A stretch of DNA of 64,000 bases, from NCBI RefSeq assembly GCF_002897035.1, contig NZ_BAUX01000003.1:124001-188000 (forward strand), written 5' to 3'. The stretch is from Methylopila sp. Yamaguchi. GTDB taxonomy: Bacteria; Pseudomonadota; Alphaproteobacteria; Rhizobiales; Methylopilaceae. The first letter of the stretch is position 1, and the number at the start of each line of letters is the position of its first letter. The notes beneath the pieces were generated by a model, which was given only the letters and a program-made list of their open reading frames with translations, made no database searches and had not been told where the DNA came from. Made by a program: the position numbers and the translations under genes. Positions 1 to 64,000 of this stretch are shown piece after piece.

Positions 1-381
1 CGCGACCGCCGCGGGGAGACAGCCCGCGACGCTGGCGATCGTGCCGTCGAGCGCGAGCTCGCCGAGCACGGTCACGCCCGCGAGCGCGTCCTGCGGCACG
101 GCGCCGATCGCCGCCATCAGGCCGAGCGCGATCGGCAGGTCGAAGTGGCTCCCCTCCTTGGGGAGGTCGGCGGGGGCGAGATTGACGGTGATGCGCCGCG
201 GCGGCAGCGCGAGGCCGGAGGCGATCAGCGCCGCGCGCACCCGCTCGCGCGCCTCGGTCACCGCCTTATCGGGCAGGCCCACCACGTTGAAGGCCGGCAG
301 GCCCGGCGCGACCTGCACCTGCACGTCGACGGCGCGGGCCTCGATGCCCTCGAACGCCACCGTTGAGACCCAAACGACCAT
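1..381 (-). CDS. ComM/YifB family Mg-chelatase-like AAA ATPase, N-terminal part (cut by window edge)
   Basis: The leftward frame begins [20 protein letters not shown] and continues with [20 protein letters not shown] and [19 protein letters not shown]. This is the N-terminal ribosomal-S5-like (ChlI) domain of the YifB/ComM family; the AAA+ and C-terminal domains lie beyond base 1. In Gram-negative bacteria ComM is a hexameric helicase that promotes branch migration during integration of transformed DNA. The start is chosen because it aligns with the usual family N-terminus. It is the last gene of a leftward block (rsmI, yraN, gshB, mepA) and sits about 200 bases downstream of mepA. Family is sure; the role here is inferred from homologues. 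Confidence 0.85.
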
Positions 382-578
382 GCCGCCGCCCCCGCCCTGA
401 CGCACGCGATGGTAGCGGCGGCGCAACCGCCGTCAAGAACAATCAGCGAACATTCGCTTGATCGACTTCGGGGCGCCCAGGTCGCCATGGCAGGCGCTTG
501 ACGATCTCGCCTGGATTCCCGGATGCAACGGGGATGACGAAGCAGTAGGCCTTCAACTCCGGCTCTTAGACAGGCCCT

Positions 579-1496
579 TCACGGCTCGCGGATGACGGCC
601 GCGCACTCCGCTGGCATGTCCTTCAGCGTCATCGGCGGGCGCGGCTTCGGCGGAATTTTCGGCGGCGTCGGGAACAGCCGGCCCGGCGTGAACCACCAGT
701 CGAGCGGCTTGCCGCAGCCGTCGCCGGGGACGACGTCCGCCTGGGGTTTGCAGGAGGCCTCGCCGGCGGGGCAGCCCAGCCGCACGTGGAAGTGGTAGTC
801 GTGGCCCCACTGCGGCCGCACCTTCTGCAGCCAGCCGCGGTCGCCGCGCGCGTCGCGGCACACGGCCCGTTTGATCGCGGGGTTGACCAGGATGCGCTCC
901 ACCTGCGGGTCGAGCGCCGCGTCCTTCAGCACCTGCATGTGGTCCGCGGACCAGAAGCGGTTCGTGTCGATCCGGTTCTCGGCGACGACGTTGGTGGACA
1001 TCAGCGTCTCGCGCTGCGCCATCGTCAGCGGTTGCGCGGGCATGGGGCGCAGCCAGATGTCCACGTCGAGGCCGATCTGGTGCGAGGCGTGGCCCTTGAT
1101 CATGGGGCCGCCGCGCGGCTGGGACATGTCGCCGACGAGCACCCCCGGCCAGGAGGTGTTCGACGCCACCCGCTTCGAGAACCGCTGGATGAAGCTCACC
1201 AGCGTCAGGCGACCATAGAAGCGGTCACGCGAGGGCCGCATCACCTGCCACGTCGGGCCGCTGAGCGGCAGCATGGAGGCGCTTGCGAGACAGCCCTTGG
1301 AGTAGAAGCCGATCGACCGCTCGCGCCCCGTGCTCGGGCGGGTCACCCGGCCGAACAGCTCCTTCGCGGGCGTCGTCGCGGTGATCGGCGGCATGGGCGG
1401 CAGGCGGAAGCCGGGCGGCGTCACGTCCTGCGCCCAGGCGGCGCCGGCGGCGCAGGCGAAGAACGCGGCGGCGGCGAGAGCGAGCTTCAGCGTCAT
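579..1496 (-). CDS. mepA: Penicillin-insensitive murein DD-endopeptidase
   Basis: This 305-residue periplasmic enzyme cleaves D-Ala-meso-DAP cross-links in peptidoglycan. A signal peptide with an AWAQD cleavage region occupies residues 1-23. The LAS metallopeptidase motif [16 protein letters not shown] begins at about residue 136 and supplies zinc ligands His136 and Asp; the second motif, [13 protein letters not shown], is near residue 235. A Pro-rich segment ([18 protein letters not shown]) precedes the C-terminus, as in the family. The ATG overlaps the gshB stop by four bases (ATGA), so the two are translationally coupled. A longer upstream reading of the frame only runs through gshB in another phase. 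Confidence 0.93.
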
Positions 1497-2449
1497 GCGG
1501 CGGCGCGGCTCCGCTTGCCTTCGATGGCGTCCCAGGTGATCGCCGCGACGTCCGGGCCGCCGAGCCGCTTGATGGCGCGAACGCCGGTGGGGGAGGTCAC
1601 GTTGATTTCGGTCAGATTGCCGTCGATCACGTCGATGCCGACGAACAGCAGCCCGCGCCGCGACAGCTCCGGCCCGATGCGCGCACAGATCTCCTGCTCG
1701 CGCGGGGTGATCTCGGTGGTCTGCGCCGCGCCGCCGCGCACCATGTTGGCGCGCAGATCGCCCACCGCCGGCACGCGGTTCACCGCGCCCGCGAACACGC
1801 CGTCCACCAGCAGGATGCGCTTGTCGCCCGCGGCGACCTTCGGCAGGAACTTCTGCACCATCCACGGCTCGCGGAAGGTGGTCGAGAACAGGTCGATCAG
1901 CGAGCCGTAGTTCAGGTCGTCGGCGGTCACGCGGAACACCGCCGCTCCGCCGTTGCCGTAGAGCGGCTTCACCACGATGTCGCCGTGCTCGGCGCGGAAG
2001 GCCGCGATCTCGGCCTTGTCGCGGGTCACGATGGTGGGCGGCATCAGCTCGGGAAAATCGAGCACGAAGATCTTTTCCGGCGCGTTGCGCACCTCGGCGG
2101 GGTCGTTCACGACCAGCGTGCGCGGGTGCACCCGCTCCAGCATGTGGGTGGTGGTGACGTAGGCCATGTCGAACGGCGGGTCCTGCCGCAGCAGAACCAC
2201 GTCAGTCTCATCGCCGAGCGAGACGCGGCGCTCCTCGCCGAGCGTGACGTGGTCGCCGGCGACGTCGCGCACCTCCGCGGGCCGCATGGCCGCGAACACG
2301 CCCTCGGCGGTCTGGGTCAGGCGCTCGGGCGTGTAGACGAGCAGCGAGTGGCCGCGCGCCTGCGCTTCCAGCATCAGGGCGAAGGTCGAATCGCCCGCGA
2401 TGTTGATGCGCTCGATCGGGTCCATCTGCACGGCGACGCGAAGCGACAT
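1493..2449 (-). CDS. gshB: Glutathione synthetase
   Basis: This 318-residue ATP-grasp enzyme joins gamma-glutamylcysteine and glycine to give glutathione in the cytoplasm. The prokaryotic GSH-synthetase prefix domain is at residues 1-120 (start [20 protein letters not shown]). The ATP-grasp signature [12 protein letters not shown] is at about 161-172, DKRILLVDG at about 209 and the substrate-loop segment INVTSPTG near 284. Length is typical. It lies between yraN (22-base gap) and mepA (four-base overlap) in a leftward operon; rsmI-yraN-gshB is a common alphaproteobacterial order. Confidence 0.96.
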
Positions 2450-2471
2450 GGGGCTGATCCGCTTGGGGTTT

Positions 2472-2846
2472 TTACTGGCCGAAGGCGTTTGGGAGACGGC
2501 GCGGCAGGCGGCGGGGCGCGACGAGGACGACGTCGAAGGTCATGACATATCCCGCATAAGCCGGCTCGCGCGCAAGAAAGGCCTCAGCCCCGCGGCGGAT
2601 GCGGGCCTGCTGGCGCGGGGCCACGGCCTCGGCCGCGGCCTCCAGCGTCGCGCGGGCCTTCACCTCGACGAAGGCGAGCGTCCGCCCCCGGACGGCGATC
2701 AAGTCGATCTCGCCGCCGCCCTGCGCGTAGCGTCGCTTCAGGATGCGCCAGCCGGTCAGCCTCAGCAGCCAAGCCGCGCGGGCCTCGGCGTCGAGCCCGA
2801 GCCGGAACGCCGCAAGCCGCTTCGGGGCGGGGGGCGCCGGGCTCAG
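2472..2846 (-). CDS. yraN: YraN/UPF0102 family endonuclease-fold protein, apparent CTG start
   Basis: The frame encodes the UPF0102 fold: [20 protein letters not shown] followed by [20 protein letters not shown], with the GEIDLI and VEVKAR motifs of the restriction-endonuclease-like core. The family is of uncertain function and often sits next to rsmI, as here. No ATG, GTG or TTG lies in frame between the rsmI region and the conserved core; the first in-frame TTG is inside GEIDLI. A CTG codon that overlaps the rsmI TGA (CTGA) gives a 124-residue protein of normal length, so I place the start there. The start is inferred; the family is clear. Confidence 0.82.
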
Positions 2847-3778
2847 GCGCCGGCCTTGGTCAGCTCGAGCGCGCGCGCGTAGACCTCGCGCCGCTTGAGC
2901 CCCGTTGCGCTCGCGACTTCGGCGACCGCGTCCTTCACCGAGGCGCGGGCGAGCGCGGCTTCGAGCAGCGCGTCGACGTCGCCCTCGCTCGGCGGCGCCT
3001 CCTCGGCCGGCGGGCCGATCACCAGCACGATCTCGCCCTTGGGCGGGGCTTCCCGACCGAGCTCGGTTGCAAGCTCGGTCAATGTCCCGCGCCGCACCTG
3101 CTCGAAGCGCTTGGTGAGCTCGCGCGCGAGCGCCGCGGGCCGGTTCCCCAGTCCGTCGGCCAGGTCCGCCAGCGCTTCGGCGACCCTCGGCCCGGTCTCG
3201 AACAGCACCAGCGTGCCTGGCACGCGGGCGATCTCGGCGATGCGCTCGCGCCGCCCCTGCTGCTTCGCCGGCAGGAAACCCTCGAAGAAGAAGCGGTCCG
3301 TCGGCAGGCCCGCCAGCACCAGCGCCGTAAGCACGGCGGAGGGCCCGGGGAGGTGCGTGACGTGCGCGCCGGCCGCGACGGCGTCGCGCACGAGCTTGAA
3401 GCCGGGGTCGGACACCAGCGGCGTGCCGGCGTCGCTGACGAGCGCAAGCCGCTGCCCGTCCGCGAGGCGCGCCAGCACCTTGGGGCGCATCTCGGCGGCG
3501 TTGTGGTCGTGGTAGGGCGTCAGCCGGGTCGCGATGCCGTAGTGGTTCATCAGCTTGGCGGTGACGCGGGTGTCCTCGCACAGCACCGCGTCGGCGGCGG
3601 CCAGCGTCTCCAGCGCCCGCAGGGTGATGTCGGCGAGCGTGCCGATGGGGGTCGCGACGACGTGAAGGCCGGGCGCCAGCGACGGCGCGGTCAGGCGTAC
3701 GCCGGCCACCAGGTAGCTGCGGGAGGAGTGATCGGGGCCGGCCGTGAGGTCGGGGTCGGTCGGCTCGGGCCTTGGCAT
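2843..3778 (-). CDS. rsmI: 16S rRNA (cytidine1402-2'-O)-methyltransferase
   Basis: This 311-residue SAM-dependent tetrapyrrole-methylase-fold enzyme 2'-O-methylates C1402 in the decoding centre of 16S rRNA. Visible motifs are VVATPIGTLADITLRALE (about 40-57), CEDTRVTAKLMNHYGI, ALVSDAGTPLVSDPGFKLV (about 112-130) and FFFEGFLP (about 163). About 28 residues precede the conserved core, so a later start is possible. It is the first gene of the leftward rsmI-yraN-gshB-mepA block and is divergent from the lipoprotein gene at 3932. Confidence 0.95.
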   Translation of the reverse strand: MPRPEPTDPDLTAGPDHSSRSYLVAGVRLTAPSLAPGLHVVATPIGTLADITLRALETLAAADAVLCEDTRVTAKLMNHYGIATRLTPYHDHNAAEMRPKVLARLADGQRLALVSDAGTPLVSDPGFKLVRDAVAAGAHVTHLPGPSAVLTALVLAGLPTDRFFFEGFLPAKQQGRRERIAEIARVPGTLVLFETGPRVAEALADLADGLGNRPAALARELTKRFEQVRRGTLTELATELGREAPPKGEIVLVIGPPAEEAPPSEGDVDALLEAALARASVKDAVAEVASATGLKRREVYARALELTKAGA

Positions 3779-3931
3779 GGGAACGCTCGTCGGTTACTTC
3801 AGAGTCAAGTCTATCGGTGGGGCGCAGCCGCGGGAAGCGGTGGCGCGCGGCGCTCCCCGAGCCGTGGACCATCGGGGCATTCGGCGCGTCGGACGAGTTC
3901 GTGGGGGTCCGGCCGAGAGACGGTGGCGCAC

Positions 3932-5161
3932 ATGACGGTCGATCCAAGGTCCCTGGCGAAGGGATGGCGCGCGCTGCTCGTCGGAAGCGCGGCGCTCGCG
4001 CTCGCCGCCTGCGGCGGGGGAAGCGACCTCGGCGGGACGGACGAGCGGCTCAATCCGCTGCCCGGCAATCCGACGCCGCAGGTCGAGGCCCAGCCGCTCG
4101 GTCAGGCGATCGGGCAGGGCTCCACCAAGGTGGCGCTCGTGCTGCCCTTGTCGGCCAGCGGCAACGCCGGCGCGGCCGCCCAATCCATGAAGAACGCGGC
4201 GGAGCTCGCGCTCTCGGAGTTCAACAGCCCCGACATCCAGCTGGTGGTGAAGGACGACGGCGGCACCGCGCAGGGCGCGCAGGCGGCGGTCAACAGCGCG
4301 ACCGACGAGGGCGCGCGCATGGTGATCGGGCCGCTGTTCGCCCATTCGGTCCAGGGCGCAGGCCAGGCCGCGCGCCAGAAGGGCGTGCCGGTGGTCGCCT
4401 TCTCGACCGACGCCAACGTCGCCTCGCGGGGCGTCTATCTCCTCAGCTTCCTGCCTGAATCCGACGTCGACCGGATCGTCCGTTACGCGGTCAGCCAGGG
4501 CAAGCGCTCCTTCGCCGCGCTGCTTCCGGAGAACGGCTACGGCACGGTGGTGGAGGGCGCTTTCCAGCAGGCGGTGGCGAGGGCCGGCGGCCGCGTCGTC
4601 GCGCTTGAGCGCTATCCCACCGACAAGGGCAAGATGGCCGAGCCGATCGCCCGCGTGGCGAACGCCCTCGGCCAGGCCGACGCGCTGTTCATCCCCGACA
4701 CGGCCGACAGCGTTCCGACGGTGGTGGGCTTGCTCGCCGCGAACGGCGTCAACCTGAAGCGCGTGCAGCTGCTCGGCACGGGGCTCTGGGACGACCCGCA
4801 GATGGGACGCGACGCGAGCCTTGCGGGCGCCTGGTACGCCGCGCCGGACAGCTCCGGCTTCCGCTCCTTCGCCCAGCGCTACAAGGCGAAATTCGGCTCG
4901 GAGCCGACCCGCACCGCCTCGCTCGCCTACGACGCCACCTCGCTCGTGGCTGCGTTGGTGAAGACGCAGGGCGCCGCCGGGCTGACCGACCAGACTTTCG
5001 CGAACCCGTCTGGCTTCGCCGGCGTCGACGGCACCTTCCGCTTCCGCGCCGACGGCGGCAACGACCGCGCGCTCGCCGTCTACCAGGTGCAGCCCGGCGG
5101 CGCGAAGGTCATCAGCCCCGCGCCCCGCAGCTTCGACGGCCAGACCGCCCAGGCGAATTGA
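3932..5161 (+). CDS. Penicillin-binding-protein activator-like lipoprotein (periplasmic binding fold)
   Basis: This 409-residue lipoprotein has a lipobox ALAAC with the acylated Cys at residue 27, so it is probably outer-membrane anchored. From about residue 65 it has the type I periplasmic-binding fold of the LpoA/branched-chain receptor group (KVALVLPLSASGNAGAAAQS, later LIPDTADSVPTVVGLL-like segments). LpoA in gammaproteobacteria activates PBP1a; alphaproteobacterial members beside rsmI are usually annotated as penicillin-binding-protein activators by similarity. The position divergent from rsmI matches the wider lpoA-rsmI-yraN neighbourhood. The PBP role is inferred. Confidence 0.8.
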   Translation: MTVDPRSLAKGWRALLVGSAALALAACGGGSDLGGTDERLNPLPGNPTPQVEAQPLGQAIGQGSTKVALVLPLSASGNAGAAAQSMKNAAELALSEFNSPDIQLVVKDDGGTAQGAQAAVNSATDEGARMVIGPLFAHSVQGAGQAARQKGVPVVAFSTDANVASRGVYLLSFLPESDVDRIVRYAVSQGKRSFAALLPENGYGTVVEGAFQQAVARAGGRVVALERYPTDKGKMAEPIARVANALGQADALFIPDTADSVPTVVGLLAANGVNLKRVQLLGTGLWDDPQMGRDASLAGAWYAAPDSSGFRSFAQRYKAKFGSEPTRTASLAYDATSLVAALVKTQGAAGLTDQTFANPSGFAGVDGTFRFRADGGNDRALAVYQVQPGGAKVISPAPRSFDGQTAQAN

Positions 5162-5180
5162 CCGTTGAGCGCTCGTCGCT

Positions 5181-6329
5181 CTACCCCGCGAGATCGGCCA
5201 CCACGGCGTCCAGGACCGGAAAGCCCTCGCGGGTGACGCGCAGGCGGTCGCGGCCGACGCGCTCGACCATGCCGTCCATGGTGAGGTCGTCGATCCGGCG
5301 CTGGTCGAGCCTGCGGCCGGAGAGGCGGTGGAAGCGGGCGAGGTCGATGCCCTCGGCGAGCCGGAGGCCCATCAGCAGGAACTCGTCGGCTTGGGCCTCG
5401 ACGCTGAGAGGCTCGTCGACCACGAGGCCATGACCGTCGGCCTCGACGGCGGCGGCCCAGAGCTCGGGATTGCGTTCGGTCGAAAGCTCGCGGCGCAGGC
5501 CGTCGACCAGGAGCCGTCCATGGGCGCCGGGGCCGACGCCGGCGTATTCGCCGTAGCGCCAGTAGACCAGATTGTGGCGGCTCTCCGCGCCAGGGCGGGC
5601 GTGGTTCGAGATCTCGTAGGCCGGCATGCCGGCGCGCTCGGTGGTCTCCTGCGTCACGTCCCAGAGCGCGCGGGAGGTTTCCTCGTCGGGCGTCTTCAGC
5701 TTGCCGGCGCGGTAGAGCGCGTGGAAGGGCGTGCCCTCCTCGATGGTGAGCTGATAGAGCGACAGGTGCTCCGGCGCGCGCTCGATCGCCTGCGACAGCT
5801 CCCTGCGCCAGGCGGCCGGCGATTGGCCGGGGCGGGCGTAGATCAAGTCGAAGGACGCGCGCGGGAAGATCGACATGGCGAGCTCGACGGCCGTCAGCGC
5901 CTCCTCGACGGTGTGCAGCCGGCCGAGATTCGCGAGGTCTTCGGCGTTCAGCGCCTGCACGCCGAGCGAGACGCGGTTGACGCCGGCGGCCCGGTAGCCG
6001 CGGAAGCGTTCGGCCTCGACGCTGGTCGGGTTCGCCTCCAGCGTGATCTCGGCGTTCGGCTCGACCTCCCAGGCGCCGCCGATGGCGTCGAGGATCCCTG
6101 CGACGGTCTCCGGCGTCATCAGCGAGGGCGTGCCGCCGCCGAAGAAGACCGAAGCGACCTTCCGACCGGGCGCCAGCGCCGCCATGTGCGCGATCTCGCG
6201 GCGGAAGGCCGCGAGATAGCGGCCCTGGTCGACGCCCTTGTGGCGCACGTGGCTGTTGAAGTCGCAGTAGGGGCACTTCGCCGCGCAGAACGGCCAATGC
6301 ACGTAGACGCCGAAGCCGGGCTCGCTCAT
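5181..6329 (-). CDS. hemW: HemW-type radical SAM heme chaperone
   Basis: This 382-residue radical SAM protein has the cluster motif C-x3-C-x2-C at residues 15-22 ([13 protein letters not shown]) and the [10 protein letters not shown] segment near residue 61. The N-terminus is short, as in HemW, and lacks the extension of true coproporphyrinogen III dehydrogenase HemN. HemW proteins bind heme and deliver it to target proteins. It follows rdgB with a four-base ATGA overlap, so rdgB-hemW are translationally coupled; this pairing is widespread in proteobacteria. Confidence 0.9.
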
Positions 6330-6979
6330 GTCGGCGGACCTGCGGGATAGAGCGCGGCCATCAGCGCGCCGAAGGCGCGGGCGCGGTGGGACAGGCCCGT
6401 GGCGCGACCGTCCGCGCCCCAGACCACGCCGTGTTTATCGTCCGAGGACATCTCCCCGAAGGTGCGGGCGTGGCCGCCCGGCAGAAAGATCGGATCGTAG
6501 CCGAAGCCGAGGTTCCCGCGCGGAGGCCACACGATCTCGCCGGGAACCGATCCTTCGACCTCGAGCCGCTCGCCGGTCGGCCAGCTCAGGCAGAGCGCAG
6601 CGACGAAGGCGGCGGAGCGATCCTTCGCGCCGCGGGCCTGAAGGTCCGCCTCGACCCGCGCCATCGCGGCGGAGAAGTCCTTCGAGGGTCCCGCCCAGCG
6701 CGCGGAGAACAGCCCCGGCGCGCCCCAGAGCGCCGCGACCGAAAGCCCGCTGTCGTCGGCGAGCGCGGGCAGCCCTGACGCCTGCGCTGCGGCGTCCGCC
6801 TTGATCGCGGCGTTCTCAGCGTAGGTCGTGCCGGTCTCGTCGGGCTCGGGCAGGCCGAGCTCGCCCGCGGAGGTCAGCTCCAGCGGGAACGGCGCCAGCA
6901 GCTCGCGGAATTCGGCGAGCTTGCCGGCGTTATGGGTGGCGATCACCAGTCGGACGCCGAGCGGGGGGAGGGCGGTCAT
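6326..6979 (-). CDS. rdgB: RdgB/HAM1 family XTP/dITP pyrophosphatase
   Basis: This 217-residue enzyme removes non-canonical purine nucleoside triphosphates (ITP, dITP, XTP) to monophosphates. Family motifs include [17 protein letters not shown] at residues 12-28, [38 protein letters not shown] and [20 protein letters not shown]. Length is normal. It is downstream of rph, separated by a 142-base gap that carries an inverted-repeat element, and upstream of hemW with which it overlaps. Confidence 0.95.
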
Positions 6980-6993
6980 CGTCAGTCCTTACA

Positions 6994-7097
6994 CGTCATC
7001 CCGGCCGAGCGCAGCGAGAGCCGCGATCGTGCTCCAGGCCGCGCGTCCTGAGGCGCACGATTCCGGCTCTCCGCCTTCGGCTTCGGCCGGGATGACG
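6994..7097. repeat. Intergenic inverted-repeat element between rph and rdgB
   Basis: Two perfect 14-base arms, cgtcatcccggccg at 6994-7007 and its reverse complement cggccgggatgacg at 7084-7097, enclose about 76 bases that include a second GC-rich inverted segment. The arrangement fills the gap between two leftward genes. It looks like the palindromic intergenic repeats common in Hyphomicrobiales; transcribed, it would fold into a long hairpin. Confidence 0.75.
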
Positions 7098-7121
7098 CGC
7101 GGGTCAAGGACAGTTGAGGCG

Positions 7122-7841
7122 TCACGCCACCGCCAGCTTCTGCAGGTCGACGAGGGTGGCGCAGCCGGCCTTGGCAAGGCGGAGCAGCTCCATCAGTTCG
7201 TCCTCGGAGAACGGCGTCCCCTCGGCGGTGCCCTGGATTTCGACGATGCCGCCCGATCCCGTCAGCACGAAGTTAGCGTCGGTCTCGGCCGCGCTGTCCT
7301 CGGCGTAGTCGAGGTCGAGCACCGGCGCGCCCTTGTAGACGCCGCAGGAGACGGCGGCGACGTGGTCCTTCAGCGCCGGACCTTTGAGCATGTCGCGCGC
7401 CTTCATCCAGGCGAGGCAGTCGTGCAACGCGACCCAGGCGCCGGTGATGGAGGCCGTGCGCGTGCCGCCGTCGGCCTGCAGCACGTCGCAGTCCACCGTG
7501 ATCTGGCGCTCGCCGATCATCTTGAGGTCGACCACGGCGCGCAGGCTGCGGCCGATCAGGCGCTGGATCTCCTGCGTGCGGCCGGAGGGCTTGCCGCTCG
7601 TCACCTCGCGGCGGGTGCGCTCGTGCGTCGCCCGCGGCAGCATGGCGTATTCGGCCGTCACCCAGCCCTTGCCCTGGCCGCGCAGCCAGCCCGGCGCCTT
7701 CTCCTCCAGCGAGGCGCAGCACAGCACGTGGGTCTCGCCGAACTTCACCAGGCAGGAGCCTTCCGCGTAGCGCGCGACGCCCCGCTCGATCGAGACGGCG
7801 CGCAGCGCGTCGGGGGCGCGCTTGGAGGGACGGACGGACAT
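7122..7841 (-). CDS. rph: Ribonuclease PH
   Basis: This 239-residue phosphorolytic 3'-5' exoribonuclease trims tRNA 3' ends. Hallmarks are [20 protein letters not shown] near the N-terminus, [40 protein letters not shown] and [19 protein letters not shown]. The start at 7841 gives the usual family N-terminus; the same frame continues upstream into the hrcA promoter region without family similarity. It is divergent from hrcA (131 bases between starts), a common alphaproteobacterial arrangement. Confidence 0.96.
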
Positions 7842-7971
7842 GGAGGCTTCGCTTTCGCAGGGAGATTGAGAAATCGGCGTCTTTCTGCCCCTGCGCGCGT
7901 CCGCCCGCAAGCCGCCGCGCTTGATCGGCGGCGCGCGAAGACGAATGTTGGGGACGCGAGGTTTTAAGGCC

Positions 7972-9063
7972 ATGTCGATCGACCGTCCCATTCTCCCCGA
8001 AGCCGCCGCCGGGCTCGCGCAGCTCGACGCCCGTTCACGCGAGATCTTTCGCCGGATCGTCGACAGCTATCTGTCGACGGGAGAGCCGCTCGGCTCCCGC
8101 AACATCTCCAGGCTGCTCTCGGTCTCGCTGTCGCCGGCCTCCGTCCGAAACGTCATGGCGGACCTGGAGACGCTCGGGCTGATCTATGCGCCGCACACCA
8201 GCGCCGGGCGCCTGCCGACGGAACTCGGCCTACGCTTCTTCGTCGACGCCATGCTGGAGATCGGCGACCTCAACGCCGAGGATCGCCGCGCCATCGAGCG
8301 GCAGGTGCGGGCGCTCAGCGCCTCGCGCTCGGTCGAGGACGTGCTGACCGACGCCTCCGCCCTGCTGTCGGGCCTGTCGCGCGGCGCCGGCGTCGTGGTG
8401 GCGACCAAGCAGGACCCGGCGATCAAGCACATCGAGTTCGTGCCGCTGGAGCCCACCCGCGCCCTCGTGGTCCTCGTGGGCGAGGACGGCGGGGTCGAGA
8501 ACCGCATCGTGCAACTGCCCAAGGGCCTGCCGCCGTCCGCGCTGGTGGAGGCGTCCAACTTCCTCAACGCCAGGATGCGCGGCCGTACGCTGGGCGAGGC
8601 CCGTGCGGCGGTCGAGGAGGCGGTCGCCGCCGCCAAGGGCGAACTGGACGCCATCACCGCGGACGTGGTCGCCGCCGGGCTTGCGGACTGGGCGGGCGTC
8701 TCCGCCGGGGAACCGCGCCAGCTCATCGTGCGCGGCCAGGCCAACCTGCTCGAGGACCTCAAGGCGCTGGAGGATCTGGATCGCGTGCGCCTCCTGCTCG
8801 ACGACCTCGAATCCAAGAAGGACGTCATCGACCTGTTGGGACGGGCGGAGACGGCGGACGGGGTGCGAATCTTCATCGGGTCGGAGAACAAGCTGTTCTC
8901 GCTCTCGGGCTCGTCGATGATTGCGGCCCCGTTCCGCGACGGCGACCAGAAAATCGTCGGCGTGCTCGGCGTCATCGGTCCGACGCGGCTGAACTACGCC
9001 CGGATCGTGCCGATGGTGGACTACACCGCCAAGGTGGTCGGCAGTCTGCTTCGCCAGAGCTGA
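7972..9063 (+). CDS. hrcA: Heat-inducible transcription repressor HrcA
   Basis: This 363-residue regulator represses groE/dnaK-type operons by binding CIRCE operators. The N-terminal winged helix spans about residues 15-90 ([20 protein letters not shown], then [20 protein letters not shown] and [20 protein letters not shown]). The GAF-like core and the conserved C-terminal segment [19 protein letters not shown] follow. The start is the ATG 48 codons upstream of the HTSAGR motif. I see no CIRCE site (TTAGCACTC-N9-GAGTGCTAA) in front of it, and grpE does not follow directly. Confidence 0.95.
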
Positions 9064-9154
9064 CCCGGCGGCATCTTAACGAAGTCTTCACCTAAAGGTA
9101 TCGCGGGCCCTCGGTCTGGCGCATGATCGCGCCTGTTCAGGGGATGGCAGGCGC

Positions 9155-9331
9155 ATGGACAACATCGTGGAACTCTACGCCCGGGTCGCTTACGACGACG
9201 CGGCGGCCGAACGGCGCGAGCGCACCGTGCTTGGCGAAATCCGATCGGTCGCGGCCTTCGCGGCGCTTTTGAGCGGCATCGCGCTCACCCTCGCAGCGCC
9301 GGTGCTGGCGCTCTGGTTTCTGCTGAGTTGA
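9155..9331 (+). CDS. Small single-membrane-segment protein, unknown function
   Basis: A 58-residue frame starts MDNIVELYARVAYDDAAAER. It has a charged N-terminal half and one hydrophobic helix (about residues 32-57, ending VLALWFLLS). It lies 91 bases downstream of hrcA and is convergent with another small membrane frame at 9351-9521. I do not recognise a family. The amphipathic N-terminus and the clean transmembrane C-terminus make a real protein plausible; there is no strong ribosome site. Confidence 0.5.
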   Translation: MDNIVELYARVAYDDAAAERRERTVLGEIRSVAAFAALLSGIALTLAAPVLALWFLLS

Positions 9332-9350
9332 GCGCCCGCGTCGTTCGGCG

Positions 9351-9521
9351 TCAGCGCGCCAGACCGTCCTGGTTTTCGTAGGTCACCCGCTCCACCGCGT
9401 GGGCGGCGACCTGTACGGCGAGGTCGATGCCCACGGCGATGAGAAAGATCGCGATCAGCGAGGCGAGCTGCTCGAAGGCCCGTCCTACGGGGTCGCGGAG
9501 ATCGTCCGGATCAAGCTCCAT
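9351..9521 (-). CDS. Small membrane protein, unknown function
   Basis: This leftward frame encodes about 56 residues from MELDPDDLRDPVGRAFEQLA. It has one hydrophobic helix, LASLIAIFLIAVGIDLAVQV, and a polar tail ending QDGLAR. A longer version (76 residues) starts upstream at 9581. I do not recognise a family. The coding direction is supported only by the membrane segment and the small gap to the neighbouring frame, so treat it as tentative. Confidence 0.4.
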   Translation of the reverse strand: MELDPDDLRDPVGRAFEQLASLIAIFLIAVGIDLAVQVAAHAVERVTYENQDGLAR

Positions 9522-9748
9522 CTCGCTTATCCTCAAGCGGGGACCGCTTGTGAGTATGCCTTCGGCGCGCGCCTGCGCCATTCAAACCTTCGCGTGCGAC
9601 GAGTCGTACGGCCGCAGGAGGTAGGCGCGACCGGCGCCCGCAATGATCGCTCACCTTTTTTGAACGTCGCCGCGGCATGATGCTGCGCTAAGACTGACGG
9701 AGGCGCGGCGAGCCGGCGATCGGCCGCGCGTGATTCGAGGAGCGCCCG

Positions 9749-11095
<1,347 letters not shown>

Positions 11096-11278
11096 GGGCT
11101 TCTCCGTAGTCTTCCCGACGAAGGCCGCCAGCCTGCGCTGGCGCGCTTCGTCGCGCCTGACGGAAAATGCGAGGCGCGGCAGCACCTTGCGCCCGCTGCA
11201 ATCGTCGCGAGCGGAGTGTTGCCGAAACACTTCAGTGACGTCTTTGGCAGGTGAGGACACGAGGGTTAAAAGTTAAGG

Positions 11279-11293
11279 TTAAATGGTTTTTAA
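11279..11293. promoter_or_regulatory. CtrA-type box TTAA-N7-TTAA upstream of the porin-like gene
   Basis: TTAA, seven bases (atggttt) and TTAA form an exact match to the CtrA consensus of alphaproteobacteria, 84 bases upstream of the outer-membrane protein start at 11377. The surrounding 40 bases are unusually AT-rich for this window and hold two more TTAA words just upstream. Functional binding is inferred. Confidence 0.5.
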
Positions 11294-11376
11294 CGAATAC
11301 ACGCCAGATTTGCAGTCGTGACATGAACGCGCCTCTCGCCAGCGGCGATGCGCTGCACTTCTGAGGAACTGGCGGT

Positions 11377-12153
11377 ATGGCCAAATTGATGACCTACGCG
11401 CTCGCGGGCGCGCTCGCAGTCGCGTTCGCCCCGGTTGCGGGTCTCGCGGCCGATCTTCCCGAACCGCCGCTGCTGGAGCCGATCCCGGAGCCGGTCGAGT
11501 TCGGCTCCAGCTGGTATCTCCGCGGAGACGTCGGCTACAAGTTCTACCGCGATCCCTCGGCGTCCTACGACAACCCCTACTTCAAGCGCGCGGGTCTGTC
11601 GAAGTACAAGGACGAGGACGTCGACGACGCCTTCATCATCGGCGGCGGCGCGGGCTACAAGTGGAACAACTGGGTCCGCACTGACGTCACGGTCGACTAC
11701 GAGACCAAGGCCGACTTCAAGGGCCGTCTGGGCTGCCCGGGCTGCGGCGGCGTCGCGGGCTACTCCACCGAGAAGAGCAAGATCTCCGCTCTGACCTTCC
11801 TCGCCAACGCCTACTTCGACCTCGGCACCTGGGAAGGCTTCACGCCCTACGTCGGCGCCGGCATCGGCGCGTCGCGCATCCATATGAGCGGCTTCCGCTC
11901 GAAGAACCCCGGCGCGGGCGGTTACGAGGACGGCCCCGGCTCGGGCTCGGACTGGAACTTCGCCTGGGCGCTCATGGCGGGCGTCGGCTATCAGGTTTCC
12001 GACAACGTCGTGATCGACGCCAACTACCGCTACGTCAATCTCGGCGACGTGAAGTCGAAGAGCTACACGGCGGCGGGCGAGAGCGGCCGGGTCAAGGTGA
12101 AAAACCTTCAGGCCAACGAAGTCCGTCTCGGCGTGCGCTACATGCTCGACTGA
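11377..12153 (+). CDS. Outer-membrane beta-barrel protein (Omp25/31-like)
   Basis: This 258-residue protein has a signal peptide ending VAGLAADLP at about residue 26. The mature chain is of the OmpA/Omp25-type eight-strand barrel: alternating aromatic strands such as SSWYLRGDVGYKFYRD, PYVGAGIGASRIHMS, WALMAGVGYQVSDNVVIDAN and a C-terminal strand ANEVRLGVRYMLD. Two close Cys residues (LGCPGCGG) lie in a predicted surface loop, which is unusual for barrels. It stands alone between glmM and serC, with a CtrA-type box in front and a terminator behind. Confidence 0.88.
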   Translation: MAKLMTYALAGALAVAFAPVAGLAADLPEPPLLEPIPEPVEFGSSWYLRGDVGYKFYRDPSASYDNPYFKRAGLSKYKDEDVDDAFIIGGGAGYKWNNWVRTDVTVDYETKADFKGRLGCPGCGGVAGYSTEKSKISALTFLANAYFDLGTWEGFTPYVGAGIGASRIHMSGFRSKNPGAGGYEDGPGSGSDWNFAWALMAGVGYQVSDNVVIDANYRYVNLGDVKSKSYTAAGESGRVKVKNLQANEVRLGVRYMLD

Positions 12154-12186
12154 GCTTTCGGCTCCGGCCTTCAGCACGAAATCTTC

Positions 12187-12221
12187 AAGCGGCGGGATCC
12201 TTGGGTCCCGCCGCTTTCGTT
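12187..12221 (+). terminator. Rho-independent-type terminator after the porin gene
   Basis: Stem arms aagcggcggga (12187-12197) and tcccgccgctt (12206-12216) pair perfectly over 11 bases around an eight-base loop and are followed by tcgtt. It lies 34 bases after the barrel gene stop and before serC, so it separates the two transcripts. The U-tract is short. Confidence 0.75.
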
Positions 12222-12239
12222 CCTCGGGGCTAATCCTTA

Positions 12240-12338
12240 CCCCGCTCAATTCGCTTGACGGCGTCGGTCCCGCGGACGTATTCCCCGCGGCGGGCCACCC
12301 CTCCCCAACGAGGGGCTGACCATCTGGAAGGATGGACC
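12240..12338 (+). ncRNA. Candidate serC leader RNA
   Basis: The region directly in front of serC holds two small hairpins: ccgcgg (12270-12275) with ccgcgg (12285-12290), and cccctc (12298-12303) with gagggg (12310-12315). The second is followed by ctgaccatctggaaggatgg up to the start codon. Alphaproteobacteria carry a structured serC RNA motif at exactly this place (Rfam family serC). The match is from position and recalled features; a covariance-model search would settle it. Confidence 0.5.
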
Positions 12339-13511
12339 ATGACGACTGCTGTTCCCGCGGTTCGCCCCGCGAATCCCAATTTCTCGTCCGGACCCTGCAC
12401 CAAGCGCCCCGGCTGGTCGCTCGACGCCCTCAAGGGCGCGGCGCTCGGGCGCTCGCATCGCTCCAAGGCTGGCAAGGCCAAGCTCAAGGAAGCGATCGAC
12501 CTCACCCGCGAGGTCCTCGAGGTTCCGGCCACCCACCGCATCGCGATCGTTCCGGGCTCCGACACGGGCGCCGTCGAGATGGCCATGTGGTCGATGCTCG
12601 GCGCCCGCGGCGTCGAGGTGCTCGCCTGGGAGAGCTTCGGCGCGATCTGGGTCACCGACGCGGTGAAGCAGCTTCGCCTGCCGAACACCAAGGCGGTCGT
12701 CGCCGAGTTCGGCAAGTTGCCGGACCTCGCCGCCGTCGACTTCGACAACGACGTCGTCTTCACCTTCAACGGCACCACCGCCGGCGTCCGCGTGCCGAAC
12801 CACGACTGGATCCCGGCCGACCGCGCCGGCCTCACCATCTGCGACGCGACCTCGGCCGCCTTCGCGATGGAGCTCGACTACGACAAGCTCGATGTCGTGA
12901 CCTTCTCCTGGCAGAAGGTCATGGGCGGCGAGGCGGCCCACGGCATCCTCATCCTCGGACCGCGCGCGGTCGAGCGCCTGGAGAGCTTCACGCCGGCCTG
13001 GCCGCTGCCGAAGCTGTTCCGCATGACCAAGAACGGCAAGCTCGACGAGGGCCTGTTCGAGGGCGAGACCATCAACACGCCGTCGCTGCTGTGCGTCGAG
13101 GACTACATCGACGCGCTCAACTGGGCGAAGTCGGTCGGCGGCCTCAAGGGCCTGATCGCCCGCTCCAACGCCAGCGCCAAGGCCGTCTACGACTACGTCG
13201 CGCGCACGCCCTGGCTCAAGGTCCTGGCCGCGGACGACGCCACCCGCACCAACACCGGCGTCTGCCTGGTGTTCGCTGATCCCGCGCTCGCCGCGGCGCC
13301 GCTCGAAAAGCAGGCCGCCTTCGCGAAGGATTTCGTCGCGCTGCTGGAGAAGCAGGGCGTGGCCTTCGACTTCGGCGCCTACCGCGACGCGCCTCCCGGC
13401 CTGCGCATCTGGTGCGGCGCGACGGTCGAGCCGTCCGACGTCCAGGCCCTGCTGCCCTGGCTGGACTGGGCCTACGCGCAGCTGTCGCCGGCGCTCGCCA
13501 AGGCGGCCTGA
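12339..13511 (+). CDS. serC: Phosphoserine aminotransferase, alphaproteobacterial type
   Basis: This 390-residue PLP enzyme converts 3-phosphohydroxypyruvate to phosphoserine. Its N-terminus, [20 protein letters not shown], and the segment [20 protein letters not shown] mark the alphaproteobacterial class-V form. The PLP Lys is in the [13 protein letters not shown] segment near residue 194. The start is the ATG seven bases after GGAAGGA; an overlapping ATG seven bases upstream is in another frame. sseB and serA follow on the same strand, so the gene opens a serine block. Confidence 0.96.
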
Positions 13512-13582
13512 GCTTCGGGACCTGACGGGGCGTCGTCGCGGGCACGCGCCGCGACGGGCCGCCGGCCCGCGGGCCGGGCGTC

Positions 13583-13616
13583 CATGACTACGGGCTGATC
13601 ATGACTTCGGGCCGAT
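13583..13616. repeat. Two tandem 17-base units between serC and sseB
   Basis: catgactacgggctgat (13583-13599) is followed at once by catgacttcgggccgat (13600-13616), with two mismatches. It lies in the 200-base gap between serC and sseB. The rest of the gap is GC-rich palindromic sequence (for example around 13554-13580) with no gene that I can see. Confidence 0.6.
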
Positions 13617-13711
13617 CAGTTCTACTTCGCATTCCAGTCAAGGACGCCCGTTAAGGCGGGGACGACGTCGCTTCTCTGACCGCCCGCAGCCCGAAGACCC
13701 GGAGCCAGCCC

Positions 13712-14455
13712 ATGTTCACGCCCGAAAACGCCCTCGAAAAGTCGCTGCTGCGCGCGCTCGATGAGCCCGAACAGCGCGTCGCCTTCCTGAAGTCGTTTCT
13801 CGACGCGGAGCTGTCCTTCGCGCTGATTGATCCGAAGGAAGGCAAAGGCGCCGGCTACGCCGTGCCCGAGGTGACTCATGAGGACATCAGCTTCGTGCCG
13901 GTGTTCACGTCGGACGCGCGGGTGAAGGCGATGTTCCCCGACGAGCAGCTGATGATCGTGCGGCAGACCTTCAAGCAGATCGTCTCGCAGATCGAGGACG
14001 CCAACTTCGTCCTCAACCCAGGCTCCGAGGCCGGCCACGAGTTCATGGCCGAGGACGTCGCCTCCATGCTCGACGGCGATTTCGTGCGCGCCGCCGACGG
14101 GTTCGAGCGCGAGCTCGGCGACGAGGACGAAGAGGACGACCTTCCGACCCTCGTCGGCAAGCCGTCCCCGACGCCGACCCATCTGACGACGCCGCTCGCG
14201 GCGCTGTTCGCCACCATGCCGACCGTCCGCGCCGCCCATGTGGCGCAGGCGATCACGCCCGACGCGCGCGGCGTGCGGCGGCTCGTCGTCGGCCTCGTCG
14301 TCGACGGCGACCTCGACGAAGCCCTCGACCAGGTCGAGGACGTGCTGTCCGAGGCCGCCAAGCCGACCGACGAGATCGACTTCGTCTCCATCCCCGGATC
14401 GCCCCTGGACGACTACTTCACGCGCGACGTCCAGCCGTTCTATCGGAAAACCTGA
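13712..14455 (+). CDS. sseB: SseB-family protein (enhanced serine sensitivity)
   Basis: This 247-residue protein has the SseB layout. The N-terminal domain is at about 1-120 (PENALEKSLLRALDEPEQRV, then EDISFVPVFTSDARVKAMFP and FVLNPGSEAGHEFMAEDVAS). An acidic linker GDEDEEDD follows, and the C-terminal domain is at about 165-247 (AAHVAQAI, then RRLVVGLVVDGDLDEALDQV). The biochemical role is unknown; in E. coli extra sseB increases sensitivity to serine. Here it lies exactly between serC and serA on the same strand, 200 bases after serC and 46 before serA, which supports a link to serine metabolism. GGAG precedes the ATG. Confidence 0.85.
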   Translation: MFTPENALEKSLLRALDEPEQRVAFLKSFLDAELSFALIDPKEGKGAGYAVPEVTHEDISFVPVFTSDARVKAMFPDEQLMIVRQTFKQIVSQIEDANFVLNPGSEAGHEFMAEDVASMLDGDFVRAADGFERELGDEDEEDDLPTLVGKPSPTPTHLTTPLAALFATMPTVRAAHVAQAITPDARGVRRLVVGLVVDGDLDEALDQVEDVLSEAAKPTDEIDFVSIPGSPLDDYFTRDVQPFYRKT

Positions 14456-14501
14456 GCCGGCTGACTTTTCAGGCGCCGGCGAACACGAGAGAAAGCCTCC
14501 C

Positions 14502-16088
14502 ATGGCGCCCCGCGTCCTCATCTCCGACAAGCTCTCCCCCGCCGCGATCCAGATCTTCAAGGACCGCGGCGTCGACGTCGACTTCCAGCCCGACCTCGGC
14601 AAGGACAAGGACAAGCTCGCCGCCGTCATCGGCGGCTACGACGGCCTCGCGATCCGCTCGGCCACCAAGGTCACGCCGAAGATCCTCGCGAACGCGAGCC
14701 GTCTGAAGGTCATCGGCCGCGCCGGCATCGGCGTCGACAACGTCGATTTGCCGGCGGCGACGGCGAAGGGCGTGATCGTGATGAACACGCCCTTCGGAAA
14801 CTCGATCACCACCGCCGAGCACGCCATCGCGATGATGTTCGCGGTCGCCCGCGAGATCCCCGCCGCCGACGCCTCCACCCAGGCCGGCAAGTGGGAGAAG
14901 AACCGCTTCATGGGCGTGGAGATCACCTCCAAGACGCTCGGGATCATCGGCTGCGGCAACATCGGATCGATCGTCGCCGAGCGCGCCATCGGCCTCAAGA
15001 TGCGGGTCATCGCCTTCGACCCGTTCCTGTCGCCGGAGCGCGCCCAGGACCTCGGCGTCGAGAAGGTCGAGCTCGACGAGCTGTTCGCCCGCGCCGATTT
15101 CATCACCCTGCACACGCCGCTTACTGAGAAGACGCGCAACGTCATCGACCGGCAGGCGCTGTTCCGGATGAAGAAGGGGGTGCGAATCGTCAACTGCGCC
15201 CGGGGCGGCCTCGTCGACGAGGCCGCGCTGCGCGAGGCGCTCGACGCGGGCCATGTGGCGGGCGCGGGCTTCGACGTGTTCACGACCGAACCCGCGACCG
15301 AAAACCCGCTGTTCGGCCATCCCGGGGTCGTCTGCACGCCGCATCTCGGCGCCGCCACCACGGAGGCGCAGGAGAACGTCGCCCTCCAGGTCGCCGAGCA
15401 GATGTCGGACTACCTGCTGCGTGGCGCGGTCTCAAACGCCGTCAATTCGCCGTCGATCACGGCCGAGGAGGCGCCCCGGCTGAAGCCCTTCGTCGCGCTC
15501 GCTGAAAAGCTCGGCTCCTTCGCGGGCCAGCTCACCGAGGCCGGCGTCACCGCGATCCGCATCGAGTACGAAGGCCTGGTCGCGGGCATGAACACCCGCG
15601 CGCTCACCTCCGCCGCCGTGACGGGCCTGTTGAAGCCGCAGCTCGCCGACATCAACATGGTCTCGGCCCCGGTGATCGCGCGCGAGCGCGGCGTCGCGAT
15701 CGAGGAGGTTCTGCGGGAGGACGCCGAGACCTACGACAGCGTCGTCCGGCTGACCGTCACCACGGGCGACGTCACCCGCCATGTGGCCGGGACGGTCTTC
15801 GCGGACGGCAAGCCGCGCATCATCGACATCAAGGGCATCGAGATCGAGGCGTCCTTCGGCCCGTCGATGCTCTACGTCACCAACGAGGACAAGCCCGGCT
15901 ACGTCGGCGCGTTGGGGGCGACGCTGGGCGCTGCGGGGGTGAACATCGCGACCTTCAACCTCGGCCGCGCGGCCGCGGGCGGCGACGCGATCGCCATCGT
16001 CCAGATCGACGGCGACATCCCGGACGCGGTTGTGGCCCAGGTGCAGGCGCTCGAGCACGTCAAGCAGGCCCGCGCGCTGCGGTTCTGA
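14502..16088 (+). CDS. serA: D-3-phosphoglycerate dehydrogenase, long form
   Basis: This 528-residue NAD-dependent enzyme catalyses the first step of serine synthesis. The substrate-binding domain holds GRAGIGVDNVDLPAATAKGV. The Rossmann motif is LGIIGCGNIGSIVAERAIGL (about 148-167), the catalytic Arg and Glu lie in the NCARGGLVDEAALREAL and VFTTEPATENPLF regions, and His is in CTPHLGAATTEAQENVA. Residues 320-450 form the intervening domain of the long form, and the C-terminal ACT domain (MLYVTNEDKPGYVGALGATL) suggests allosteric control. The ATG at 14502 follows GAGAGAAAG. Confidence 0.97.
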   Translation: MAPRVLISDKLSPAAIQIFKDRGVDVDFQPDLGKDKDKLAAVIGGYDGLAIRSATKVTPKILANASRLKVIGRAGIGVDNVDLPAATAKGVIVMNTPFGNSITTAEHAIAMMFAVAREIPAADASTQAGKWEKNRFMGVEITSKTLGIIGCGNIGSIVAERAIGLKMRVIAFDPFLSPERAQDLGVEKVELDELFARADFITLHTPLTEKTRNVIDRQALFRMKKGVRIVNCARGGLVDEAALREALDAGHVAGAGFDVFTTEPATENPLFGHPGVVCTPHLGAATTEAQENVALQVAEQMSDYLLRGAVSNAVNSPSITAEEAPRLKPFVALAEKLGSFAGQLTEAGVTAIRIEYEGLVAGMNTRALTSAAVTGLLKPQLADINMVSAPVIARERGVAIEEVLREDAETYDSVVRLTVTTGDVTRHVAGTVFADGKPRIIDIKGIEIEASFGPSMLYVTNEDKPGYVGALGATLGAAGVNIATFNLGRAAAGGDAIAIVQIDGDIPDAVVAQVQALEHVKQARALRF

Positions 16089-16353
16089 CGCGCCGGGCGC
16101 TGCCGCCCCGCGGCTGACGCAACGAACCGCGCCGTCGTTCCGGCTTGTTCCGGAACTCATGACCCCGTCGGTGCGAAGCCGTCTCGAACACAGGGTTCTC
16201 GGGCCCCGGCGCTCCCCGCCGGGGCCTGGGCGGGCGGGCGGAGCGCGCGTTCGCCTCACACGAGTCCCGCGCGGGCGCCTCGGCCGTCGCCGCCCACGAT
16301 CTCGTGATCTCCGTCGCCGAGACGCGGAGCGCGGCGAACGCCATCATCCCGCC

Positions 16354-16923
16354 ATGACCGCCGCCGCCTTCGCGCTCACGCTACTCTTCGCCATCGCGTC
16401 GGCGTTCGGAGCGCCGTCGGCGCTCGCCGACGAGCAAGCGGCCTGGGCGGCGCTGAAGCGCGGCGGCCATGTCGCCCTAATGCGGCACGCGACCGCGCCC
16501 GGCGTCGGCGACCCCGCGAATTTCAAGCTTGGCGACTGCTCCACCCAGCGCAATCTCAGCGACGCCGGTCGCGCCGAAGCGCGCGCCGTGGGCGATCGGT
16601 TTCGGGCCGAGGGCGTCGCGGTCGCCGAGGTGCGGACCAGCCAATGGTGTCGGGCGCGCGACACGGCGGCGGAGATGAAGCTCGGGCCGGTGACGGAGGA
16701 CTTTCGGCTGAACTCGTTCTTCGCGGACGACAACCGCGCAGTCGGAAGCGAAGCGTCCAAGGCGGCGGTGCGGGCCGCGGCCCATTCCAGCGCAACGACG
16801 GTGCTGGTCACGCACCAGGTCAACATCACCGCCGCCACCGGCGTGTTTCCCGCCTCAGGCGAGATCGTGGTGGTGACCGTGGACGGTGACGCGATCCGCG
16901 TGGTCGGACGCCTCGCGCCCTAG
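16354..16923 (+). CDS. Secreted histidine phosphatase family protein
   Basis: This 189-residue protein has a signal peptide (residues 1-26, ending SALADE). The phosphoglycerate-mutase-like core carries the first catalytic motif as LMRHATAPG (about 45-53) in place of the common RHG, and the second catalytic His in VLVTHQVNITAATG (about 151). The substrate is not predictable. It follows serA by 265 bases with no obvious link; the gap holds GC-rich sequence without a recognisable gene. Confidence 0.85.
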   Translation: MTAAAFALTLLFAIASAFGAPSALADEQAAWAALKRGGHVALMRHATAPGVGDPANFKLGDCSTQRNLSDAGRAEARAVGDRFRAEGVAVAEVRTSQWCRARDTAAEMKLGPVTEDFRLNSFFADDNRAVGSEASKAAVRAAAHSSATTVLVTHQVNITAATGVFPASGEIVVVTVDGDAIRVVGRLAP

Positions 16924-17115
16924 CGCACGCTTACGGGCAGAGACCTGACGGCGGGCTGCGCTTCGCCCTCGCGTCTACAGGCGAGCCGGATCCGACGCAG
17001 GCGCGCAGATCTCCCCCTGGAGCAGGAGAGGGTGGACGGCCGAAGGCCGGCCGGGTGGGGTGGGCTTCCGAATAAAACTCCGGCAGCGACGAGGCCGACG
17101 CCGAGGCGAGCCGTC

Positions 17116-18057
17116 CTACTGCGCCCCGATTTCGCCGCCGACGAGCGAGCCGAGGCGGACGCGCTCCGCCGCCTGCTGCAGCGGCGCCCGAGGGCGCGGG
17201 GGCTCCGGCGGGCGAGGGGCGCCGCTCGCCCGGACGATCTCGTCGGCCAGCTCGTCCAGGCGCGCGCGGAGCGCGACGAGGCCGGCGTCCGCCGCGGCTC
17301 CTGCGGCGGCAGGGCGCGCGGCGTCCGCCCGAAACGCGACGAAGCTCTCGATTTCGGCGGCCAGCCGCCGCTCGGCGGCGAGCCGCGCGGCCTCGGCCTC
17401 GGCCGCGCGCGAGCGCTCGGCCTCGATGGTCGCCGCGACGCCGGAGGCCGCCGCTTCCCCAGCCTGCACCGCGCCGCGCAGCCGGGCGATCTCGCGCTCG
17501 GAGGCCGCCTGCTGCGCGAGCGCCGAGGCGAGCTCGGCCTCGGTCGCCGCAAGCTCCACGCGCATAGCGTCGCGCGCGAGCTCCAGCTCGGACAGCGCCT
17601 TGCGCGCCTCGTCGGCCTCGCGCCGCGCCGCCATCAAAGCCGTGCGTTCAGCCTCGAGCGCCTTCGACATCTCCGCGGCCTCCGCGCCGGTGCGGTCGAG
17701 GTCGCCGCGCACCGCCGCGCCGTGAGCCTCGAGCGCGGCCACGCTCTCCTTCAATTTTGCAATCTCGAGTTTCAGGCCCATCTCCTGCGAGCGGGCCCGA
17801 CCGGCGACGATGCGCTCGCGGGCGGCCTCTTCGGCCGCGGCTTCGGCGCGACGCTCCACGGTGCGCACGCCGATCGCGTGTTCCGCGCGGAGGCGGTCCT
17901 GCGCGGCGACGATTTCGTCGAGCGACACAGGAAGCCGCCCCACCAGCCGGCGCGTCGTCAGACGGACCGCGCGCGCCCAGATGGCGGGAAGCAGCAACAG
18001 CCCGATGAGGCCCGCGACGCAGGCTCCGAGCGAAGCATAGAGGAGGGGCTCGACCAT
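17116..18057 (-). CDS. Membrane-anchored coiled-coil protein, unknown function
   Basis: This 313-residue protein has one N-terminal membrane segment (about 5-29, YASLGACVAGLIGLLLLPAI). A long Ala/Glu/Arg-rich coiled coil follows (about 60-270, with heptad-like runs such as EARKALSELELARDAMRVEL) and a Pro-rich stretch PRPPEPPRPRAP near 290. The topology (membrane anchor plus a long cytoplasmic helix) resembles small septum- or envelope-associated proteins, but I do not recognise a family. It faces the histidine phosphatase tail to tail. Confidence 0.75.
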   Translation of the reverse strand: MVEPLLYASLGACVAGLIGLLLLPAIWARAVRLTTRRLVGRLPVSLDEIVAAQDRLRAEHAIGVRTVERRAEAAAEEAARERIVAGRARSQEMGLKLEIAKLKESVAALEAHGAAVRGDLDRTGAEAAEMSKALEAERTALMAARREADEARKALSELELARDAMRVELAATEAELASALAQQAASEREIARLRGAVQAGEAAASGVAATIEAERSRAAEAEAARLAAERRLAAEIESFVAFRADAARPAAAGAAADAGLVALRARLDELADEIVRASGAPRPPEPPRPRAPLQQAAERVRLGSLVGGEIGAQ

Positions 18058-18225
18058 CGGCGGCGTACTCGGCGGGCCACAGCGCTCAGCCCTTCGGCCG
18101 TGGCGCTTCGCGGGTGCGGACGGCGGGCGCGCCCGCGCTTCGCGCTGGCGTCAGGATGGCACAGGGCCGGCGCGACATAAAGCCGGCGCCGGCCGCCCCG
18201 CCGATGCGAAGCGCCGCAGCCGGCG

Positions 18226-18846
18226 TCAGAACGGATTCCAGGTCGAGGTCGGCGTGAACTTCAGGTAGCCGACGTTGACTCCGAGGCGCGCGCCGAGGCC
18301 GGTGCGGATCGGCACCAGGACCGTGTCGTAGTCCTTGAGGGCCGTCATGCCGAGGCCGCCAACGAGATAGGCCGAGCCGTTGATGCCCGCGAAGCGGCTG
18401 AAGATCGCGTTAGGGGAGCGCAGATTGTAGACGAGAATCATCGTCCGGGCGCCGTCGCCGCCGAAATCGAAGCCGAGCGAGGGACCCTGCCAGTAGACGC
18501 GCTGCTCGCCCTCGCCGCGGGTGAAGAGCTTGCCTTCGCCGTAGCGCAGGCCGCCGACGAAGGCGCCCGCCGCCTCTTCGCCGAGGATGTAGCCGTTGGG
18601 CTCGCCCCATTGGCTGGTGGCCTTTTCGACGATGCCGGCCAGGCCGCGCGACATAGAGCCGAAGAAGCCGTGGCCTTTCTCGACGATCTCGGAGGCGGAG
18701 AAGGTGTCGCTCGCGCCACCGTACTGGCGGTCGGAGTAGGCGGCGTTCTCGGCGCGCGGGCCGGCGTATTGGGCGGAGGCGTCGGTGGTCGCGGCGGCGA
18801 AGCCTGCGAGGAGGGTCGCGGCCGCGACGAGGGTCTTCCACGTCAT
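18226..18846 (-). CDS. eipA: EipA (DUF1134) envelope integrity protein
   Basis: This 206-residue secreted protein has a signal peptide at about 1-26 (ATTDASAQYA). The DUF1134 domain covers the rest: EIVEKGHGFFGSMSRGLAGI, GEPNGYILGEEAAGAFVGGL, VYWQGPSLGFDFGGDGARTM and a C-terminal GVNVGYLKFTPTSTWNPF. In Brucella this family (EipA) is a periplasmic beta-barrel-like protein needed for envelope integrity. I chose the ATG at 18846 because AAAAGGA lies eight bases before it; a GTG six codons upstream is the alternative. Confidence 0.9.
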   Translation of the reverse strand: MTWKTLVAAATLLAGFAAATTDASAQYAGPRAENAAYSDRQYGGASDTFSASEIVEKGHGFFGSMSRGLAGIVEKATSQWGEPNGYILGEEAAGAFVGGLRYGEGKLFTRGEGEQRVYWQGPSLGFDFGGDGARTMILVYNLRSPNAIFSRFAGINGSAYLVGGLGMTALKDYDTVLVPIRTGLGARLGVNVGYLKFTPTSTWNPF

Positions 18847-19013
18847 CGCGTACGTCCTTTTCACGTGAGCGCGCGATGTCCGCGGAAACGGATTCGCGCC
18901 GATTCGTAGAATTTGATCGATCGGCTTTACTCAAAGGTGAACGGCGCCGTTTTAAGACCGATCCTGAGGACGGTTCCATTTCCGGCAGACCGTGACGAGG
19001 AGACGCGCAGCCC

Positions 19014-19487
19014 GTGGCGTTCACGACGACCCTGACCGGCGTTCTGGCTTGCGGCGCGCTCTGCGCCGGGCTGGCCTGCGCCGCGCCGGCGGCCGCGACG
19101 CCGGGGCTCAACGAGCGAGTGGTGGCCGATCCCGCCAGCGGCATCGCGCTGTTCGGCTACGATCCCGTGGCCTACTTCACCGAAGGCCGGCCGGTGCTGG
19201 GCAAGCCGCTGTTCGAGGCGGAATGGGGCGGGGCCGCCTGGCGCTTCGCCAGCGCCGCGAACCGCGCCGCCTTCCTCAGCGCCCCGGAGGTCTACGCGCC
19301 CCAGTTCGGGGGCCACGATCCGCTCGCGGTCGCGCGCGGCCGCGCGGCGGCCGGGCATCCGCAGGTCTTCGCAGTGCTCCGCGACCGGCTCTATCTGTTC
19401 CGTTCGCCGGACGCGCGCGACTCCTTCGTCGACCCTGCGCCGGCCGTCGCCGAATGGCCCGCGGTCGAGCGCGACCTCACGCCGTAA
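19014..19487 (+). CDS. Secreted YHS-domain protein
   Basis: This 157-residue protein has a signal peptide ending at about residue 29 (AAPAAATPG). The core is IALFGYDPVAYFTEGRPVLG and WRFASAANRAAFLSAPEVYA followed by PQFGGHD, the YHS-like fold seen in secreted proteobacterial proteins often annotated as YHS domain-containing. Members may bind metal, but the usual Cys is absent here, so no activity is claimed. It starts with GTG after a GAGGAG site. It is divergent from eipA. Confidence 0.8.
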   Translation: MAFTTTLTGVLACGALCAGLACAAPAAATPGLNERVVADPASGIALFGYDPVAYFTEGRPVLGKPLFEAEWGGAAWRFASAANRAAFLSAPEVYAPQFGGHDPLAVARGRAAAGHPQVFAVLRDRLYLFRSPDARDSFVDPAPAVAEWPAVERDLTP

Positions 19488-19506
19488 GCGGCGCGTCCGC
19501 GCGCGG

Positions 19507-20304
19507 TCAGTCCCTCGCGCCCCAGGCGACGAAGCCGCCATTCCGGAAGCCCGCCTCCGCCTTGCCGTAGTCGAACGGCGTCATGTCCGGTCGCGTCACC
19601 GCGCCGCCGGCGGCGGCGAGCACGGCGTGGCCCGCCGCGGTGTCCCACTCCATCGTCGGCCCAAAGCGCGGGTAGACGTCGGCCGCGGCTTCCGCGACCA
19701 GACAGAATTTCAGCGACGAGCCCGCCGAGCGACGCTCGACGACACCGAGCTTTTCGAGGAACGCCTCCGTCTCGGCGTCCGCATGGCTGCGGCTCGCGAC
19801 GGCGCAGAGGCCGGCGGCCGGGCGCTGCCGGACCGCGATCGGTCGATAGGCGGCCGGGGCGGGGACGTCGCGGATCGCCGCTTCGGCCTTAAACGCGCCA
19901 CGTCCGGCCGCGCCGATCCAGGTGGCGCCGAGCGCCGGCGCATGCACGCAGCCGAGCACGGGCGCGCGGCGTGAAATTAACCCCACGTTAACCGTGAATT
20001 CGCCGTTGCGGTTGATGAACTCGCGCGTGCCGTCGAGCGGGTCGACCAGCAGGAAGGTCTCCGGCGCCTCCGTCGGCGCGCCGTCGCGGGAGGCCGCCTC
20101 CTCGGCGATGACCGTCACGCCCGGGAACAGTTTGGCGAGGACGGCGTGGAGGATTTCCTCCGCGCGCTCGTCGGCGTCCGTCACCGGGCTGCGGTCGTCC
20201 TTCGAGCGCACCACGATGGCCTCGGCGTCGTAGACGTCCAGGATCGCCCGCCCGGCCTCGACGCAGAGGGCGCCAAGCGCCTGGAGCAGGGCGAGGTCGG
20301 TCAT
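19507..20304 (-). CDS. cysQ: 3'(2'),5'-bisphosphate nucleotidase
   Basis: This 265-residue inositol-monophosphatase-fold enzyme removes PAP, the by-product of PAPS-dependent sulfation or sulfate reduction. Metal motifs are DDRSPVTDADERAEE (about 36-50), IAEEAAS (about 66-72), the signature LLVDPLDGTREFINRNGEFT (about 85-104) and the C-terminal WDTAAGHAVLAAAGG. Length is normal. It is convergent with the YHS gene (19 bases) and divergent from chpT (135 bases between starts). The internal sequence contains a TTAA-N7-TTAA word. Confidence 0.93.
   Translation of the reverse strand: MTDLALLQALGALCVEAGRAILDVYDAEAIVVRSKDDRSPVTDADERAEEILHAVLAKLFPGVTVIAEEAASRDGAPTEAPETFLLVDPLDGTREFINRNGEFTVNVGLISRRAPVLGCVHAPALGATWIGAAGRGAFKAEAAIRDVPAPAAYRPIAVRQRPAAGLCAVASRSHADAETEAFLEKLGVVERRSAGSSLKFCLVAEAAADVYPRFGPTMEWDTAAGHAVLAAAGGAVTRPDMTPFDYGKAEAGFRNGGFVAWGARD
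19977..19991. promoter_or_regulatory. TTAA-N7-TTAA word inside cysQ, upstream of chpT
   Basis: ttaa, ccccacg and ttaa match the CtrA consensus exactly. The site encodes part of FTVNVGLIS in cysQ and lies 449 bases upstream of the chpT start. Being inside a coding sequence it may be chance, but TTAA words are rare in this GC-rich DNA. Weak evidence for regulation. Confidence 0.25.
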
Positions 20305-20439
20305 GGGCTCTGGGTCCTTCCCGAAGGCTTCGGCTTGAGGGCGGAGACGGCAGCGTGTATCAGGCCAGACGTCGCGGCCGGGCGGCGCCGACGAGTCGCC
20401 GGCCCGGAAACCGCTCCCAAAGCGCCGGCAGGAGCCCCC

Positions 20440-21120
20440 ATGTCAACCTCCGATGCGACGCCGCCTTCGGGCGTGATCACGCTCGACGCCCTCGACCTCG
20501 CGGCGCTGATCGCGAGCCGGGTCTGCCACGACGTGATCAGTCCCGTGGGCGCCATCGTCAACGGCCTCGAGATTCTCGAGGACGAGAAGGACGAGGGCAT
20601 GCGGGGCTTCGCTTTCGACCTCATCAAGAAGAGCGCGGCGCAGGCCTCCGCCCGCCTGCAGTTCTGCCGCATCGCCTTCGGCGCGGCGGGTTCGGCTGCG
20701 GCCATGCTCGACCTTGGCGACGCCGAGCAGGTCGCGCGCGGGTTCATCGAGGACCAGAAGACCAAGCTCACCTGGGAGGCCCCGCGCCAACTGCTCCTGA
20801 AGAACAAGGTGAAGCTGCTGCTCAACCTGGTGCTGGTCGCGACCACCACCATTCCACGTGGCGGCGTCATCGCCGTAACGTCGGAAGGCGAGGGGGACGC
20901 CACCGCGTTCCGGATCGTCGCGACGGGCCCAACCGCCCGCGTGCCTGGAAACGTGGTCGACCTGCTGGCGGGCCGCGCCCCGGACGACCGGGTCGACGCC
21001 CACGTCATCCAGCCGTTCTACGCCGGTCTCGTCGCCAAGGCGGCGAACATGGCGGTGACGATCGAGGCCGAGATCGAAGGCGAGCGCATCGTCACGCGGG
21101 CGACGACGATCCCGGCGTAG
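20440..21120 (+). CDS. chpT: ChpT-type histidine phosphotransferase
   Basis: This 226-residue protein is the phosphotransfer hub of the alphaproteobacterial CckA-ChpT-CtrA/CpdR cell-cycle pathway. The N-terminal dimerisation helix carries the phospho-acceptor in SRVCHDVISPVGAIVNGLE (His30). The second helix is KKSAAQASARLQFCRIAFGA and the C-terminal part is a degenerate Bergerat-like ATPase domain (RQLLLKNKVKLLLNLVLVAT). The start at 20440 follows a GGAG and gives the normal length. The neighbouring gene is cysQ, divergently transcribed. Confidence 0.92.
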   Translation: MSTSDATPPSGVITLDALDLAALIASRVCHDVISPVGAIVNGLEILEDEKDEGMRGFAFDLIKKSAAQASARLQFCRIAFGAAGSAAAMLDLGDAEQVARGFIEDQKTKLTWEAPRQLLLKNKVKLLLNLVLVATTTIPRGGVIAVTSEGEGDATAFRIVATGPTARVPGNVVDLLAGRAPDDRVDAHVIQPFYAGLVAKAANMAVTIEAEIEGERIVTRATTIPA

Positions 21121-21140
21121 ACCGCCTCGCCGCGGGCGCC

Positions 21141-22034
21141 TTACTCCGCGGCGATCGCGCGATCCTCGTAGGTGGCCGACATGTTGTCCAGGCTCGCCAC
21201 GATGTGGTCCGCGAGCGCTTGGGCGGTCTCGGTCAGCGATCCGGTGTTGCGCAGCAGCGCGATCTTGCAGGTGGGCAGCGAGGGGAAACCCTCCGCCGGC
21301 CCGAGCACCCGCATGCCCGGCCGCAGCGCCGATTCCGGAAGCACCGAAATCGCGAGCCCCGCCAGCACGGCGGAGCCGACCGCGGTGAAATTGCAGCTGG
21401 AGTAGAGCACCCGGTGTTGCCGGCCCATCGCTTCCAGCTTGGCGATCGCGGTCTCGCGCCACTCGCAGGCGGCGGTGCCGAGCGCGAGCGGAAGCACCTG
21501 CTCCTCATGCACCATGGCGCGTTGCGAGGTCACCCACAGCAGGGGCTCTTGGCGGATGATCTCCCCGACGGGCTTGCGGGAGGCGTGGGTGATGATGGCG
21601 AGGTCGAGATCGTCGCGCCCGATGAAGCCGATGAGATGGCTCGTCGGTTCGCAGACCACCGACACCTCGACCCGCGGATTGGACCGCGAGAAGCGGGCGA
21701 GAATCTCCGGCAGGTAGCGCTCCGCGTAGTCGTCCGGCACGCCCAGCCGCACCCGGCCGGTCAACGCGTCGTCAGCGAAGGCGGACACCGCTTCGCGCGA
21801 GATGTGGACGATGCGGCGGGCGTAATCCAACAGCCGCTCGCCGTCTTCCGTGAGCCGGTTTCCCCGCCCGTCGCGCGCGAAGATCGCCCGACCGATCCTT
21901 TCCTCCAGCCGCTTCATCTGCATCGAGACCGCGGACTGGGTTTTGTGCACCACGTCCGCCGCCCGCGTGAACGAGCCTGTGTCGACGATAGCAAGGAAGG
22001 TCTTCAGCTGATCGACGTCGAGAAGAGCGGTCAT
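21141..22034 (-). CDS. LysR-family transcriptional regulator
   Basis: This 297-residue regulator has the N-terminal winged helix at about 5-62 (LDVDQLKTFLAIVDTGSFTR then AADVVHKTQSAVSMQMKRLE) and a LysR substrate-binding domain (GRVRLGVPDDYAERYLPEIL onward). I chose the start at 22034 (GGAG seven bases before, family-typical N-terminus); a start 12 codons upstream is possible. It is divergent from a DUF1127 gene with about 206 bases between starts, and LysR regulators often control the divergent neighbour. Ligand unknown. Confidence 0.9.
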   Translation of the reverse strand: MTALLDVDQLKTFLAIVDTGSFTRAADVVHKTQSAVSMQMKRLEERIGRAIFARDGRGNRLTEDGERLLDYARRIVHISREAVSAFADDALTGRVRLGVPDDYAERYLPEILARFSRSNPRVEVSVVCEPTSHLIGFIGRDDLDLAIITHASRKPVGEIIRQEPLLWVTSQRAMVHEEQVLPLALGTAACEWRETAIAKLEAMGRQHRVLYSSCNFTAVGSAVLAGLAISVLPESALRPGMRVLGPAEGFPSLPTCKIALLRNTGSLTETAQALADHIVASLDNMSATYEDRAIAAE

Positions 22035-22240
22035 GGCGGCTCCGCAGTCCGGGCTCCTGACGCCCATCACGGGATCTGATGACCTATATTAGGAACATTC
22101 GTTTCACTGATCAATGAGGGTCAGGCAAGGTTCGCTTGTCCCCGGGAGGCCGGCGGCGGTTTTCAAGCACCTCGGATGACCCGAGCGGCGGACCGCCCCT
22201 CAAAAGGTGAGAGACGTCGTCCCGGCGTGAGGAGGTTGCC

Positions 22241-22603
22241 ATGTCCCTGCCGTCCATCGAGAGCCTGACGCCCGCCCGGATCACTCCGGCCAAGGTCGCC
22301 CTCGTGAAGGTCCAGGCGATCATGCGAACCGCCTTCGTCGCCGCCGTGGCGTGGAACAACCATCGCAAGCTCGGCGAGCTCGCGGGCCTTGACGACAAGA
22401 TGCTGGCCGACATCGGCCTCACCCGGGCGGACGTCGGGATGGCCGCGTCCGAGCCGCTGTGGCGCGATCCCACCGTCCGGCTCACGGTGCTGGCGGTCGA
22501 GCGTCGGGCGTCGGAGAAGGCGCACACGCGGTGGCGGATGGCGCGTCGGCGCGAAGCGGTCCAGGCGCGGTTGGGTCTGCCCCGCGAGACCTGCGCGGAC
22601 TAA
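22241..22603 (+). CDS. DUF1127 (YjiS-like) small protein
   Basis: This 120-residue protein is longer than the usual 50-90. The DUF1127 core is AWNNHRKLGELAGLDDKMLA followed by DIGLTRADVGMAASEPLW, at about 38-76. A basic helical tail follows (RWRMARRREAVQARLGLPRE). The domain is Arg-rich and in several alphaproteobacteria acts in phosphate/carbon or sRNA-related regulation. It is divergent from the LysR gene, in whose control region a TATATT-like -10 (around 22086) is visible. The start follows GAGGAGG. Confidence 0.85.
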   Translation: MSLPSIESLTPARITPAKVALVKVQAIMRTAFVAAVAWNNHRKLGELAGLDDKMLADIGLTRADVGMAASEPLWRDPTVRLTVLAVERRASEKAHTRWRMARRREAVQARLGLPRETCAD

Positions 22604-22616
22604 CGCGGCCTCGAAA

Positions 22617-23549
22617 TCAGGCGGGCGGCTTGCGCGGCCCGCCTTTTTCCTCGCTGAAGAAGGTCTCGAAGATCTGCTCCATGGCGCGGGCGTTCTGCGC
22701 CGAGAGCTCACGGCTCGTTTCGAGCATCTTGTCGAACGGCGTCGGTTCGGCGGTCTCCGCCGAATCCGGCTCTGGAGCCGGCGCTTCGACCGGATCAGGC
22801 GTCGGCTCCCGCGTCGCGGGATCGGCCGCGTTCCGCGCGCCGAACATTCCTCCGAACATCTCCGCCATCATCTCGCCCAGCGGGTTCGAAAGGGCCGGGC
22901 CGTCGCTCCCGGCGCTTTCGGGGCCGCCGCCTGCGGTCTTCCCGTCATCCGTCTTATCGGGATCGGGGCGGAAGGCGCTCGCCCAGTCGGTAAACGGATT
23001 GCGGGGCGCGTCGTCGGCGGCGTTGGCTTCGGGACGGCGGGTCGAGTCACGCAGCAGCTCATTCCAGAACGCGCCGAAGGGGCCGGGGAAAGGCCCATCG
23101 CTTCCAGCTTCGGGCGCCGACGCCTGGGAGGCCTGAGCCGCCTTGATGACCCCGCCGATCAGGACGCTCGTCAGCACCGGCATCACCTTGCGGATGATGT
23201 CAGCCTGCACGCCGGAGGCCGCGGCGGCCTGGGCGGCGACGGCGCGCGACACGTCCTTCGAGCCGAACAGGGCGCCGAGCGCGTCCTCTCCGGCGCTTCT
23301 GGCGCGGGGGTCGAGGGCGGCGGCCTGGGCCTCGAAGGCGCGCGCGTAGGTCTCGGCGCCCATGAGTTCGTGCAGCCGTCGCGCGGCGGCGTCGCTCTGC
23401 GACTGGCGTTGAAAACCCTGCGCGAAGGCGGGAGTGAGCGCGGCGGTGGCGGCGCGCATCTGCTCCGGCGTCATGCCGTAGGCGCGGGCGATGTGGTCGA
23501 AGGCGCCGCCGCCCTGCGCTCGCCGGATCAGCTCGAACATGTCGAACAT
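22617..23549 (-). CDS. DUF937-domain protein with acidic, disordered C-terminal half
   Basis: This 310-residue protein has an N-terminal DUF937-like helical region at about 1-140 (FELIRRAQGGGAFDHIARAY, PEQMRAATAALTPAFAQGFQ, then IIRKVMPVLTSVLIGGVIKA). After it comes a low-complexity acidic Pro/Ala/Asp-rich segment (about 150-270) and a helical end with FDKMLETSRELSAQNARAME, similar in style to phasin-type amphipathic helices. Function unknown. The ATG at 23549 is chosen; a second in-frame ATG lies three codons later. It is downstream of the antiporter gene on the same strand. Confidence 0.7.
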   Translation of the reverse strand: MFDMFELIRRAQGGGAFDHIARAYGMTPEQMRAATAALTPAFAQGFQRQSQSDAAARRLHELMGAETYARAFEAQAAALDPRARSAGEDALGALFGSKDVSRAVAAQAAAASGVQADIIRKVMPVLTSVLIGGVIKAAQASQASAPEAGSDGPFPGPFGAFWNELLRDSTRRPEANAADDAPRNPFTDWASAFRPDPDKTDDGKTAGGGPESAGSDGPALSNPLGEMMAEMFGGMFGARNAADPATREPTPDPVEAPAPEPDSAETAEPTPFDKMLETSRELSAQNARAMEQIFETFFSEEKGGPRKPPA

Positions 23550-23607
23550 CGCGTCTCTCCTGCGCCGAGCCCCGCCCACCCTAACCCGCGGCGGCCGGGG
23601 CCGCCAC

Positions 23608-25437
23608 TCACTCCGCGGGGGCCGGCGCGGGGGTCGCGGCGTCGTCGACCACGGCTCCCTTCCGCTTCGGCTGCGCCAGAGGCTGGGGCGTCGGCTTGTT
23701 GGTGTAGGTGAGGTCGCGCCCTGCATAGATGCCCTCGACACGCTGCACGTCGAGCTTCTCCGCGTCGCGGCGCCGGACGTCCTCCTCGATCTCGAGCGCG
23801 CGCTCGGCGTCGACCCCGACCGCCTCCAAGGCCATGCGCCCCATTACGAGCGCGCTTTCGAAGGTCTCCCGCACCACGTTGGCGACGCCCATGCCGTAGA
23901 GGTCGAGGGCGTGCCCGCGATCGTAGGCCTTCACCACCAGCTCGGTGAGCGGGAAGCTCGACTGGATCAGCTCGACGATGCGCTTGGCGGTCTCGCGATC
24001 GTCGACGCAGACCAGGATGGCGCGCGCCTTGTCCGCGCCGGCCGCCCGTAACACGTCGAGGCGCGAGCCGTCGCCGTAATAGACCTTGAATCCAAACTGG
24101 GCGGCCTGGAACACCCTCTCCGGGTTGCCGTCGATCAGCGTCGTCTCGACGCCCTCCGCCAGCAACAGCTGCGACGCGATCTGGCCGACGCGGCCGAAGC
24201 CGATCACCAGGACCTGCCCCTTGGCCCCCTCGAAGTCCTCGTCCGGCTCCGGCAGGGTCGGCTCGGCCTTCGCGGCGAACTGCTCGGCGAGCGCCGCAAG
24301 CGGCGGGGCCGCGACCAGGCTGAGCGCCGCCATCGCGGACAGCAGGCTTGCCGTCTCGGCGTCGATCAGCCCGTTGCTCAGCGACAGCGGAACGAGCACG
24401 AACACGAACTCGCCGGCCGCCGCGAGCAGCGAGCCGATCCGGATCGCGTCCGGCAGGGGAGCGCCGAACAGACGGGCGAGGACGCCCGCGATGACGACCT
24501 TGAGCGCGAGATAGCCGACCGTGGCCGCCAGCAGCAGCGGCAGTCGACTCCAGACCACGCCGACGTCGATGGTCATGCCGATGCCCATGAAGAACAAGGC
24601 GATCAGCAGTCCGCGAAATGGCTCGACGTCGGCTTCGAGCTCATGCCGGTAGGACGAGGTGGCAAGCAGCACTCCGGCGAGAAAGGAGCCGAGCGCCATC
24701 GACAGGCCCGCCGCGTGGGCGACCTCCGCGGCCCCCAGGACGACGAGCAGCGCGGCGGCGGTCATCACCTCGCGCGCGCCGGTGCGCGCCAGCAGGCGGA
24801 ACATGGGATCGAGCAGATAGCGCCCCGCGACCACGATGCCGGCGAGAGCGGCGACGGCGATCGCCGCGGAGGCCAGGGTGTGGCCCCAGCTCTCGCTCGG
24901 GGCCCCCGCCGGCGCGCCGAGAAACGGAATGAGCGCCAGCGCCGGGACGACGGCGATGTCCTGCGCCAGCAGCACCGCGAAGGTCTTCTCGCCGTAAGGC
25001 CGATTGAGATGGCCGCGTTCGTCGAGGATCTGCAGCGCCATGGCGGTGGCGGAAGAGTAGAGCGCGACGCCGATCGCAAGCGCCGAGGGGGCCGCCCAGC
25101 CGCCGAGGTAGGCGAGCAGCGCTACGGCGAGGGCCGCTCCGACGATCTGGCCGCCGCCCATGCCGACGACGTAGCGGCGGAGCGCGATCAGCCGCTCGAG
25201 CCTGAGGTCGAGCCCGATCAGGAACAGCAGCATGACGACGCCAAGCTCGGCGAGCTGCAGCACCTGCTCCGGGTCCCGGAAGAAGCCGAGCGCCGCGGGG
25301 CCGACGACCACGCCGGCCGCAAGGTAGCCGACAACGGCGCCCAGCCCCAATCGGCGGGCGATCGGGGCGGCGACGACCGCAGCCACCAGAAAGACGAGAA
25401 TGCCGATCAACGGTCCGGGGGCTGCGGGATGTTCCAT
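23608..25437 (-). CDS. Kef-type monovalent cation:proton antiporter with TrkA-N domain
   Basis: This 609-residue inner-membrane protein has about 12 hydrophobic segments forming a CPA2 exchanger domain at residues 1-385 (AVVGYLAAGVVVGPAALGFF, GVVMLLFLIGLDLRLERLIA and the AQDIAVVPALALIPFL signature). A Rossmann TrkA-N domain follows (QVLVIGFGRVGQIASQLLLA at about 417) and binds nucleotide. The tail is Pro/Ala-rich. KefB/KefC in E. coli are glutathione-gated K+ efflux systems; whether this one is glutathione-gated is not clear. The gene is divergent from pabB. Confidence 0.88.
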   Translation of the reverse strand: MEHPAAPGPLIGILVFLVAAVVAAPIARRLGLGAVVGYLAAGVVVGPAALGFFRDPEQVLQLAELGVVMLLFLIGLDLRLERLIALRRYVVGMGGGQIVGAALAVALLAYLGGWAAPSALAIGVALYSSATAMALQILDERGHLNRPYGEKTFAVLLAQDIAVVPALALIPFLGAPAGAPSESWGHTLASAAIAVAALAGIVVAGRYLLDPMFRLLARTGAREVMTAAALLVVLGAAEVAHAAGLSMALGSFLAGVLLATSSYRHELEADVEPFRGLLIALFFMGIGMTIDVGVVWSRLPLLLAATVGYLALKVVIAGVLARLFGAPLPDAIRIGSLLAAAGEFVFVLVPLSLSNGLIDAETASLLSAMAALSLVAAPPLAALAEQFAAKAEPTLPEPDEDFEGAKGQVLVIGFGRVGQIASQLLLAEGVETTLIDGNPERVFQAAQFGFKVYYGDGSRLDVLRAAGADKARAILVCVDDRETAKRIVELIQSSFPLTELVVKAYDRGHALDLYGMGVANVVRETFESALVMGRMALEAVGVDAERALEIEEDVRRRDAEKLDVQRVEGIYAGRDLTYTNKPTPQPLAQPKRKGAVVDDAATPAPAPAE

Positions 25438-25609
25438 GAGGCGGCTCCGGCGCGAGGTTTGCCGCGCATGTGGCGCCCTGCGGCTCGCCTTCGCAAGCGG
25501 TCCCCGGCTATGCATCGCCGCGCCGCACATGACGCAGGGCTTGCGCGCGCTTATCATAAGAGACGACACGCGCGGCCGGCGATCGGCGGCGCCGGAGTGC
25601 GGACGGACG

Positions 25610-27046
25610 ATGCGCATCGCGGAGCTTCAGACGACGGACATGCCCGCGCTGGCGGAACGCCTCGCCGGACTGCCGCATCTCGTCTTTCTCGACAGCGCGA
25701 TGCCGCACGCCAAGCTCGGCCGCCATTCCTATCTCGCGGCCGATCCCTACGCCGTTCTGGAAGTCAGCGCCGCCGGAGCGCGCCTCAGCGGAGAGATCGT
25801 CGACGGCGATCCGCTCGAGGCGCTGGAGCGCGCGCTCGCGGCCGAACGCGCGCCGGCTCACCCCGACCTTCCGCCGTTCCAGGGCGGCGCGGCGGGCTTC
25901 ATCTCCTACGACTACGGGCGTCGTCTTGAGCGGCTGCCGGCGCCTGAGGTGGACGATCTCGGCGTGCCGGACGCGGTGCTGCCGCTCTATGATTGGGTGA
26001 TCGCCTGCGACCATGCCAAGGGGAAGGCGTGGCTGATCTCGACCGGCGCGCCTGAGCGCGACGCTGAGGCCCGCGCGGCGCGCGCGGACGCCCGCGCGAA
26101 TTGGGTGCTGGAGCGGCTCGCGGCGCCCGTCGTCGCGCGGGCCGTCGTCGCCGCTCAGCCGATCGCCTTCAATTCGAACTTCACCCGCGAGGACTACGAG
26201 CGGGCGATCGCCCGCACCGTCGACTACGTGCTCTCGGGAGACATCTTCCAGGCGAACGTCGCCCAGCGCTTCCTGGCCGATCTCCCGGCGGGCTTCGACC
26301 CCTGGGCGTTCTACCGGCGCCTGCGCACCCGCAACGCCGCGCCGTTCGCGGCCTATCTCGCCTTCGGCGACGTCGTGCTGGCGTCGAGTTCGCCGGAGCG
26401 CTTCGTCTCGGTCGAGGGCGACCGCGTGGAGGCGCGGCCCATCAAGGGCACGGCCAAGCGCTGGGCGGACCCGCACGCCGACGGGTCGTCCTCCCGCGCT
26501 CTGCTCGCCTCCGAGAAGGACCGGGCCGAGAACGTCATGATCGTTGACCTGTTGCGGAACGACCTGTCGCGGGTGTGCCGGCCGGGCACGGTCGAGGTTC
26601 CGACCCTGTGCGGGCTCGAGACCTACGCCTCGGTCCATCATCTGGTCTCCGTCGTGACGGGGCGACTGCGTGAAGGGCTTGGCGTGACCGACCTGCTCAG
26701 GGCGAGCTTTCCCGGAGGCTCGATCACCGGCGCGCCGAAGCTCCGCGCCATGGAGATCATCGCCGAGCTGGAGCGCCACGCCCGCGGCGTTTACTGCGGC
26801 TCGATCGGCTGGATTTCGTTCGCCGGCGACGCTGACTTCAACATCGCGATCCGCACCGCGACGCTCGCCCGCGGCAAGGCCCTGTTTCAGGCCGGCGGCG
26901 GGATCACCGCGCTGTCGGACCCGCGCGCCGAATACGACGAGACGCTGACCAAGGCTCGCGCGGTGTTCGACGCCTTCGGCGGCGGCCTAGCGGCGGCCAA
27001 GGACGGCGAGGAGCCGCCGCGCGCGGCGGCCGGAGGCCTCCGATGA
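25610..27046 (+). CDS. pabB: Aminodeoxychorismate synthase component I
   Basis: This 478-residue chorismate-utilising enzyme makes 4-amino-4-deoxychorismate for p-aminobenzoate and folate. The N-terminal domain spans 1-170 and the chorismate-binding domain 185-455. Motifs include SFPGGSITGAPKLRAMEIIA, RAENVMIVDLLRNDLSRVCR and VRFxAGGGI-like FQAGGGITALSDPRAEYDET. The Pro-Ile-Lys-Gly-Thr motif (RPIKGTAKRW) is the PabB form and separates it from anthranilate synthase TrpE. The stop overlaps the pabA start by four bases. Confidence 0.93.
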   Translation: MRIAELQTTDMPALAERLAGLPHLVFLDSAMPHAKLGRHSYLAADPYAVLEVSAAGARLSGEIVDGDPLEALERALAAERAPAHPDLPPFQGGAAGFISYDYGRRLERLPAPEVDDLGVPDAVLPLYDWVIACDHAKGKAWLISTGAPERDAEARAARADARANWVLERLAAPVVARAVVAAQPIAFNSNFTREDYERAIARTVDYVLSGDIFQANVAQRFLADLPAGFDPWAFYRRLRTRNAAPFAAYLAFGDVVLASSSPERFVSVEGDRVEARPIKGTAKRWADPHADGSSSRALLASEKDRAENVMIVDLLRNDLSRVCRPGTVEVPTLCGLETYASVHHLVSVVTGRLREGLGVTDLLRASFPGGSITGAPKLRAMEIIAELERHARGVYCGSIGWISFAGDADFNIAIRTATLARGKALFQAGGGITALSDPRAEYDETLTKARAVFDAFGGGLAAAKDGEEPPRAAAGGLR

Positions 27047-27636
27047 TCCTCGTCGTCGACAATTACGACTCCTTCGTCTTCAACGTCGCCCGCTACGTCG
27101 AGGAGCTCGGCCGCGAGGTGAAGGTCGTGCGCAACGACGCGGTCGGCGTGCGGGAGATTGCGGCGATGGCGCCCGAGGCGGTGATCGTCTCGCCCGGCCC
27201 CTGCACCCCGACCGAAGCGGGCGTGTCGCTTCCGCTGATCCGGGCGCTGTCGGGCGTGGTCCCGATCCTTGGCATCTGCCTCGGCCATCAAGCGATCGGC
27301 GAGGTCTTCGGAGGCCGCGTCGTTCGCGCCCGGCGGCCGCTGCACGGTCGCGCCTCCCGCGTCGCGCACGACGGCGAGGGACTGTTCGCCGGGCTGCCCG
27401 ACCCGCTCACCGTCGGCCGCTACCACTCCCTAATCGTCGAGTTCGACGAAGGCTACGTGGGGCCGCTCCGCGTGACGGCGACTTCGGAGGAGGGCGAGGT
27501 GATGGCGCTGGCGCACGCGGAGCATCCGACGTTCGGCGTGCAGTTCCATCCGGAGTCGATCCTCACCGACAGCGGCCACGCCTTGCTCCGGAACTTCCTG
27601 GCCATGGCGGAGGCGCGCGCGCCGTGCCTCGCCTGA
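27043..27636 (+). CDS. pabA: Aminodeoxychorismate synthase glutamine amidotransferase
   Basis: This 197-residue class-I glutamine amidotransferase supplies ammonia to PabB. The nucleophile Cys is in ILGICLGHQAIGEVFGG (about 79), and His and Glu are in FGVQFHPESILTDSGH (about 170). The N-terminus LVVDNYDSFVFNVARYVEEL is typical of PabA/TrpG; the pairing with pabB and pabC fixes the role as folate. It overlaps pabB by four bases and pabC by 13, so the three genes form a tight operon. Confidence 0.95.
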   Translation: MILVVDNYDSFVFNVARYVEELGREVKVVRNDAVGVREIAAMAPEAVIVSPGPCTPTEAGVSLPLIRALSGVVPILGICLGHQAIGEVFGGRVVRARRPLHGRASRVAHDGEGLFAGLPDPLTVGRYHSLIVEFDEGYVGPLRVTATSEEGEVMALAHAEHPTFGVQFHPESILTDSGHALLRNFLAMAEARAPCLA

Positions 27637-28451
27637 ACGGCGCCGCGGCGGCGGGCGTCGCGCCGTTTGACCTCGCGGACCGTGGGCTGACGCTCGGCGA
27701 CGGGCTGTTCGAGACCATTGCGGTGTTCGACGGCCGTCCCGCCGCGCTCGACGCCCACCTCGACCGCATGGTCGAAGCCGCGGCCGAAATCCGGTTGCCG
27801 GTCGATCGCGGCCTGCTTGAAACGGAGGTGGCGGCTCTGGCGGGGGAGGGCGGCGACGCCGTCCTTCGCCTCACGGTCACCCGCGGCGCTGGCGCGCGCG
27901 GGCTCGCGATCCCCGAGGGCGGCGCGCCGACCGTAATCGCGGCGCGGGCGCCGTTCCCCTTCGCCGCCCTCGGGGCGCCGATCCAGCTCGCCACGGTCTC
28001 GGTCCAGCGCAATCCGACGTCCTTCGCGTCGCGCGCCAAGACCCTGTCCTACCTCGACAGCGTGCTCGCCTACGACGAGGCGCGCCGCGCGGGCGCGGAC
28101 GATGCGCTGATGCTGAACATCCACGGCCGCGCCGCGTCGACGTCGATGGCGAACCTCTTTGCGCTGTTCGGACGGACGCTCGCCACACCGCCGGTCGCGG
28201 AGGGCGTGCTGCCGGGGATCGTGCGCCGGCTCGTGCTGAAGCTCGCCCCCGCGCTGGGCCTTACGCCGCTGGAGCGTCCGCTGACGCGCGCCGAGCTGAG
28301 CGACGCCGACGCCGTCTTCGCCACCAACAGCGTTCGGCTCCTGATGCCGGTGACCGCTCTGGACGGCGCCAGGCTCGCCGAGGAGACGGGGGTCATAACG
28401 GCGCTCGCCGAGGCCGTCCGAGAGGCCTGCGGCGCTCCGCGAAAGGGTTAA
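27624..28451 (+). CDS. pabC: Aminodeoxychorismate lyase
   Basis: This 275-residue fold-type IV PLP enzyme splits aminodeoxychorismate into p-aminobenzoate and pyruvate. Markers are RGLTLGDGLFETIAVFDGRP (about 21-40), the Lys-containing FASRAKTLSYLDSVLAYDEA and the C-terminal DADAVFATNSVRLLMPV. It starts with GTG inside the end of pabA (13-base overlap). Its nearest relatives include branched-chain aminotransferases; the operon supports PabC. Confidence 0.9.
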   Translation: MPRLNGAAAAGVAPFDLADRGLTLGDGLFETIAVFDGRPAALDAHLDRMVEAAAEIRLPVDRGLLETEVAALAGEGGDAVLRLTVTRGAGARGLAIPEGGAPTVIAARAPFPFAALGAPIQLATVSVQRNPTSFASRAKTLSYLDSVLAYDEARRAGADDALMLNIHGRAASTSMANLFALFGRTLATPPVAEGVLPGIVRRLVLKLAPALGLTPLERPLTRAELSDADAVFATNSVRLLMPVTALDGARLAEETGVITALAEAVREACGAPRKG

Positions 28452-28540
28452 CGGCCGGCGCCGTGCCGTTAGCGATCGTTCACTAAGCGGGAGCGCGACA
28501 GCTTGCGGGCGGCGTCGGCGGCGGTATCTCCGCGGACGCC

Positions 28541-28741
28541 ATGGCTGACACCGCCCGCACTTTCAAGCGCCTCCGGCCGCCGACGTCACCGCCAGCGCAG
28601 CCGAGCCGACCGGTCTTCGGCCGCCGCGCTTCGGTTCCGGAGCCGACGCCAGCGCCGCGACGCACGTCGCGCGCCGCGCAGGCCTTCTGCGCAGGCATGA
28701 TCGTCTACGGGATTGTGATGATCGTGCTCGACAAACTTTAG
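28541..28741 (+). CDS. Small membrane protein, unknown function
   Basis: A 66-residue frame starts MADTARTFKRLRPPTSPPAQ. It has a basic Pro-rich N-terminus and one C-terminal hydrophobic helix (about 47-66, AFCAGMIVYGIVMIVLDKL). It lies 89 bases after pabC and is convergent with the ialB-family gene. I recognise no family. The single clean membrane helix and charged tail suggest a real tail-anchored peptide. Confidence 0.45.
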   Translation: MADTARTFKRLRPPTSPPAQPSRPVFGRRASVPEPTPAPRRTSRAAQAFCAGMIVYGIVMIVLDKL

Positions 28742-28754
28742 AACGCCCCGAGCG

Positions 28755-29258
28755 TCAGGGCAGCGCGTCGTAGCCCGGCCCGAACCCCTTCAGCGACACC
28801 GGGATGCCGATGCCCTTCTCGGGCGTTTGGAAGATGATGAAGGTCGCGCTCTGACCGTTGCGGAACTGGTTGACGAGCGTGTCCTCGAGCACCACCTCAG
28901 CCACGCAGCCGTTCTGCAGGCACCGGACGAAGCCGGCGCGGCCCACCTCGTTCTGGTCGATCCGAAGGCCCAGTCCCGACGGCAACAGCACGCCGAGCGG
29001 CGCCAGCACCCGCAACAGGCGGCTCTTCTTATCGGCGGTCTTTAGAACGATGACCGTGAGGCCGACGTTCGGCATGTCGTCGGCCGTCACGCTCTGAATG
29101 AGCGCGCACTGCTCGCCCTGCGCGCCCGCCGGCGTGTCGCAGCGCATTTGCCAATCGCCATGGGTGGCCTTCACCGCGCCCTGCGCGAAAGCGGCGACCG
29201 GCGCGAGCCCGATCAGGGCGGCTGCGGCGGCGAGCGCCAGAGAACGGATGCGAGGCAC
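28755..29258 (-). CDS. Invasion-associated locus B (IalB) family protein
   Basis: This 167-residue periplasmic protein has a signal peptide (1-25, cleavage near FAQGAV). The IalB-type domain follows: HGDWQMRCDTPAG, EQCALIQSV, LGVLLPSGLGLRIDQNEVGR, CLQNGCVAEVVLEDTLVNQF and the end FGPGYDALP. IalB was first described as an invasion factor in Bartonella, but the family is common in free-living Hyphomicrobiales and its molecular role is not settled. Four Cys suggest two disulfides. It starts with GTG without a strong ribosome site. Confidence 0.85.
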   Translation of the reverse strand: MPRIRSLALAAAAALIGLAPVAAFAQGAVKATHGDWQMRCDTPAGAQGEQCALIQSVTADDMPNVGLTVIVLKTADKKSRLLRVLAPLGVLLPSGLGLRIDQNEVGRAGFVRCLQNGCVAEVVLEDTLVNQFRNGQSATFIIFQTPEKGIGIPVSLKGFGPGYDALP

Positions 29259-29599
29259 GTGGGGCGGTCTCCGGATACGGGCCGCTCGGGCGTAGCAGAG
29301 CGGAGCGGCGTGTCAAGCTGACCGCCGCTCGCCCAAGGCCGTCTCGGGACTGCGGTTTTTCGCGCCCTTATGCCGCATGGAAGTCACTGAGGCGCCACAT
29401 TGAGCTTGCGCAACCTTTATGATTTCAAGAAAGCAGGTTAGACCCCCTACAGCCTGCCGCACGCACGGATTCGTCCGCGCGGGCCGGCCGCTTGGGCCTG
29501 ACCGGCTCCGACCATTGGCGGGCTCGCTCCGCCAGGGAAGGGCATGACAAGACAACAAAAAGGGCGAAACCGGCCCTTGGGAAGCGACGAGAGGCTGGC
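29259..29599. other. 341-base gene-free stretch upstream of coxB
   Basis: This is the longest stretch without a gene in the core part. It carries the divergent promoters of the ialB-family gene and of the cytochrome oxidase cluster. The last 90 bases before coxB are purine-rich (gacaacaaaaagggcgaaac around 29553) and include gaagcgacgagagg, a likely ribosome site. I see no clear hairpin, FNR box or small reading frame. Confidence 0.5.
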
Positions 29600-30460
29600 A
29601 TGTTTCCAACCGGACGTCTGACGACGCTCACGATCGCCGCCGCTGCGGCCTCGATCATCGGCGCCGCCCCGGCGCTGGCCGCCGCCGGCCAGCCCAGCCC
29701 GTGGGAGGTCGGCTTCCAGGACGCCGTCACGCCGATCTTCGAGCAGATCCACGATTTTCATAACTTCATCCTGGCGATCATCACGGTCATCACGCTGTTC
29801 GTTCTGGCGCTGCTGATCTACGTCGTGGTGCGCTTCCGCGAGGACCGGAACCCGGTTCCCTCCAAGACCACGCATCACACGATGCTCGAGGTCGTCTGGA
29901 CGATCGCGCCGGTGCTGATCCTGGTCGCGATCGCCGTGCCTTCCTTCCGCCTTCTCTACGCCCAGTACACGCCGCCCCCTGGCGATCTGAACATCAAGAT
30001 CGTCGGCCGCCAGTGGAACTGGGACATCGTCTATCCCGACGCCGACGAGCTGACGCTCACCGCTGTGATGGCTCAGGACAGCGACCTCAAGCCCGGCCAG
30101 CCCCGGCTGCTGAGCGTCGACAACGAGGCCGTCGTGCCGGTCGGCAAGGTGGTCCGCGTGCAGGTCACCTCCGAGGACGTGATCCACTCCTTCGCCATGC
30201 CGTCCTTCGGCGTGAAGGTGGACGCCGTTCCGGGCCGCAACAATGAGACCTGGTTCCGCGCCGACAAGGAGGGCGTGTACCACGGCCAGTGCTCCGAACT
30301 CTGCGGCCAGGACCACGCCTTCATGCCGATCGTGATCCGGGTGGTGAACGAGGAGCTGTACGGCCGCTGGCTCGAAGCCGCGAAGTCGGACACCGAAGAA
30401 GCCAAGAAGCTGCTCGAGGCGTCGATCGAGCAGGGCGGCGCGACCGTCGCGCAGCGCTGA
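29600..30460 (+). CDS. coxB: Cytochrome c oxidase subunit II
   Basis: This 286-residue subunit carries the CuA centre that accepts electrons from cytochrome c. A signal peptide (1-24) is followed by two membrane helices (about 47-70 and 85-110) and the periplasmic cupredoxin domain. CuA ligands lie in [14 protein letters not shown] and in [12 protein letters not shown]. The electron-entry aromatic patch [11 protein letters not shown] is present. The start at 29600 follows GAGAGG. It opens the coxB-coxA-ctaB-coxF-ctaG-coxC-DUF983-surf1 cluster. Confidence 0.97.
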
Positions 30461-30500
30461 TCGACCGCCCGAAAAAGACTTGAGTCAGGGAGACGAGGCT

Positions 30501-32111
30501 ATGGCCACTGCGGCTCACGCCCATGGTACGACGCACCCGGGGCACGACCACCCGACGGGATGGCGGCGCTACGTGTATTCGACGAACCACAAAGACATCG
30601 GCACGATGTACCTGATCTTCGCGATCTGCGCGGGGATCCTGGGCGGCGCGCTCTCGATCGGCATCCGCCTCGAGCTGCAGCAGCCGGGCATGCAGTTCTT
30701 CACGAACCCAAACACGTTCAACGCCTTCACCACGGCGCACGGCCTCATCATGATCTTCTTCATGGTGATGCCGGCGATGATCGGCGGCTTCGGCAACTGG
30801 TTCGTGCCCCTCATGATCGGCGCGCCTGACATGGCGTTCCCGCGCATGAACAACATCTCCTTCTGGCTGCTGATCCCGGCGGTCGGCCTGCTGATCACTT
30901 CGCTCTTCGTCGAGGGCGCCCCAGGCTCGCACGGCGTCTCGGGCGGCTGGACGATCTATCCGCCCTATTCGACGAGCGGCCAGCCCGGCCCGGCCATGGA
31001 CTTCGCGATCCTCGGCCTGCACATCGCGGGCGCCTCGTCGATCCTCGGCGCGATCAACTTCATCACCACGATCTTCAACATGCGCGCCCCCGGCATGACG
31101 CTGCACAAGATGCCGCTGTTCGCCTGGGCCGTGCTCGTGACCGCCTTCCTGCTGCTGCTCTCGCTCCCGGTCCTCGCCGGCGCGATCACCATGTTGCTCA
31201 CCGACCGCAACTTCGGCACGACCTTCTTCTCGCCGGCCGGCGGCGGCGACCCGATTCTCTACCAGCACCTGTTCTGGTTCTTCGGGCACCCGGAGGTGTA
31301 CATCCTGATCCTGCCGGGCTTCGGCATCATCAGCCACATCATCTCGACCTTCTCGCGCAAGCCCGTGTTCGGCTACCTCGGCATGGCCTACGCCATGGTC
31401 GCGATCGGCGTGGTCGGCTTCGTCGTGTGGGCGCACCACATGTACACCACCGGCATTTCCGTGAACACGCAGGCGTACTTCGTGTTCGCCACCATGGTCA
31501 TCGCGGTTCCGACGGGCGTGAAGATCTTCTCGTGGATCGCGACGATGTGGGGCGGTTCGATCAGCCTCCGCGCCCCGATGTACTGGGCGATCGGCTTCAT
31601 CTTCCTGTTTACGCTCGGCGGCGTCACCGGCGTGGTGCTGTCCAACGCCGGCATCGATCGCTCGCTGCACGACACCTACTACGTGGTCGCTCACTTCCAC
31701 TACGTGCTGTCGCTCGGCGCCGTGTTCGCCATCTTCGCGGGCTGGTACTACTGGTTCCCCAAGATGTTCGGTTACATGTACAACGAGACGATCGCGAAGA
31801 CCCACTTCTGGGTCACGTTCATCGGCGTGAACCTCGTGTTCTTCCCGCAGCACTTCCTCGGCCTGTCGGGCATGCCGCGCCGCTACGTCGACTATCCCGA
31901 CGCGTTCGCGGGCTGGAACTTTGTGTCCTCTGTCGGTTCGTACATCTCGGCGGTCGGCGTGTTCATCTTCCTCTACGGCGTCGTCGAGGCCTTCTCGAAG
32001 AAGCGCGTGGCGGGCGATAACCCCTGGGGTCCGGGCGCTACCACGCTCGAGTGGACGCTGCCTTCGCCCCCGCCGTTCCACCAGTTCGAGACGCTGCCCC
32101 GCGTGAAGTGA
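30501..32111 (+). CDS. coxA: Cytochrome c oxidase subunit I (aa3 type)
   Basis: This 536-residue catalytic subunit has 12 membrane helices and binds heme a, heme a3 and CuB. The heme a ligand is in [17 protein letters not shown], and the CuB/Tyr cross-link motif is [17 protein letters not shown]. The heme a3/heme a His pair is in [18 protein letters not shown], and [14 protein letters not shown] is typical. A His-rich N-terminus ([19 protein letters not shown]) is common in alphaproteobacteria. The ATG at 30501 follows AGGGAGACGAGG; a TTG seven codons upstream is less likely. Confidence 0.97.
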
Positions 32112-32117
32112 CCTTCT

Positions 32118-32152
32118 GAGCGGCCGGGCGGGCCTCGCCCCTCCGGCCGCTC
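32118..32152 (+). terminator. GC-rich hairpin after coxA
   Basis: Arms gagcggccgg (32118-32127) and ccggccgctc (32143-32152) pair perfectly over ten bases, six bases after the coxA stop. There is no U-tract, and ctaB starts 44 bases later, so it may tune relative expression or protect the coxBA message more than end it. Confidence 0.5.
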
Positions 32153-32195
32153 CCGCCCCGACCGGGCTCAACTCAAGTCAGGCGCGTACCTCCCC

Positions 32196-33161
32196 ATGTC
32201 CCTCGCTCACGACGATCATCTCGACGCCCCGACGCTGACGGGCCCCGGCCCGAGCCTCGCGGGCGTGGAGGACTTCGTCGCGCTCTTGAAGCCGCGGGTG
32301 ATGTCGCTCGTGATCTTCACGGCGCTCGTCGGCCTCGTCGCCGCTCCCGGCGGCCTGCACCCCGTGCTCGGCGCGATCGCGCTGCTTTGCGTCGCCGTCG
32401 GCGCCGGGGCTTCGGGGGCGCTGAACATGTGGTGGGACGCCGACATCGACGCGGTGATGACCCGCACCCAGAACCGCCCGATCCCGGCGGGACGCGTCGC
32501 GCCCGGCGAGGCGCTCGGCTTCGGCCTGCTGCTCTCCGGCGTTTCGGTGATGCTGCTCGGCCTCGCCACCAACTGGCTGGCGGGCGGGCTGCTCGCCTTC
32601 ACGATCTTCTTCTACGTCGTCGTCTACACGATGTGGCTGAAGCGCTGGACGCCTCAGAACATCGTCATCGGCGGGCTCGCCGGCGCGCTGCCGCCGATGA
32701 TCGGCTGGGCCGCGGCGACGGGAACCGTCGGGCTCGAGAGCGCGACGCTGGTCGCCATCATCTTCATGTGGACGCCGCCGCACTTCTGGGCGCTCGCCCT
32801 GATCAAGTCCGAGGACTATGCGCGGGCGGGCGTGCCCATGCTTCCGGTCGTCGCCGGCGAGGACGAGACCCGCAAGCAGATCCTGCTCTATTCCATCGCG
32901 CTGGCGCCGCTCGGCGTGCTGCCGGCCGGGATCGGGCTTGGCGGATGGGCCTACCTGGCGCTGTCGAGCGTCGCCGGCCTGGCGTTCGTCGGCTTCGCCT
33001 GGCGGGTCTACCGGCAGCGGGAGGGCGCCCCCGCGCGTCGCGCCGCGGGTAAGCTGTTCGCCTATTCGCTGTTCTACCTGACGGCGCTGTTCGCGACGAT
33101 CCTGATCGAAAAGAGCCTCGGGGTCGCGGCGCTGACCGCGCCTTTCGACGGCTGGGTATGA
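32196..33161 (+). CDS. ctaB: Protoheme IX farnesyltransferase (heme O synthase)
   Basis: This 321-residue UbiA-family membrane enzyme adds a farnesyl group to heme B, the first step to heme A. The first Asp-rich motif is in [20 protein letters not shown] (about 77-96) and the conserved segment [20 protein letters not shown] follows. About nine membrane helices are visible. Its stop overlaps the coxF start (ATGA). It lies inside the oxidase cluster whose product it serves. Confidence 0.95.
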
Positions 33162-33319
33162 TGGCCGAGGAGGATGGCGTCCGCCTTACCACCGAGCAGC
33201 AGCGTCAGCGGCGGCGGCGGAACGTCGCCATCGCTTGGGCGCTCGGCGCGCTGGTGGTTCTGTTCTGGCTGGTGACGATCTTCAAACTGGGCGGCAACGT
33301 CCTCAACCGGCCCCTGTGA
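33158..33319 (+). CDS. CoxF-type small membrane protein of the oxidase cluster
   Basis: This 53-residue protein starts [20 protein letters not shown]. It has a charged N-terminus and one membrane helix (about 25-43, [18 protein letters not shown]), ending GGNVLNRPL. Short proteins of this kind sit between ctaB and ctaG in alphaproteobacterial aa3 clusters and are annotated CoxF. It overlaps ctaB by four bases and ends 16 bases before ctaG, so position supports it. Molecular role unknown. Confidence 0.8.
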
Positions 33320-33335
33320 GCGTGGAGACCGAGCG

Positions 33336-33935
33336 GTGACCGAACCGGCGCCGAACACGACGACCGATCTTGCCCGCCGCCACCGCAACGTGGCTGCGGC
33401 CTGCGGCCTGTTCGTCGCTGTGATGGTCGGCGCGGCTTTCGCCGCGGTGCCGCTCTACGACATGTTCTGCCGCGCGACCGGGTTCGACGGCACCACGCAG
33501 GTCGCGAAGGTGGCGCCAGAGGCGGCTCTGGACCGCACGATGATCGTCCGGTTCGACGGCAACGTGGCTCAGGGGCTCGACTGGGACTTCCGGCCGGAGG
33601 TCACCACGACGACGGTGAAGGTCGGCGAGACCAAGCTCGTGAACTTCAAGGTCCGCAACCGTTCGGACCGGGAACTGTCGGGAACCGCGACCTACAACGT
33701 CACGCCCGAGACCACCGGCGCCTACTTCGCCAAGCTGCAGTGCTTCTGTTTCACCGAGCAGACGCTGAAGCCCGGCGAGGAGATCGACATGCCGGTGGCT
33801 TTCTTCGTCGATCCGACGATCGCGGATGAGCGCGAGCTCGACCGCGTGAAGCAGATCACGCTGTCCTACACGTTCTTCCCGGCGAAGGGCCCGAAGCCGC
33901 TCGCCGCCGTGAAGGACGACCGACCGAAACTCTAG
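33336..33935 (+). CDS. ctaG: Cytochrome c oxidase assembly protein CtaG/Cox11
   Basis: This 199-residue copper chaperone delivers copper to the CuB site of subunit I. It has one membrane helix (about 18-40, followed by VPLYDMFCRATGFDGTTQVA). The periplasmic beta-barrel carries the copper motif KLQCFCFTEQTLKPGEEIDM, and the conserved end segment is ITLSYTFFPAKG. It starts with GTG after GAGCG and lies between coxF and coxC. Confidence 0.95.
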   Translation: MTEPAPNTTTDLARRHRNVAAACGLFVAVMVGAAFAAVPLYDMFCRATGFDGTTQVAKVAPEAALDRTMIVRFDGNVAQGLDWDFRPEVTTTTVKVGETKLVNFKVRNRSDRELSGTATYNVTPETTGAYFAKLQCFCFTEQTLKPGEEIDMPVAFFVDPTIADERELDRVKQITLSYTFFPAKGPKPLAAVKDDRPKL

Positions 33936-33998
33936 ACGCTCACCGGGACGCGACGCGACAAGCGCTGCGATCCGAAGGACAATAACGGGGAGACGACC

Positions 33999-34835
33999 AT
34001 GGCCGACGCCCACGCCAAGCATCACGACTACCACCTTGTGGACCCGAGCCCGTGGCCGTTCCTCGCCTCCATGGCGGCGTTCGTTATGGCTGTCGGCGCG
34101 GTGCTCTGGATGCACGGCCACACGCCGTGGATCGCCGTCGCCGGTTTCGCGGGCGTGCTCTACACCGCGATCGCCTGGTGGCGCGACGTGATCAAGGAGG
34201 CCCACGCCGGCTTCCACACCCGCGTCGTTCAGATCCACATGCGCTACGGCATGATCCTGTTCATCGCCTCCGAGGTGATGTTCTTCGTCGCGTGGTTCTG
34301 GGCCTACTTCGACGTGGCGCTGTTCCCGAACGAGGCGCACCAGTTCCAGCGGCTTGAGGCGACCGGCGGCGTGTGGCCCCCCACGGGCATCCAGACCTTC
34401 GATCCCTGGCACCTGCCGCTGGTCAACACGCTGATCCTGCTGACGTCGGGCACCACGGTGACCTGGGCGCACCATGCGCTGCTGCACGGCGACCGCCGCA
34501 GCCTCAAGATCGGCCTGTGGCTGACGATCGGCCTCGGCGTGCTGTTCTCGGTGTTCCAGGCGATCGAGTACTCCGAGGCCGCGTTCAAGTTCTCCGAGAA
34601 CATTTACGGCGCGACCTTCTTCATGGCGACCGGCTTCCACGGCTTCCACGTCATCGTCGGCACCATCTTCCTCGCGGTCTGCCTCGCCCGCGTCTACGCC
34701 GGCCACTTCACGCCGAAGCAGCACTTCGGCTTTGAGGCGGCGGCCTGGTACTGGCACTTCGTCGACGTGGTGTGGCTGTTCCTGTTCATGGCCATCTACG
34801 TCTGGGGCGCCGGCGCGCACGCCGCGGCCCATTGA
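33999..34835 (+). CDS. coxC: Cytochrome c oxidase subunit III
   Basis: This 278-residue subunit has seven membrane helices. Motifs are [20 protein letters not shown] near the N-terminus, [20 protein letters not shown] (with the Glu conserved in subunit III) and the final [20 protein letters not shown]. The start follows GGGGAGACGACC. It belongs to the same transcript as coxB-coxA-ctaB-ctaG. Confidence 0.96.
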
Positions 34836-34866
34836 CGGCGGCGCCCTCGGGGCGCCAGAGCTTCCG

Positions 34867-34897
34867 AAGGGCCGCCGGCGCCGCGCCGGCGGCCCTT
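34867..34897 (+). terminator. Perfect 15-base-pair hairpin between coxC and the DUF983 gene
   Basis: aagggccgccggcgc (34867-34881) pairs with gcgccggcggccctt (34883-34897) around a single base, so it is close to a perfect palindrome of 31 bases. It is not followed by a U-run (cgccgttcc). It could attenuate or end the structural-subunit transcript before the assembly genes, or stabilise its 3' end. Confidence 0.6.
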
Positions 34898-34917
34898 CGC
34901 CGTTCCAAGGACCCGCG

Positions 34918-35298
34918 ATGACGCCGCCCACCGTGTCTCAGACCCCCGTCAACGCCGCCGTCGCGGGGCTGCTGGGGCGCTGCCCCGCCTGCGGGAAAGG
35001 CAAGCTGTTCAAGGGCTTCATCGACCTGCCGCCGGCCTGCGAGGCCTGCGGCCTCGACTACGGCTTCGCGGACGCAGGCGACGGGCCGGCGGTGTTCGTC
35101 ACGCTAATCGCTGGGTTTCTCGTGCTCGGCTTCGTGCTGTGGTTCGAGTTCACGTTCGAACCGCCGTTCTGGGTTCATCTTCTCGTGTCGCTGCCCCTGA
35201 CGCTCCTCGTCTGCCTGGGAATGTTGCGCCTTTTGAAGGGCTTGCTGATCGCCCTCCAGCACCGCAACGCCGCCTCCGAGGCGAAGCTCGACCGATGA
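34918..35298 (+). CDS. DUF983 membrane protein of the oxidase cluster
   Basis: This 126-residue protein has an N-terminal zinc-ribbon-like region with two CxxC motifs (GRCPACGKGKLFKGFIDLPP then ACEACGLDYG) and two membrane helices (about 58-78 and 84-104). DUF983 proteins typically sit between coxC and surf1 in alphaproteobacteria and are presumed assembly factors. The stop overlaps the surf1 start (ATGA). Confidence 0.88.
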   Translation: MTPPTVSQTPVNAAVAGLLGRCPACGKGKLFKGFIDLPPACEACGLDYGFADAGDGPAVFVTLIAGFLVLGFVLWFEFTFEPPFWVHLLVSLPLTLLVCLGMLRLLKGLLIALQHRNAASEAKLDR

Positions 35299-36038
35299 CG
35301 GCCTCGCGCAAGCTCCTCGGCGCGGGGCTCGCGACGCTGGTCGCGCTCGGGCTTCTGATCGCCCTCGGCGTCTGGCAGTTGGAGCGGCTTGGCTGGAAGA
35401 ACGACCTTGTCGCCCGCATCTCCGCGCGGACGGAAGCCCCGCCCGTCGCGGCGCCCCCGGAAGCGGACTGGCCGAGGCTTGACTTTGACGCCTGGGGTTA
35501 CCGTCGGGTTAACCTGACCGGAACGTTCGCGCACCAGAACGAGGTCCGGGTCTACGTCGCGCTCAGCGACGCCCGCGGTCCGCTGTCCGGCCCGGGCTAC
35601 TTCATCCTGACGCCGCTCGTCCGCCCGGACGGATCTTCCGTCATCGTCAATCGCGGCTTCGTGCCGGAGCCGCTGGGCGATCCGGCGCGGCGGCCCGAAA
35701 CAAGGGTCGACGGACCCGTCTCGGTGACAGGTCTCCTGCGGGGGCCGGAAGACCGCAACCTCTTTACGCCCGCTGACGACCCTGCGAGGCGTCTCTTCTT
35801 TGCGCGCGATCCGAACGCGATCGCGTCCGCCCTTGGCCTGTCCCGCGTCGCGCCCTTCACGATCGACGCCGACGCCGCGTCGAGCCCCTGGGGGCTGCCG
35901 CAAGGGGGCGAGACGCGGGTGACCTTTCCCAACCGCCATCTCGAATACGCGCTCACCTGGTTCGGCCTCGCGGCCGCGCTTGCGGGGGTGTTCGCGGTCT
36001 ACGCCCTCCGGGTCGTGCGGGAGGGACGGAACTCCTGA
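35295..36038 (+). CDS. surf1: SURF1-family cytochrome oxidase assembly protein
   Basis: This 247-residue protein has two membrane helices, one at each end (about 8-26 and 219-240), and a periplasmic loop between them. SURF1 motifs are GVWQLERLGWKNDLVARI, VNLTGTFAHQNEVRVYV, GPGYFILTPLVRPDGSSVIV and NRHLEYALTWFGLAAAL. SURF1 helps insert heme a into subunit I. It is the last oxidase-assembly gene; thrC begins 80 bases later. Confidence 0.94.
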   Translation: MTASRKLLGAGLATLVALGLLIALGVWQLERLGWKNDLVARISARTEAPPVAAPPEADWPRLDFDAWGYRRVNLTGTFAHQNEVRVYVALSDARGPLSGPGYFILTPLVRPDGSSVIVNRGFVPEPLGDPARRPETRVDGPVSVTGLLRGPEDRNLFTPADDPARRLFFARDPNAIASALGLSRVAPFTIDADAASSPWGLPQGGETRVTFPNRHLEYALTWFGLAAALAGVFAVYALRVVREGRNS

Positions 36039-36118
36039 GCTCCGCAGCGCTTGCGGGGCCGGGCCCGCGGGCCTAGTTTGACGCCCTCATTTTCCAGTTT
36101 CGACGGAGCATCTTCGGC

Positions 36119-37537
36119 ATGGCTGTCGCCTATGTCTCGACCCGCGGCGACGCGCCCAGGCTCGGTTTCACCGACGCGATGCTGGCGGGGCTCGCGCGCG
36201 ACGGCGGCCTTTACGTGCCGGAGACCTGGCCCACGCTCTCCCGCGACGAGATCGCCGCGCTTGCGGGCCGCCCCTACGCCGAGATAGCCGAGGCCGTGAT
36301 CGCCCCCTTCGTCGGCGACGCGATCCCGGCGCCGACGCTGCGGGCGATGATCCAGGAGGCCTATGGCTCGTTCCGCCACCCGGCGACCACGCCGCTGGTG
36401 CAGACCGGGCCGAACCGCTTCGTGCTGGAGCTGTTCCACGGGCCGACGCTCGCCTTCAAGGACGTCGCCATGCAGCTGCTCGCGCGGCTGATGGACTACG
36501 CCTTGGCCGAGCGCGGCCAGCGCGCGACCATCGTCGGCGCGACCTCCGGCGACACCGGCGGCGCCGCGATCGAGGCCTTCCGCGGGCGCTCGCGGCTCGA
36601 CGTCTTCATCCTGATGCCGGACGGCAAGGTGAGCGAGGTCCAGCGCCGTCAGATGACCACCGTGCCGGACGTCAACGTCCACGCCATCGCGATCGACGGC
36701 TCGTTCGACGACGCGCAGGCGCACGTGAAGGCCATGTTCAATCATCACGCCTTCCGGGACCGCCTGGCGCTCGCCGGCGTCAACTCGATCAACTGGGCGC
36801 GGGTGCTGGCGCAAGCGGTCTATTATTTCGCGGCCGCTCTCGCGCTCGGCGCGCCGCACCGCAAGGTCGATTTCGTGGTGCCGACAGGCAACTTCGGCGA
36901 CGTCTTCGCGGGCTATGTGGCGAAGCGCATGGGGCTGCCTATCGGCCGGCTCGTCATCGCCACCAACGTCAACGACATTCTTGCCCGCACGCTCGAGACC
37001 GGGCGTTACGAGGTCACCGGCGTCACCGCGACGACCTCGCCCTCCATGGACATCCAGGTGTCATCGAACTTCGAGCGGCTTCTGTTCGACGCCCTCGGCC
37101 GCGATCCCTCAAAGGTGCGCGCCGCGATGGCCTCCCTCGGGCAGTCCGGCGCCTTCACGCTGGAGCCGGACGCGCTCGCGGCCATCCGCGCGGAGTTCGA
37201 CGCCGCGCGCGCCGACGAGGCGACGGTCGGGCGCACCATCGGCCGCGTGCTTAAGGACGCCGGCTACCTGCTCGACACCCACACTGCGGTCGCCTACGCC
37301 GTCGCCGATCACGCAGCGCTCGATCCGGCGACGCCGACCGTGGTGCTTTCGACCGCCCATCCCGCCAAGTTTCCGGACGCGGTGCAGGCGGCTTCCGGCG
37401 TGCGGCCCATTTTGCCGCCGCATCTCGCGGACCTGCTGCAGCGGCCCGAGCGCCTCAAGCGCCTGCCGAACGACGTCGCGGCGATCGAGGCTTACGTGTC
37501 GGACCACGCCCGGGTGCTGCGGGACGCCGCCGCGTGA
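36119..37537 (+). CDS. thrC: Threonine synthase
   Basis: This 472-residue PLP enzyme converts O-phosphohomoserine to threonine. The PLP Lys is in FHGPTLAFKDVAMQLLARLM (about 118) and the phosphate loop is ATSGDTGGAAIEAF. PTGNFGDVFAGYVAKRMGLP and the N-terminal RGDAPRLGFTDAMLAGLARD complete the family pattern of the fungal/proteobacterial type. The stop overlaps the M16 peptidase start. thrB is elsewhere in the window (45.9 kb). Confidence 0.96.
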   Translation: MAVAYVSTRGDAPRLGFTDAMLAGLARDGGLYVPETWPTLSRDEIAALAGRPYAEIAEAVIAPFVGDAIPAPTLRAMIQEAYGSFRHPATTPLVQTGPNRFVLELFHGPTLAFKDVAMQLLARLMDYALAERGQRATIVGATSGDTGGAAIEAFRGRSRLDVFILMPDGKVSEVQRRQMTTVPDVNVHAIAIDGSFDDAQAHVKAMFNHHAFRDRLALAGVNSINWARVLAQAVYYFAAALALGAPHRKVDFVVPTGNFGDVFAGYVAKRMGLPIGRLVIATNVNDILARTLETGRYEVTGVTATTSPSMDIQVSSNFERLLFDALGRDPSKVRAAMASLGQSGAFTLEPDALAAIRAEFDAARADEATVGRTIGRVLKDAGYLLDTHTAVAYAVADHAALDPATPTVVLSTAHPAKFPDAVQAASGVRPILPPHLADLLQRPERLKRLPNDVAAIEAYVSDHARVLRDAAA

Positions 37538-38808
37538 GCGCCCGCCTCACCACGCTTCCCTCCGGCCTCGCCGTCGTCACCGACGCGATGCCCGAGCTCG
37601 GGACGGCGGCCGTCGGCGTCTCTTTCGGGGCCGGCGCCCGGTCGGAGCGCGAGGAGGAGCACGGGCTCGCCCACCTGCTCGAGCACATGGCGTTCAAGGG
37701 CACCGCGCGGCGCTCCGCGCTCGCCATCGCGGAGGAGATCGAGCAGGTCGGCGGCGATCTCAACGCCGCGACCGGCGTGGAGCAGACCGCCTATTCCGCA
37801 CGCGTGCTGGCCGCCGACGTGGAGCTGGCGCTCGACATGCTGGCCGACATCGTCACCGAGCCCGCCTTCGATCCGGACGAGCTGAAGCGCGAGCAGAACG
37901 TCATCGTGCAGGAGATCGGTTCGGTCGAGGACACGCCCGACGACCTCGTGTTCGACATGCTCCAGGAAGCGGCTTTTCCCGGCCAGCCGCTCGGCCGCTC
38001 GATCCTCGGCACGGAGCAGACCGTGCGCGGGCTGGACCGGCGCGCGCTCGCGGGCTTCCTCGCCCGCAACTACACCTCCGGCGGCGCGGTCGTCGTCGCG
38101 GCCGGGGCGGTCGAGCACGACGCCTTCGTGGAGGCCGCGGCGCGTCTGTTCGACCGACTGCCGGCCGGGGAGGCGGAGACGCCGAAGGCCGCGATCTACC
38201 GCGGCGGCGACAAGCGGGCGAAGCGCGATCTCGAGCAGCTCCATGTCGCGATCGCCTTCGAGGGCCGCCCCTATGAGGCGCCCGACGCCTACGCGGCGCA
38301 GGTGTTCACGAACCTTGTCGGCGGGGGCATGTCCTCCCGCCTGTTCCAGGAGGTGCGCGAGAACCGCGGTCTCGCGTACTCCGTGCACGCCTTCCATTGG
38401 GGCTACGCCGACGCCGGCCTCTTCGGCGCCTACGCCGGCCTCGGGCCGGAAGACGCGGCCGAGATCCTGCCTGTCATGCTTGACGTGTTGCACGACGCCG
38501 CGGACGGCGCGACCGAGCGCGAGGTGCTCCGCGCCAAGGCGCAGATGAGGGCGGGGCTGCTGATGTCGCTGGAGCAGGCGGCGTCCCGCGCCGACCACCA
38601 CGCCCGCCACCAGCTCGCCCACGGGCGGCCGCTTGATCTGGAGGAGACGCTCGCCAAGATCGAGGCGGTGACGGTGGAGGACGCGCGGGCCGCGGGCAAG
38701 CTCATGCTGGGCTCCGCGCCGACTCTCGCCGCCATAGGCCCGACGCGGGGGCTGATGCGCGAAGATCGCCTGGCCGAACGGCTGGGCGCGCGGCGCTCCG
38801 CGGCCTGA
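37534..38808 (+). CDS. M16-family zinc peptidase (processing-peptidase-like)
   Basis: This 424-residue protein has the inverted zinc motif HLLEHMAFKGT (HxxEH, about 47-51) with the distal Glu about 76 residues on (LKREQNVIVQEIG). The C-terminal M16 half has GGGMSSRLFQEVRENRGLAY. Alphaproteobacterial members next to thrC resemble the mitochondrial processing peptidase beta subunit. Start GTG at 37534 overlaps the thrC stop (GTGA). The predicted location is cytoplasmic or periplasmic; I see no signal peptide. Confidence 0.93.
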   Translation: MSARLTTLPSGLAVVTDAMPELGTAAVGVSFGAGARSEREEEHGLAHLLEHMAFKGTARRSALAIAEEIEQVGGDLNAATGVEQTAYSARVLAADVELALDMLADIVTEPAFDPDELKREQNVIVQEIGSVEDTPDDLVFDMLQEAAFPGQPLGRSILGTEQTVRGLDRRALAGFLARNYTSGGAVVVAAGAVEHDAFVEAAARLFDRLPAGEAETPKAAIYRGGDKRAKRDLEQLHVAIAFEGRPYEAPDAYAAQVFTNLVGGGMSSRLFQEVRENRGLAYSVHAFHWGYADAGLFGAYAGLGPEDAAEILPVMLDVLHDAADGATEREVLRAKAQMRAGLLMSLEQAASRADHHARHQLAHGRPLDLEETLAKIEAVTVEDARAAGKLMLGSAPTLAAIGPTRGLMREDRLAERLGARRSAA

Positions 38809-38818
38809 GACCGCGGGG

Positions 38819-39403
38819 ATGGCGTTCTTCCGGACGCTGGCGGCGGCGGAGCTGGTGCCCACGGTCGCTGGCGACGGGGTCACCCTCCGCACGCCCCAGA
38901 TGGCGGACTATCAGGCCTGGGCGGACCTGAGAGCCGCCAGCCGCTCTTTCCTGCGGCCGTGGGAGCCGATCTGGCCCGCCGACGACCTGACGCGGCTTGC
39001 CTACCGCCGCCGTCTGAAGCGCTACGTGCGCGAGATCGAGCAGGACCAGGCGTATCCGTTCTTCGTGTTCGACGCCGACGGGCGGCTGGTGGGCGGCGTC
39101 ACGCTGAGCCAGGTGCGCCGCGGCGTCTCCCAGACCTGCTCGGTCGGCTACTGGATGGGCGAACCTCACGCCGGCCGGGGCCTGATGACCAAGGCGGTGC
39201 GCGCGCTCGCGCCCTTCGTGTTCACCCAGCTGAAGCTGCGCCGGATCGAGGCCGCCTGCCTGCCCTTCAACGCCGCGTCGATCCGCCTGCTGGAAAAGAC
39301 GGGGTTCCAGAAGGAGGGCTATGCGCGGGAATATCTGTGCATCGACGGCGTCTGGCAGGACCACTTGCTTTACGCGCTTCTGCGAAGCGACGCCGTGGGC
39401 TAA
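38819..39403 (+). CDS. GNAT acetyltransferase, RimJ-like
   Basis: This 194-residue protein matches the RimJ/RimL group: VTLRTPQMADYQAWADLRAA at the N-terminus, the acetyl-CoA loop SVGYWMGEPHAGRGLMTKAV (about 104-123) and the C-terminal FNAASIRLLEKTGFQKEGYA then YLCIDGVWQDHLLYAL. RimJ acetylates the N-terminus of ribosomal protein S5 in E. coli; the substrate here is not known. It follows the M16 gene by ten bases, and the thrC-M16-GNAT order is common in Hyphomicrobiales. Confidence 0.9.
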   Translation: MAFFRTLAAAELVPTVAGDGVTLRTPQMADYQAWADLRAASRSFLRPWEPIWPADDLTRLAYRRRLKRYVREIEQDQAYPFFVFDADGRLVGGVTLSQVRRGVSQTCSVGYWMGEPHAGRGLMTKAVRALAPFVFTQLKLRRIEAACLPFNAASIRLLEKTGFQKEGYAREYLCIDGVWQDHLLYALLRSDAVG

Positions 39404-39513
39404 GTAGGTGCGGGTCGGCGTTCCGCGGAGCGGCCGACGCGATCGGGACCCGCGGTAAAAGCCGGGCCATCACCTCGCCGTCGCTCCGACGGCCTTCGGG
39501 GAGACGCCAAGCG

Positions 39514-42435
39514 TTGCGTTCGGTCCGCGCCCTTCTTCCGGCGCTGCTTCTCTTCATGTCGCTCCTTTTCTCCGCCGCCCCCGCGGCGGCGCTGCAGCCG
39601 CTGTCCGTCGACGGCGACGACGAGGCGATCGATCTGCTGGGCGCCGTCGAGCGGCCGGTCGGCCAGGCGGATCGGCTCCAGGTCGCGACCTTCCCCGGCC
39701 CCGACGGGATCGTCCGACGGATCGAGGTGCGCGCCCAGCGCGAGGGCGGGGACGGACGGCAGTGGCTCGTCTTCGCGCTTCGCAACGACGGCGACGAACA
39801 GATCGACCGCCTGCTGGTCTCGCCGCACTTCCGGCTTGTGGGTTCGGGCGCCGTGTGGCCGGACCTCGGCGAGGAGCGGCTGGCGAACGTCACGGCCAGT
39901 CAGGGGCTGCGGCCCGAACGGCAGGCTTCCGACGACGCGGACGTGTTCCAGCTGACGATCGATCCCGGGGCGACAGTGACCTACGTCGTCGAGCTCGCCT
40001 CGCCGAAGCTGCTGCAGCTGACGCTTTGGGACACCGACGCCTACAAGGACAAGATCAACTCCTTCACGCTCTACCGCGGCATCATGCTCGGCGTCGGCGG
40101 CCTTCTGGCGCTGATCCTGACCATCCTGTTCGTGGTGAAGGGCAGCGTGATGTTCCCCGCCGCGGCCGCGCTGGCCTGGGGCGTGATGTTCTATCTCGGC
40201 GTCGACTTCGGCTTCTGGCGCAAGATTTTCGACCTTCAGCCGGACGTCGACCGCATCCTGAGAGCGGCGAGCGAAGCCTCGCTTGCGGCCACTCTGCTGG
40301 TCTTCCTATTCGCCTATCTCAATCTGAACCGATGGCATGTGCGCTACAGCCACATCATGGGCGTGTGGCTGGCTTTCCTGGTGGGGCTGGTTTGGCTTGC
40401 GGCCTATCAGGCGCCGATCGCCGCCGGTATCGCCCGGCTCTCGCTGATCGGCGTCGCGGTCATCGGCCTCGGCATCGTCGTGTGGTTCGCGGCTAAGGGC
40501 TACGACCGCGCGGTGATGCTGGCGCCGACGTGGATCCTGCTGGTCGCTTGGGTCGGCGCCGCCGCGATCACCGTCGCGGGCGGCCTCGCCAGCGATCTGG
40601 CCGCCGCGGCCCTGGTGGGCGGGCTGGTGCTGATCGTCCTTCTGATCGGCTTCACGGTCATGCAGCACGCCTTCTCCGGCGGCTCCGTCGCGACAGGGCC
40701 GGCCTCCGACGTCGAGCGCCGGGCGCTGGCGGTCACCGGCTCCGGCGACGTGGTGTGGGACTGGGACGTCGAGGGCGACCGCGTCCACGCCGGATATGAG
40801 CTGGAGCATGCGCTCGGCCTCAAGCGCGGCGCGCTCGATGCGCCGGCCGCGCGCTGGCTCGACGTGGTTCATCCAAGCGACCGCGACCGGTTCCGCGCGG
40901 CTCTCGACGCGCTGGTGGAGGAACGCCGGGGACGCCTCACGGAGACCTTTCGCCTGCGCGGCGCGGACGGGCATTTCCTCTGGTACACGCTGCGCGCCCG
41001 CCCCGTGGTGGGCGCGGACGGCGAGGTCGTGCGTTGCGTCGGCACGCTGCTCGACGTGACCGACGCCAAGACCACCGAGGAGCGCCTGCTCCAGAACGCG
41101 GTGCACGACAACCTCACCGGGCTGCCGAACCGCGAGCTGTTCGTGGACCGGCTGGACGCCGCGCTCGCCTACGCCCAGACCGACATGGGACTGCGGCCGA
41201 CGGTGATGGTGCTCGACATCGACCGCTACAAGAAGGTCAACGAGAGCGTCGGCGTCACCACGGGCGACACCATCCTCATCACGGTGGTCCGGCGGCTCTC
41301 GCGGCTCCTGAAGCCCCAGGACACGCTGGCGCGCCTGGGCGGCGATCAGTTCGGCGTGCTGCTGCTGTCGGAGCGCGACGGCGAAAACATCACCGGCTTC
41401 GCCGACACCCTGAAGCGCACATTGCGCGCGCCGATCACCTTCGGCGGCCGCGAGATCTTCCTCACCGCCTCGATCGGCCTTGCGCTTTCCGACGGCCGGT
41501 CAGGCGCCGCCGGCGAGGAGATGGTCAAGAACGCCGAGGTGGCGATGTACCACGCCAAGCGCTTCGGCGGGGACCACATCGAGGTGTTCAAGCCGACCAT
41601 GCGGGCGGCGACCACCGATCGCCTGCTGATCGCGGGCGAACTCAACCGGGCGCTCGAGCGCAACGAGATCAAGGTGCACTACCAGCCGATCGTCCGGCTG
41701 GAGGACCGCACCATCGCGGGCTTCGAGGCGCTGCTGCGCTGGGAGCATCCGCGCTACGGCCGCCGCTCGACCGCGGAGTTCATCTCGATTGCGGAAGAGA
41801 GCGGCCTGATCGTCGACCTCGGCCTGTTCGCGCTGGACGAGGCTGCGCGTCAGCTCGCGCAGTGGCAGGCGCGGGTGCCAGGCGAGCCGCCGCTGTTCAT
41901 GTCGGTCAACGTCTCGAGCCGGCAGTTCCTGCGGCAAGACCTGGTGCAGGACATCAAGAACGTGCTGGCGCGGGCGCTGCTCCCGCCGGGCTCGCTCAAG
42001 ATCGAGCTGACCGAGAGCCTGGTCATGGAGAACCCTGAACACGCGGCGCAGATGCTGCTGCGCCTCCGGGAGCTCGGCGCAGGGCTGTCGCTCGACGACT
42101 TCGGCACCGGCCACTCCAGCCTCGCCTATCTCCAGCGCTTTCCCTTCGACGTGTTGAAGATCGACAAGTCCTTCGTGCGTCCCACGGGACGGGGGGAGCG
42201 GCCGGTCATCTTGGGCTCGATCGTGCGGCTCGCGCACGATCTAGGCATGGAGGTCGTCGCAGAGGGCGTGGAGACCGACGGCGACGCGGTCGAGCTCTAT
42301 CACCTCGGCGCCACCTTCGCGCAGGGCTACGCCTTCGGCGAGGCCATGTCGGCTGACGATTGCGACCGCATGCTTGGGCTCGCTCCCCAGGGCGTCGCCC
42401 GCCGGATGATGCAGGGCGCGCTCGGACGGCGGTGA
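39514..42435 (+). CDS. Membrane PAS-GGDEF(degenerate)-EAL protein, predicted c-di-GMP phosphodiesterase
   Basis: This protein of about 973 residues starts with TTG after GGGGAGACGCC, which restores a full signal peptide (VRALLPALLLFMSLLFSAAP); an ATG 14 codons later is the alternative. Residues 30-180 form a periplasmic sensor region, about 190-385 six to seven membrane helices, about 405-525 a PAS domain (SGDVVWDWDVEGDRVHAGYE) and about 540-700 a GGDEF domain whose active site reads RLGGDQFG, so cyclase activity is doubtful. The EAL domain (about 715-960) keeps its residues: EALLRWEHP, MSVNVSSRQF, IELTESLV, LDDFGTGHSS, LKIDKSFV, AEGVET and FAQGYAFG. It is predicted to hydrolyse c-di-GMP in response to a periplasmic or redox signal. 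Confidence 0.9.
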   Translation: MRSVRALLPALLLFMSLLFSAAPAAALQPLSVDGDDEAIDLLGAVERPVGQADRLQVATFPGPDGIVRRIEVRAQREGGDGRQWLVFALRNDGDEQIDRLLVSPHFRLVGSGAVWPDLGEERLANVTASQGLRPERQASDDADVFQLTIDPGATVTYVVELASPKLLQLTLWDTDAYKDKINSFTLYRGIMLGVGGLLALILTILFVVKGSVMFPAAAALAWGVMFYLGVDFGFWRKIFDLQPDVDRILRAASEASLAATLLVFLFAYLNLNRWHVRYSHIMGVWLAFLVGLVWLAAYQAPIAAGIARLSLIGVAVIGLGIVVWFAAKGYDRAVMLAPTWILLVAWVGAAAITVAGGLASDLAAAALVGGLVLIVLLIGFTVMQHAFSGGSVATGPASDVERRALAVTGSGDVVWDWDVEGDRVHAGYELEHALGLKRGALDAPAARWLDVVHPSDRDRFRAALDALVEERRGRLTETFRLRGADGHFLWYTLRARPVVGADGEVVRCVGTLLDVTDAKTTEERLLQNAVHDNLTGLPNRELFVDRLDAALAYAQTDMGLRPTVMVLDIDRYKKVNESVGVTTGDTILITVVRRLSRLLKPQDTLARLGGDQFGVLLLSERDGENITGFADTLKRTLRAPITFGGREIFLTASIGLALSDGRSGAAGEEMVKNAEVAMYHAKRFGGDHIEVFKPTMRAATTDRLLIAGELNRALERNEIKVHYQPIVRLEDRTIAGFEALLRWEHPRYGRRSTAEFISIAEESGLIVDLGLFALDEAARQLAQWQARVPGEPPLFMSVNVSSRQFLRQDLVQDIKNVLARALLPPGSLKIELTESLVMENPEHAAQMLLRLRELGAGLSLDDFGTGHSSLAYLQRFPFDVLKIDKSFVRPTGRGERPVILGSIVRLAHDLGMEVVAEGVETDGDAVELYHLGATFAQGYAFGEAMSADDCDRMLGLAPQGVARRMMQGALGRR

Positions 42436-42507
42436 CGGCGCTGTTCCTCGGCGCTTCCGGAGCTCTGATTTCCAGGCGTGGGTTTAGCGCCTGAGACGGG
42501 AGGACCC

Positions 42508-43089
42508 ATGACCTTTCGCGCACGGTTGATCCGCACGGCCGGCGGGCTCGCCGCCGTGGCGGCGACGAGCGGAGCCGCCTTCGGCGACGCCGCGAAACCT
42601 CAGGTTGAGATGCACCGCACGCAGGCGACCGAGAAAGACGAAAGCGGCTGGTATCTGGGGAAGTCGACCAAGGGCGGCTTCCGCATCCTGTCGCCGATCC
42701 CGTTCAACGACTACACGATCGTCACCGAAGACCGGAACATCGGCCGCCTGACGCTGCACGGCGTCGGCAGCAAGAGCGCGGACGGGATGGAGTTCGGCGC
42801 GATCGAAACCGTGCGGACCGACCGTCAGAAGGACGTCGACCTGCGCGACCTGATCGCCGGCGTGGCGAGAAAGCAGGGCGCGGCCGTTCCCGACGTCGAG
42901 GTTGAGACGATCGGCAGGGAGGAGGTCGCGCGCGCGGCCTTCGAAGGGCCATCCCGCGGCATCGTGATGCGCGTCTCGAAAACGGATAGGGGCCTGTTCA
43001 ACGTGATCTGCGACTACCCCGTCGCTATCTCGGAATCGGCCAAGCTCACCTGCGCGGACTACGTGGACAGCTTCCGCCTCGACGACTGA
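42508..43089 (+). CDS. Secreted protein of unknown function
   Basis: This 193-residue protein has a signal peptide (1-25, ending GAAFGDAAK). The mature part is mixed alpha/beta with no motif that I recognise: GGFRILSPIPFNDYTIVTED, VRTDRQKDVDLRDLIAGVAR and an end LTCADYVDSFRLDD. Two Cys near the C-terminus could pair. The start at 42508 follows GGGAGGA. It lies between the EAL protein and yqgE, which is convergent. Confidence 0.6.
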   Translation: MTFRARLIRTAGGLAAVAATSGAAFGDAAKPQVEMHRTQATEKDESGWYLGKSTKGGFRILSPIPFNDYTIVTEDRNIGRLTLHGVGSKSADGMEFGAIETVRTDRQKDVDLRDLIAGVARKQGAAVPDVEVETIGREEVARAAFEGPSRGIVMRVSKTDRGLFNVICDYPVAISESAKLTCADYVDSFRLDD

Positions 43090-43101
43090 CCGGAGCCCGC
43101 C

Positions 43102-43725
43102 TCAGGCGTGCCCGGCTTCCGGGGAGAGCTTGCCGAGGTCGATGCCGATCTTCGCCAGCGCGCGCTCGTACTTCGTCTCGACCGCGCCGTCGAACACCAG
43201 ACCGCGGTCGGCGGGCACGTTGAGCCACCCGTTCGCCTGGATCTCGGTCTCGAGCTGCCCCGGCGCCCAGCCGGCGTAACCGAGCGCGAGCAGCGCGCTC
43301 TTGGGCCCCGCGCCCTTGGCGATCGCCTTGAGGATGTCGAGCGTCGCCGTCAGGCAGATGCCGTCGTCGATCGAGAGCGTCGAGTCCTCGATCATGAAGT
43401 CGGCGGAGTGGAGCACGAAGCCGCGGCCGGACTCGACCGGCCCGCCCCGCAGCACCTGAATCGAGCCGGCGCGCTCCGGCAGCCGGATCTCCTCGCCCTC
43501 CGAGATCACGTCGAGCTGCACCAGCAGGTCGGGAAAGCTGATATGCGGGGCCGGCTTGTTGACCACGATGCCCATAGCGCCCTCGGAGGAATGCGCGCAG
43601 ACGTAGATCACCGTGCGGGCGAACCGGTCGTCCGTCATGGTCGGCATGGCGACCAGCACCTGACCGTCGAGATAGCCCGATCGGACGGTGCGGTCAGCGA
43701 GGCGTTTGCGCAGGAGCTCCGGCAT
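43102..43725 (-). CDS. yqgE: YqgE/AlgH family protein
   Basis: This 207-residue UPF0301 protein has the motifs [57 protein letters not shown] and [20 protein letters not shown]. AlgH was named in Pseudomonas for alginate regulation, but no enzymatic function is established. Length is normal. It faces the secreted protein tail to tail with 12 bases between, and is divergent from the DsbD-like gene. Confidence 0.93.
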
Positions 43726-43837
43726 ACATGGAAGAGTAGGGCCGCTCGTCGTGTTTTGAAAGGAGGCGCCGCCGCGCTTTCACGTCGCCCTCACGTCGAG
43801 TTGCCTTTCTCAGGGGCCGGCCTCAGGTAAGGCTTCG

Positions 43838-44665
43838 ATGATGATCGCCCGCTCGCTGCTCGCCGCCCTCTCCGTCGTCGCTCTCGCGTGGCCCGCCTCC
43901 GCGGAGCCCACATCGCCTTGGGCGCGCGACGGCGCGTCGGCGCTGCGGCTGGTCGACGCGGGCCGCGGGCCGGCCGGCGAGCGCCTCGCCGCCGTCGCGA
44001 TCACGCTGGACGGCGGCTGGAAGACCTACTGGCGCCAGCCCGGCGACAGCGGCGTGCCGCCCCGCTTCGACTTTTCCGGCTCGCGCAACCTCGCGTCCGC
44101 GACCGTCGTGTTTCCGGTTCCGGAGCGCGCCAGCGACGAGAGCGGGATCACCAACGTCTACCACAACGAGGTGACGCTTCCGGTCGCCGTCATTCCGAAG
44201 GATCCGGCCGTGCCCGTGGAGCTCGCGCTGGTGGCGGACTACGGCGTCTGCGACCAGGTCTGCGTCCCTGTGCGCTCGGAGGTCTCGCTCAGCCTCGCCG
44301 CCGACGGCGGTTTTCCCGGTCCGGCAGCTGCGGCGGCGCGACGCGCGCTCGCGCATGCGCCGAAGCCCAAGGCGCTCGGCGCGCCGGACGGCCCGCTTGC
44401 GATCGCGTCGATCATCCGCGAGGGCAACGGCTTCGAGGTCGGCGTCCGCGCGGGGGCGCCGGGCGCTCTGCTGTTCGCCGAAACAGGGGAGGGCGCCTTC
44501 GTGCCCTCGCCGAAGGCGCTGCCGTCGCGCGCGGACGGCGTCGAGCGCTTCCATGTGGCGCTGCCGGAGGGCGCGCCGCCTTCGGCGCTGCGCCTGACGC
44601 TCTCGGCCGGCGGAGAGGCCATCGAGACGCTGACGCCTATCGACGCCGTCGCGGCGAAGCCCTAA
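43838..44665 (+). CDS. Secreted DsbD-alpha-domain-like protein
   Basis: This 275-residue protein has a signal peptide (1-22, ending WPASAEP) and a thiol-disulfide interchange (DsbD N-terminal, DsbC-binding) domain: LAAVAITLDGGWKTYWRQPG, GVPPRFDFSGSRNL, NVYHNEVTLPVAVI and the Cys pair DYGVCDQVCVPVRSEVSLSL. It lacks the membrane and thioredoxin domains of full DsbD, so it must work with another electron donor. The C-terminal third is Ala/Pro-rich. The peroxiredoxin gene follows by 71 bases, which suggests a redox pair. Confidence 0.85.
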   Translation: MMIARSLLAALSVVALAWPASAEPTSPWARDGASALRLVDAGRGPAGERLAAVAITLDGGWKTYWRQPGDSGVPPRFDFSGSRNLASATVVFPVPERASDESGITNVYHNEVTLPVAVIPKDPAVPVELALVADYGVCDQVCVPVRSEVSLSLAADGGFPGPAAAAARRALAHAPKPKALGAPDGPLAIASIIREGNGFEVGVRAGAPGALLFAETGEGAFVPSPKALPSRADGVERFHVALPEGAPPSALRLTLSAGGEAIETLTPIDAVAAKP

Positions 44666-44736
44666 ATCTCGGCCTCGACATCCCCAACGGCCGGGCCTCG
44701 TTCGGCCGCCTCACCGGATCGATCAGGAGAGTCCCA

Positions 44737-45222
44737 ATGGCCATTGAGGTCGGCGCGCGCCTGCCCAACACCACCTTCCGCACGATGGGCCCCGAAGGGC
44801 CGGCGACGGTGATGGCGGACGAACTGTTCGCGGGCAAGAAGGCGGTGCTGTTCGCCGTCCCGGGCGCCTTCACGCCCACCTGCCACAAGAACCATCTCCC
44901 GGGCTACCTCAACAACCTCGATGCGCTGAAGGACAAAGGCGTCGACGTGATCGCGGTCACCTCGGTCAACGACGTCTTCGTCATGAACGCCTGGGCCGAG
45001 GCCACCGGCGGCAAGGGCAAGATCGAGTTCCTGTCGGACGGCAGCGCCGATTTCGCCAAGGCGCTGGGCCTCGAGCTCGACGCCTCGGCCGGCGGCCTCG
45101 GCGTGCGGTCCAAGCGCTACGCCATGATCCTCGACGACATGACCGTCACCTTCCTCGCCGTCGAGGACAGCCCCGGCAAAGCCGACCTCTCCGCCGCCGA
45201 CAAGGTGCTCGCCGCACTTTGA
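44737..45222 (+). CDS. Prx5-type peroxiredoxin
   Basis: This 161-residue thiol peroxidase reduces peroxides with its peroxidatic Cys in PGAFTPTCHKNHLPGYLNN (about 49). The PxxxTxxC signature is intact and the downstream Arg lies in GVRSKRYAMILDDM. No Cys in the expected resolving position of typical two-Cys enzymes is visible, so it fits the atypical Prx5 or glutathione-dependent group. The ATG follows CAGGAGAG. It is downstream of the DsbD-like gene. Confidence 0.94.
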   Translation: MAIEVGARLPNTTFRTMGPEGPATVMADELFAGKKAVLFAVPGAFTPTCHKNHLPGYLNNLDALKDKGVDVIAVTSVNDVFVMNAWAEATGGKGKIEFLSDGSADFAKALGLELDASAGGLGVRSKRYAMILDDMTVTFLAVEDSPGKADLSAADKVLAAL

Positions 45223-45264
45223 AGCCTCGATAAGGGCGAGCCGGCCGCCGTGCGGCGCGCCCTC

Positions 45265-45350
45265 ATGGTCCGGCTTGGCCGGACCATCCTCGTCCGACGC
45301 TGAACTCCGCGCCCGAGGTTGGTCCTCCGGTTGAGCCGGACGACGACGGC
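45265..45350. repeat. Intergenic repeat element, copy B
   Basis: It begins with the hairpin atggtccggc-ttg-gccggaccat (45265-45287), continues with cctcgtccgacg and ends with gtcctccggttgagccgga and acgacgacgg (to about 45350). Copy C at 46970-47050 has the same order of blocks in the same direction: tccggcttgaccggaccat, a tgtccgacg spacer and gtcctccggtcaagccggag. The pair flanks rnhA-thrB. Confidence 0.7.
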
Positions 45351-45388
45351 GGAGCGGGGTCGGGCGAGGTGAGAGCGGCCCGCGGGTC

Positions 45389-45913
45389 TCACCGCTTCGA
45401 CTGGAACGGCTTCATGCCCTCGCGCGCCAACTCGTCGGCGCGCTCGTTCTCCGGGTGGCCAGCGTGCCCTTTCACCCAGCGCCAGTCGATCTGGTGGGTC
45501 CGGATCGCGGCGTCCAGGCGCTCCCACAGGTCCTGGTTCTTTACCGGCTTCTTGTCGGCCGTCCGCCAGCCGTTCTTCTTCCAGCCGTAGACCCACTTGG
45601 TGACGCCGTCACGCAGGTACTGGCTGTCGGTGTGCAGCACCACCTCGCAGGGGCGCGTCAGCGCCTCCAGCGCCGAGATGGCGGCCATCAGCTCCATGCG
45701 GTTGTTGGTGGTCGGAGCCTCGCCGCCCTTCAGCTCCTTCTCGACGCCGCCCTTGCGAAGGATCGCGCCCCAGCCGCCAGGGCCAGGGTTTCCGGAGCAG
45801 GCGCCGTCGGTGAAGATCTCCACCGCGCCCGGGGCTACCGGCTTCTCCGGCTCCGCGGGCCTCGCGAGCGGCGGAGGGCTCTTCGTCCGCGGCTTGTGCG
45901 ACACCGGGCTCAC
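45389..45913 (-). CDS. rnhA: Ribonuclease HI
   Basis: This 174-residue enzyme cuts RNA in RNA-DNA hybrids. The four catalytic acids are present: Asp in [20 protein letters not shown] (about 32), Glu in [15 protein letters not shown], Asp in [20 protein letters not shown] and Asp in [12 protein letters not shown] 25-residue Pro/Lys-rich N-terminal extension precedes the core. The start is GTG overlapping the thrB stop (GTGA); a second GTG lies three codons on. The thrB-rnhA pairing is common in alphaproteobacteria. Confidence 0.94.
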
Positions 45914-46878
45914 GGCCGCCACCCGTAGTCGCCGAGCCCCGCCGCCTGCTGGTGGAAGCGAAGCTTCTTCAGGTATTCGAGCGGGTCGAGCTTCTTCACC
46001 AGCGCCCCCGGCGGCGTGTCGAGCCAGTCCACCAATCGGGTCAGCATGAAGCGTAGCGCGGCGCCGCGCGCGAGCGCCGGCAGCGCCGCGATCTCGGCCT
46101 CCGAGAGCGGCCGCGCCGCATGGTAGGCGTCGAGCAGCGCGCGGCCCTTGGTGACGTTGAACTCGCCGGTCGTCTCGAAGCACCAGGCGTTGAGGCAGAT
46201 CGCGACGTCGTAGGCGAAGGCGTCGTCGCAGGCGAAGTAGAAGTCGATCAGCCCGGACAGGCGGTCGCCCAGGAAGAACACGTTGTTCGGGAAGAGGTCG
46301 GCGTGGATGACGCCGGAGGGCAGGGCGAGGTCCTCGAACGTCGGTGCAAGCGCTGCGAGCTCCGCCTCGATCAGCGCGTCGAGCCCAGGCGCGACCGCGT
46401 CGCTGCGCCCGCGGGCGCTCTCCGCGAGGCGCCGCCAGCCGTCGACCGACAGCGCGTTAGGACGCTTAAGGTCAAAGCCCTTGCCGGCCTCGTGCAGGTC
46501 CGCCAGCGCGCGGCCCAACTCGGCGCACTGCCGCGGCGTCGGCCGGCGCACCGAGACGCCGTCGAGGAAGGTGACGAGGGCCGCGGGGCGACCGCAAAGC
46601 TCCGACAGCAGCGCGCCGTCGCGCGCCGCCACCGGCTGCGGGCAGGTGACGCCGCGAGCGGCGAGATGCTCCAGCAGGCCTAGGAAGAACGGCAGGTCGT
46701 CGCGGCTTACCCGCTTCTCATAGAGCGTGAGGATGAACCGCGCCTTGGTGGTCACGAGCAGGTAGTTGGTGTTCTCCACGCCCTCCGCGATGCCCTTGAA
46801 CGAGACGGCCTCGCCGATGTCGTAGGCCTTGAGGAAGGCGGCGAGGTCCTCGTCGGGGACTTCGGTGTAGACAGCCAT
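45910..46878 (-). CDS. thrB: Homoserine kinase (ThrB, choline-kinase-like fold)
   Basis: This 322-residue kinase phosphorylates homoserine for threonine synthesis. It is of the APH/choline-kinase-like type used in alphaproteobacteria: [20 protein letters not shown] at the start, [20 protein letters not shown], the catalytic loop [18 protein letters not shown] (about 187-204) and the Mg site [20 protein letters not shown]. It is cotranscribed with rnhA. The upstream gap to ispH holds repeat copy C. Confidence 0.95.
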
Positions 46879-46969
46879 GCGGGGTCTCAGGTGAGGGGGA
46901 GGGCGCACGGGCTGCTTAAGAGGTCGGCGCGCCGGCCGCAATGGGCCTCGGGCCACGTGAAACGTCCTG

Positions 46970-47050
46970 TCCGGCTTGACCGGACCATCCATGTCCGACG
47001 TGGAGCACGCCGGCGAATGTGGGTCCTCCGGTCAAGCCGGAGGACGATGG
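46970..47050. repeat. Intergenic repeat element, copy C
   Basis: tccggcttgaccggaccat (46970-46988) begins the element, and gtcctccggtcaagccggag with gac (47023-47045) ends it. The left 14 bases tccggcttgaccgg and the right ccggtcaagccgga are reverse complements, so the whole unit can fold. The layout repeats copy B (45265-45350) in the same orientation. It occupies the gap between thrB and ispH. Confidence 0.75.
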
Positions 47051-47078
47051 GTGCGCTTGGGATAGTCGGCTCGCCCGC

Positions 47079-48044
47079 CTACTCCGCCGCCGGCGCCCGG
47101 AGCTCGCGGGGGAGGGGGAAGAACACGCTCTCGTCCGCGGTCGACACCGTTTCGACCGTCACCGCGTAGCGCTCGGCGAAGGCGTCGATGATCTCCTCGA
47201 CCAGGATCTCCGGCGCCGAGGCGCCGGCCGTGACGCCGAGCGTCCTGAGACCCGAGAACTCGTCCCAGTCGATGTCGGTCGCGCGCTGCACCAGCCGCGC
47301 CACGCGGCAGCCGGCGCGCTCGGCCACCTCGCGCAGGCGCTGGGAGTTCGACGAGTTCGGCGCGCCCACCACGACGAGCCCGTCGCACTCCGGCGCGACG
47401 CGTTTCACCGCCTCTTGGCGGTTGGTGGTCGCGTAGCAGATGTCTTCCTTGTAGGGGCCGTTGATCAGCGGGAAGCGGGCCTTCAGCGCCGCCACCACGT
47501 CGGCGGTGTCGTCGATCGACAGCGTCGTTTGGGTGACGTAGGCGAGCTCCTCCGCATCCGCAGGCAGGACGAGCGCCGCGACGTCGGCGACGGTCTCGAC
47601 CAGCAGCACCGCGCCGTCGGGCAGCTGACCCATGGTGCCGATCACCTCGGGGTGGCCGGCGTGGCCGATGAGCAGCACCAGCCGCCCGCGCTTGTGGTGG
47701 ATCTCCGCCTCGCGGTGCACCTTGGTGACCAGCGGGCAGGTGGCGTCGATCGCGATCAGGTTGCGGGCTTTCGCCGCGGCCGGCACCGACTTCGCGACGC
47801 CATGGGCCGAGAACACCACCGGCCGGTCGCCGTCGGGCGCCTCGTCCAGCTCTTCGATGAAGACCGCCCCTTTGCGCTTCAGGGCGTCGACCACGTAGCG
47901 GTTGTGCACGATCTCGTGGCGGACGTAGACCGGCGGCCCGAAGCGCACGAGGGCGGCCTCGACCACGTCGATCGCGCGCACCACGCCGGCGCAAAACCCT
48001 CGCGGGGCGCACAGCAGGATGCGGAGGGGCGGCTTGTCGCTCAT
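47079..48044 (-). CDS. ispH: 4-hydroxy-3-methylbut-2-enyl diphosphate reductase
   Basis: This 321-residue iron-sulfur enzyme makes IPP and DMAPP in the last step of the MEP pathway. The three cluster Cys lie in [20 protein letters not shown] (about 18), [20 protein letters not shown] (about 103) and near [10 protein letters not shown] (NEKICYAT-like segment [14 protein letters not shown]). The HEIVHN and SAHGV motifs are present. The ATG at 48044 gives the normal N-terminus; the frame continues upstream without similarity. Confidence 0.95.
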
Positions 48045-48233
48045 GATCCGCTCAAGTGAGACAGGCGCCGAAGCGCGGGCCGTCGGGCGGGGACGGCGTT
48101 CGCCCCCGAGATGGGCCGCGCGAGCGGGGAGTGTCAAGGCGAGCCCCGCGCTTTCGCGCGCGGAACCACCTTGCTATAAAGCCCGCGCGCCGGGGCCGTC
48201 CCGCCCGCGGCGCCTGTTCCGGGGGCGAGGCGT

Positions 48234-48878
48234 ATGCGTAGCGGCGACGGACGACGGACGAAAGCTGGCATCCATCTCCTGGCAGGCGCGGCGGCGCTGG
48301 CGCTGTCCGCGTGCAGCACGGTGGGCGGCGACCAGCAGGCCGGCGCCCCAGGCCAGGAAAGCGTGGCGACGAAGCTGCTGCTCGGCAACGCCAACCCGCC
48401 CCCGATCACGCCGCCGGTGGACGACGCCCTCAAGCGCGATTGCCCGCCGATCGAGATCCTCGACGGCACGGCGGCCTTCCGCGCCTATGATCCGCCCTCC
48501 GCGACCGACCCGTTCTCGGTGCGCTACCAGGCCAATCTGGTCGACACCGCGCGGCAGTGCTCCAGCCTCGGCGTCGAGGCGGCGATCCGAGTCGGCGTCA
48601 CGGGCCGCGTGATTCTCGGGCCGAAGGGCGCGCCCGGCGCCTTCCGCCTGCCGCTGCGCGTTGCGGTCGTCGACGAGGCCGACAAGCCGATCTACTCGCA
48701 GGTCCATGTGATCGACGTGGTGGTGCCGGCGGGCCAGACCCAGGCGCAATTCCCGCATCTCGAGCAGGACATCGTGGTGCCGATCCCGGAAAACCGCTTC
48801 CGCGGCTGGCGCATCCTCGTCGGCTACGACCCCAAGGGCGTTCCGGCCGGCGCTGTCCGCCGCTCCGCCCGCCGCTGA
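48234..48878 (+). CDS. Lipoprotein of unknown function
   Basis: This 214-residue protein has a lipobox LALSAC (acylated Cys near 27, followed by STVGGDQQ). The mature part has a CPPIEILDGTAAFRAYDPPS segment and a beta-rich region (GVTGRVILGPKGAPGAFRLP, QVHVIDVVVPAGQTQAQFPH) ending in an Arg-rich tail RRSARR. I do not recognise an established family name. The residue after Cys is Ser, so an outer-membrane location is expected if Lol rules hold. It lies upstream of the tRNA gene on the same strand. Confidence 0.7.
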   Translation: MRSGDGRRTKAGIHLLAGAAALALSACSTVGGDQQAGAPGQESVATKLLLGNANPPPITPPVDDALKRDCPPIEILDGTAAFRAYDPPSATDPFSVRYQANLVDTARQCSSLGVEAAIRVGVTGRVILGPKGAPGAFRLPLRVAVVDEADKPIYSQVHVIDVVVPAGQTQAQFPHLEQDIVVPIPENRFRGWRILVGYDPKGVPAGAVRRSARR

Positions 48879-49028
48879 GGCGCCGACGGCGCGCGGCTCC
48901 GCGGCGGCAAGACGGTGTTTCAGCGCTGCGCCGGGACGCGCCTTTCTCGGCGTCCGCCGCTTGACACCGTTCCGCGCCCTTCCTTATATCCGCCCGCGCC
49001 GCGGGGACGCTCATGCGACCCCTGCCGT

Positions 49029-49105
49029 GGCGGAGTAGCTCAGCTGGTTAGAGCAGCGGAATCATAATCCGCGTGTCGGGGGTTCGAGTCCCTCCTCCGC
49101 TACCA
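49029..49105 (+). tRNA. tRNA-Met (anticodon CAT)
   Basis: A 77-base tRNA with encoded CCA. Acceptor arms ggcggag (49029-49035) and ctccgct (3' end) pair with one G-T. The D-arm is gctcagctggttagagc, the anticodon arm gcgga-atcataa-tccgc places CAT at 34-36, and the T-arm is cgggggttcgagtccctc. The body matches the elongator-Met form rather than initiator tRNA. It is the left border of the accessory region: the reading frame of the integrase remnant runs into it from the other strand. Confidence 0.93.
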
Positions 49106-49638
49106 ATTGACTTTACAGCGCTTTTTCCTGTTTCAGAGTCAGTGTAGCACGCCCCGGTTGGGCGGCTAATTGCGAATCCCTCGCTCGCTTCGTAAGCTTC
49201 GCGCTTCTGAATTGCCGATCTGGCGAGGGCAGAATCTCGTCGCAGATCGTGGGCGTCGAGGATCTTCCCGACGTCATTCATGCTGTGACCCGTGATCGTC
49301 GCGATCTCCGCTTCGGAGCATCCTGCAAGCGCCAGCCGCGTGACGGCCGTGCCGCGAAGATCGTGAAACGTCACCCCATTGATTCCGTCTCGCTTCACCG
49401 CTGTGCGCCACGACGCGCGAAACCCGGTTTCCGTCCAGAGCTTGCCGGCCTCGGTCGTGAGAATTGTCCGTCCCTTTCGGGGCGCCGCGTCGAGTAGAGC
49501 TTTCAGCGGCTCCCCGATGGGAATCCAGACGCGAACGCCAGTCTTGCCCTGCTTCAGCGTGATCCGCTCCCCGTCATAGGCGGACCAGGGAAGGCGCAGG
49601 AGATCGCCTTGCCGCTGTCCGGTCCAGAGCGCCATCAT
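49048..49638 (-). pseudogene. Tyrosine recombinase (integrase), N-terminally truncated, catalytic Tyr replaced
   Basis: The 196-residue frame is the C-terminal catalytic half of a phage-type integrase. It has the first Arg in ALWTGQRQGDLLRLPWSAYD, the HxxR box in FHDLRGTAVTRLALAG and the following His in ATITGHSMNDVGKILDA. At the nucleophile position, where relatives read HYL, this reads HDLRRD (codon gat), so cleavage activity should be lost. The N-terminal core-binding domain is missing; a fragment of another gene starts at about 49641. The C-terminal residues (GSGGGTRTPDTRIMIPLL) are encoded by the tRNA gene, as is typical for integrases of elements inserted at a tRNA 3' end. Confidence 0.88.
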
Positions 49639-49640
49639 GA

Positions 49641-49920
49641 AACAATGGGCGCGGGCGCCACGCTGATGAAGGAGCTAACGGTCGACAAGAAGCGCGGCTT
49701 CTTCGTGAACCACGACCTCGCGGGGGACGAGGTTCCGGTCCACGCCGACATCCCGCACCAGGAGGTCGTGTTCCTCGACGAGACGGATCCGTACTCCTTG
49801 CCGATGAAGGCGAAAGGGGTCGGCGAGCTCGGCATCTGCGGCGTGGCCGCGGCGGTCGCGAACGCTATCCATAACGCCACGGGGGTGCGGGTGCGCGACT
49901 ACCCAATCACGCTCTACACG
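49641..49920 (+). pseudogene. C-terminal fragment of a xanthine-dehydrogenase-family molybdopterin subunit
   Basis: The frame reads MGAGATLMKELTVDKKRGFF, then VNHDLAGDEVPVHADIPHQE, SLPMKAKGVGELGICGVAAA and IHNATGVRVRDYPIT. This is the last ~95 residues of the molybdopterin-binding subunit of the xanthine dehydrogenase/aldehyde oxidoreductase (PaoC-like) family. The preceding 600 or more residues are absent and the left end abuts the integrase remnant. It is a gene remnant left by a deletion or recombination event. Confidence 0.85.
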
Positions 49921-49953
49921 GCGCCGCGGCGTTACCGGAAGGCTGACCAAGAT

Positions 49954-50016
49954 ACATGTCCGCTGACGACGCGCCAGGAGATGACTGCTCCTGGCGCGAA
50001 ACGGCGGCGGACATGT
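49954..50016. repeat. 63-base interrupted palindrome
   Basis: Outer arms acatgtccgc (49954-49963) and gcggacatgt (50007-50016) are perfect reverse complements. Inner arms gcgccaggag (49971-49980) and ctcctggcgc (49988-49997) are also perfect, around the loop atgactg. The structure separates the molybdopterin-subunit fragment from the homocysteine methyltransferase gene, whose stop is 33 bases away. It could be a transposon-end relic or a strong transcript-ending hairpin. Confidence 0.7.
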
Positions 50017-50048
50017 GGCCGTTTCCAATCCTTCATTGGATTGCATGT

Positions 50049-51008
50049 TCAGGCGGCGCGCGCCTCGTCGGCCGTGCAGGCCAAGCATATCTGCTCGACA
50101 TGGCGATGGTCGGTGCCGCAGCAGCCGCCGAGCACGGTGAACTGTCCGTACCGCCGACGTATATCGCGGTACTCGCGCCCGAGCTCGCCCGGATCGCCAG
50201 CGTCAAGATCAGGGGATGCGTCGAGCTCGGCATGACTGCGCTTCGATGCGTTGGCGCGCAGCCCACGCAGCCGCTGAATCCACGCTCCGTCCGTTTCAAA
50301 AGCCTGGGTGAAATGAGTGGGGTGGGCGCAGTTGATCTCGAAATAGGCTGCGGCCCCGCCGGTCGCGTCGTCGATGGCGGCCACCGCGTCACGGAGCGAC
50401 ATACCGGTCGCCAGCCGGCCGTCGGTTTCGAGAGTAAACGAGATCGCGACCGGCATTCCGGCCTCAGTCGCCGCCCGAACGATGCCGATCGCCTCAGCCG
50501 CATATGACAGCGTGAAGGCCGCGACCATGTCCGCGTCGCTCGCCGCGAACGAGGCGATCTGGGCTGAATGATAGGCTTGCGCCTCCTCGACCGACATCAT
50601 GTCGTCCGGGCGATAGCCATCGCCCCTTGGGCCGATCGTCCCGCTGATCACCATCGGTGAGGCGGGCGTCTCGAAACGCTCCCGCAACCTGATGAGCATC
50701 TCGATTGAGCGACGGTTCACCACGTCAAGCGCCGCCGCGTTGTAGCCAAGCTTTTCGCCCCAATCCCGATTTGCGCGCCATGTCGGAGTGTCGAGGATGA
50801 AGCCTAGACCCGAGCCCCGCGCGATCTCGGCGAATCGCGCGCATTCCTCCGCAAGCCGTGCCTCGCCATCTTCCGCATCCATGAGGATGAAAGCGGCGAA
50901 GTAAGGCAACTCCACGCCCTGGTGAAAAATGAGCGTGGTCTCTAATCCCCCTGCCGTGAGAAACAGTTTGTCGGAAAGCTGAGGAAGAGCGCCTTTGTAT
51001 TTAGCCAT
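50049..51008 (-). CDS. Homocysteine S-methyltransferase family protein
   Basis: This 319-residue TIM-barrel protein has FLTAGGLETTLIFHQGVELP near the N-terminus and GTIGPRGDGYRPDDMMSVEE. The zinc-binding Cys are present: one in YFEINCAHPTHFTQAF and the pair in TVLGGCCGTDHRHVEQICLA. Relatives transfer a methyl group from S-methylmethionine or betaine-like donors to homocysteine (MmuM type); the methyl donor here is unknown. It is probably cotranscribed with the upstream methyltransferase gene (34-base gap). It is intact, unlike much of its surroundings. Confidence 0.88.
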   Translation of the reverse strand: MAKYKGALPQLSDKLFLTAGGLETTLIFHQGVELPYFAAFILMDAEDGEARLAEECARFAEIARGSGLGFILDTPTWRANRDWGEKLGYNAAALDVVNRRSIEMLIRLRERFETPASPMVISGTIGPRGDGYRPDDMMSVEEAQAYHSAQIASFAASDADMVAAFTLSYAAEAIGIVRAATEAGMPVAISFTLETDGRLATGMSLRDAVAAIDDATGGAAAYFEINCAHPTHFTQAFETDGAWIQRLRGLRANASKRSHAELDASPDLDAGDPGELGREYRDIRRRYGQFTVLGGCCGTDHRHVEQICLACTADEARAA

Positions 51009-51042
51009 GACTTTGACCCATCGTGATGGATAACGTTATGAA

Positions 51043-51864
51043 TCATCGGGTGATGACGATTTCCGCGTAGTCTGAGGCGATGCGCGCCGAGCTGTCGCGC
51101 GTCGTGTCGAAGCGCGCGATCGTTGCGAGCAGGTCGCGTTCAAGCTCGGCCTGGCCTGCGCGATCCAAGGCCAGGAACGCCTTGTGGACCGGGCCGTAGA
51201 AGGTGCGGAAAACGTCCACGAACTGCTCGGGAGAGCGGTAGCGGAACAGGAAGGTCCGGCGTTCGATTGCGATTGAACGCGCGCGGGCGGCGAAGGTCTT
51301 CTCGATCCAGTCGCTGGAGCCCCAGAGCGCCGGCGAGTTGACGCCCCCCGGCGGGGGAACGTGCTTGCCGATCGTCTTGAACACCTGCCCGATGAAGCTT
51401 TCCGGCGTCCAGTTGGCGAGGCCGATCCGGCCGCCGGGCCGGCAAACGCGGAGGAGTTCGCTTGCCGCCCGGGCCTGGTCGGGGGCGAACATCACGCCAA
51501 AGGTCGAGACCACGGCGTCAAAACTCCCGTTGGCGAAGGGCAGCGCTTCGGCGTCCGCCTCGCGGAAGGCGACGTCATAGCCCTCGGCGGCCGCGCGTTC
51601 ACGGGCGCGGTCGAGCAAAGCCGGAACGTAATCGGTGGCAACCACCTCGCAGCCCCTCCGCGCGAAGGCGAGCGTCGCGTTGCCGTTGCCAGCCGCGACG
51701 TCGAGGACTTTGGCGCCCGATGGGAGGTCCACCGCCTCGGCGAGGGTTTCGCCGACGATCTGGAGGGTGGCGCCGACAACGGCGTAGTCTCCGGAGGCCC
51801 AGGCGGCCTGCTGGCGTTGCTTGATCGTCGCGTAGTCGGCCGCAACCAATGTACAGTTCATCAC
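51043..51864 (-). CDS. Class I SAM-dependent methyltransferase
   Basis: This 273-residue protein has the SAM-binding motif I SGAKVLDVAAGNGNATLAFA (about 49-68), the acidic loop VVATDYVPALLDRARERAAA and motif IV in FDAVVSTFGVMFAPDQARAA. It belongs to the UbiE/COQ5-like methyltransferase group and the substrate cannot be predicted. The start may be the second Met. It is divergent from the AraC-type gene, with the homocysteine methyltransferase gene downstream. SAM use here and homocysteine recycling next door suggest one methyl-cycle unit. Confidence 0.87.
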   Translation of the reverse strand: MMNCTLVAADYATIKQRQQAAWASGDYAVVGATLQIVGETLAEAVDLPSGAKVLDVAAGNGNATLAFARRGCEVVATDYVPALLDRARERAAAEGYDVAFREADAEALPFANGSFDAVVSTFGVMFAPDQARAASELLRVCRPGGRIGLANWTPESFIGQVFKTIGKHVPPPGGVNSPALWGSSDWIEKTFAARARSIAIERRTFLFRYRSPEQFVDVFRTFYGPVHKAFLALDRAGQAELERDLLATIARFDTTRDSSARIASDYAEIVITR

Positions 51865-52066
51865 CAGTCACTCCTCTGATAATCTGACGGGCGCGCTGTC
51901 GCTCACGCTCATGACCCGCGCGCGGCGGTCAGAGGGGTCGGGGGAAGCGGGGAAGCCGGCGACCGGCTACTGTCCGCGGCCGATGGATTACTCCGGGCCG
52001 TCTGCCGGACGAATGATCGCGCCGCCGGATCACTTGACCGTTCGTCCATATCTGGAGGACGCCCCC

Positions 52067-53053
52067 GTGACGGATCCGCTTGCGGAGGTGCTCCGGTCGG
52101 TTCGTTTGACGGGCGGCGTCTTTCTCGACGTCCGGATGACGGCGCCGTGGTGCGTGCTGTCGCAGCTCACGCCGGAGGACGTGACGCCGTTTCTGGCGAC
52201 GCCCGCCCAGTTGATCTCGTATCACTGCGTCATCGATGGGCGGATGCTTGTCACCGTGGAGGGCGAGCCCGACATGGAGGTGCGCGCCGGGGAGGTCGTG
52301 CTCCTGCCCCGCAACGACGCCCACATCCTGGCGAGCGCGGCTGGCCTCGCCGCCGTGAACGCGCACGAGCTGATCCAGCCGTCAGCCGATGGCGGGCTGG
52401 CGCAGGCCTCCCACGGCGGCGGCGGCGAGCCGACCAACATGGTGTGCGGCTTTCTCGCAAGCGACGATCTCTACAACCCGCTGTTCGCCGCGCTGCCCCG
52501 ACTGCTGAAGCTCGACATCCGTGAGGGCGCGTCGCGTGACTGGGTCGAGGCTTCGGTTCGGTTCGCCGCGGGCCAACTGACGCAAGGAAAGCTCGCCTCG
52601 TCCGGAGTCATGTCGCGGCTCTCAGAGCTGCTTCTGACCGAGGCGGTGCGCGAATATGCGGCCACGCTTGAAGCTCATAACACCGGTTGGCTGAGGGGCC
52701 TCGCTGATCCCCATGTCGGCAGAGCGCTCGCGCTCATACACGGCAAGCTGAGCGCGCCATGGTCGACTGAGACCTTGGCCAAGGAAGTGGCGTTGTCGCA
52801 TAGCGCCTTTGTCGAGCGCTTCACGCGGCTCGTGGGCGTGCCGCCGATGCGCTACGTCATCAACTGGCGCCTGCAAACTACCAAGCTGAACCTGCAGGAG
52901 ACCCGCGCTTCGATCGCCAACCTCGCCCATTCGGTTGGATACGAATCCGAGGAGGCTTTCAGTCGTGCGTTCAAGCGCGAATTCGGCTTAGCGCCTGCGC
53001 AATGGCGTGCTCGCCAAATAGCGACGCGCGACGGGGCAAGCGTGGCGAACTAG
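52067..53053 (+). CDS. AraC-family transcriptional regulator with cupin N-terminal domain
   Basis: This 328-residue protein has an N-terminal AraC_binding-type cupin domain (TPAQLISYHCVIDGRMLVTV, then EVRAGEVVLLPRNDAHILAS). The C-terminal double HTH spans about 225-320 (WSTETLAKEVALSHSAFVER and ASIANLAHSVGYESEEAFSR then AFKREFGLAPAQWRARQ). I chose the GTG at 52067 because CTGGAGGA lies just upstream; longer starts exist in frame. It is divergent from the methyltransferase-homocysteine methyltransferase pair, which it probably controls. Confidence 0.88.
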   Translation: MTDPLAEVLRSVRLTGGVFLDVRMTAPWCVLSQLTPEDVTPFLATPAQLISYHCVIDGRMLVTVEGEPDMEVRAGEVVLLPRNDAHILASAAGLAAVNAHELIQPSADGGLAQASHGGGGEPTNMVCGFLASDDLYNPLFAALPRLLKLDIREGASRDWVEASVRFAAGQLTQGKLASSGVMSRLSELLLTEAVREYAATLEAHNTGWLRGLADPHVGRALALIHGKLSAPWSTETLAKEVALSHSAFVERFTRLVGVPPMRYVINWRLQTTKLNLQETRASIANLAHSVGYESEEAFSRAFKREFGLAPAQWRARQIATRDGASVAN

Positions 53054-53147
53054 CTGAGCGTCCGCTGGCGTCACAGCCTAGCACTAACCACCACCGCAAG
53101 CCCGAGTCATGAGCTGACCCGAGGCGAACTTTCCCGGTCTAAGATTT

Positions 53148-53388
53148 CGGCAAATGGCCTCGGCTGACCGCGGCCTGTCGGTGCATTGGGAGTTGATGTT
53201 CACACGGCTTGTTCGGCAGGGCGGACATCGCCGAGCAGGACAAGATCCTCTCCGATGTCTCGAAACTGGTGGACGCGGGCGTTCTTCGCTCGACCCTGCG
53301 CGAGGAGATGGAGAAGATCGACGCCGCGACCCATGCCGCGCAGGAAAGCGCCCGGGCGATCGGCAAGACAGTCCTGTCCGGGTTTTGA
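53148..53388 (+). pseudogene. C-terminal fragment of a zinc-type alcohol dehydrogenase/quinone oxidoreductase, frameshifted
   Basis: The first part reads LSVHWELMFTR in one frame; the continuation LFGRADIAEQDKILSDVSKL and the end AHAAQESARAIGKTVLSGF-like (ATHAAQESARAIGKTVLSGF) are in another. Together they match the last ~75 residues of zinc-binding alcohol dehydrogenase family proteins. The join is near 53205, where one or two bases are missing. The rest of the gene is absent. The fragment ends 24 bases before the TehA-type gene. Confidence 0.75.
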
Positions 53389-53411
53389 CGCGAGACCATT
53401 GAGAGGCCGCC

Positions 53412-54365
53412 ATGAAGGTCCCGCCTATACCTGCATCGTTCTTTGGGTCGGTGCTCGGTCTCTCCGGGCTCGGCGGGAGCTGGCGCGCCGCCCATGACGC
53501 CTGGGGCCTGCCGGTCTGGCCCGGCGAGGCGCTCTATGCCGCTGCCGGGGTCGTCTGGCTTGCACTGGTCGCGCTCTATGCCGCCAAATGGGTGAACGCA
53601 CGCGCTGCCTCGATCGAAGAGGCGCTCCACCCGGTCCAGTGCTGCTTCATCGGCCTCGTGGGCGTCGCCACGATGCTGGTCGGGGCCGGCGCCCTGCCGC
53701 ATTCGAGGCCGCTGGCGATCGTCCTGATGGCGGCTGGCGGCCTGTTCACGCTGGGCTTTGCGGTCTGGCGCACGGGCGGGCTCTGGCAGGGGGGACGCGA
53801 TCCCGCGACCACCACGCCGGTTCTGTATCTGCCGACTGTCGCAGGCAGTTTCGTCTCCGCGGCCTCGCTCGGCGCTCTAGGATATCCGGACTGGGGACAG
53901 GCCTTCTTCGGCGGGGGCCTGTTCTCGTGGCTCGCGATCGAATCCGTGCTGATCCACCGCCTGCTGACGGCCGATCCGTTGCCGCCGCCGTTGCGACCGA
54001 CGCTTGGCATCCAGCTCGCGCCAGCCCCTGTCGGGGCGCTTGCCTATCTCTCCGTGACGCAGGGACCGCCCGACGTTCTCGCCCACGCGCTTCTCGGATA
54101 CGGCGTCCTGCAGGCGCTGGTTCTTATCCGGCTCCTGTCCTGGATCATGAAGCAGCCCTTCGCGCCGTCCTACTGGGCCTTCACCTTCGGCGCGACCGCG
54201 CTTGCGTCGACGGCTTTGAAGCTCGTCGCACGCGGCGACACAGGCCCCGCGGCCGCGATCGCGCCTGTGCTGTTCGTGGCGGCGAACTTGGTGGTCTGCT
54301 ACGTGTCGATCCGATCCACGATGCTTTTCCTGCAGTCTGCACGCCGGACGCCCGCGGCTGTCTGA
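53412..54365 (+). CDS. TehA/SLAC1-family (TDT) membrane transporter
   Basis: This 317-residue membrane protein has about ten hydrophobic helices. It starts MKVPPIPASFFGSVLGLSGL, the typical start of TehA-like anion channels, and has FSWLAIESVLIHRLLTADPL, QLAPAPVGALAYLSVTQGPP and APSYWAFTFGATALASTALK. The family includes tellurite-resistance TehA, C4-dicarboxylate carriers and SLAC1 anion channels; the substrate is uncertain. It appears intact. Confidence 0.85.
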   Translation: MKVPPIPASFFGSVLGLSGLGGSWRAAHDAWGLPVWPGEALYAAAGVVWLALVALYAAKWVNARAASIEEALHPVQCCFIGLVGVATMLVGAGALPHSRPLAIVLMAAGGLFTLGFAVWRTGGLWQGGRDPATTTPVLYLPTVAGSFVSAASLGALGYPDWGQAFFGGGLFSWLAIESVLIHRLLTADPLPPPLRPTLGIQLAPAPVGALAYLSVTQGPPDVLAHALLGYGVLQALVLIRLLSWIMKQPFAPSYWAFTFGATALASTALKLVARGDTGPAAAIAPVLFVAANLVVCYVSIRSTMLFLQSARRTPAAV

Positions 54366-54588
54366 TGTCTGCAAGAGGGCGCTAGATCGAGGACCGCTAA
54401 TGACGCAGCGCGAACCAGCGGCCGCGCGGTGGCTGGCCCAATCAACGAGGAGGCTAACCTCGAGCGCTTGTTCGCAACGGCCCGGCGTGTCTGTCGATTG
54501 CAGCTGAGATGGCCACGCGGAGCCAACCTGCCTAGCCAACCGACCGGCGCCGTCAGCGCCGGTTCAGGCCAGGTTTTAGAGCGAAGTT
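54366..54588. other. Gene-free stretch between tehA-like gene and aldehyde dehydrogenase remnant
   Basis: I find no reading frame of recognisable family here. A short GC-rich stem (ccggcgcc around 54543-54550 with ggcgctgacggcgccgg on the other strand) is the only structure. The stretch lies between two remnants and probably is decayed DNA. Confidence 0.4.
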
Positions 54589-54864
54589 CTAGTGTTCGAC
54601 GAAATGCCCAAGCGCAGCCAAGTCGTCCAGTCTACCGAGGCCGGCTTGTTTGAAGCCCTCTTTCTCAGTCCCGTCGTAGACCTTCGCCCAATCGATGATC
54701 CAGACGGAGCCGGCGTTCGCAGCCTGGGCGGCGCGCAGCGATCGGTCCACTTCGCGGGTCCAGATGCTCGCCGCCAGCCCGTACTCATTGTCATTGGCGG
54801 GCCGGATCGCATCGTCTCCAGCACAGGAAGGGCCGCGTAGATATCGGCGTGGTTGAAGACGCTC
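54589..54864 (-). pseudogene. C-terminal fragment of an aldehyde dehydrogenase
   Basis: The leftward frame reads DDAIRPANDNEYGLAASIWT, then REVDRSLRAAQAANAGSVWI and EGFKQAGLGRLDDLAALGHF. This is the last ~80 residues of the aldehyde dehydrogenase superfamily (relatives read GGYKQSGxGR near the end). The active-site Cys and cofactor domain are missing. The upstream end (GPSCAGDDAI, where relatives read GPVLxVxxF) is degraded. It is continuous with a degenerate IS3 orfA upstream, which suggests the insertion broke the gene. Confidence 0.8.
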
Positions 54865-54929
54865 ATGGGCGTCTTCCCGCGACCTCATGCCAACCCGCTT
54901 CAGATGTTTCGCGCCCGCGCCGCTGATCG

Positions 54930-55169
54930 GCGGCCGGTGCGCGTCGAGACGGTCGCGACATCCATCGGCTATGTCGTATATTTTTTCCGAGCGCCTCGCC
55001 TTCAGTCGTCGGGCGTCCGACACTTCCATGCCGCCGTGACGCGAACGTCGGGTGTAGATCGTCGCGTCACTCATCCCGTGCTTCCGGCAGACTTCGGCGA
55101 AAGGCAATCCAGCCTGCTGCTCCAAAGTATGCCGATGATCTGCTTCTCGCGGAACCAGCTCTTCTTCAT
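54930..55169 (-). mobile_element. IS3-family orfA (transposase HTH protein) remnant, frameshifted
   Basis: The start reads MKKSWFREKQIIGIL and, after a single-base shift near 55120, continues EQQAGLPFAEVCRKHGMSDA and TIYTRRSRHGGMEVSDARRL. This matches the OrfA N-terminus of IS3-family elements (MKKSRFTEEQI...SDATFYTW...). The rest of orfA and the whole of orfB are absent. A coding-like tail after RRLKA is not recognised. It is a dead IS fragment in the decayed part of the island. Confidence 0.82.
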
Positions 55170-55409
55170 TGGCCGTCTCTCTCCTGATCGACGGACCCTC
55201 GCTCAGACCGAGGGCATTTAAGGGCGAGCTCCAGTAAGAGCCGTTCCAACCGGCGGTTCAGATCTTGCGCGGTGCGAACGGCGACAGCGTGACTGCGTTG
55301 CGCTGCGAGCTGAGACAAGTCGGATCTCGCTTTAACAGAGCCCGCATGGTCGAAGGATTAGCCGCGCGGCAGCATCGGTCGCGTTCTGCGACGGCTACCC
55401 TCATCGCGC

Positions 55410-56393
55410 CTAAGGAACCAGGACGGCGGCGCCGTAAACTCGGCCTGCACGAAGATCGTCAAGCGCCTGGTTGGCACGCTCGAGCGGATAACGCTTGGTG
55501 ACTGTTCGGACGCCGGCCATCGGAGCGATCGCTAAAAACTCCGCAGCGTCCTGGCGGGTCAGGTTGGCGACCGACAGCACCGCTCGTTCTCCCCAGAGCA
55601 GCCGGTAGGGAAAGCGAGGCAGGTCTGTCATATGGATCCCCCCACAGACCACGCGCCCTCCTTTGCGCACCGTCTTGAGCGCAACAGGCACAAGCGCCCC
55701 GACCGGCGCGAAGACGATTGCGGCGTCCAGTTCCTGCGGACAGCTGTCTTCGGAGGCGCCGGCCCATTTGGCGCCAAGCGATAGGGCAAGATCCTGCGCC
55801 GCTTTATCGCCAGACCGAGTGAACGCGAAGACGTCGCGATGCTGCCAGACGCAGACTTGGGCAAGAATATGAGCCGCGGCTCCGAAACCAAACAGCCCTA
55901 TCCGTCGGGCGTCGCCGGCCATGCGCAGCGATCGCCAGCCGATAAGCCCGGCGCACATAAGGGGCGCGGCGGCGACGGGATCGTCGTAGCCCGCGAGCGA
56001 AAAGGCGAAGTCGGACCTGACGATCGCGTGCGTCGCAAATCCGCCGTCGCGGGTGTAGCCTGTAAAAGTTGGATCGTCGCAGAGGTTTTCGCGTCCGCTC
56101 GCGCAGTAGCCGCAAGCGCCGCAGACGCCGCCCAGCCAAGGAACGCCAACGCGATCGCCGAGGCGTCGGTCCGCAACGCCTTGCCCCAGCGCTTCGATCC
56201 TTCCGACGATCTCGTGCCCCGGCGTGATTGGGACTGGCCCTTTCGTCAAATCGCCATCGACGACATGAAGGTCGGTGCGGCAAACGGCGCACGCCTCGAT
56301 CTGGACCAGGAGTTCGCCGAACGAGGGGCTTGGCGTCTGCCGCTCTTCGAGCGCGAGTGAGGCTCCGCGAACTCGCAGGACCATCGCCTTCAT
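55410..56393 (-). CDS. Zinc-dependent alcohol dehydrogenase
   Basis: This 327-residue medium-chain dehydrogenase has the catalytic zinc site CAVCRTDLHVVDGD (Cys37) and TPGHEIVGRIEALG. The structural zinc Cys are in GVCGACGYCASGRENLC, and PLMCAGLIGWRSLRMAG holds the third catalytic ligand. The NAD(P) loop RIGLFGFGAAAHILAQV follows. The substrate is probably a small alcohol or aldehyde. The start overlaps the PhoU-like gene stop (ATGA), so it is the last gene of phasin-phoU-like-adh. The operon has an FNR-type box upstream of the phasin. Confidence 0.92.
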   Translation of the reverse strand: MKAMVLRVRGASLALEERQTPSPSFGELLVQIEACAVCRTDLHVVDGDLTKGPVPITPGHEIVGRIEALGQGVADRRLGDRVGVPWLGGVCGACGYCASGRENLCDDPTFTGYTRDGGFATHAIVRSDFAFSLAGYDDPVAAAPLMCAGLIGWRSLRMAGDARRIGLFGFGAAAHILAQVCVWQHRDVFAFTRSGDKAAQDLALSLGAKWAGASEDSCPQELDAAIVFAPVGALVPVALKTVRKGGRVVCGGIHMTDLPRFPYRLLWGERAVLSVANLTRQDAAEFLAIAPMAGVRTVTKRYPLERANQALDDLRAGRVYGAAVLVP

Positions 56394-57109
56394 GCCGCTT
56401 CGCCGACGTGCCGCCCGGCTGGTCTGGCGGCTTGGTCCGCTATCCATTTTTCTCGCCCGGTCTTCATGAAGACCACTGCGTCGGCGATCGACGTTGCGTA
56501 AGCGGAAATCCGTTGCATGCTCCTCGCGCACGCCAGAGCGTCGACCACAGTGTACATGGTGCGAGGAGTAAGCCTCAGCATCCGCACTGCGGAGAAGAGA
56601 ACTTCGGCCCGGGCCATTCTGACCGCGCGGTCCCTTTCAAACAGGGTGCGAGCGAGACCTGGATCAAAGCTGCGCAGGGCGCCGCCGGCGATTTGCAATT
56701 GATTTGCTGTCAGTGCCAACAGCGCTGCGTATGTCCTCTCCGACTCAGGCAATTCCGGGAGCAGCTTCGCCAACTGCGGGCGCGACGCGATCTCCATCCA
56801 GAGGTCAGCTATCCGTTTGTAGGCGTCAGCAATTTCAAGAGATGCGACGATGGCCCGCGCATCGCCAGGCGAAGGCTCCCGTTGGGCCAAAAGCGTGAGC
56901 GCGAAGTCGACGCAATCTCGCTCCGCCTCGCTTATCCGCTTCCGGCTTTCGGCGGACCGCGCGCTCTCGAGGACGCGGCCTTCGAGAAAGGCGCGAGTTC
57001 CATGCGTGACCAATTTTTCCACGGCGCCACCGATGCAGGCGACGCGGTTGGTCAGTTCGGCAGTCGGATCGGCCAAGGAGTTCATGGTGCGGCTTATAGC
57101 GAAGGCCAC
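56390..57109 (-). CDS. PhoU-like domain protein
   Basis: This 239-residue all-helical protein has the PhoU pattern of paired helical repeats: DFALTLLAQREPSPGDARAI followed by VASLEIADAYKRIADLWMEI. The usual PhoU metal-cluster EExxD motifs are only partly visible (AERDCVDFAL). PhoU regulates phosphate uptake with PstSCAB-PhoR; no pst genes are near, so here it may act elsewhere. It overlaps the adh gene by four bases and lies six bases after the phasin gene, which strongly suggests one transcript. Confidence 0.75.
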   Translation of the reverse strand: MAFAISRTMNSLADPTAELTNRVACIGGAVEKLVTHGTRAFLEGRVLESARSAESRKRISEAERDCVDFALTLLAQREPSPGDARAIVASLEIADAYKRIADLWMEIASRPQLAKLLPELPESERTYAALLALTANQLQIAGGALRSFDPGLARTLFERDRAVRMARAEVLFSAVRMLRLTPRTMYTVVDALACARSMQRISAYATSIADAVVFMKTGREKWIADQAARPAGRHVGEAA

Positions 57110-57115
57110 TAGACC

Positions 57116-57448
57116 TCATGCTGCCTTGGCTTGTTCCGTTGACTTGTCACGAACCTTTTGGACGATCGCTTCGGCTTCGCGACCATATTCCTCCATGGTG
57201 CGCTGCATGAAGCTTGACTGCTTTTCGAAGGCTTGGGCGGGATCCTTACAGGTCAGTAGGTTGGAGAGAAACTCCGCCTGCGCCTCCAAGCGTCGGCTCC
57301 CGAAATGCAACGCTTCGATCGTAAACGCAGTGGAAGCCGACAGCATGGATCGCCACGCGCCAAAGGCGAGCTTGGGCGAGAGCATGTCGGCGAAAGGCGG
57401 CGCGGAGCCATTGCTCGCGGTTGAACGGATTGTTTCGCTTGTCGGCAT
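57116..57448 (-). CDS. Phasin-family protein
   Basis: This 110-residue helical protein has phasin features: PKLAFGAWRSMLSASTAFTI, EALHFGSRRLEAQAEFLSNL and CKDPAQAFEKQSSFMQRTME, then EEYGREAEAIVQ. Phasins coat polyhydroxyalkanoate granules. The start is preceded by a perfect AGGAGG, and an FNR-type box lies 70 bases upstream. The next gene upstream on the same strand is PHA synthase, which supports a storage-granule role. Confidence 0.88.
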   Translation of the reverse strand: MPTSETIRSTASNGSAPPFADMLSPKLAFGAWRSMLSASTAFTIEALHFGSRRLEAQAEFLSNLLTCKDPAQAFEKQSSFMQRTMEEYGREAEAIVQKVRDKSTEQAKAA

Positions 57449-57517
57449 ATGAGCCTCCTGTGACGCTCGGCGGATCGCTGAGGGCGCTCATCGTGGGGGC
57501 CTGTCGAAGCGAGGTCT

Positions 57518-57531
57518 TTGATCAGGATCAA
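57518..57531. promoter_or_regulatory. FNR/FixK-type box upstream of the phasin operon
   Basis: ttgat-cagg-atcaa is an exact match to the TTGAT-N4-ATCAA consensus bound by FNR, Anr and FixK-type regulators. Its centre is 76 bases from the phasin ATG; a class II promoter (box at -41.5) would start near 57483 and give a leader of about 35 bases. The site lies in the gap between phaC and the phasin. Confidence 0.75.
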
Positions 57532-57614
57532 GATCGGTTGACCGCCGAGCTTGGCTTCAAGGCGCATCTGGCCGGCAGTGTTGGATAGCTCGCGTCAACC
57601 GAAGCTATTGGGTG

Positions 57615-59435
57615 TCACCGTTCCAGAACGTAGGCCCCAGGCGCCGGCGCAAGGCTTTCCCGCGGCGCGCGCGCAGCCGCGTGCCCAGACGAGTGCGTTT
57701 TCATCCAGTCGGACCAGAGCGGCCACCATGAGCCATCTCTTGCTTCGTGAGACGAGCGCCAGTCATCCGGATCCCGATATGGGTCCTCCCGCGTCGCGGT
57801 GCCGATGCGAGCATAGACGCCTTTATCCTGACCGGGCGCCGAGACCACGCCGCGATTATGGCCACCGGAGACGAGAGCGAACGTGACCTCGGTGTCGGTC
57901 AGGAGATTGATCTTGTAGACCGAACGCCATGGGGCGACGTGATCGCGCTCTGTACCGAGCGCGAAGATCGGCGTGCGGATATCTCCCAAGGCGATTGGCC
58001 GTCCATCGACCGTAAACCGCCCCTCGGCGAGGTCGTTCTGAAGAAAAAGGCCGCGCAAATACTCGCCATGCATGCGGGCGGGCATGCGCGTAGCGTCCGC
58101 ATTCCAAGCCGAGATGTCGGTCATGGGCGTCCGTTCGCCAAGCAGATAGTCTCGGACGACTCGAGACCAGATAAGGTCGTTTGACCGCAACATCTGGAAG
58201 GCGCCCGCCATCTGTCGGGCTTCCAAAACGCCCTCGATCGACATCACGTCCTCAAGGAAGCGGACCTGGGCTTCGTCGATAAACAGCGTCAGTTCGCCCG
58301 CTTCCGTGAAGTCGACCTGGGATGCGATCAACGTAAGCGACGCCAGTCTCTCGTCGCCGTCGCGCGCCATGGCTGCCGCGCCGATGGCGAGCAGCGTTCC
58401 CCCAAGACAATAGCCTGCGGCGTGAACTCTTTCGCCAGGCGCCACGGTGTCGATCGCGTCAAGCGCGGCGGCGAGGCCGAGGCGGAGATAGTCCGCGATC
58501 CCGCGGTTCGCGTCTCCGCCGTCCGGATTGTTCCACGAAATCATGAAGACGGTGAAGCCCGAGCCAACCAGATGACGAACCAGGGAATGGGTCATCGAAA
58601 GGTCGAGGACATAGTATTTCATAATCCACGCCGGAACGATCAGCAGCGGTTCGGCCGCCACTGTGGGCGTCGTCGGCGCATATTGAATGAGTTCAATCAG
58701 TTCGTTTCGAAGGATCACCTCACCCGGGGTGGTTGCGACGTCCCGGCCGACCACAAAGTCTTCCGCCCCCACCGGGGGCTTGCCTGCAACCAGTCTTGAC
58801 CAGTCTTCGTAGAGGTTTTGCAATCCCGCGTGTAGATTTTCACCGCTGCTCTCCAGCGTCGCCTTCAAGACGATCGGATTGGTCGTGACATAATTCGACG
58901 GCGCCGCCATATCGAGAAGCTGACGCGCTGCGAAGGCCACCATCTCCTGGTGATGTGACGACACGCCGGCGACGTCGTTGGTGGCGTTGTGCCACCACTG
59001 CTGCTGAAGCTGGAATGCCTGAAAATAAAAACTGAAGGGCAAACGACGCCATGCAGGGTCGGCGAACCGCCTGTCTTGCGGCAATGGCTGAATACAAAGC
59101 TCAGCGTCCGGATTACTTGCTGATCGTAGCATGAAATCGACTAGCTTCAGCGACTTCCGCAGGGCTTTGTCGACCAGGGCGATCTGCTTGCCAGGCGAGC
59201 CCGAAAGATGGAGGGCCCAGTCGAACCAAGCCTCCGCCAAGCCGGCTGGAGAGAGGCCGCCGGTCAACCGCGCAAGGCCTGCGTTGAGCGAGCGATCGAT
59301 CGTCGCGCCCAACGCCGTCATGACAGGCAAATTTTCGGTCTCCGCGATCCGACGCGTCGGCGGGCTAAGATCCGGCGGCGGGGGCGCTCGGCGCGCGGCC
59401 TTCAAATTCAGCGGAGCAAGCGCGAGGTTTGTCAT
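57615..59435 (-). CDS. phaC: Poly(3-hydroxyalkanoate) synthase
   Basis: This 606-residue protein is of the class I PHA synthase type. The lipase-like box is HAAGYCLGGTLLAIG with catalytic Cys near 340, catalytic Asp in GTERDHVAPWRSVYKI (about 497) and catalytic His in VSGGHNRGVVSAPG (about 525). The N-terminal PhaC domain starts near residue 80, and the first ~45 residues form a Pro-rich extension. It polymerises hydroxyacyl-CoA to PHA granules. An FNR-type box is 45 bases upstream of the ATG, so the start at 59435 is close to the likely transcription start; a Met at residue 39 is an alternative. Confidence 0.95.
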   Translation of the reverse strand: MTNLALAPLNLKAARRAPPPPDLSPPTRRIAETENLPVMTALGATIDRSLNAGLARLTGGLSPAGLAEAWFDWALHLSGSPGKQIALVDKALRKSLKLVDFMLRSASNPDAELCIQPLPQDRRFADPAWRRLPFSFYFQAFQLQQQWWHNATNDVAGVSSHHQEMVAFAARQLLDMAAPSNYVTTNPIVLKATLESSGENLHAGLQNLYEDWSRLVAGKPPVGAEDFVVGRDVATTPGEVILRNELIELIQYAPTTPTVAAEPLLIVPAWIMKYYVLDLSMTHSLVRHLVGSGFTVFMISWNNPDGGDANRGIADYLRLGLAAALDAIDTVAPGERVHAAGYCLGGTLLAIGAAAMARDGDERLASLTLIASQVDFTEAGELTLFIDEAQVRFLEDVMSIEGVLEARQMAGAFQMLRSNDLIWSRVVRDYLLGERTPMTDISAWNADATRMPARMHGEYLRGLFLQNDLAEGRFTVDGRPIALGDIRTPIFALGTERDHVAPWRSVYKINLLTDTEVTFALVSGGHNRGVVSAPGQDKGVYARIGTATREDPYRDPDDWRSSHEARDGSWWPLWSDWMKTHSSGHAAARAPRESLAPAPGAYVLER

Positions 59436-59479
59436 GGGGCCCCCCGTCGCTCATGAACGCAAATGCCGCCGTTTCATCA

Positions 59480-59493
59480 TTGATGTGAATCAA
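59480..59493. promoter_or_regulatory. FNR/FixK-type box upstream of phaC
   Basis: ttgat-gtga-atcaa is an exact TTGAT-N4-ATCAA match with its centre about 51 bases from the phaC ATG. It is the second perfect box in this 2-kb interval, on the upstream side of a gene that would be expected in an oxygen-limited storage response. Confidence 0.75.
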
Positions 59494-59594
59494 CGGCGAG
59501 GCAGAACGCCTGTGTCGGGGAGATATCGTCCGCATCCGGATGTGGTCGGACTTGGCGCCTTAGCCGCTATGCCGCTTTGGGCGTTCCGCGAGTT

Positions 59595-59975
59595 CGCCCC
59601 TGACTTTCTCCGGGGCGTTCCAGCTTCTCCGCACTTCCCCGGAGCCTCAATGTTTGGCCGTCTTCGGCGCCAGACGGGATCATGATGTTGAGCAAGCCTC
59701 AATCGGGAAGGGCGATCCGGGGCGGCGCTCCGCTCACGGCTTCCAGGAAGGAGATCTAGAGGGTGTAACGCTTGCGATAGCCGCCCGATGGGGCCTGGGC
59801 ATGGCCAGAAGCGTCGATCTAACCGCGATCGAAGCTGGCGCGCCTGTCGGAGGCGGCCAGGATCTCGTGAGCGGCGGAAGCGGCCTTGAATTGCTCTTCG
59901 GCCTTCGCGTTGCCCGAATTGAGGTTGGGATGATGTTTTTTCGCGAGCGTTCGGAAGGCCTTCCGAAGTCACGGT
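59595..59975 (-). pseudogene. DnaJ (J-domain protein) remnant with in-frame stops
   Basis: One leftward frame reads KAFRTLAKKHHPNLNSGNAK, then FKAASAAHEILAASDRRASF and DRG, a stop (where relatives have Glu), IDASGHAQAPSGGYRKRYTL, a stop, ISFLEAVSGAPPRIALPD, a stop, and IMIPSGAEDGQTLRLRGSAE. These are the J-domain (with the HPN form of HPD) and the substrate-binding domain of a DnaJ/CbpA-type chaperone, all in one phase, with three in-frame stops. The first J-helix and the C-terminus are missing. It is clearly dead. Confidence 0.85.
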
Positions 59976-60031
59976 GCGTGTCCATTGGGGTCTTGCGCTG
60001 CGATCGAAGGCAGGCCCGAGCGGACACTACA

Positions 60032-60045
60032 TTGAGCGAAATCAA
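60032..60045. promoter_or_regulatory. Near-consensus FNR/FixK-type box upstream of the ATPase
   Basis: ttgag-cgaa-atcaa matches nine of ten fixed positions of TTGAT-N4-ATCAA. It is 81 bases upstream of the ATG at 60126 and would give a leader of about 46 bases from a class II promoter. Weaker than the two perfect boxes but at the matching position. Confidence 0.45.
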
Positions 60046-60125
60046 AGCCGCCCGGTCAGCTTGGTTGCTTTTGGTTTGCTCCGGCGCTGGGGGTGATTCC
60101 GGAGAGCGCACCTGGAAACTTGATC

Positions 60126-62739
60126 ATGGCAGCGTCCATACCGAAGCATTGCGACTTCGCCTCCGATCAGGTGTCCAAGACATCGGCCGCCGCCGAGCCG
60201 GACCCGCCGTTCTGGACGAAGCGCCTCGACAGCACCCTGACGCGGCTGGCCGCAACGGCGTCGGGTCTCTCCACCACCGAGGCAGCGCGTCGTATCGACC
60301 TTTACGGCCCCAACGAGGCGCGCGCTCAGGTTCGCTCGAGGGTCCTCGGCAAGGTGGTGACGCGACTGTCGCAGCCGCTCGTCGCGCTCTTGCTGATTGC
60401 GGGCGTCTTGGCCGGAGCGCTGGGCGATGTTTCGAGCAGCGCGATCATCGCCGGGGTGGTGGTGATGTCGATCACCTTGGAGATCTGGCAGGAGCATAAG
60501 GCGGAGACGGCAGCCGAAGAGCTGAAGAGCTCGGTGGCGCTCAATGCAGCCGTGTTGCGGGATGGAACGCTTCAGCGGATCGCGGTCAACCGTCTCGTTC
60601 CTGGCGACGTGGTCGAGTTGAGGGCTGGCGACCTGACGCCTGCCGACGGCCTCATTATCTCGGCACAAAATATTCTCGTTGATGAGGCGGCGCTAACCGG
60701 CGAGCCATACCCCGTTCACAAGCGTCCTGGCTCAAACATGGCCTCCTCGATCGGGGACGCGGTGAACGCCTTGTTCGCAGGCTCGATCGTAATCAGCGGC
60801 TCTAGCCGGATGGTTGTTGCGAAGACCGGAGCGGCCACCGTCTTCGGCGGAGTCGCCGAGGCCCTTTCGTCCGATGAGCTGCCGACCACCCTCGATCGCG
60901 GGCTCGGCGAGCTTGGGCGTCTCCTCATCAAAATGACGCTGTTCCTCTCGTTTTTCGTAGTCCTCGCGCAGCTGACGGCGCATCGGCCGGCGCTTGAAGC
61001 CTTTTTGTTCGCGCTGGCCCTCGCGGTTGGCTTGACCCCGGAACTGCTGCCGATGGTGACAACCGTCACATTGTCCCGCGGCGCCGTACGAATGGCGAAG
61101 CGCGGCGTCGTCGCAAAAAAGCTGTCCGCGATCCACGACCTTGGAGCGTTGAATGTTCTGTGCACCGATAAGACTGGAACGCTGACGGACGCCAGGGTTG
61201 CGCTTACCTCTTACGTCAACGCGGAAGGCGCTACGAGCGCTGAGGTGCTCGTCCTCGCCGGGCTCAATGCAAGCCTTACGACGGGGGCGCGCTCTCCGCT
61301 TGACGATGCTATCGCGGCGGTTGCGCCACCGCCCACCAATGCATGCCTCATCGCAGAGGCGCCTTTCGATTTCGAACGCCGCCGCGCGTCGGTGCTCGTC
61401 GATCGAACCGGGAACGGATGATTGTCACGAAAGGCGCGCCGGAAGCGATGCTTGACGTCTGCGGACGGATGACGAAAGGAGCGAGCATAATTCCGCTCGA
61501 CGAGCTGGAGCGGAGGCGCATTCTGGCCTTCGTCGAAATGAAGGCGTCCGAGGGACTACGCTGCTTGGCCGTCGCCGTTCGGGCCGCCGACCTCAATGCG
61601 CAAGCGCTCACTACGGACGATGAGCGCGATCTTTTGTTGGCCGGCTTCTGCTTCTTCGCCGACCCCATCAAAGCGTCCGCTGGAAATGCGATCGCGCGGC
61701 TTGCGCAACAGGGTGTGCGCGTCAAAATTCTGTCGGGAGATTCGCCCGCTGTCGTCGCGCATGTGGCGCGAGGGGTTGGCATCGACGCCGCTAGGGTGTT
61801 GACCGGAGCCGAGATCGCGAAAATGTCGGAGTCGGCGTTGGGCGTTATCGTCCAGCAGGTCGATCTGTTCGCCCGGCTCGCGCCCGGCCAAAAAGTCGCG
61901 GTCGTCCGCGCTCTGACAGCGACAGGGTCGACCGTCGGCTTCATGGGCGACGGGATCAACGATGCGGCGGCGATCAAGGTCGCGGACGCCGGCATCTCGG
62001 TTGACAGCGCGACCGATGTCGCCCGCGCCGCCGCTGACTTGATCCTGCTGCAGCCTGATCTCCGCGTGCTGTCGGATGGAGTAGAGGAAGGGCGGCGCAC
62101 CCACGCAAACATCCTGAAATACGTTCGGATGGCGATGGCGTCTAACTTCGGAAACATGGTCTCGATGGCGATTGCCTCGGCCGTCTTGCCCTTCCTTCCA
62201 CTGTCACCGGTCCAAGTTCTGCTGAACAACATGATCTACGACGTCAGTGAAGCGGGCATCCCGTTCGACAGGGTGGATGAGATTGAAACGCGTGAACCTC
62301 ATGTCTGGGACATCAGGCAGATCTATCGCTTCATGCTTGTTATGGGGCCCCTATCGTCGGCGTTCGACATTGCGACCTTCGTCATACTAAGGTCTGCGTT
62401 TAGTGCGGACGTTCTCACTTTCCAGACAGGGTGGTTTTTTGAGTCGACGATCACTCAGATACTCGTGGTTTTGTAATTCGCAGCACCTCGCCTCTTTGGC
62501 TCAGCCGGCCTCATACGATCTTAATCACGACCTCGTCTGGCGCGATCTTGGTGGCTTGCGCGCTCGCGCTGACGCCGATCGGCCACGTTTTCGGCTTCGA
62601 TATGCTGCCGCCGATTATCGTCGTTGCGATGTTGGCGGTCAGTCTTGCGTACCTCGCCGCGGCTGAGCTTGCGAAGATCCAGTTCCGACGGCGGGATTTG
62701 ACGTTTCAACGCGGTGGACTGAACGGCGAAGCCATCTGA
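60126..62739 (+). pseudogene. P3B-type (MgtA-like) cation-translocating P-type ATPase, split by two frameshifts
   Basis: Three consecutive frames join into one protein of about 870 residues. The first (60126-61421) holds the N-terminal domain, the LVDEAALTGEPYPVHKRPGS motif, ALAVGLTPELLPMVTTVTLS and the phosphorylation site LNVLCTDKTGTLTDARV. The second (about 61420-62476) holds MIVTKGAPEAML, VKILSGDSP and GFMGDGINDAAAIKVADAGI. The third (about 62476-62739) holds the last helices (LVACALALTPIGHVFGFDML) and the tail. Each join fits one missing base (near 61418 and 62474). The family pumps Mg2+ inward. Sequencing error is possible, but two independent deletions make a pseudogene likely. Confidence 0.85.
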
Positions 62740-62740
62740 T

Positions 62741-63163
62741 TCATCTGCATTGCTTTAAGCAGCTCTGAAAGACTGGCGCTAGGCTGCTAACGCATTCGGC
62801 GATGCTCTCGTGTGGCCCCGATTTTTGCGCCCCGCACTGAGGGGCGAGCCACGCGCTGCACGACTGCCGGCACCGCTCCTCGATCGCCTTTGCGCGGGCG
62901 CGTTGATCAATTGTGCCCGAATTGAAATCAGCTTGGTTTAAAACCATCAGGATGACAACGATCAGTGCAAGGACGACAAACGCGCTCAGGCCCAGCGCAA
63001 GAACGCCTCTCTTCTGTGGTCTAGGGTCAAGCCCGACGAGCTCTTCCGGACTGGAAGGCATGTCCCGAGAATGGTGTGAACCGCTCTCACCGAACGGAAG
63101 TCCGCTTTCGCCGATAGGCGCGAGGTCCGTCGACTGCGCCGAGGGACCTCGCAGCAGCGACAT
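62741..63163 (-). CDS. Small membrane protein with Cys-rich C-terminal domain, unknown function
   Basis: This 140-residue protein has a disordered polar N-terminus (1-50), one membrane helix (about 54-76, LALGLSAFVVLALIVVILMV) and a C-terminal domain with six Cys: RCRQSCSAWLAPQCGAQK, then ECVSSLAPVFQSCLKQCR. The Cys spacing suggests disulfides or metal binding on the periplasmic side. It begins directly after the Hsp20 stop (no gap), so the two are cotranscribed. I recognise no family. Confidence 0.7.
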   Translation of the reverse strand: MSLLRGPSAQSTDLAPIGESGLPFGESGSHHSRDMPSSPEELVGLDPRPQKRGVLALGLSAFVVLALIVVILMVLNQADFNSGTIDQRARAKAIEERCRQSCSAWLAPQCGAQKSGPHESIAECVSSLAPVFQSCLKQCR

Positions 63164-63658
63164 CTAAGCTTCCGCCTTGATCTCGATCTTTTTCAGCTGC
63201 TTCGCTTCCTTCGTCTTGGGCAGGCGGATTGTCAGGACGCCATGGCGATGGTTGGCCTCGATCTGACCGGCGTCGACGTCGTCCGGGAGCAGGAAGCTTC
63301 GACGAAACGAGCCAAAGGTGCGCTCCGAGATGTGGGCTCCTCCCTCAGTTCTCTCGTTCTCGCGCGATTTCTCGCCCTTAATGACAAGCATGTTGCTCGC
63401 AACCGACACATCAACCTGCGACGGTTCCAGCCCAGGAACTTCCGCCATAACTTTGTATTCGCCATCCGTCTCCACGATGTCGATCGCCGGCGCAAAACCA
63501 TTCTGCACGCCCGCGCGTTCAACGATGCGCTCGATGGCCGGGAGTTCGATCGCGGAGGACATCCTATCGAACAGGCGATCGAAATCCCGCATCAGATGCC
63601 GGCGCACGGGCGCCGAATTGGAATCTGGACTCTGAGTCTCGATGAGTTCCTTTGACAT
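63164..63658 (-). CDS. Hsp20/alpha-crystallin small heat-shock protein
   Basis: This 164-residue holdase chaperone has an alpha-crystallin domain at about 50-155: APAIDIVETDGEYKVMAEVP, GLEPSQVDVSVASNMLVIKG, SERTFGSFRRSFLLPDDVDA and the closing NHRHGVLTIRLPKTKEAK. The N-terminal arm is moderately acidic. The ATG at 63658 follows AGGAG. It is upstream of the Cys-rich membrane gene and downstream of the BON gene on the same strand. Confidence 0.94.
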   Translation of the reverse strand: MSKELIETQSPDSNSAPVRRHLMRDFDRLFDRMSSAIELPAIERIVERAGVQNGFAPAIDIVETDGEYKVMAEVPGLEPSQVDVSVASNMLVIKGEKSRENERTEGGAHISERTFGSFRRSFLLPDDVDAGQIEANHRHGVLTIRLPKTKEAKQLKKIEIKAEA

Positions 63659-63763
63659 GGCGCGCTCCTGCTGTTTGCATTTCGTTGCGCAAATCGCCCG
63701 ATGCCTGCTGCAGTGTGCTCCGGACCACACGGGCGTCATGCGGTCCGGGGCATCCGCGGCGGA

Positions 63764-64000
63764 TTAAGCAGCGACGCTGATGGCGTCGTCGACGGACTTG
63801 ACGCCGGGAGCCGACCAAGCGGCCTGCTCGGCGATGCGGCGCTCCTGCCAGCTGTGGACCCGGCCGGTCAGGCTCACCTTGTCGTTTGCGACGGTGACAT
63901 GGATCGCGGCGGCGTCCAGCGCGGCGTTGCGCTTCAGCGCGTCCTCAATCTTCTTCTGCACGTCAGCGGCCTTTGGTCGGTCCTTGAGCGCGATGGTATT
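63764..64000 (-). CDS. BON-domain protein, C-terminal part (cut by window edge)
   Basis: The frame runs off the right end. Its last ~79 residues read NTIALKDRPKAADVQKKIED, then LKRNAALDAAAIHVTVANDK and VSLTGRVHSWQERRIAEQAA, ending SVDDAISVAA. This is a BON domain (periplasmic/membrane-binding, as in OsmY-like proteins), and the preceding residues suggest another BON domain upstream. The neighbouring gene is Hsp20, and BON proteins are typical companions in stress islands. Confidence 0.88.
   Translation of the reverse strand, partial: NTIALKDRPKAADVQKKIEDALKRNAALDAAAIHVTVANDKVSLTGRVHSWQERRIAEQAAWSAPGVKSVDDAISVAA

Follow-up and report, generated by a model that had tools for sequence, protein, structure and literature searches.

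A probable low-oxygen survival island under FNR/FixK-type boxes and a second, divergent zeta gene in a boxed operon of Methylopila sp. Yamaguchi

Background

Control of a storage synthase, a phasin, Hsp20, universal stress proteins (USP) and alcohol dehydrogenase by FNR/FixK regulators is already established in relatives of Methylopila sp. Yamaguchi; the descriptions that follow, like the other citations below, come from excerpts of the papers named. In Bradyrhizobium diazoefficiens, FixK2 boxes are found at phaC2 (TTGATGCAGCTCAA, -81), at hspC2 (TTGAGCAAAATCAA, -86) and also at a USP gene and other stress genes, and phaC2, hspC2 and ppsA are among the FixK2 targets validated by in vitro transcription (PMC9104804). 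Microoxia induces in this species the CRP/FNR gene bll6060, the GNAT gene bll6068, the USP gene bll6069, phaC2 (bll6073) and the CBS gene blr6074 (PMC6515984). In Rhodobacter sphaeroides, FnrL gives a ChIP peak with the box TTGAGcaagATCAA at phbC-fabI, and uspA is in the core FNR regulon (PMC2908626). Fnr1 of Herbaspirillum seropedicae directly controls dksA-phaC2-fabI and phaC1, Fnr3 controls the most abundant phasin and adhA, and the two co-activate two uspA genes (PMC5934665). The Hsp20 gene of Rhizobium leguminosarum has an anaerobox and shows about 50-fold microaerobic induction that requires FnrN (PMC11784457).

We analysed a window of 64,000 nucleotides of contig 3 (positions 124,001 to 188,000; coordinates below are those of the window unless marked C3), one part of which very probably belongs to a low-oxygen survival island under FNR/FixK boxes. 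The core of the module, namely PHB synthase, phasin, Hsp20, USP and alcohol dehydrogenase, matches the known FixK2/FnrL regulons and mainly confirms the earlier reading of the site, while the departure from those regulons is a second, divergent zeta gene in a boxed USP operon. As in the FixLJ-FixK2 regulon of B. diazoefficiens, boxes stand before phaC and USP genes. Unlike that regulon, the excerpts on which mention neither a second zeta nor a phasin-PhoU-like-adh operon, the module here has a cysteine-bearing FNR inside it and forms a block that is partly a tRNA-linked island. The FnrL peaks tabulated for R. sphaeroides are scattered over the genome, whereas here one or two blocks contain many of the targets, and one block also contains the regulator. 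The hsp20 gene, in contrast to that of R. leguminosarum, has no adjoining box of its own with 0-1 mismatch and merely neighbours boxed operons. With the zeta subunit of the Paracoccus denitrificans F1FO-ATPase the second zeta shares the family PF07345 and the N-terminal segment, but it is a second paralogue and lies in a boxed USP operon. A comparable set of functions is found in the DosR dormancy regulon of Mycobacterium tuberculosis, where a single hypoxia regulator controls a carbon-storage synthase, a cation P-type ATPase, an Hsp20-type chaperone and several USPs; the boxes here are of FNR type, with another regulator family and another binding site, and the likeness is an analogy between systems that are not homologous.

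Results and discussion

The tRNA-linked island

The left edge of the island is a tRNA-Met gene with the anticodon CAT (49029..49105, plus strand, ARAGORN). At the nucleotide level, homology with G142, a sister genome, stops with the final base of this tRNA (49105) and resumes at C3:202383, outside the window. A tyrosine integrase remnant, comprising the C-terminal catalytic half, abuts the tRNA at 49048..49638 on the minus strand (PF00589, E 2.6e-12, positions 29-157 of 172; the upstream translation was inspected in three frames), and integrase and transposase remnants are found within the island, where the G+C content is 0.61-0.67 as against 0.67-0.73 to the left. The homology break at the 3' edge of the tRNA, the integrase remnant and the shifted composition establish that the island is tRNA-linked, as the first-pass annotation had stated. 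No repeat of the tRNA end of at least 12 bases was found in C3:124001-203000, a range that ends about 600 bp beyond the far edge. An empty site was not found in G142, which at the same tRNA has about 28 kb without a match to the compared stretches, counting matches of at least 250 bases with shorter ones dropped.

Position and rarity of the boxes

Earlier, two boxes with the exact sequence TTGAT-N4-ATCAA and a third matching at 9/10 had been noted, and all three were located. The exact boxes are at 57518-57531, centred 76.5 bp from the phasin start codon, and at 59480-59493, centred 51.5 bp from the phaC start codon; the degenerate 9/10 box at 60032-60045, upstream of an ATPase remnant and about 88 bp from its probable ATG, is the weakest of the three. 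A scan of the whole window showed these to be its only sites with 0-1 mismatch, so that the absence of a further exact match holds, and the boxes are as rare by chance as had been supposed because dinucleotide shuffles of the window gave 0.23 expected sites and none of 100 shuffles reached three. In the 4.42-Mb genome, the exact pattern occurs nine times and the reversed control pattern not at all; with up to one mismatch there are 76 sites against 8. The exact sites are clustered, four of the nine being within 12 kb of contig 3, in the island, and three within 10 kb of contig 11. Had equally good boxes been common in coding sequence, the first reading would have been weakened; this was examined for the exact sites, of which two of the nine fall outside both clusters, one of them within a lytic transglycosylase ORF and the other between convergent genes.

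When 13 genus genomes were pooled, 35 exact sites and no reversed pattern were counted; five of the 13 have no exact site. Of 34 box-gene pairs picked by hand from maps, 23 have the box centre at 51.5-77.5 bp from an ATG, while both usp2 copies have a box about 300 bp upstream. One-mismatch boxes stand directly before hemN and before cydA, which are core targets of FNR/FixK regulons, and another one near fixK sits at the end of fixJ, more than 400 bp before the fixK ORF.

Genes under the boxes

The genes of the phasin-phoU-like-adh operon are as originally named, the domain and family matches being in agreement. The phasin (Phasin_2; 57116..57448, minus strand; PF09361, E 5.3e-09) is 90% identical to that of G142 and 50% identical to that of G252, and its box is exact in both, again at 76.5 bp in G142 and upstream of the phasin in G252. 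The last gene codes for a zinc-binding alcohol dehydrogenase (adh_fam_2; 55410..56393, minus strand) that, scanned as the longer ORF 55410-56531, scored 320 bits with TIGR02822 (cut-off 283.5) and is 94%, 72% and 80% identical to the island orthologues of G142, G193 and G252, respectively. Between them is a divergent PhoU-domain protein (56390..57109, minus strand; PF01895, E 1.5e-16). It has the PhoU domain itself but was rejected as a phosphate-signalling PhoU because it scored 76.6 bits with TIGR02135, below the cut-off of 130.25. A broad distribution of this protein was sought, and at E<=1e-20 it was found in three of 249 order genomes, all three from this genus; G252, which is outside the 249-genome sample, has a partial 40% match. 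Any role of the PhoU-like protein in the module would be hypothetical.

The second PHA synthase, PhaC, is encoded at 57615..59435 on the minus strand (PhaC_N, E 2.1e-55). Its Cys, Asp and His, which we take to be the catalytic triad, align with solved PhaC structures, and by the PhaC_N match and an alpha/beta hydrolase with these residues the predicted product is a PHA synthase, which together with the exact box 51.5 bp before the start bears out the identity and the boxed position given earlier. It scored 505 bits against the class I profile TIGR01838, below the cut-off of 622.65, and is a PHA synthase relative outside that subfamily. A separate PhaC gene of another type is on contig 2, and its product is 43% identical to the island PhaC. 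In G142 the phaC box has one mismatch and is 53.5 bp from the start. Among 110 loci of the island PhaC subfamily, its own locus counted, 31 have a box with 0-1 mismatch upstream and 79 have none, and such boxes also occur in other Proteobacteria; each of six control palindromes was found at 0 of the 110 loci and random windows gave 2.4%. Housekeeping phaC1 had a box at 2 of 20 loci in the 700 bp searched. At least two of six module families are nearby at 25 of 100 PhaC2 loci as against 0 of 40 controls. The suggestion that PHA serves as a redox sink does not stand as it was written, since it is one option among others: the FixK2-activated PhaC2 of Bradyrhizobium is considered not to be the active synthase (PMC10888616). 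We retain the redox sink as a hypothesis only.

The cation ATPase behind the 9/10 box (60093..62476, plus strand) belongs to the P3B (MgtA-like) family, as had been proposed, but the gene is not intact. Its pieces, 60093-61421 and 61343-62476, are in different frames and match positions 22-427 and 428-787 of TIGR01524 in two different reading frames, with stops present, and the last 80 or so profile positions were not recovered in the two later ORFs tested. Being frameshifted, it was rejected as a working member of the module. The module cation ATPase with one open frame in the strain is a P2A-like one on contig 11.

Conservation in related genomes

One sister genome unites the majority of the genes from the two clusters in a single block of about 19 kb, where most of the boxed genes are again boxed. 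Boxes are likewise found at these operons in G142, G193 and G252. The genes for phasin, PhaC, alcohol dehydrogenase, the PhoU-like protein, Hsp20, BON, the USPs, zeta, FNR, the P2A-like ATPase and acyl-CoA ligase are without stops in the strain. So are 18 of 18 aligned stretches of the G193 and G252 orthologues, of which the G252 PhoU match covers just 90 of 239 residues.

Candidate regulators

Fe-S cysteines and an ExxSR recognition helix are the hallmarks of FNR-type regulators. The cluster on contig 11 encodes an FNR-type regulator with an exact box of its own. This regulator, the island FNR, has CxxC-x7-C plus a fourth Cys; three of these four candidate cysteines align with those of the solved FNR, with an offset of two residues for the third, and the full-length FNR orthologues compared retain all four. 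The motif ETVSR is present in this protein, in a FixK-like protein and in a third regulator. The FixL-like protein scored 568 bits with NF041777 (cut-off 850), the FixK-like protein scored 230 bits with NF050806 (cut-off 300), and the FixJ-like gene was recognised by domains. An FNR/FixK-type regulator, for which the first-pass annotation proposed to look, is present. In all, the genome has 14 HTH_Crp_2 matches, 11 of them over the cut-off. G142 has a broken copy of the island FNR gene, at which no box was found, yet keeps the other boxes intact, so that the reader of the boxes may be another regulator. No box with 0-2 mismatches was found in the 500 bp searched at the second FNR of G252 and at the FNR of G170.

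Proposed response to low oxygen and other explanations

Our explanation starts from direct observations, namely the genes present, including those for regulators, and the boxes, for which rarity, clustering, spacing and conservation were established. When oxygen drops, the FNR-type regulator from the contig 11 half of the module would bind the TTGAT-N4-ATCAA boxes, and FixK under FixLJ probably binds them too. From these boxes, most of which have their centre 51-78 bp ahead of a start codon, several operons would be activated together: phasin-PhoU-like-alcohol dehydrogenase, USP-zeta-cytochrome c, USP-acyl-CoA ligase and the PHA synthase, as well as the gene of the regulator. Their products would direct carbon into PHA, dispose of aldehyde and alcohol and protect proteins, and the second zeta may keep the ATP synthase from running in reverse. 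Activation at low oxygen is suggested by the known FixK2/FnrL regulons. The coordinated oxygen-limited regulon proposed earlier is supported by boxes that recur in sister genomes at equivalent genes and that also precede PhaC genes of this subfamily in other Proteobacteria.

If the boxes were chance palindromes in the A+T-richer DNA of the island, its lower G+C would raise their chance somewhat. This origin was rejected, and we consider it practically excluded, because no shuffle reached the window count, the reversed pattern was absent where 35 exact sites were counted, and the six palindromes of equal composition gave no 0-1 mismatch site upstream of the 110 phaC loci; TTGAT-like palindromes upstream of several operons exceed chance. 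It could also be that the boxes are relics and the island is decaying mobile DNA with no working regulon left in the strain, as the broken P3B ATPase, the integrase and transposase remnants and the interruption of fnr, phaC, the PhoU-like gene and the P2A-like ATPase gene in G142 would indicate. However, the other module genes are stop-free in the strain, as are the aligned orthologues, and 0-1 mismatch boxes persist in G252 and G193 where the bases after them have diverged from the strain sequence, and we regard such decay as unlikely.

DNR-type regulators bind a nearly identical palindrome, and the boxes might therefore be read mainly by a DNR/NnrR-type nitric-oxide sensor, with the module answering nitrosative stress. 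The number of HTH_Crp_2 matches is in keeping with this, and a predicted DNR regulon also includes a USP (PMC2908626). On the other hand, an FNR with candidate cluster cysteines and its own box is within the module, the FixLJ-FixK-like genes and the hemN and cydA boxes point to oxygen, and no denitrification family was matched among the island ORFs scanned, which were part of all island ORFs. A nitric-oxide sensor as the main reader is, in our judgement, very improbable. Compatible with a low-oxygen survival island is the explanation that the second PhaC, by forming mixed dimers of lower activity with the main synthase, acts as a modulator instead of a sink for carbon or reducing power. For FixK2-controlled PhaC2 of Bradyrhizobium, mixtures with PhaC1 that are inactive or less active have been proposed (PMC10888616, PMC9049629), and the genome has a PhaC gene of the other type on contig 2. 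Yet the Cys, Asp and His of the island PhaC align with those of solved synthases, and PHB falls upon loss of Fnr/Anr in Herbaspirillum and Pseudomonas extremaustralis (PMC9049629), which makes the modulator conceivable but rather doubtful.

The second zeta gene

The second, divergent zeta gene is in a boxed USP operon with the order USP-zeta-cytochrome c. Its predicted product scored about 70 bits with PF07345 (70.3-70.5, cut-off 25), matches the zeta structures 2LL0 and 5DN6, and has a similar N-terminal segment when aligned with 2LL0. It is about 31% identical to the canonical zeta of the genome, with an N-terminus two residues shorter. Judged by the family score and the N-terminal inhibitory segment, it belongs to PF07345. 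The gene was found in 4 of 13 genus genomes. With a profile built from these four, 5 of 397 order genomes matched at E<=1e-20, the four genus genomes at 179-188 bits, which is partly high by construction, and G104 at 76 bits; the G104 protein starts MTTF like canonical zeta, and the ORFs beside it are presumably pur genes. In the class, 20 of 385 genomes matched at E<=1e-18; apart from the strain itself these are 19 genomes with scores of 69-80 bits, whose proteins we take as putative canonical zeta. A second zeta at a comparable score was not found in the other order (397) or class (385) genomes sampled. Among the titles listed from the open-licence literature, none dealt with a hypoxia-controlled zeta paralogue, and in the open-licence literature nothing was found on DUF1476 with a universal stress protein. 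Unpublished oxygen-dependent expression of zeta in Paracoccus has been mentioned (PMC9317440). Inhibition of its own F1 by the second zeta cannot be assumed because the Sinorhizobium zeta does not inhibit its own F1 (PMC10469736), and an action on the ATP synthase is a hypothesis only.

Tentatively, and with somewhat less than even confidence, we propose a portable hypoxia-survival cassette in which an oxygen-controlled second zeta, made with USP and cytochrome c, would lock the ATP synthase against hydrolysis while PHA stores carbon, in a DosR-like dormancy programme under FNR/FixK. If this is true, the second zeta would correspond to IF1 but be bacterial and induced by transcription. Were it both induced at low oxygen and inhibitory to the ATP synthase, bacteria would be able to switch on protection against ATP hydrolysis by transcription when respiration fails, and this switch would share one block with genes for stress proteins and carbon storage.

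Genes beside the module

Hsp20 and BON genes lie beside the module, as the first-pass annotation had it. The Hsp20 small heat-shock protein (63164..63739, minus strand; PF00011, E 9.9e-26) was not found in the G142 stretch searched and is 75% identical in G252, where its gene is beside bon and zadh. The BON-domain protein with three BON stretches (63764..64000, continuing past the window to C3:188411, minus strand; PF04972, E 2.8e-47) is 88% identical in G252. A 140-aa protein (62741..63163, minus strand) has no Pfam or NCBIfam match, but its C-terminal part is kept in G193 (59%, residues 86-139) and in G252 (58%, residues 79-140).

Distribution of the box and extent of the module

All three sites named in the first-pass annotation, exact copies of the FNR/FixK-type palindrome TTGAT-N4-ATCAA before the phasin-PhoU-like-adh operon and before phaC and a near match before the cation ATPase, were located, and they are the window's three sites at one mismatch or fewer (expected 0.23; none of 100 shuffles reached three). 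Across the whole genome, 4,421,505 bases in 39 contigs, exact sites number nine as against none for the reversed pattern, and sites with up to one mismatch 76 as against 8 for the control, coding and non-coding sequence taken together. Four of the nine exact sites lie within contig 3:181518-193670, the window itself being contig 3:124001-188000, and three within contig 11:145381-155290. Of the other two, which may be due to chance, one falls within the reading frame of a lytic transglycosylase on contig 5 and one in the gap of a convergent gene pair on contig 10. The 13 genomes of the genus hold 35 exact sites in total with none for the control, and five of these genomes are without any.

The module is bigger than the stretch first noted. 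To the right of the window, where genes were called with a simple codon-based script, contig 3 carries the rest of BON, then a zinc alcohol dehydrogenase, and then an exact box followed by a universal stress protein (USP) gene, usp1, a zeta-type ATPase inhibitor, a cytochrome c, and a YeeE-type pair. A second USP gene comes after these, its exact box some 300 bp upstream. This second USP gene recurs, at 98% identity, in the contig 11 cluster, which was called in the same way and has boxes of its own; the cluster also contains a P2A-like cation ATPase, an FNR, two more USPs, one of them named from similarity alone, and an acyl-CoA ligase of the ADP-forming type (under the curated score) that bears an acetyltransferase domain. 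By analogy, the module may be likened to the DosR regulon in gene content and in nothing more. Divergent to the usp1-zeta operon and adjoining its box are two proteins with no Pfam or NCBIfam match (L024:6087-6587 and L024:6605-6901, on contig 3 past the window's right end); the 166-residue protein of this pair has relatives near phaC outside the genus too, at 41-48% identity.

The sister genome G142 unites most of the contig 3 and contig 11 sets in a single block, 2198874 to 2217865. A search of 60 kb there gave no Hsp20, BON, 140-residue protein, or P3B ATPase, and of the zinc alcohol dehydrogenase the end alone is left. The two 98% identical USP copies (L024:9962-10804 on contig 3 and L026:1865-2707 on contig 11) each have an exact box about 300 bp off, and the block that G142 keeps mostly whole may have been divided here by recombination between the two copies.

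Boxes with no or one mismatch precede the matching operons of the sisters at phasin (G142, G252), PhoU-adh (G193), and phaC (G142, G193); that of usp1-zeta is exact in G142, G193, and G252. At the same tolerance usp3 is boxed in these three genomes, with the ligase next in G142 and G252, and fnr is boxed in G252, G193, G250, and G076; three other fnr genes, the broken one of G142, the second of G252, and that of G170, gave no box. Spacing was taken from 34 box-gene pairs hand-picked from the maps, which are part of the mapped boxes and in which two boxes each serve two divergent genes. The distance from box centre to ATG was 51.5-77.5 bp in 23 pairs; among the other 11, two boxes lie inside or past the start used, three of usp2 type are at about 300-320 bp, one in G250 is at 179.5 bp, and five, including those of the ATPase remnant and hemN, have an incorrectly placed start codon. 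Class II FNR promoters are activated from a site near -41.5, and the spacing of 51.5-77.5 bp suits such activation.

Regulators and interrupted genes

A regulator for these boxes is not missing, because a boxed FNR-type gene is present on contig 11 and FixL-like kinase, FixJ-like response regulator, and FixK-like genes stand side by side on contig 3. Genome-wide there are 14 HTH_Crp_2 matches, 11 of which exceed the cut-off. The contig 11 FNR (L026:7866-8636) has an exact box 77.5 bp upstream of its start, an ETVSR recognition helix, and a CxxC-x7-C motif with a fourth cysteine. Of these four candidate cluster ligands, three line up with the cysteines of solved FNR, and the third in order is offset by two residues. 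Helices of the ExxSR type read TTGAT. Its closest solved relatives are FixK2 and FNR, and its top NCBIfam match is FnrL with a score under the curated cut-off. On contig 3, hemN and cydA, neighbours of the FixL/FixJ/FixK-like genes, each have a one-mismatch box directly upstream, and a third such box, at the end of fixJ and more than 400 bp ahead of the fixK ORF, may not be a fixK promoter element.

The coordinated oxygen-limited regulon proposed in the first-pass annotation is favoured, as a prediction, by the boxes, the regulators, their conservation, and known precedents; the P3B ATPase is a broken gene that matches TIGR01524 in two frames (positions 22-427 and 428-787), the last part of the profile having been looked for and not recovered. 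Interruptions affect the FNR gene, phaC, the PhoU-like gene, and the P2A-like ATPase of G142, and one YeeE-type gene is stopped close to its end, through either decay or sequence error. No stops occur in usp1, zeta, phasin, adh, the ligase, and three further USPs of that genome. As fnr is broken there and other module genes stay intact, it is suggested that the boxes are readable by another regulator such as FixK. At this locus (G142:C1:2205615-2214115) the boxes at phaC, phasin, and the ATPase-USP gap persist despite the interrupted phaC, PhoU-like, P2A-like ATPase, and fnr genes. The 18 aligned stretches checked in G193 and G252 had no stops, the G252 PhoU match covering just 90 residues.

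PhaC2 loci and the second zeta

The box recurs upstream of the island's PHA synthase type, PhaC2, across Proteobacteria. In the 380 bp ending 20 bp ahead of the aligned start of homologues, with 0-1 mismatch, it was found at 13 of 30 loci of the order, this genome and G142 included, and at 18 of 80 named loci, both sets being the best-scoring loci returned and therefore non-random, with one boxless locus in common (L053 = L121). Each of six control palindromes gave 0/30 and 0/80, random windows gave 2.4%, and the housekeeping phaC1 type had a box in 2 of 20 (700 bp upstream). At least two of USP, P-type ATPase, ADH, Hsp20, FNR, and acyl-CoA ligase were present at 25 of 100 PhaC2 loci (at most about 22 kb each; the same-genus G193 and G170 are included, and one locus without a module gene is counted twice, as L191 and L121) and at 0 of 40 control loci, 20 round phaC1 and 20 at arbitrary positions.

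The predicted regulon is of a known kind because phaC2, hspC2, and others are activated by FixK2 in Bradyrhizobium (PMC9104804, PMC6515984, PMC10888616), an FnrL peak at phbC, a core FNR regulon including uspA, and predicted FixK targets comprising Hsp20, cytochrome c, and zinc alcohol dehydrogenase are reported (PMC2908626), phaC, phasin, adhA, and uspA are under Fnr proteins in Herbaspirillum (PMC5934665), and Hsp20 is FnrN-dependent in Rhizobium (PMC11784457). In the main text of a comparative study of alphaproteobacterial oxygen regulons, a term search for "universal stress", "Hsp20", and "polyhydroxy" gave no match (PMC4999443). As far as the searches go, the novelty lies in boxed operons that include a second zeta and a PhoU-like protein, and in the close grouping of targets with the regulator.

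Canonical zeta is present in all 13 genus genomes. The zeta family, along with an order-mate identical to a named Tepidamorphaceae record, is the basis for placing this genome in the Alphaproteobacteria. The divergent second zeta (L024:7595-7915 = contig 3:191595-191915) is limited to G142, G193, G252, and this genome, each time directly downstream of boxed usp1. The other three copies are 50-78% identical to that of this genome and the 13 canonical copies 29-35%, and all four second zetas are two residues shorter at the N-terminus. A profile built from these four members found no further second zeta at comparable score in 397 genomes of the order and 385 of the class. The N-terminal segment of this putative inhibitor resembles that of Paracoccus zeta, whose inhibitory domain is said to sit in the first 14 residues (PMC10469736). 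Inhibition cannot be assumed, since Sinorhizobium zeta does not inhibit its own enzyme (PMC10469736).

The island at tRNA-Met

The annotated link of the island to a tRNA is well supported for this strain because homology with G142 has its edge at the tRNA-Met, an integrase remnant adjoins that gene, and G+C is lower in the island; the module as such is not bound to tRNA-Met. Homology extends to the final base of the tRNA (window 49105) and restarts at contig 3:202383, which gives an insert of about 29 kb. A repeat of the tRNA end was searched for on the far side of the island and not found. G142, whose module is located elsewhere, carries some 28 kb of different DNA at the same tRNA-Met (G142:C1:2528971-2557146), which gives the site the look of an integration hot spot. 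Other cargo of the island consists of a homocysteine S-methyltransferase, a methyltransferase, and an AraC-type regulator with a cupin domain (window 50049-53053), and a TehA-type SLAC1 transporter (window 53412-54365; NF008032, 405 bits). The island also bears a rearrangement scar at window 54589-55125, where a single ORF combines a transposase-type HTH with the final part of an aldehyde dehydrogenase.
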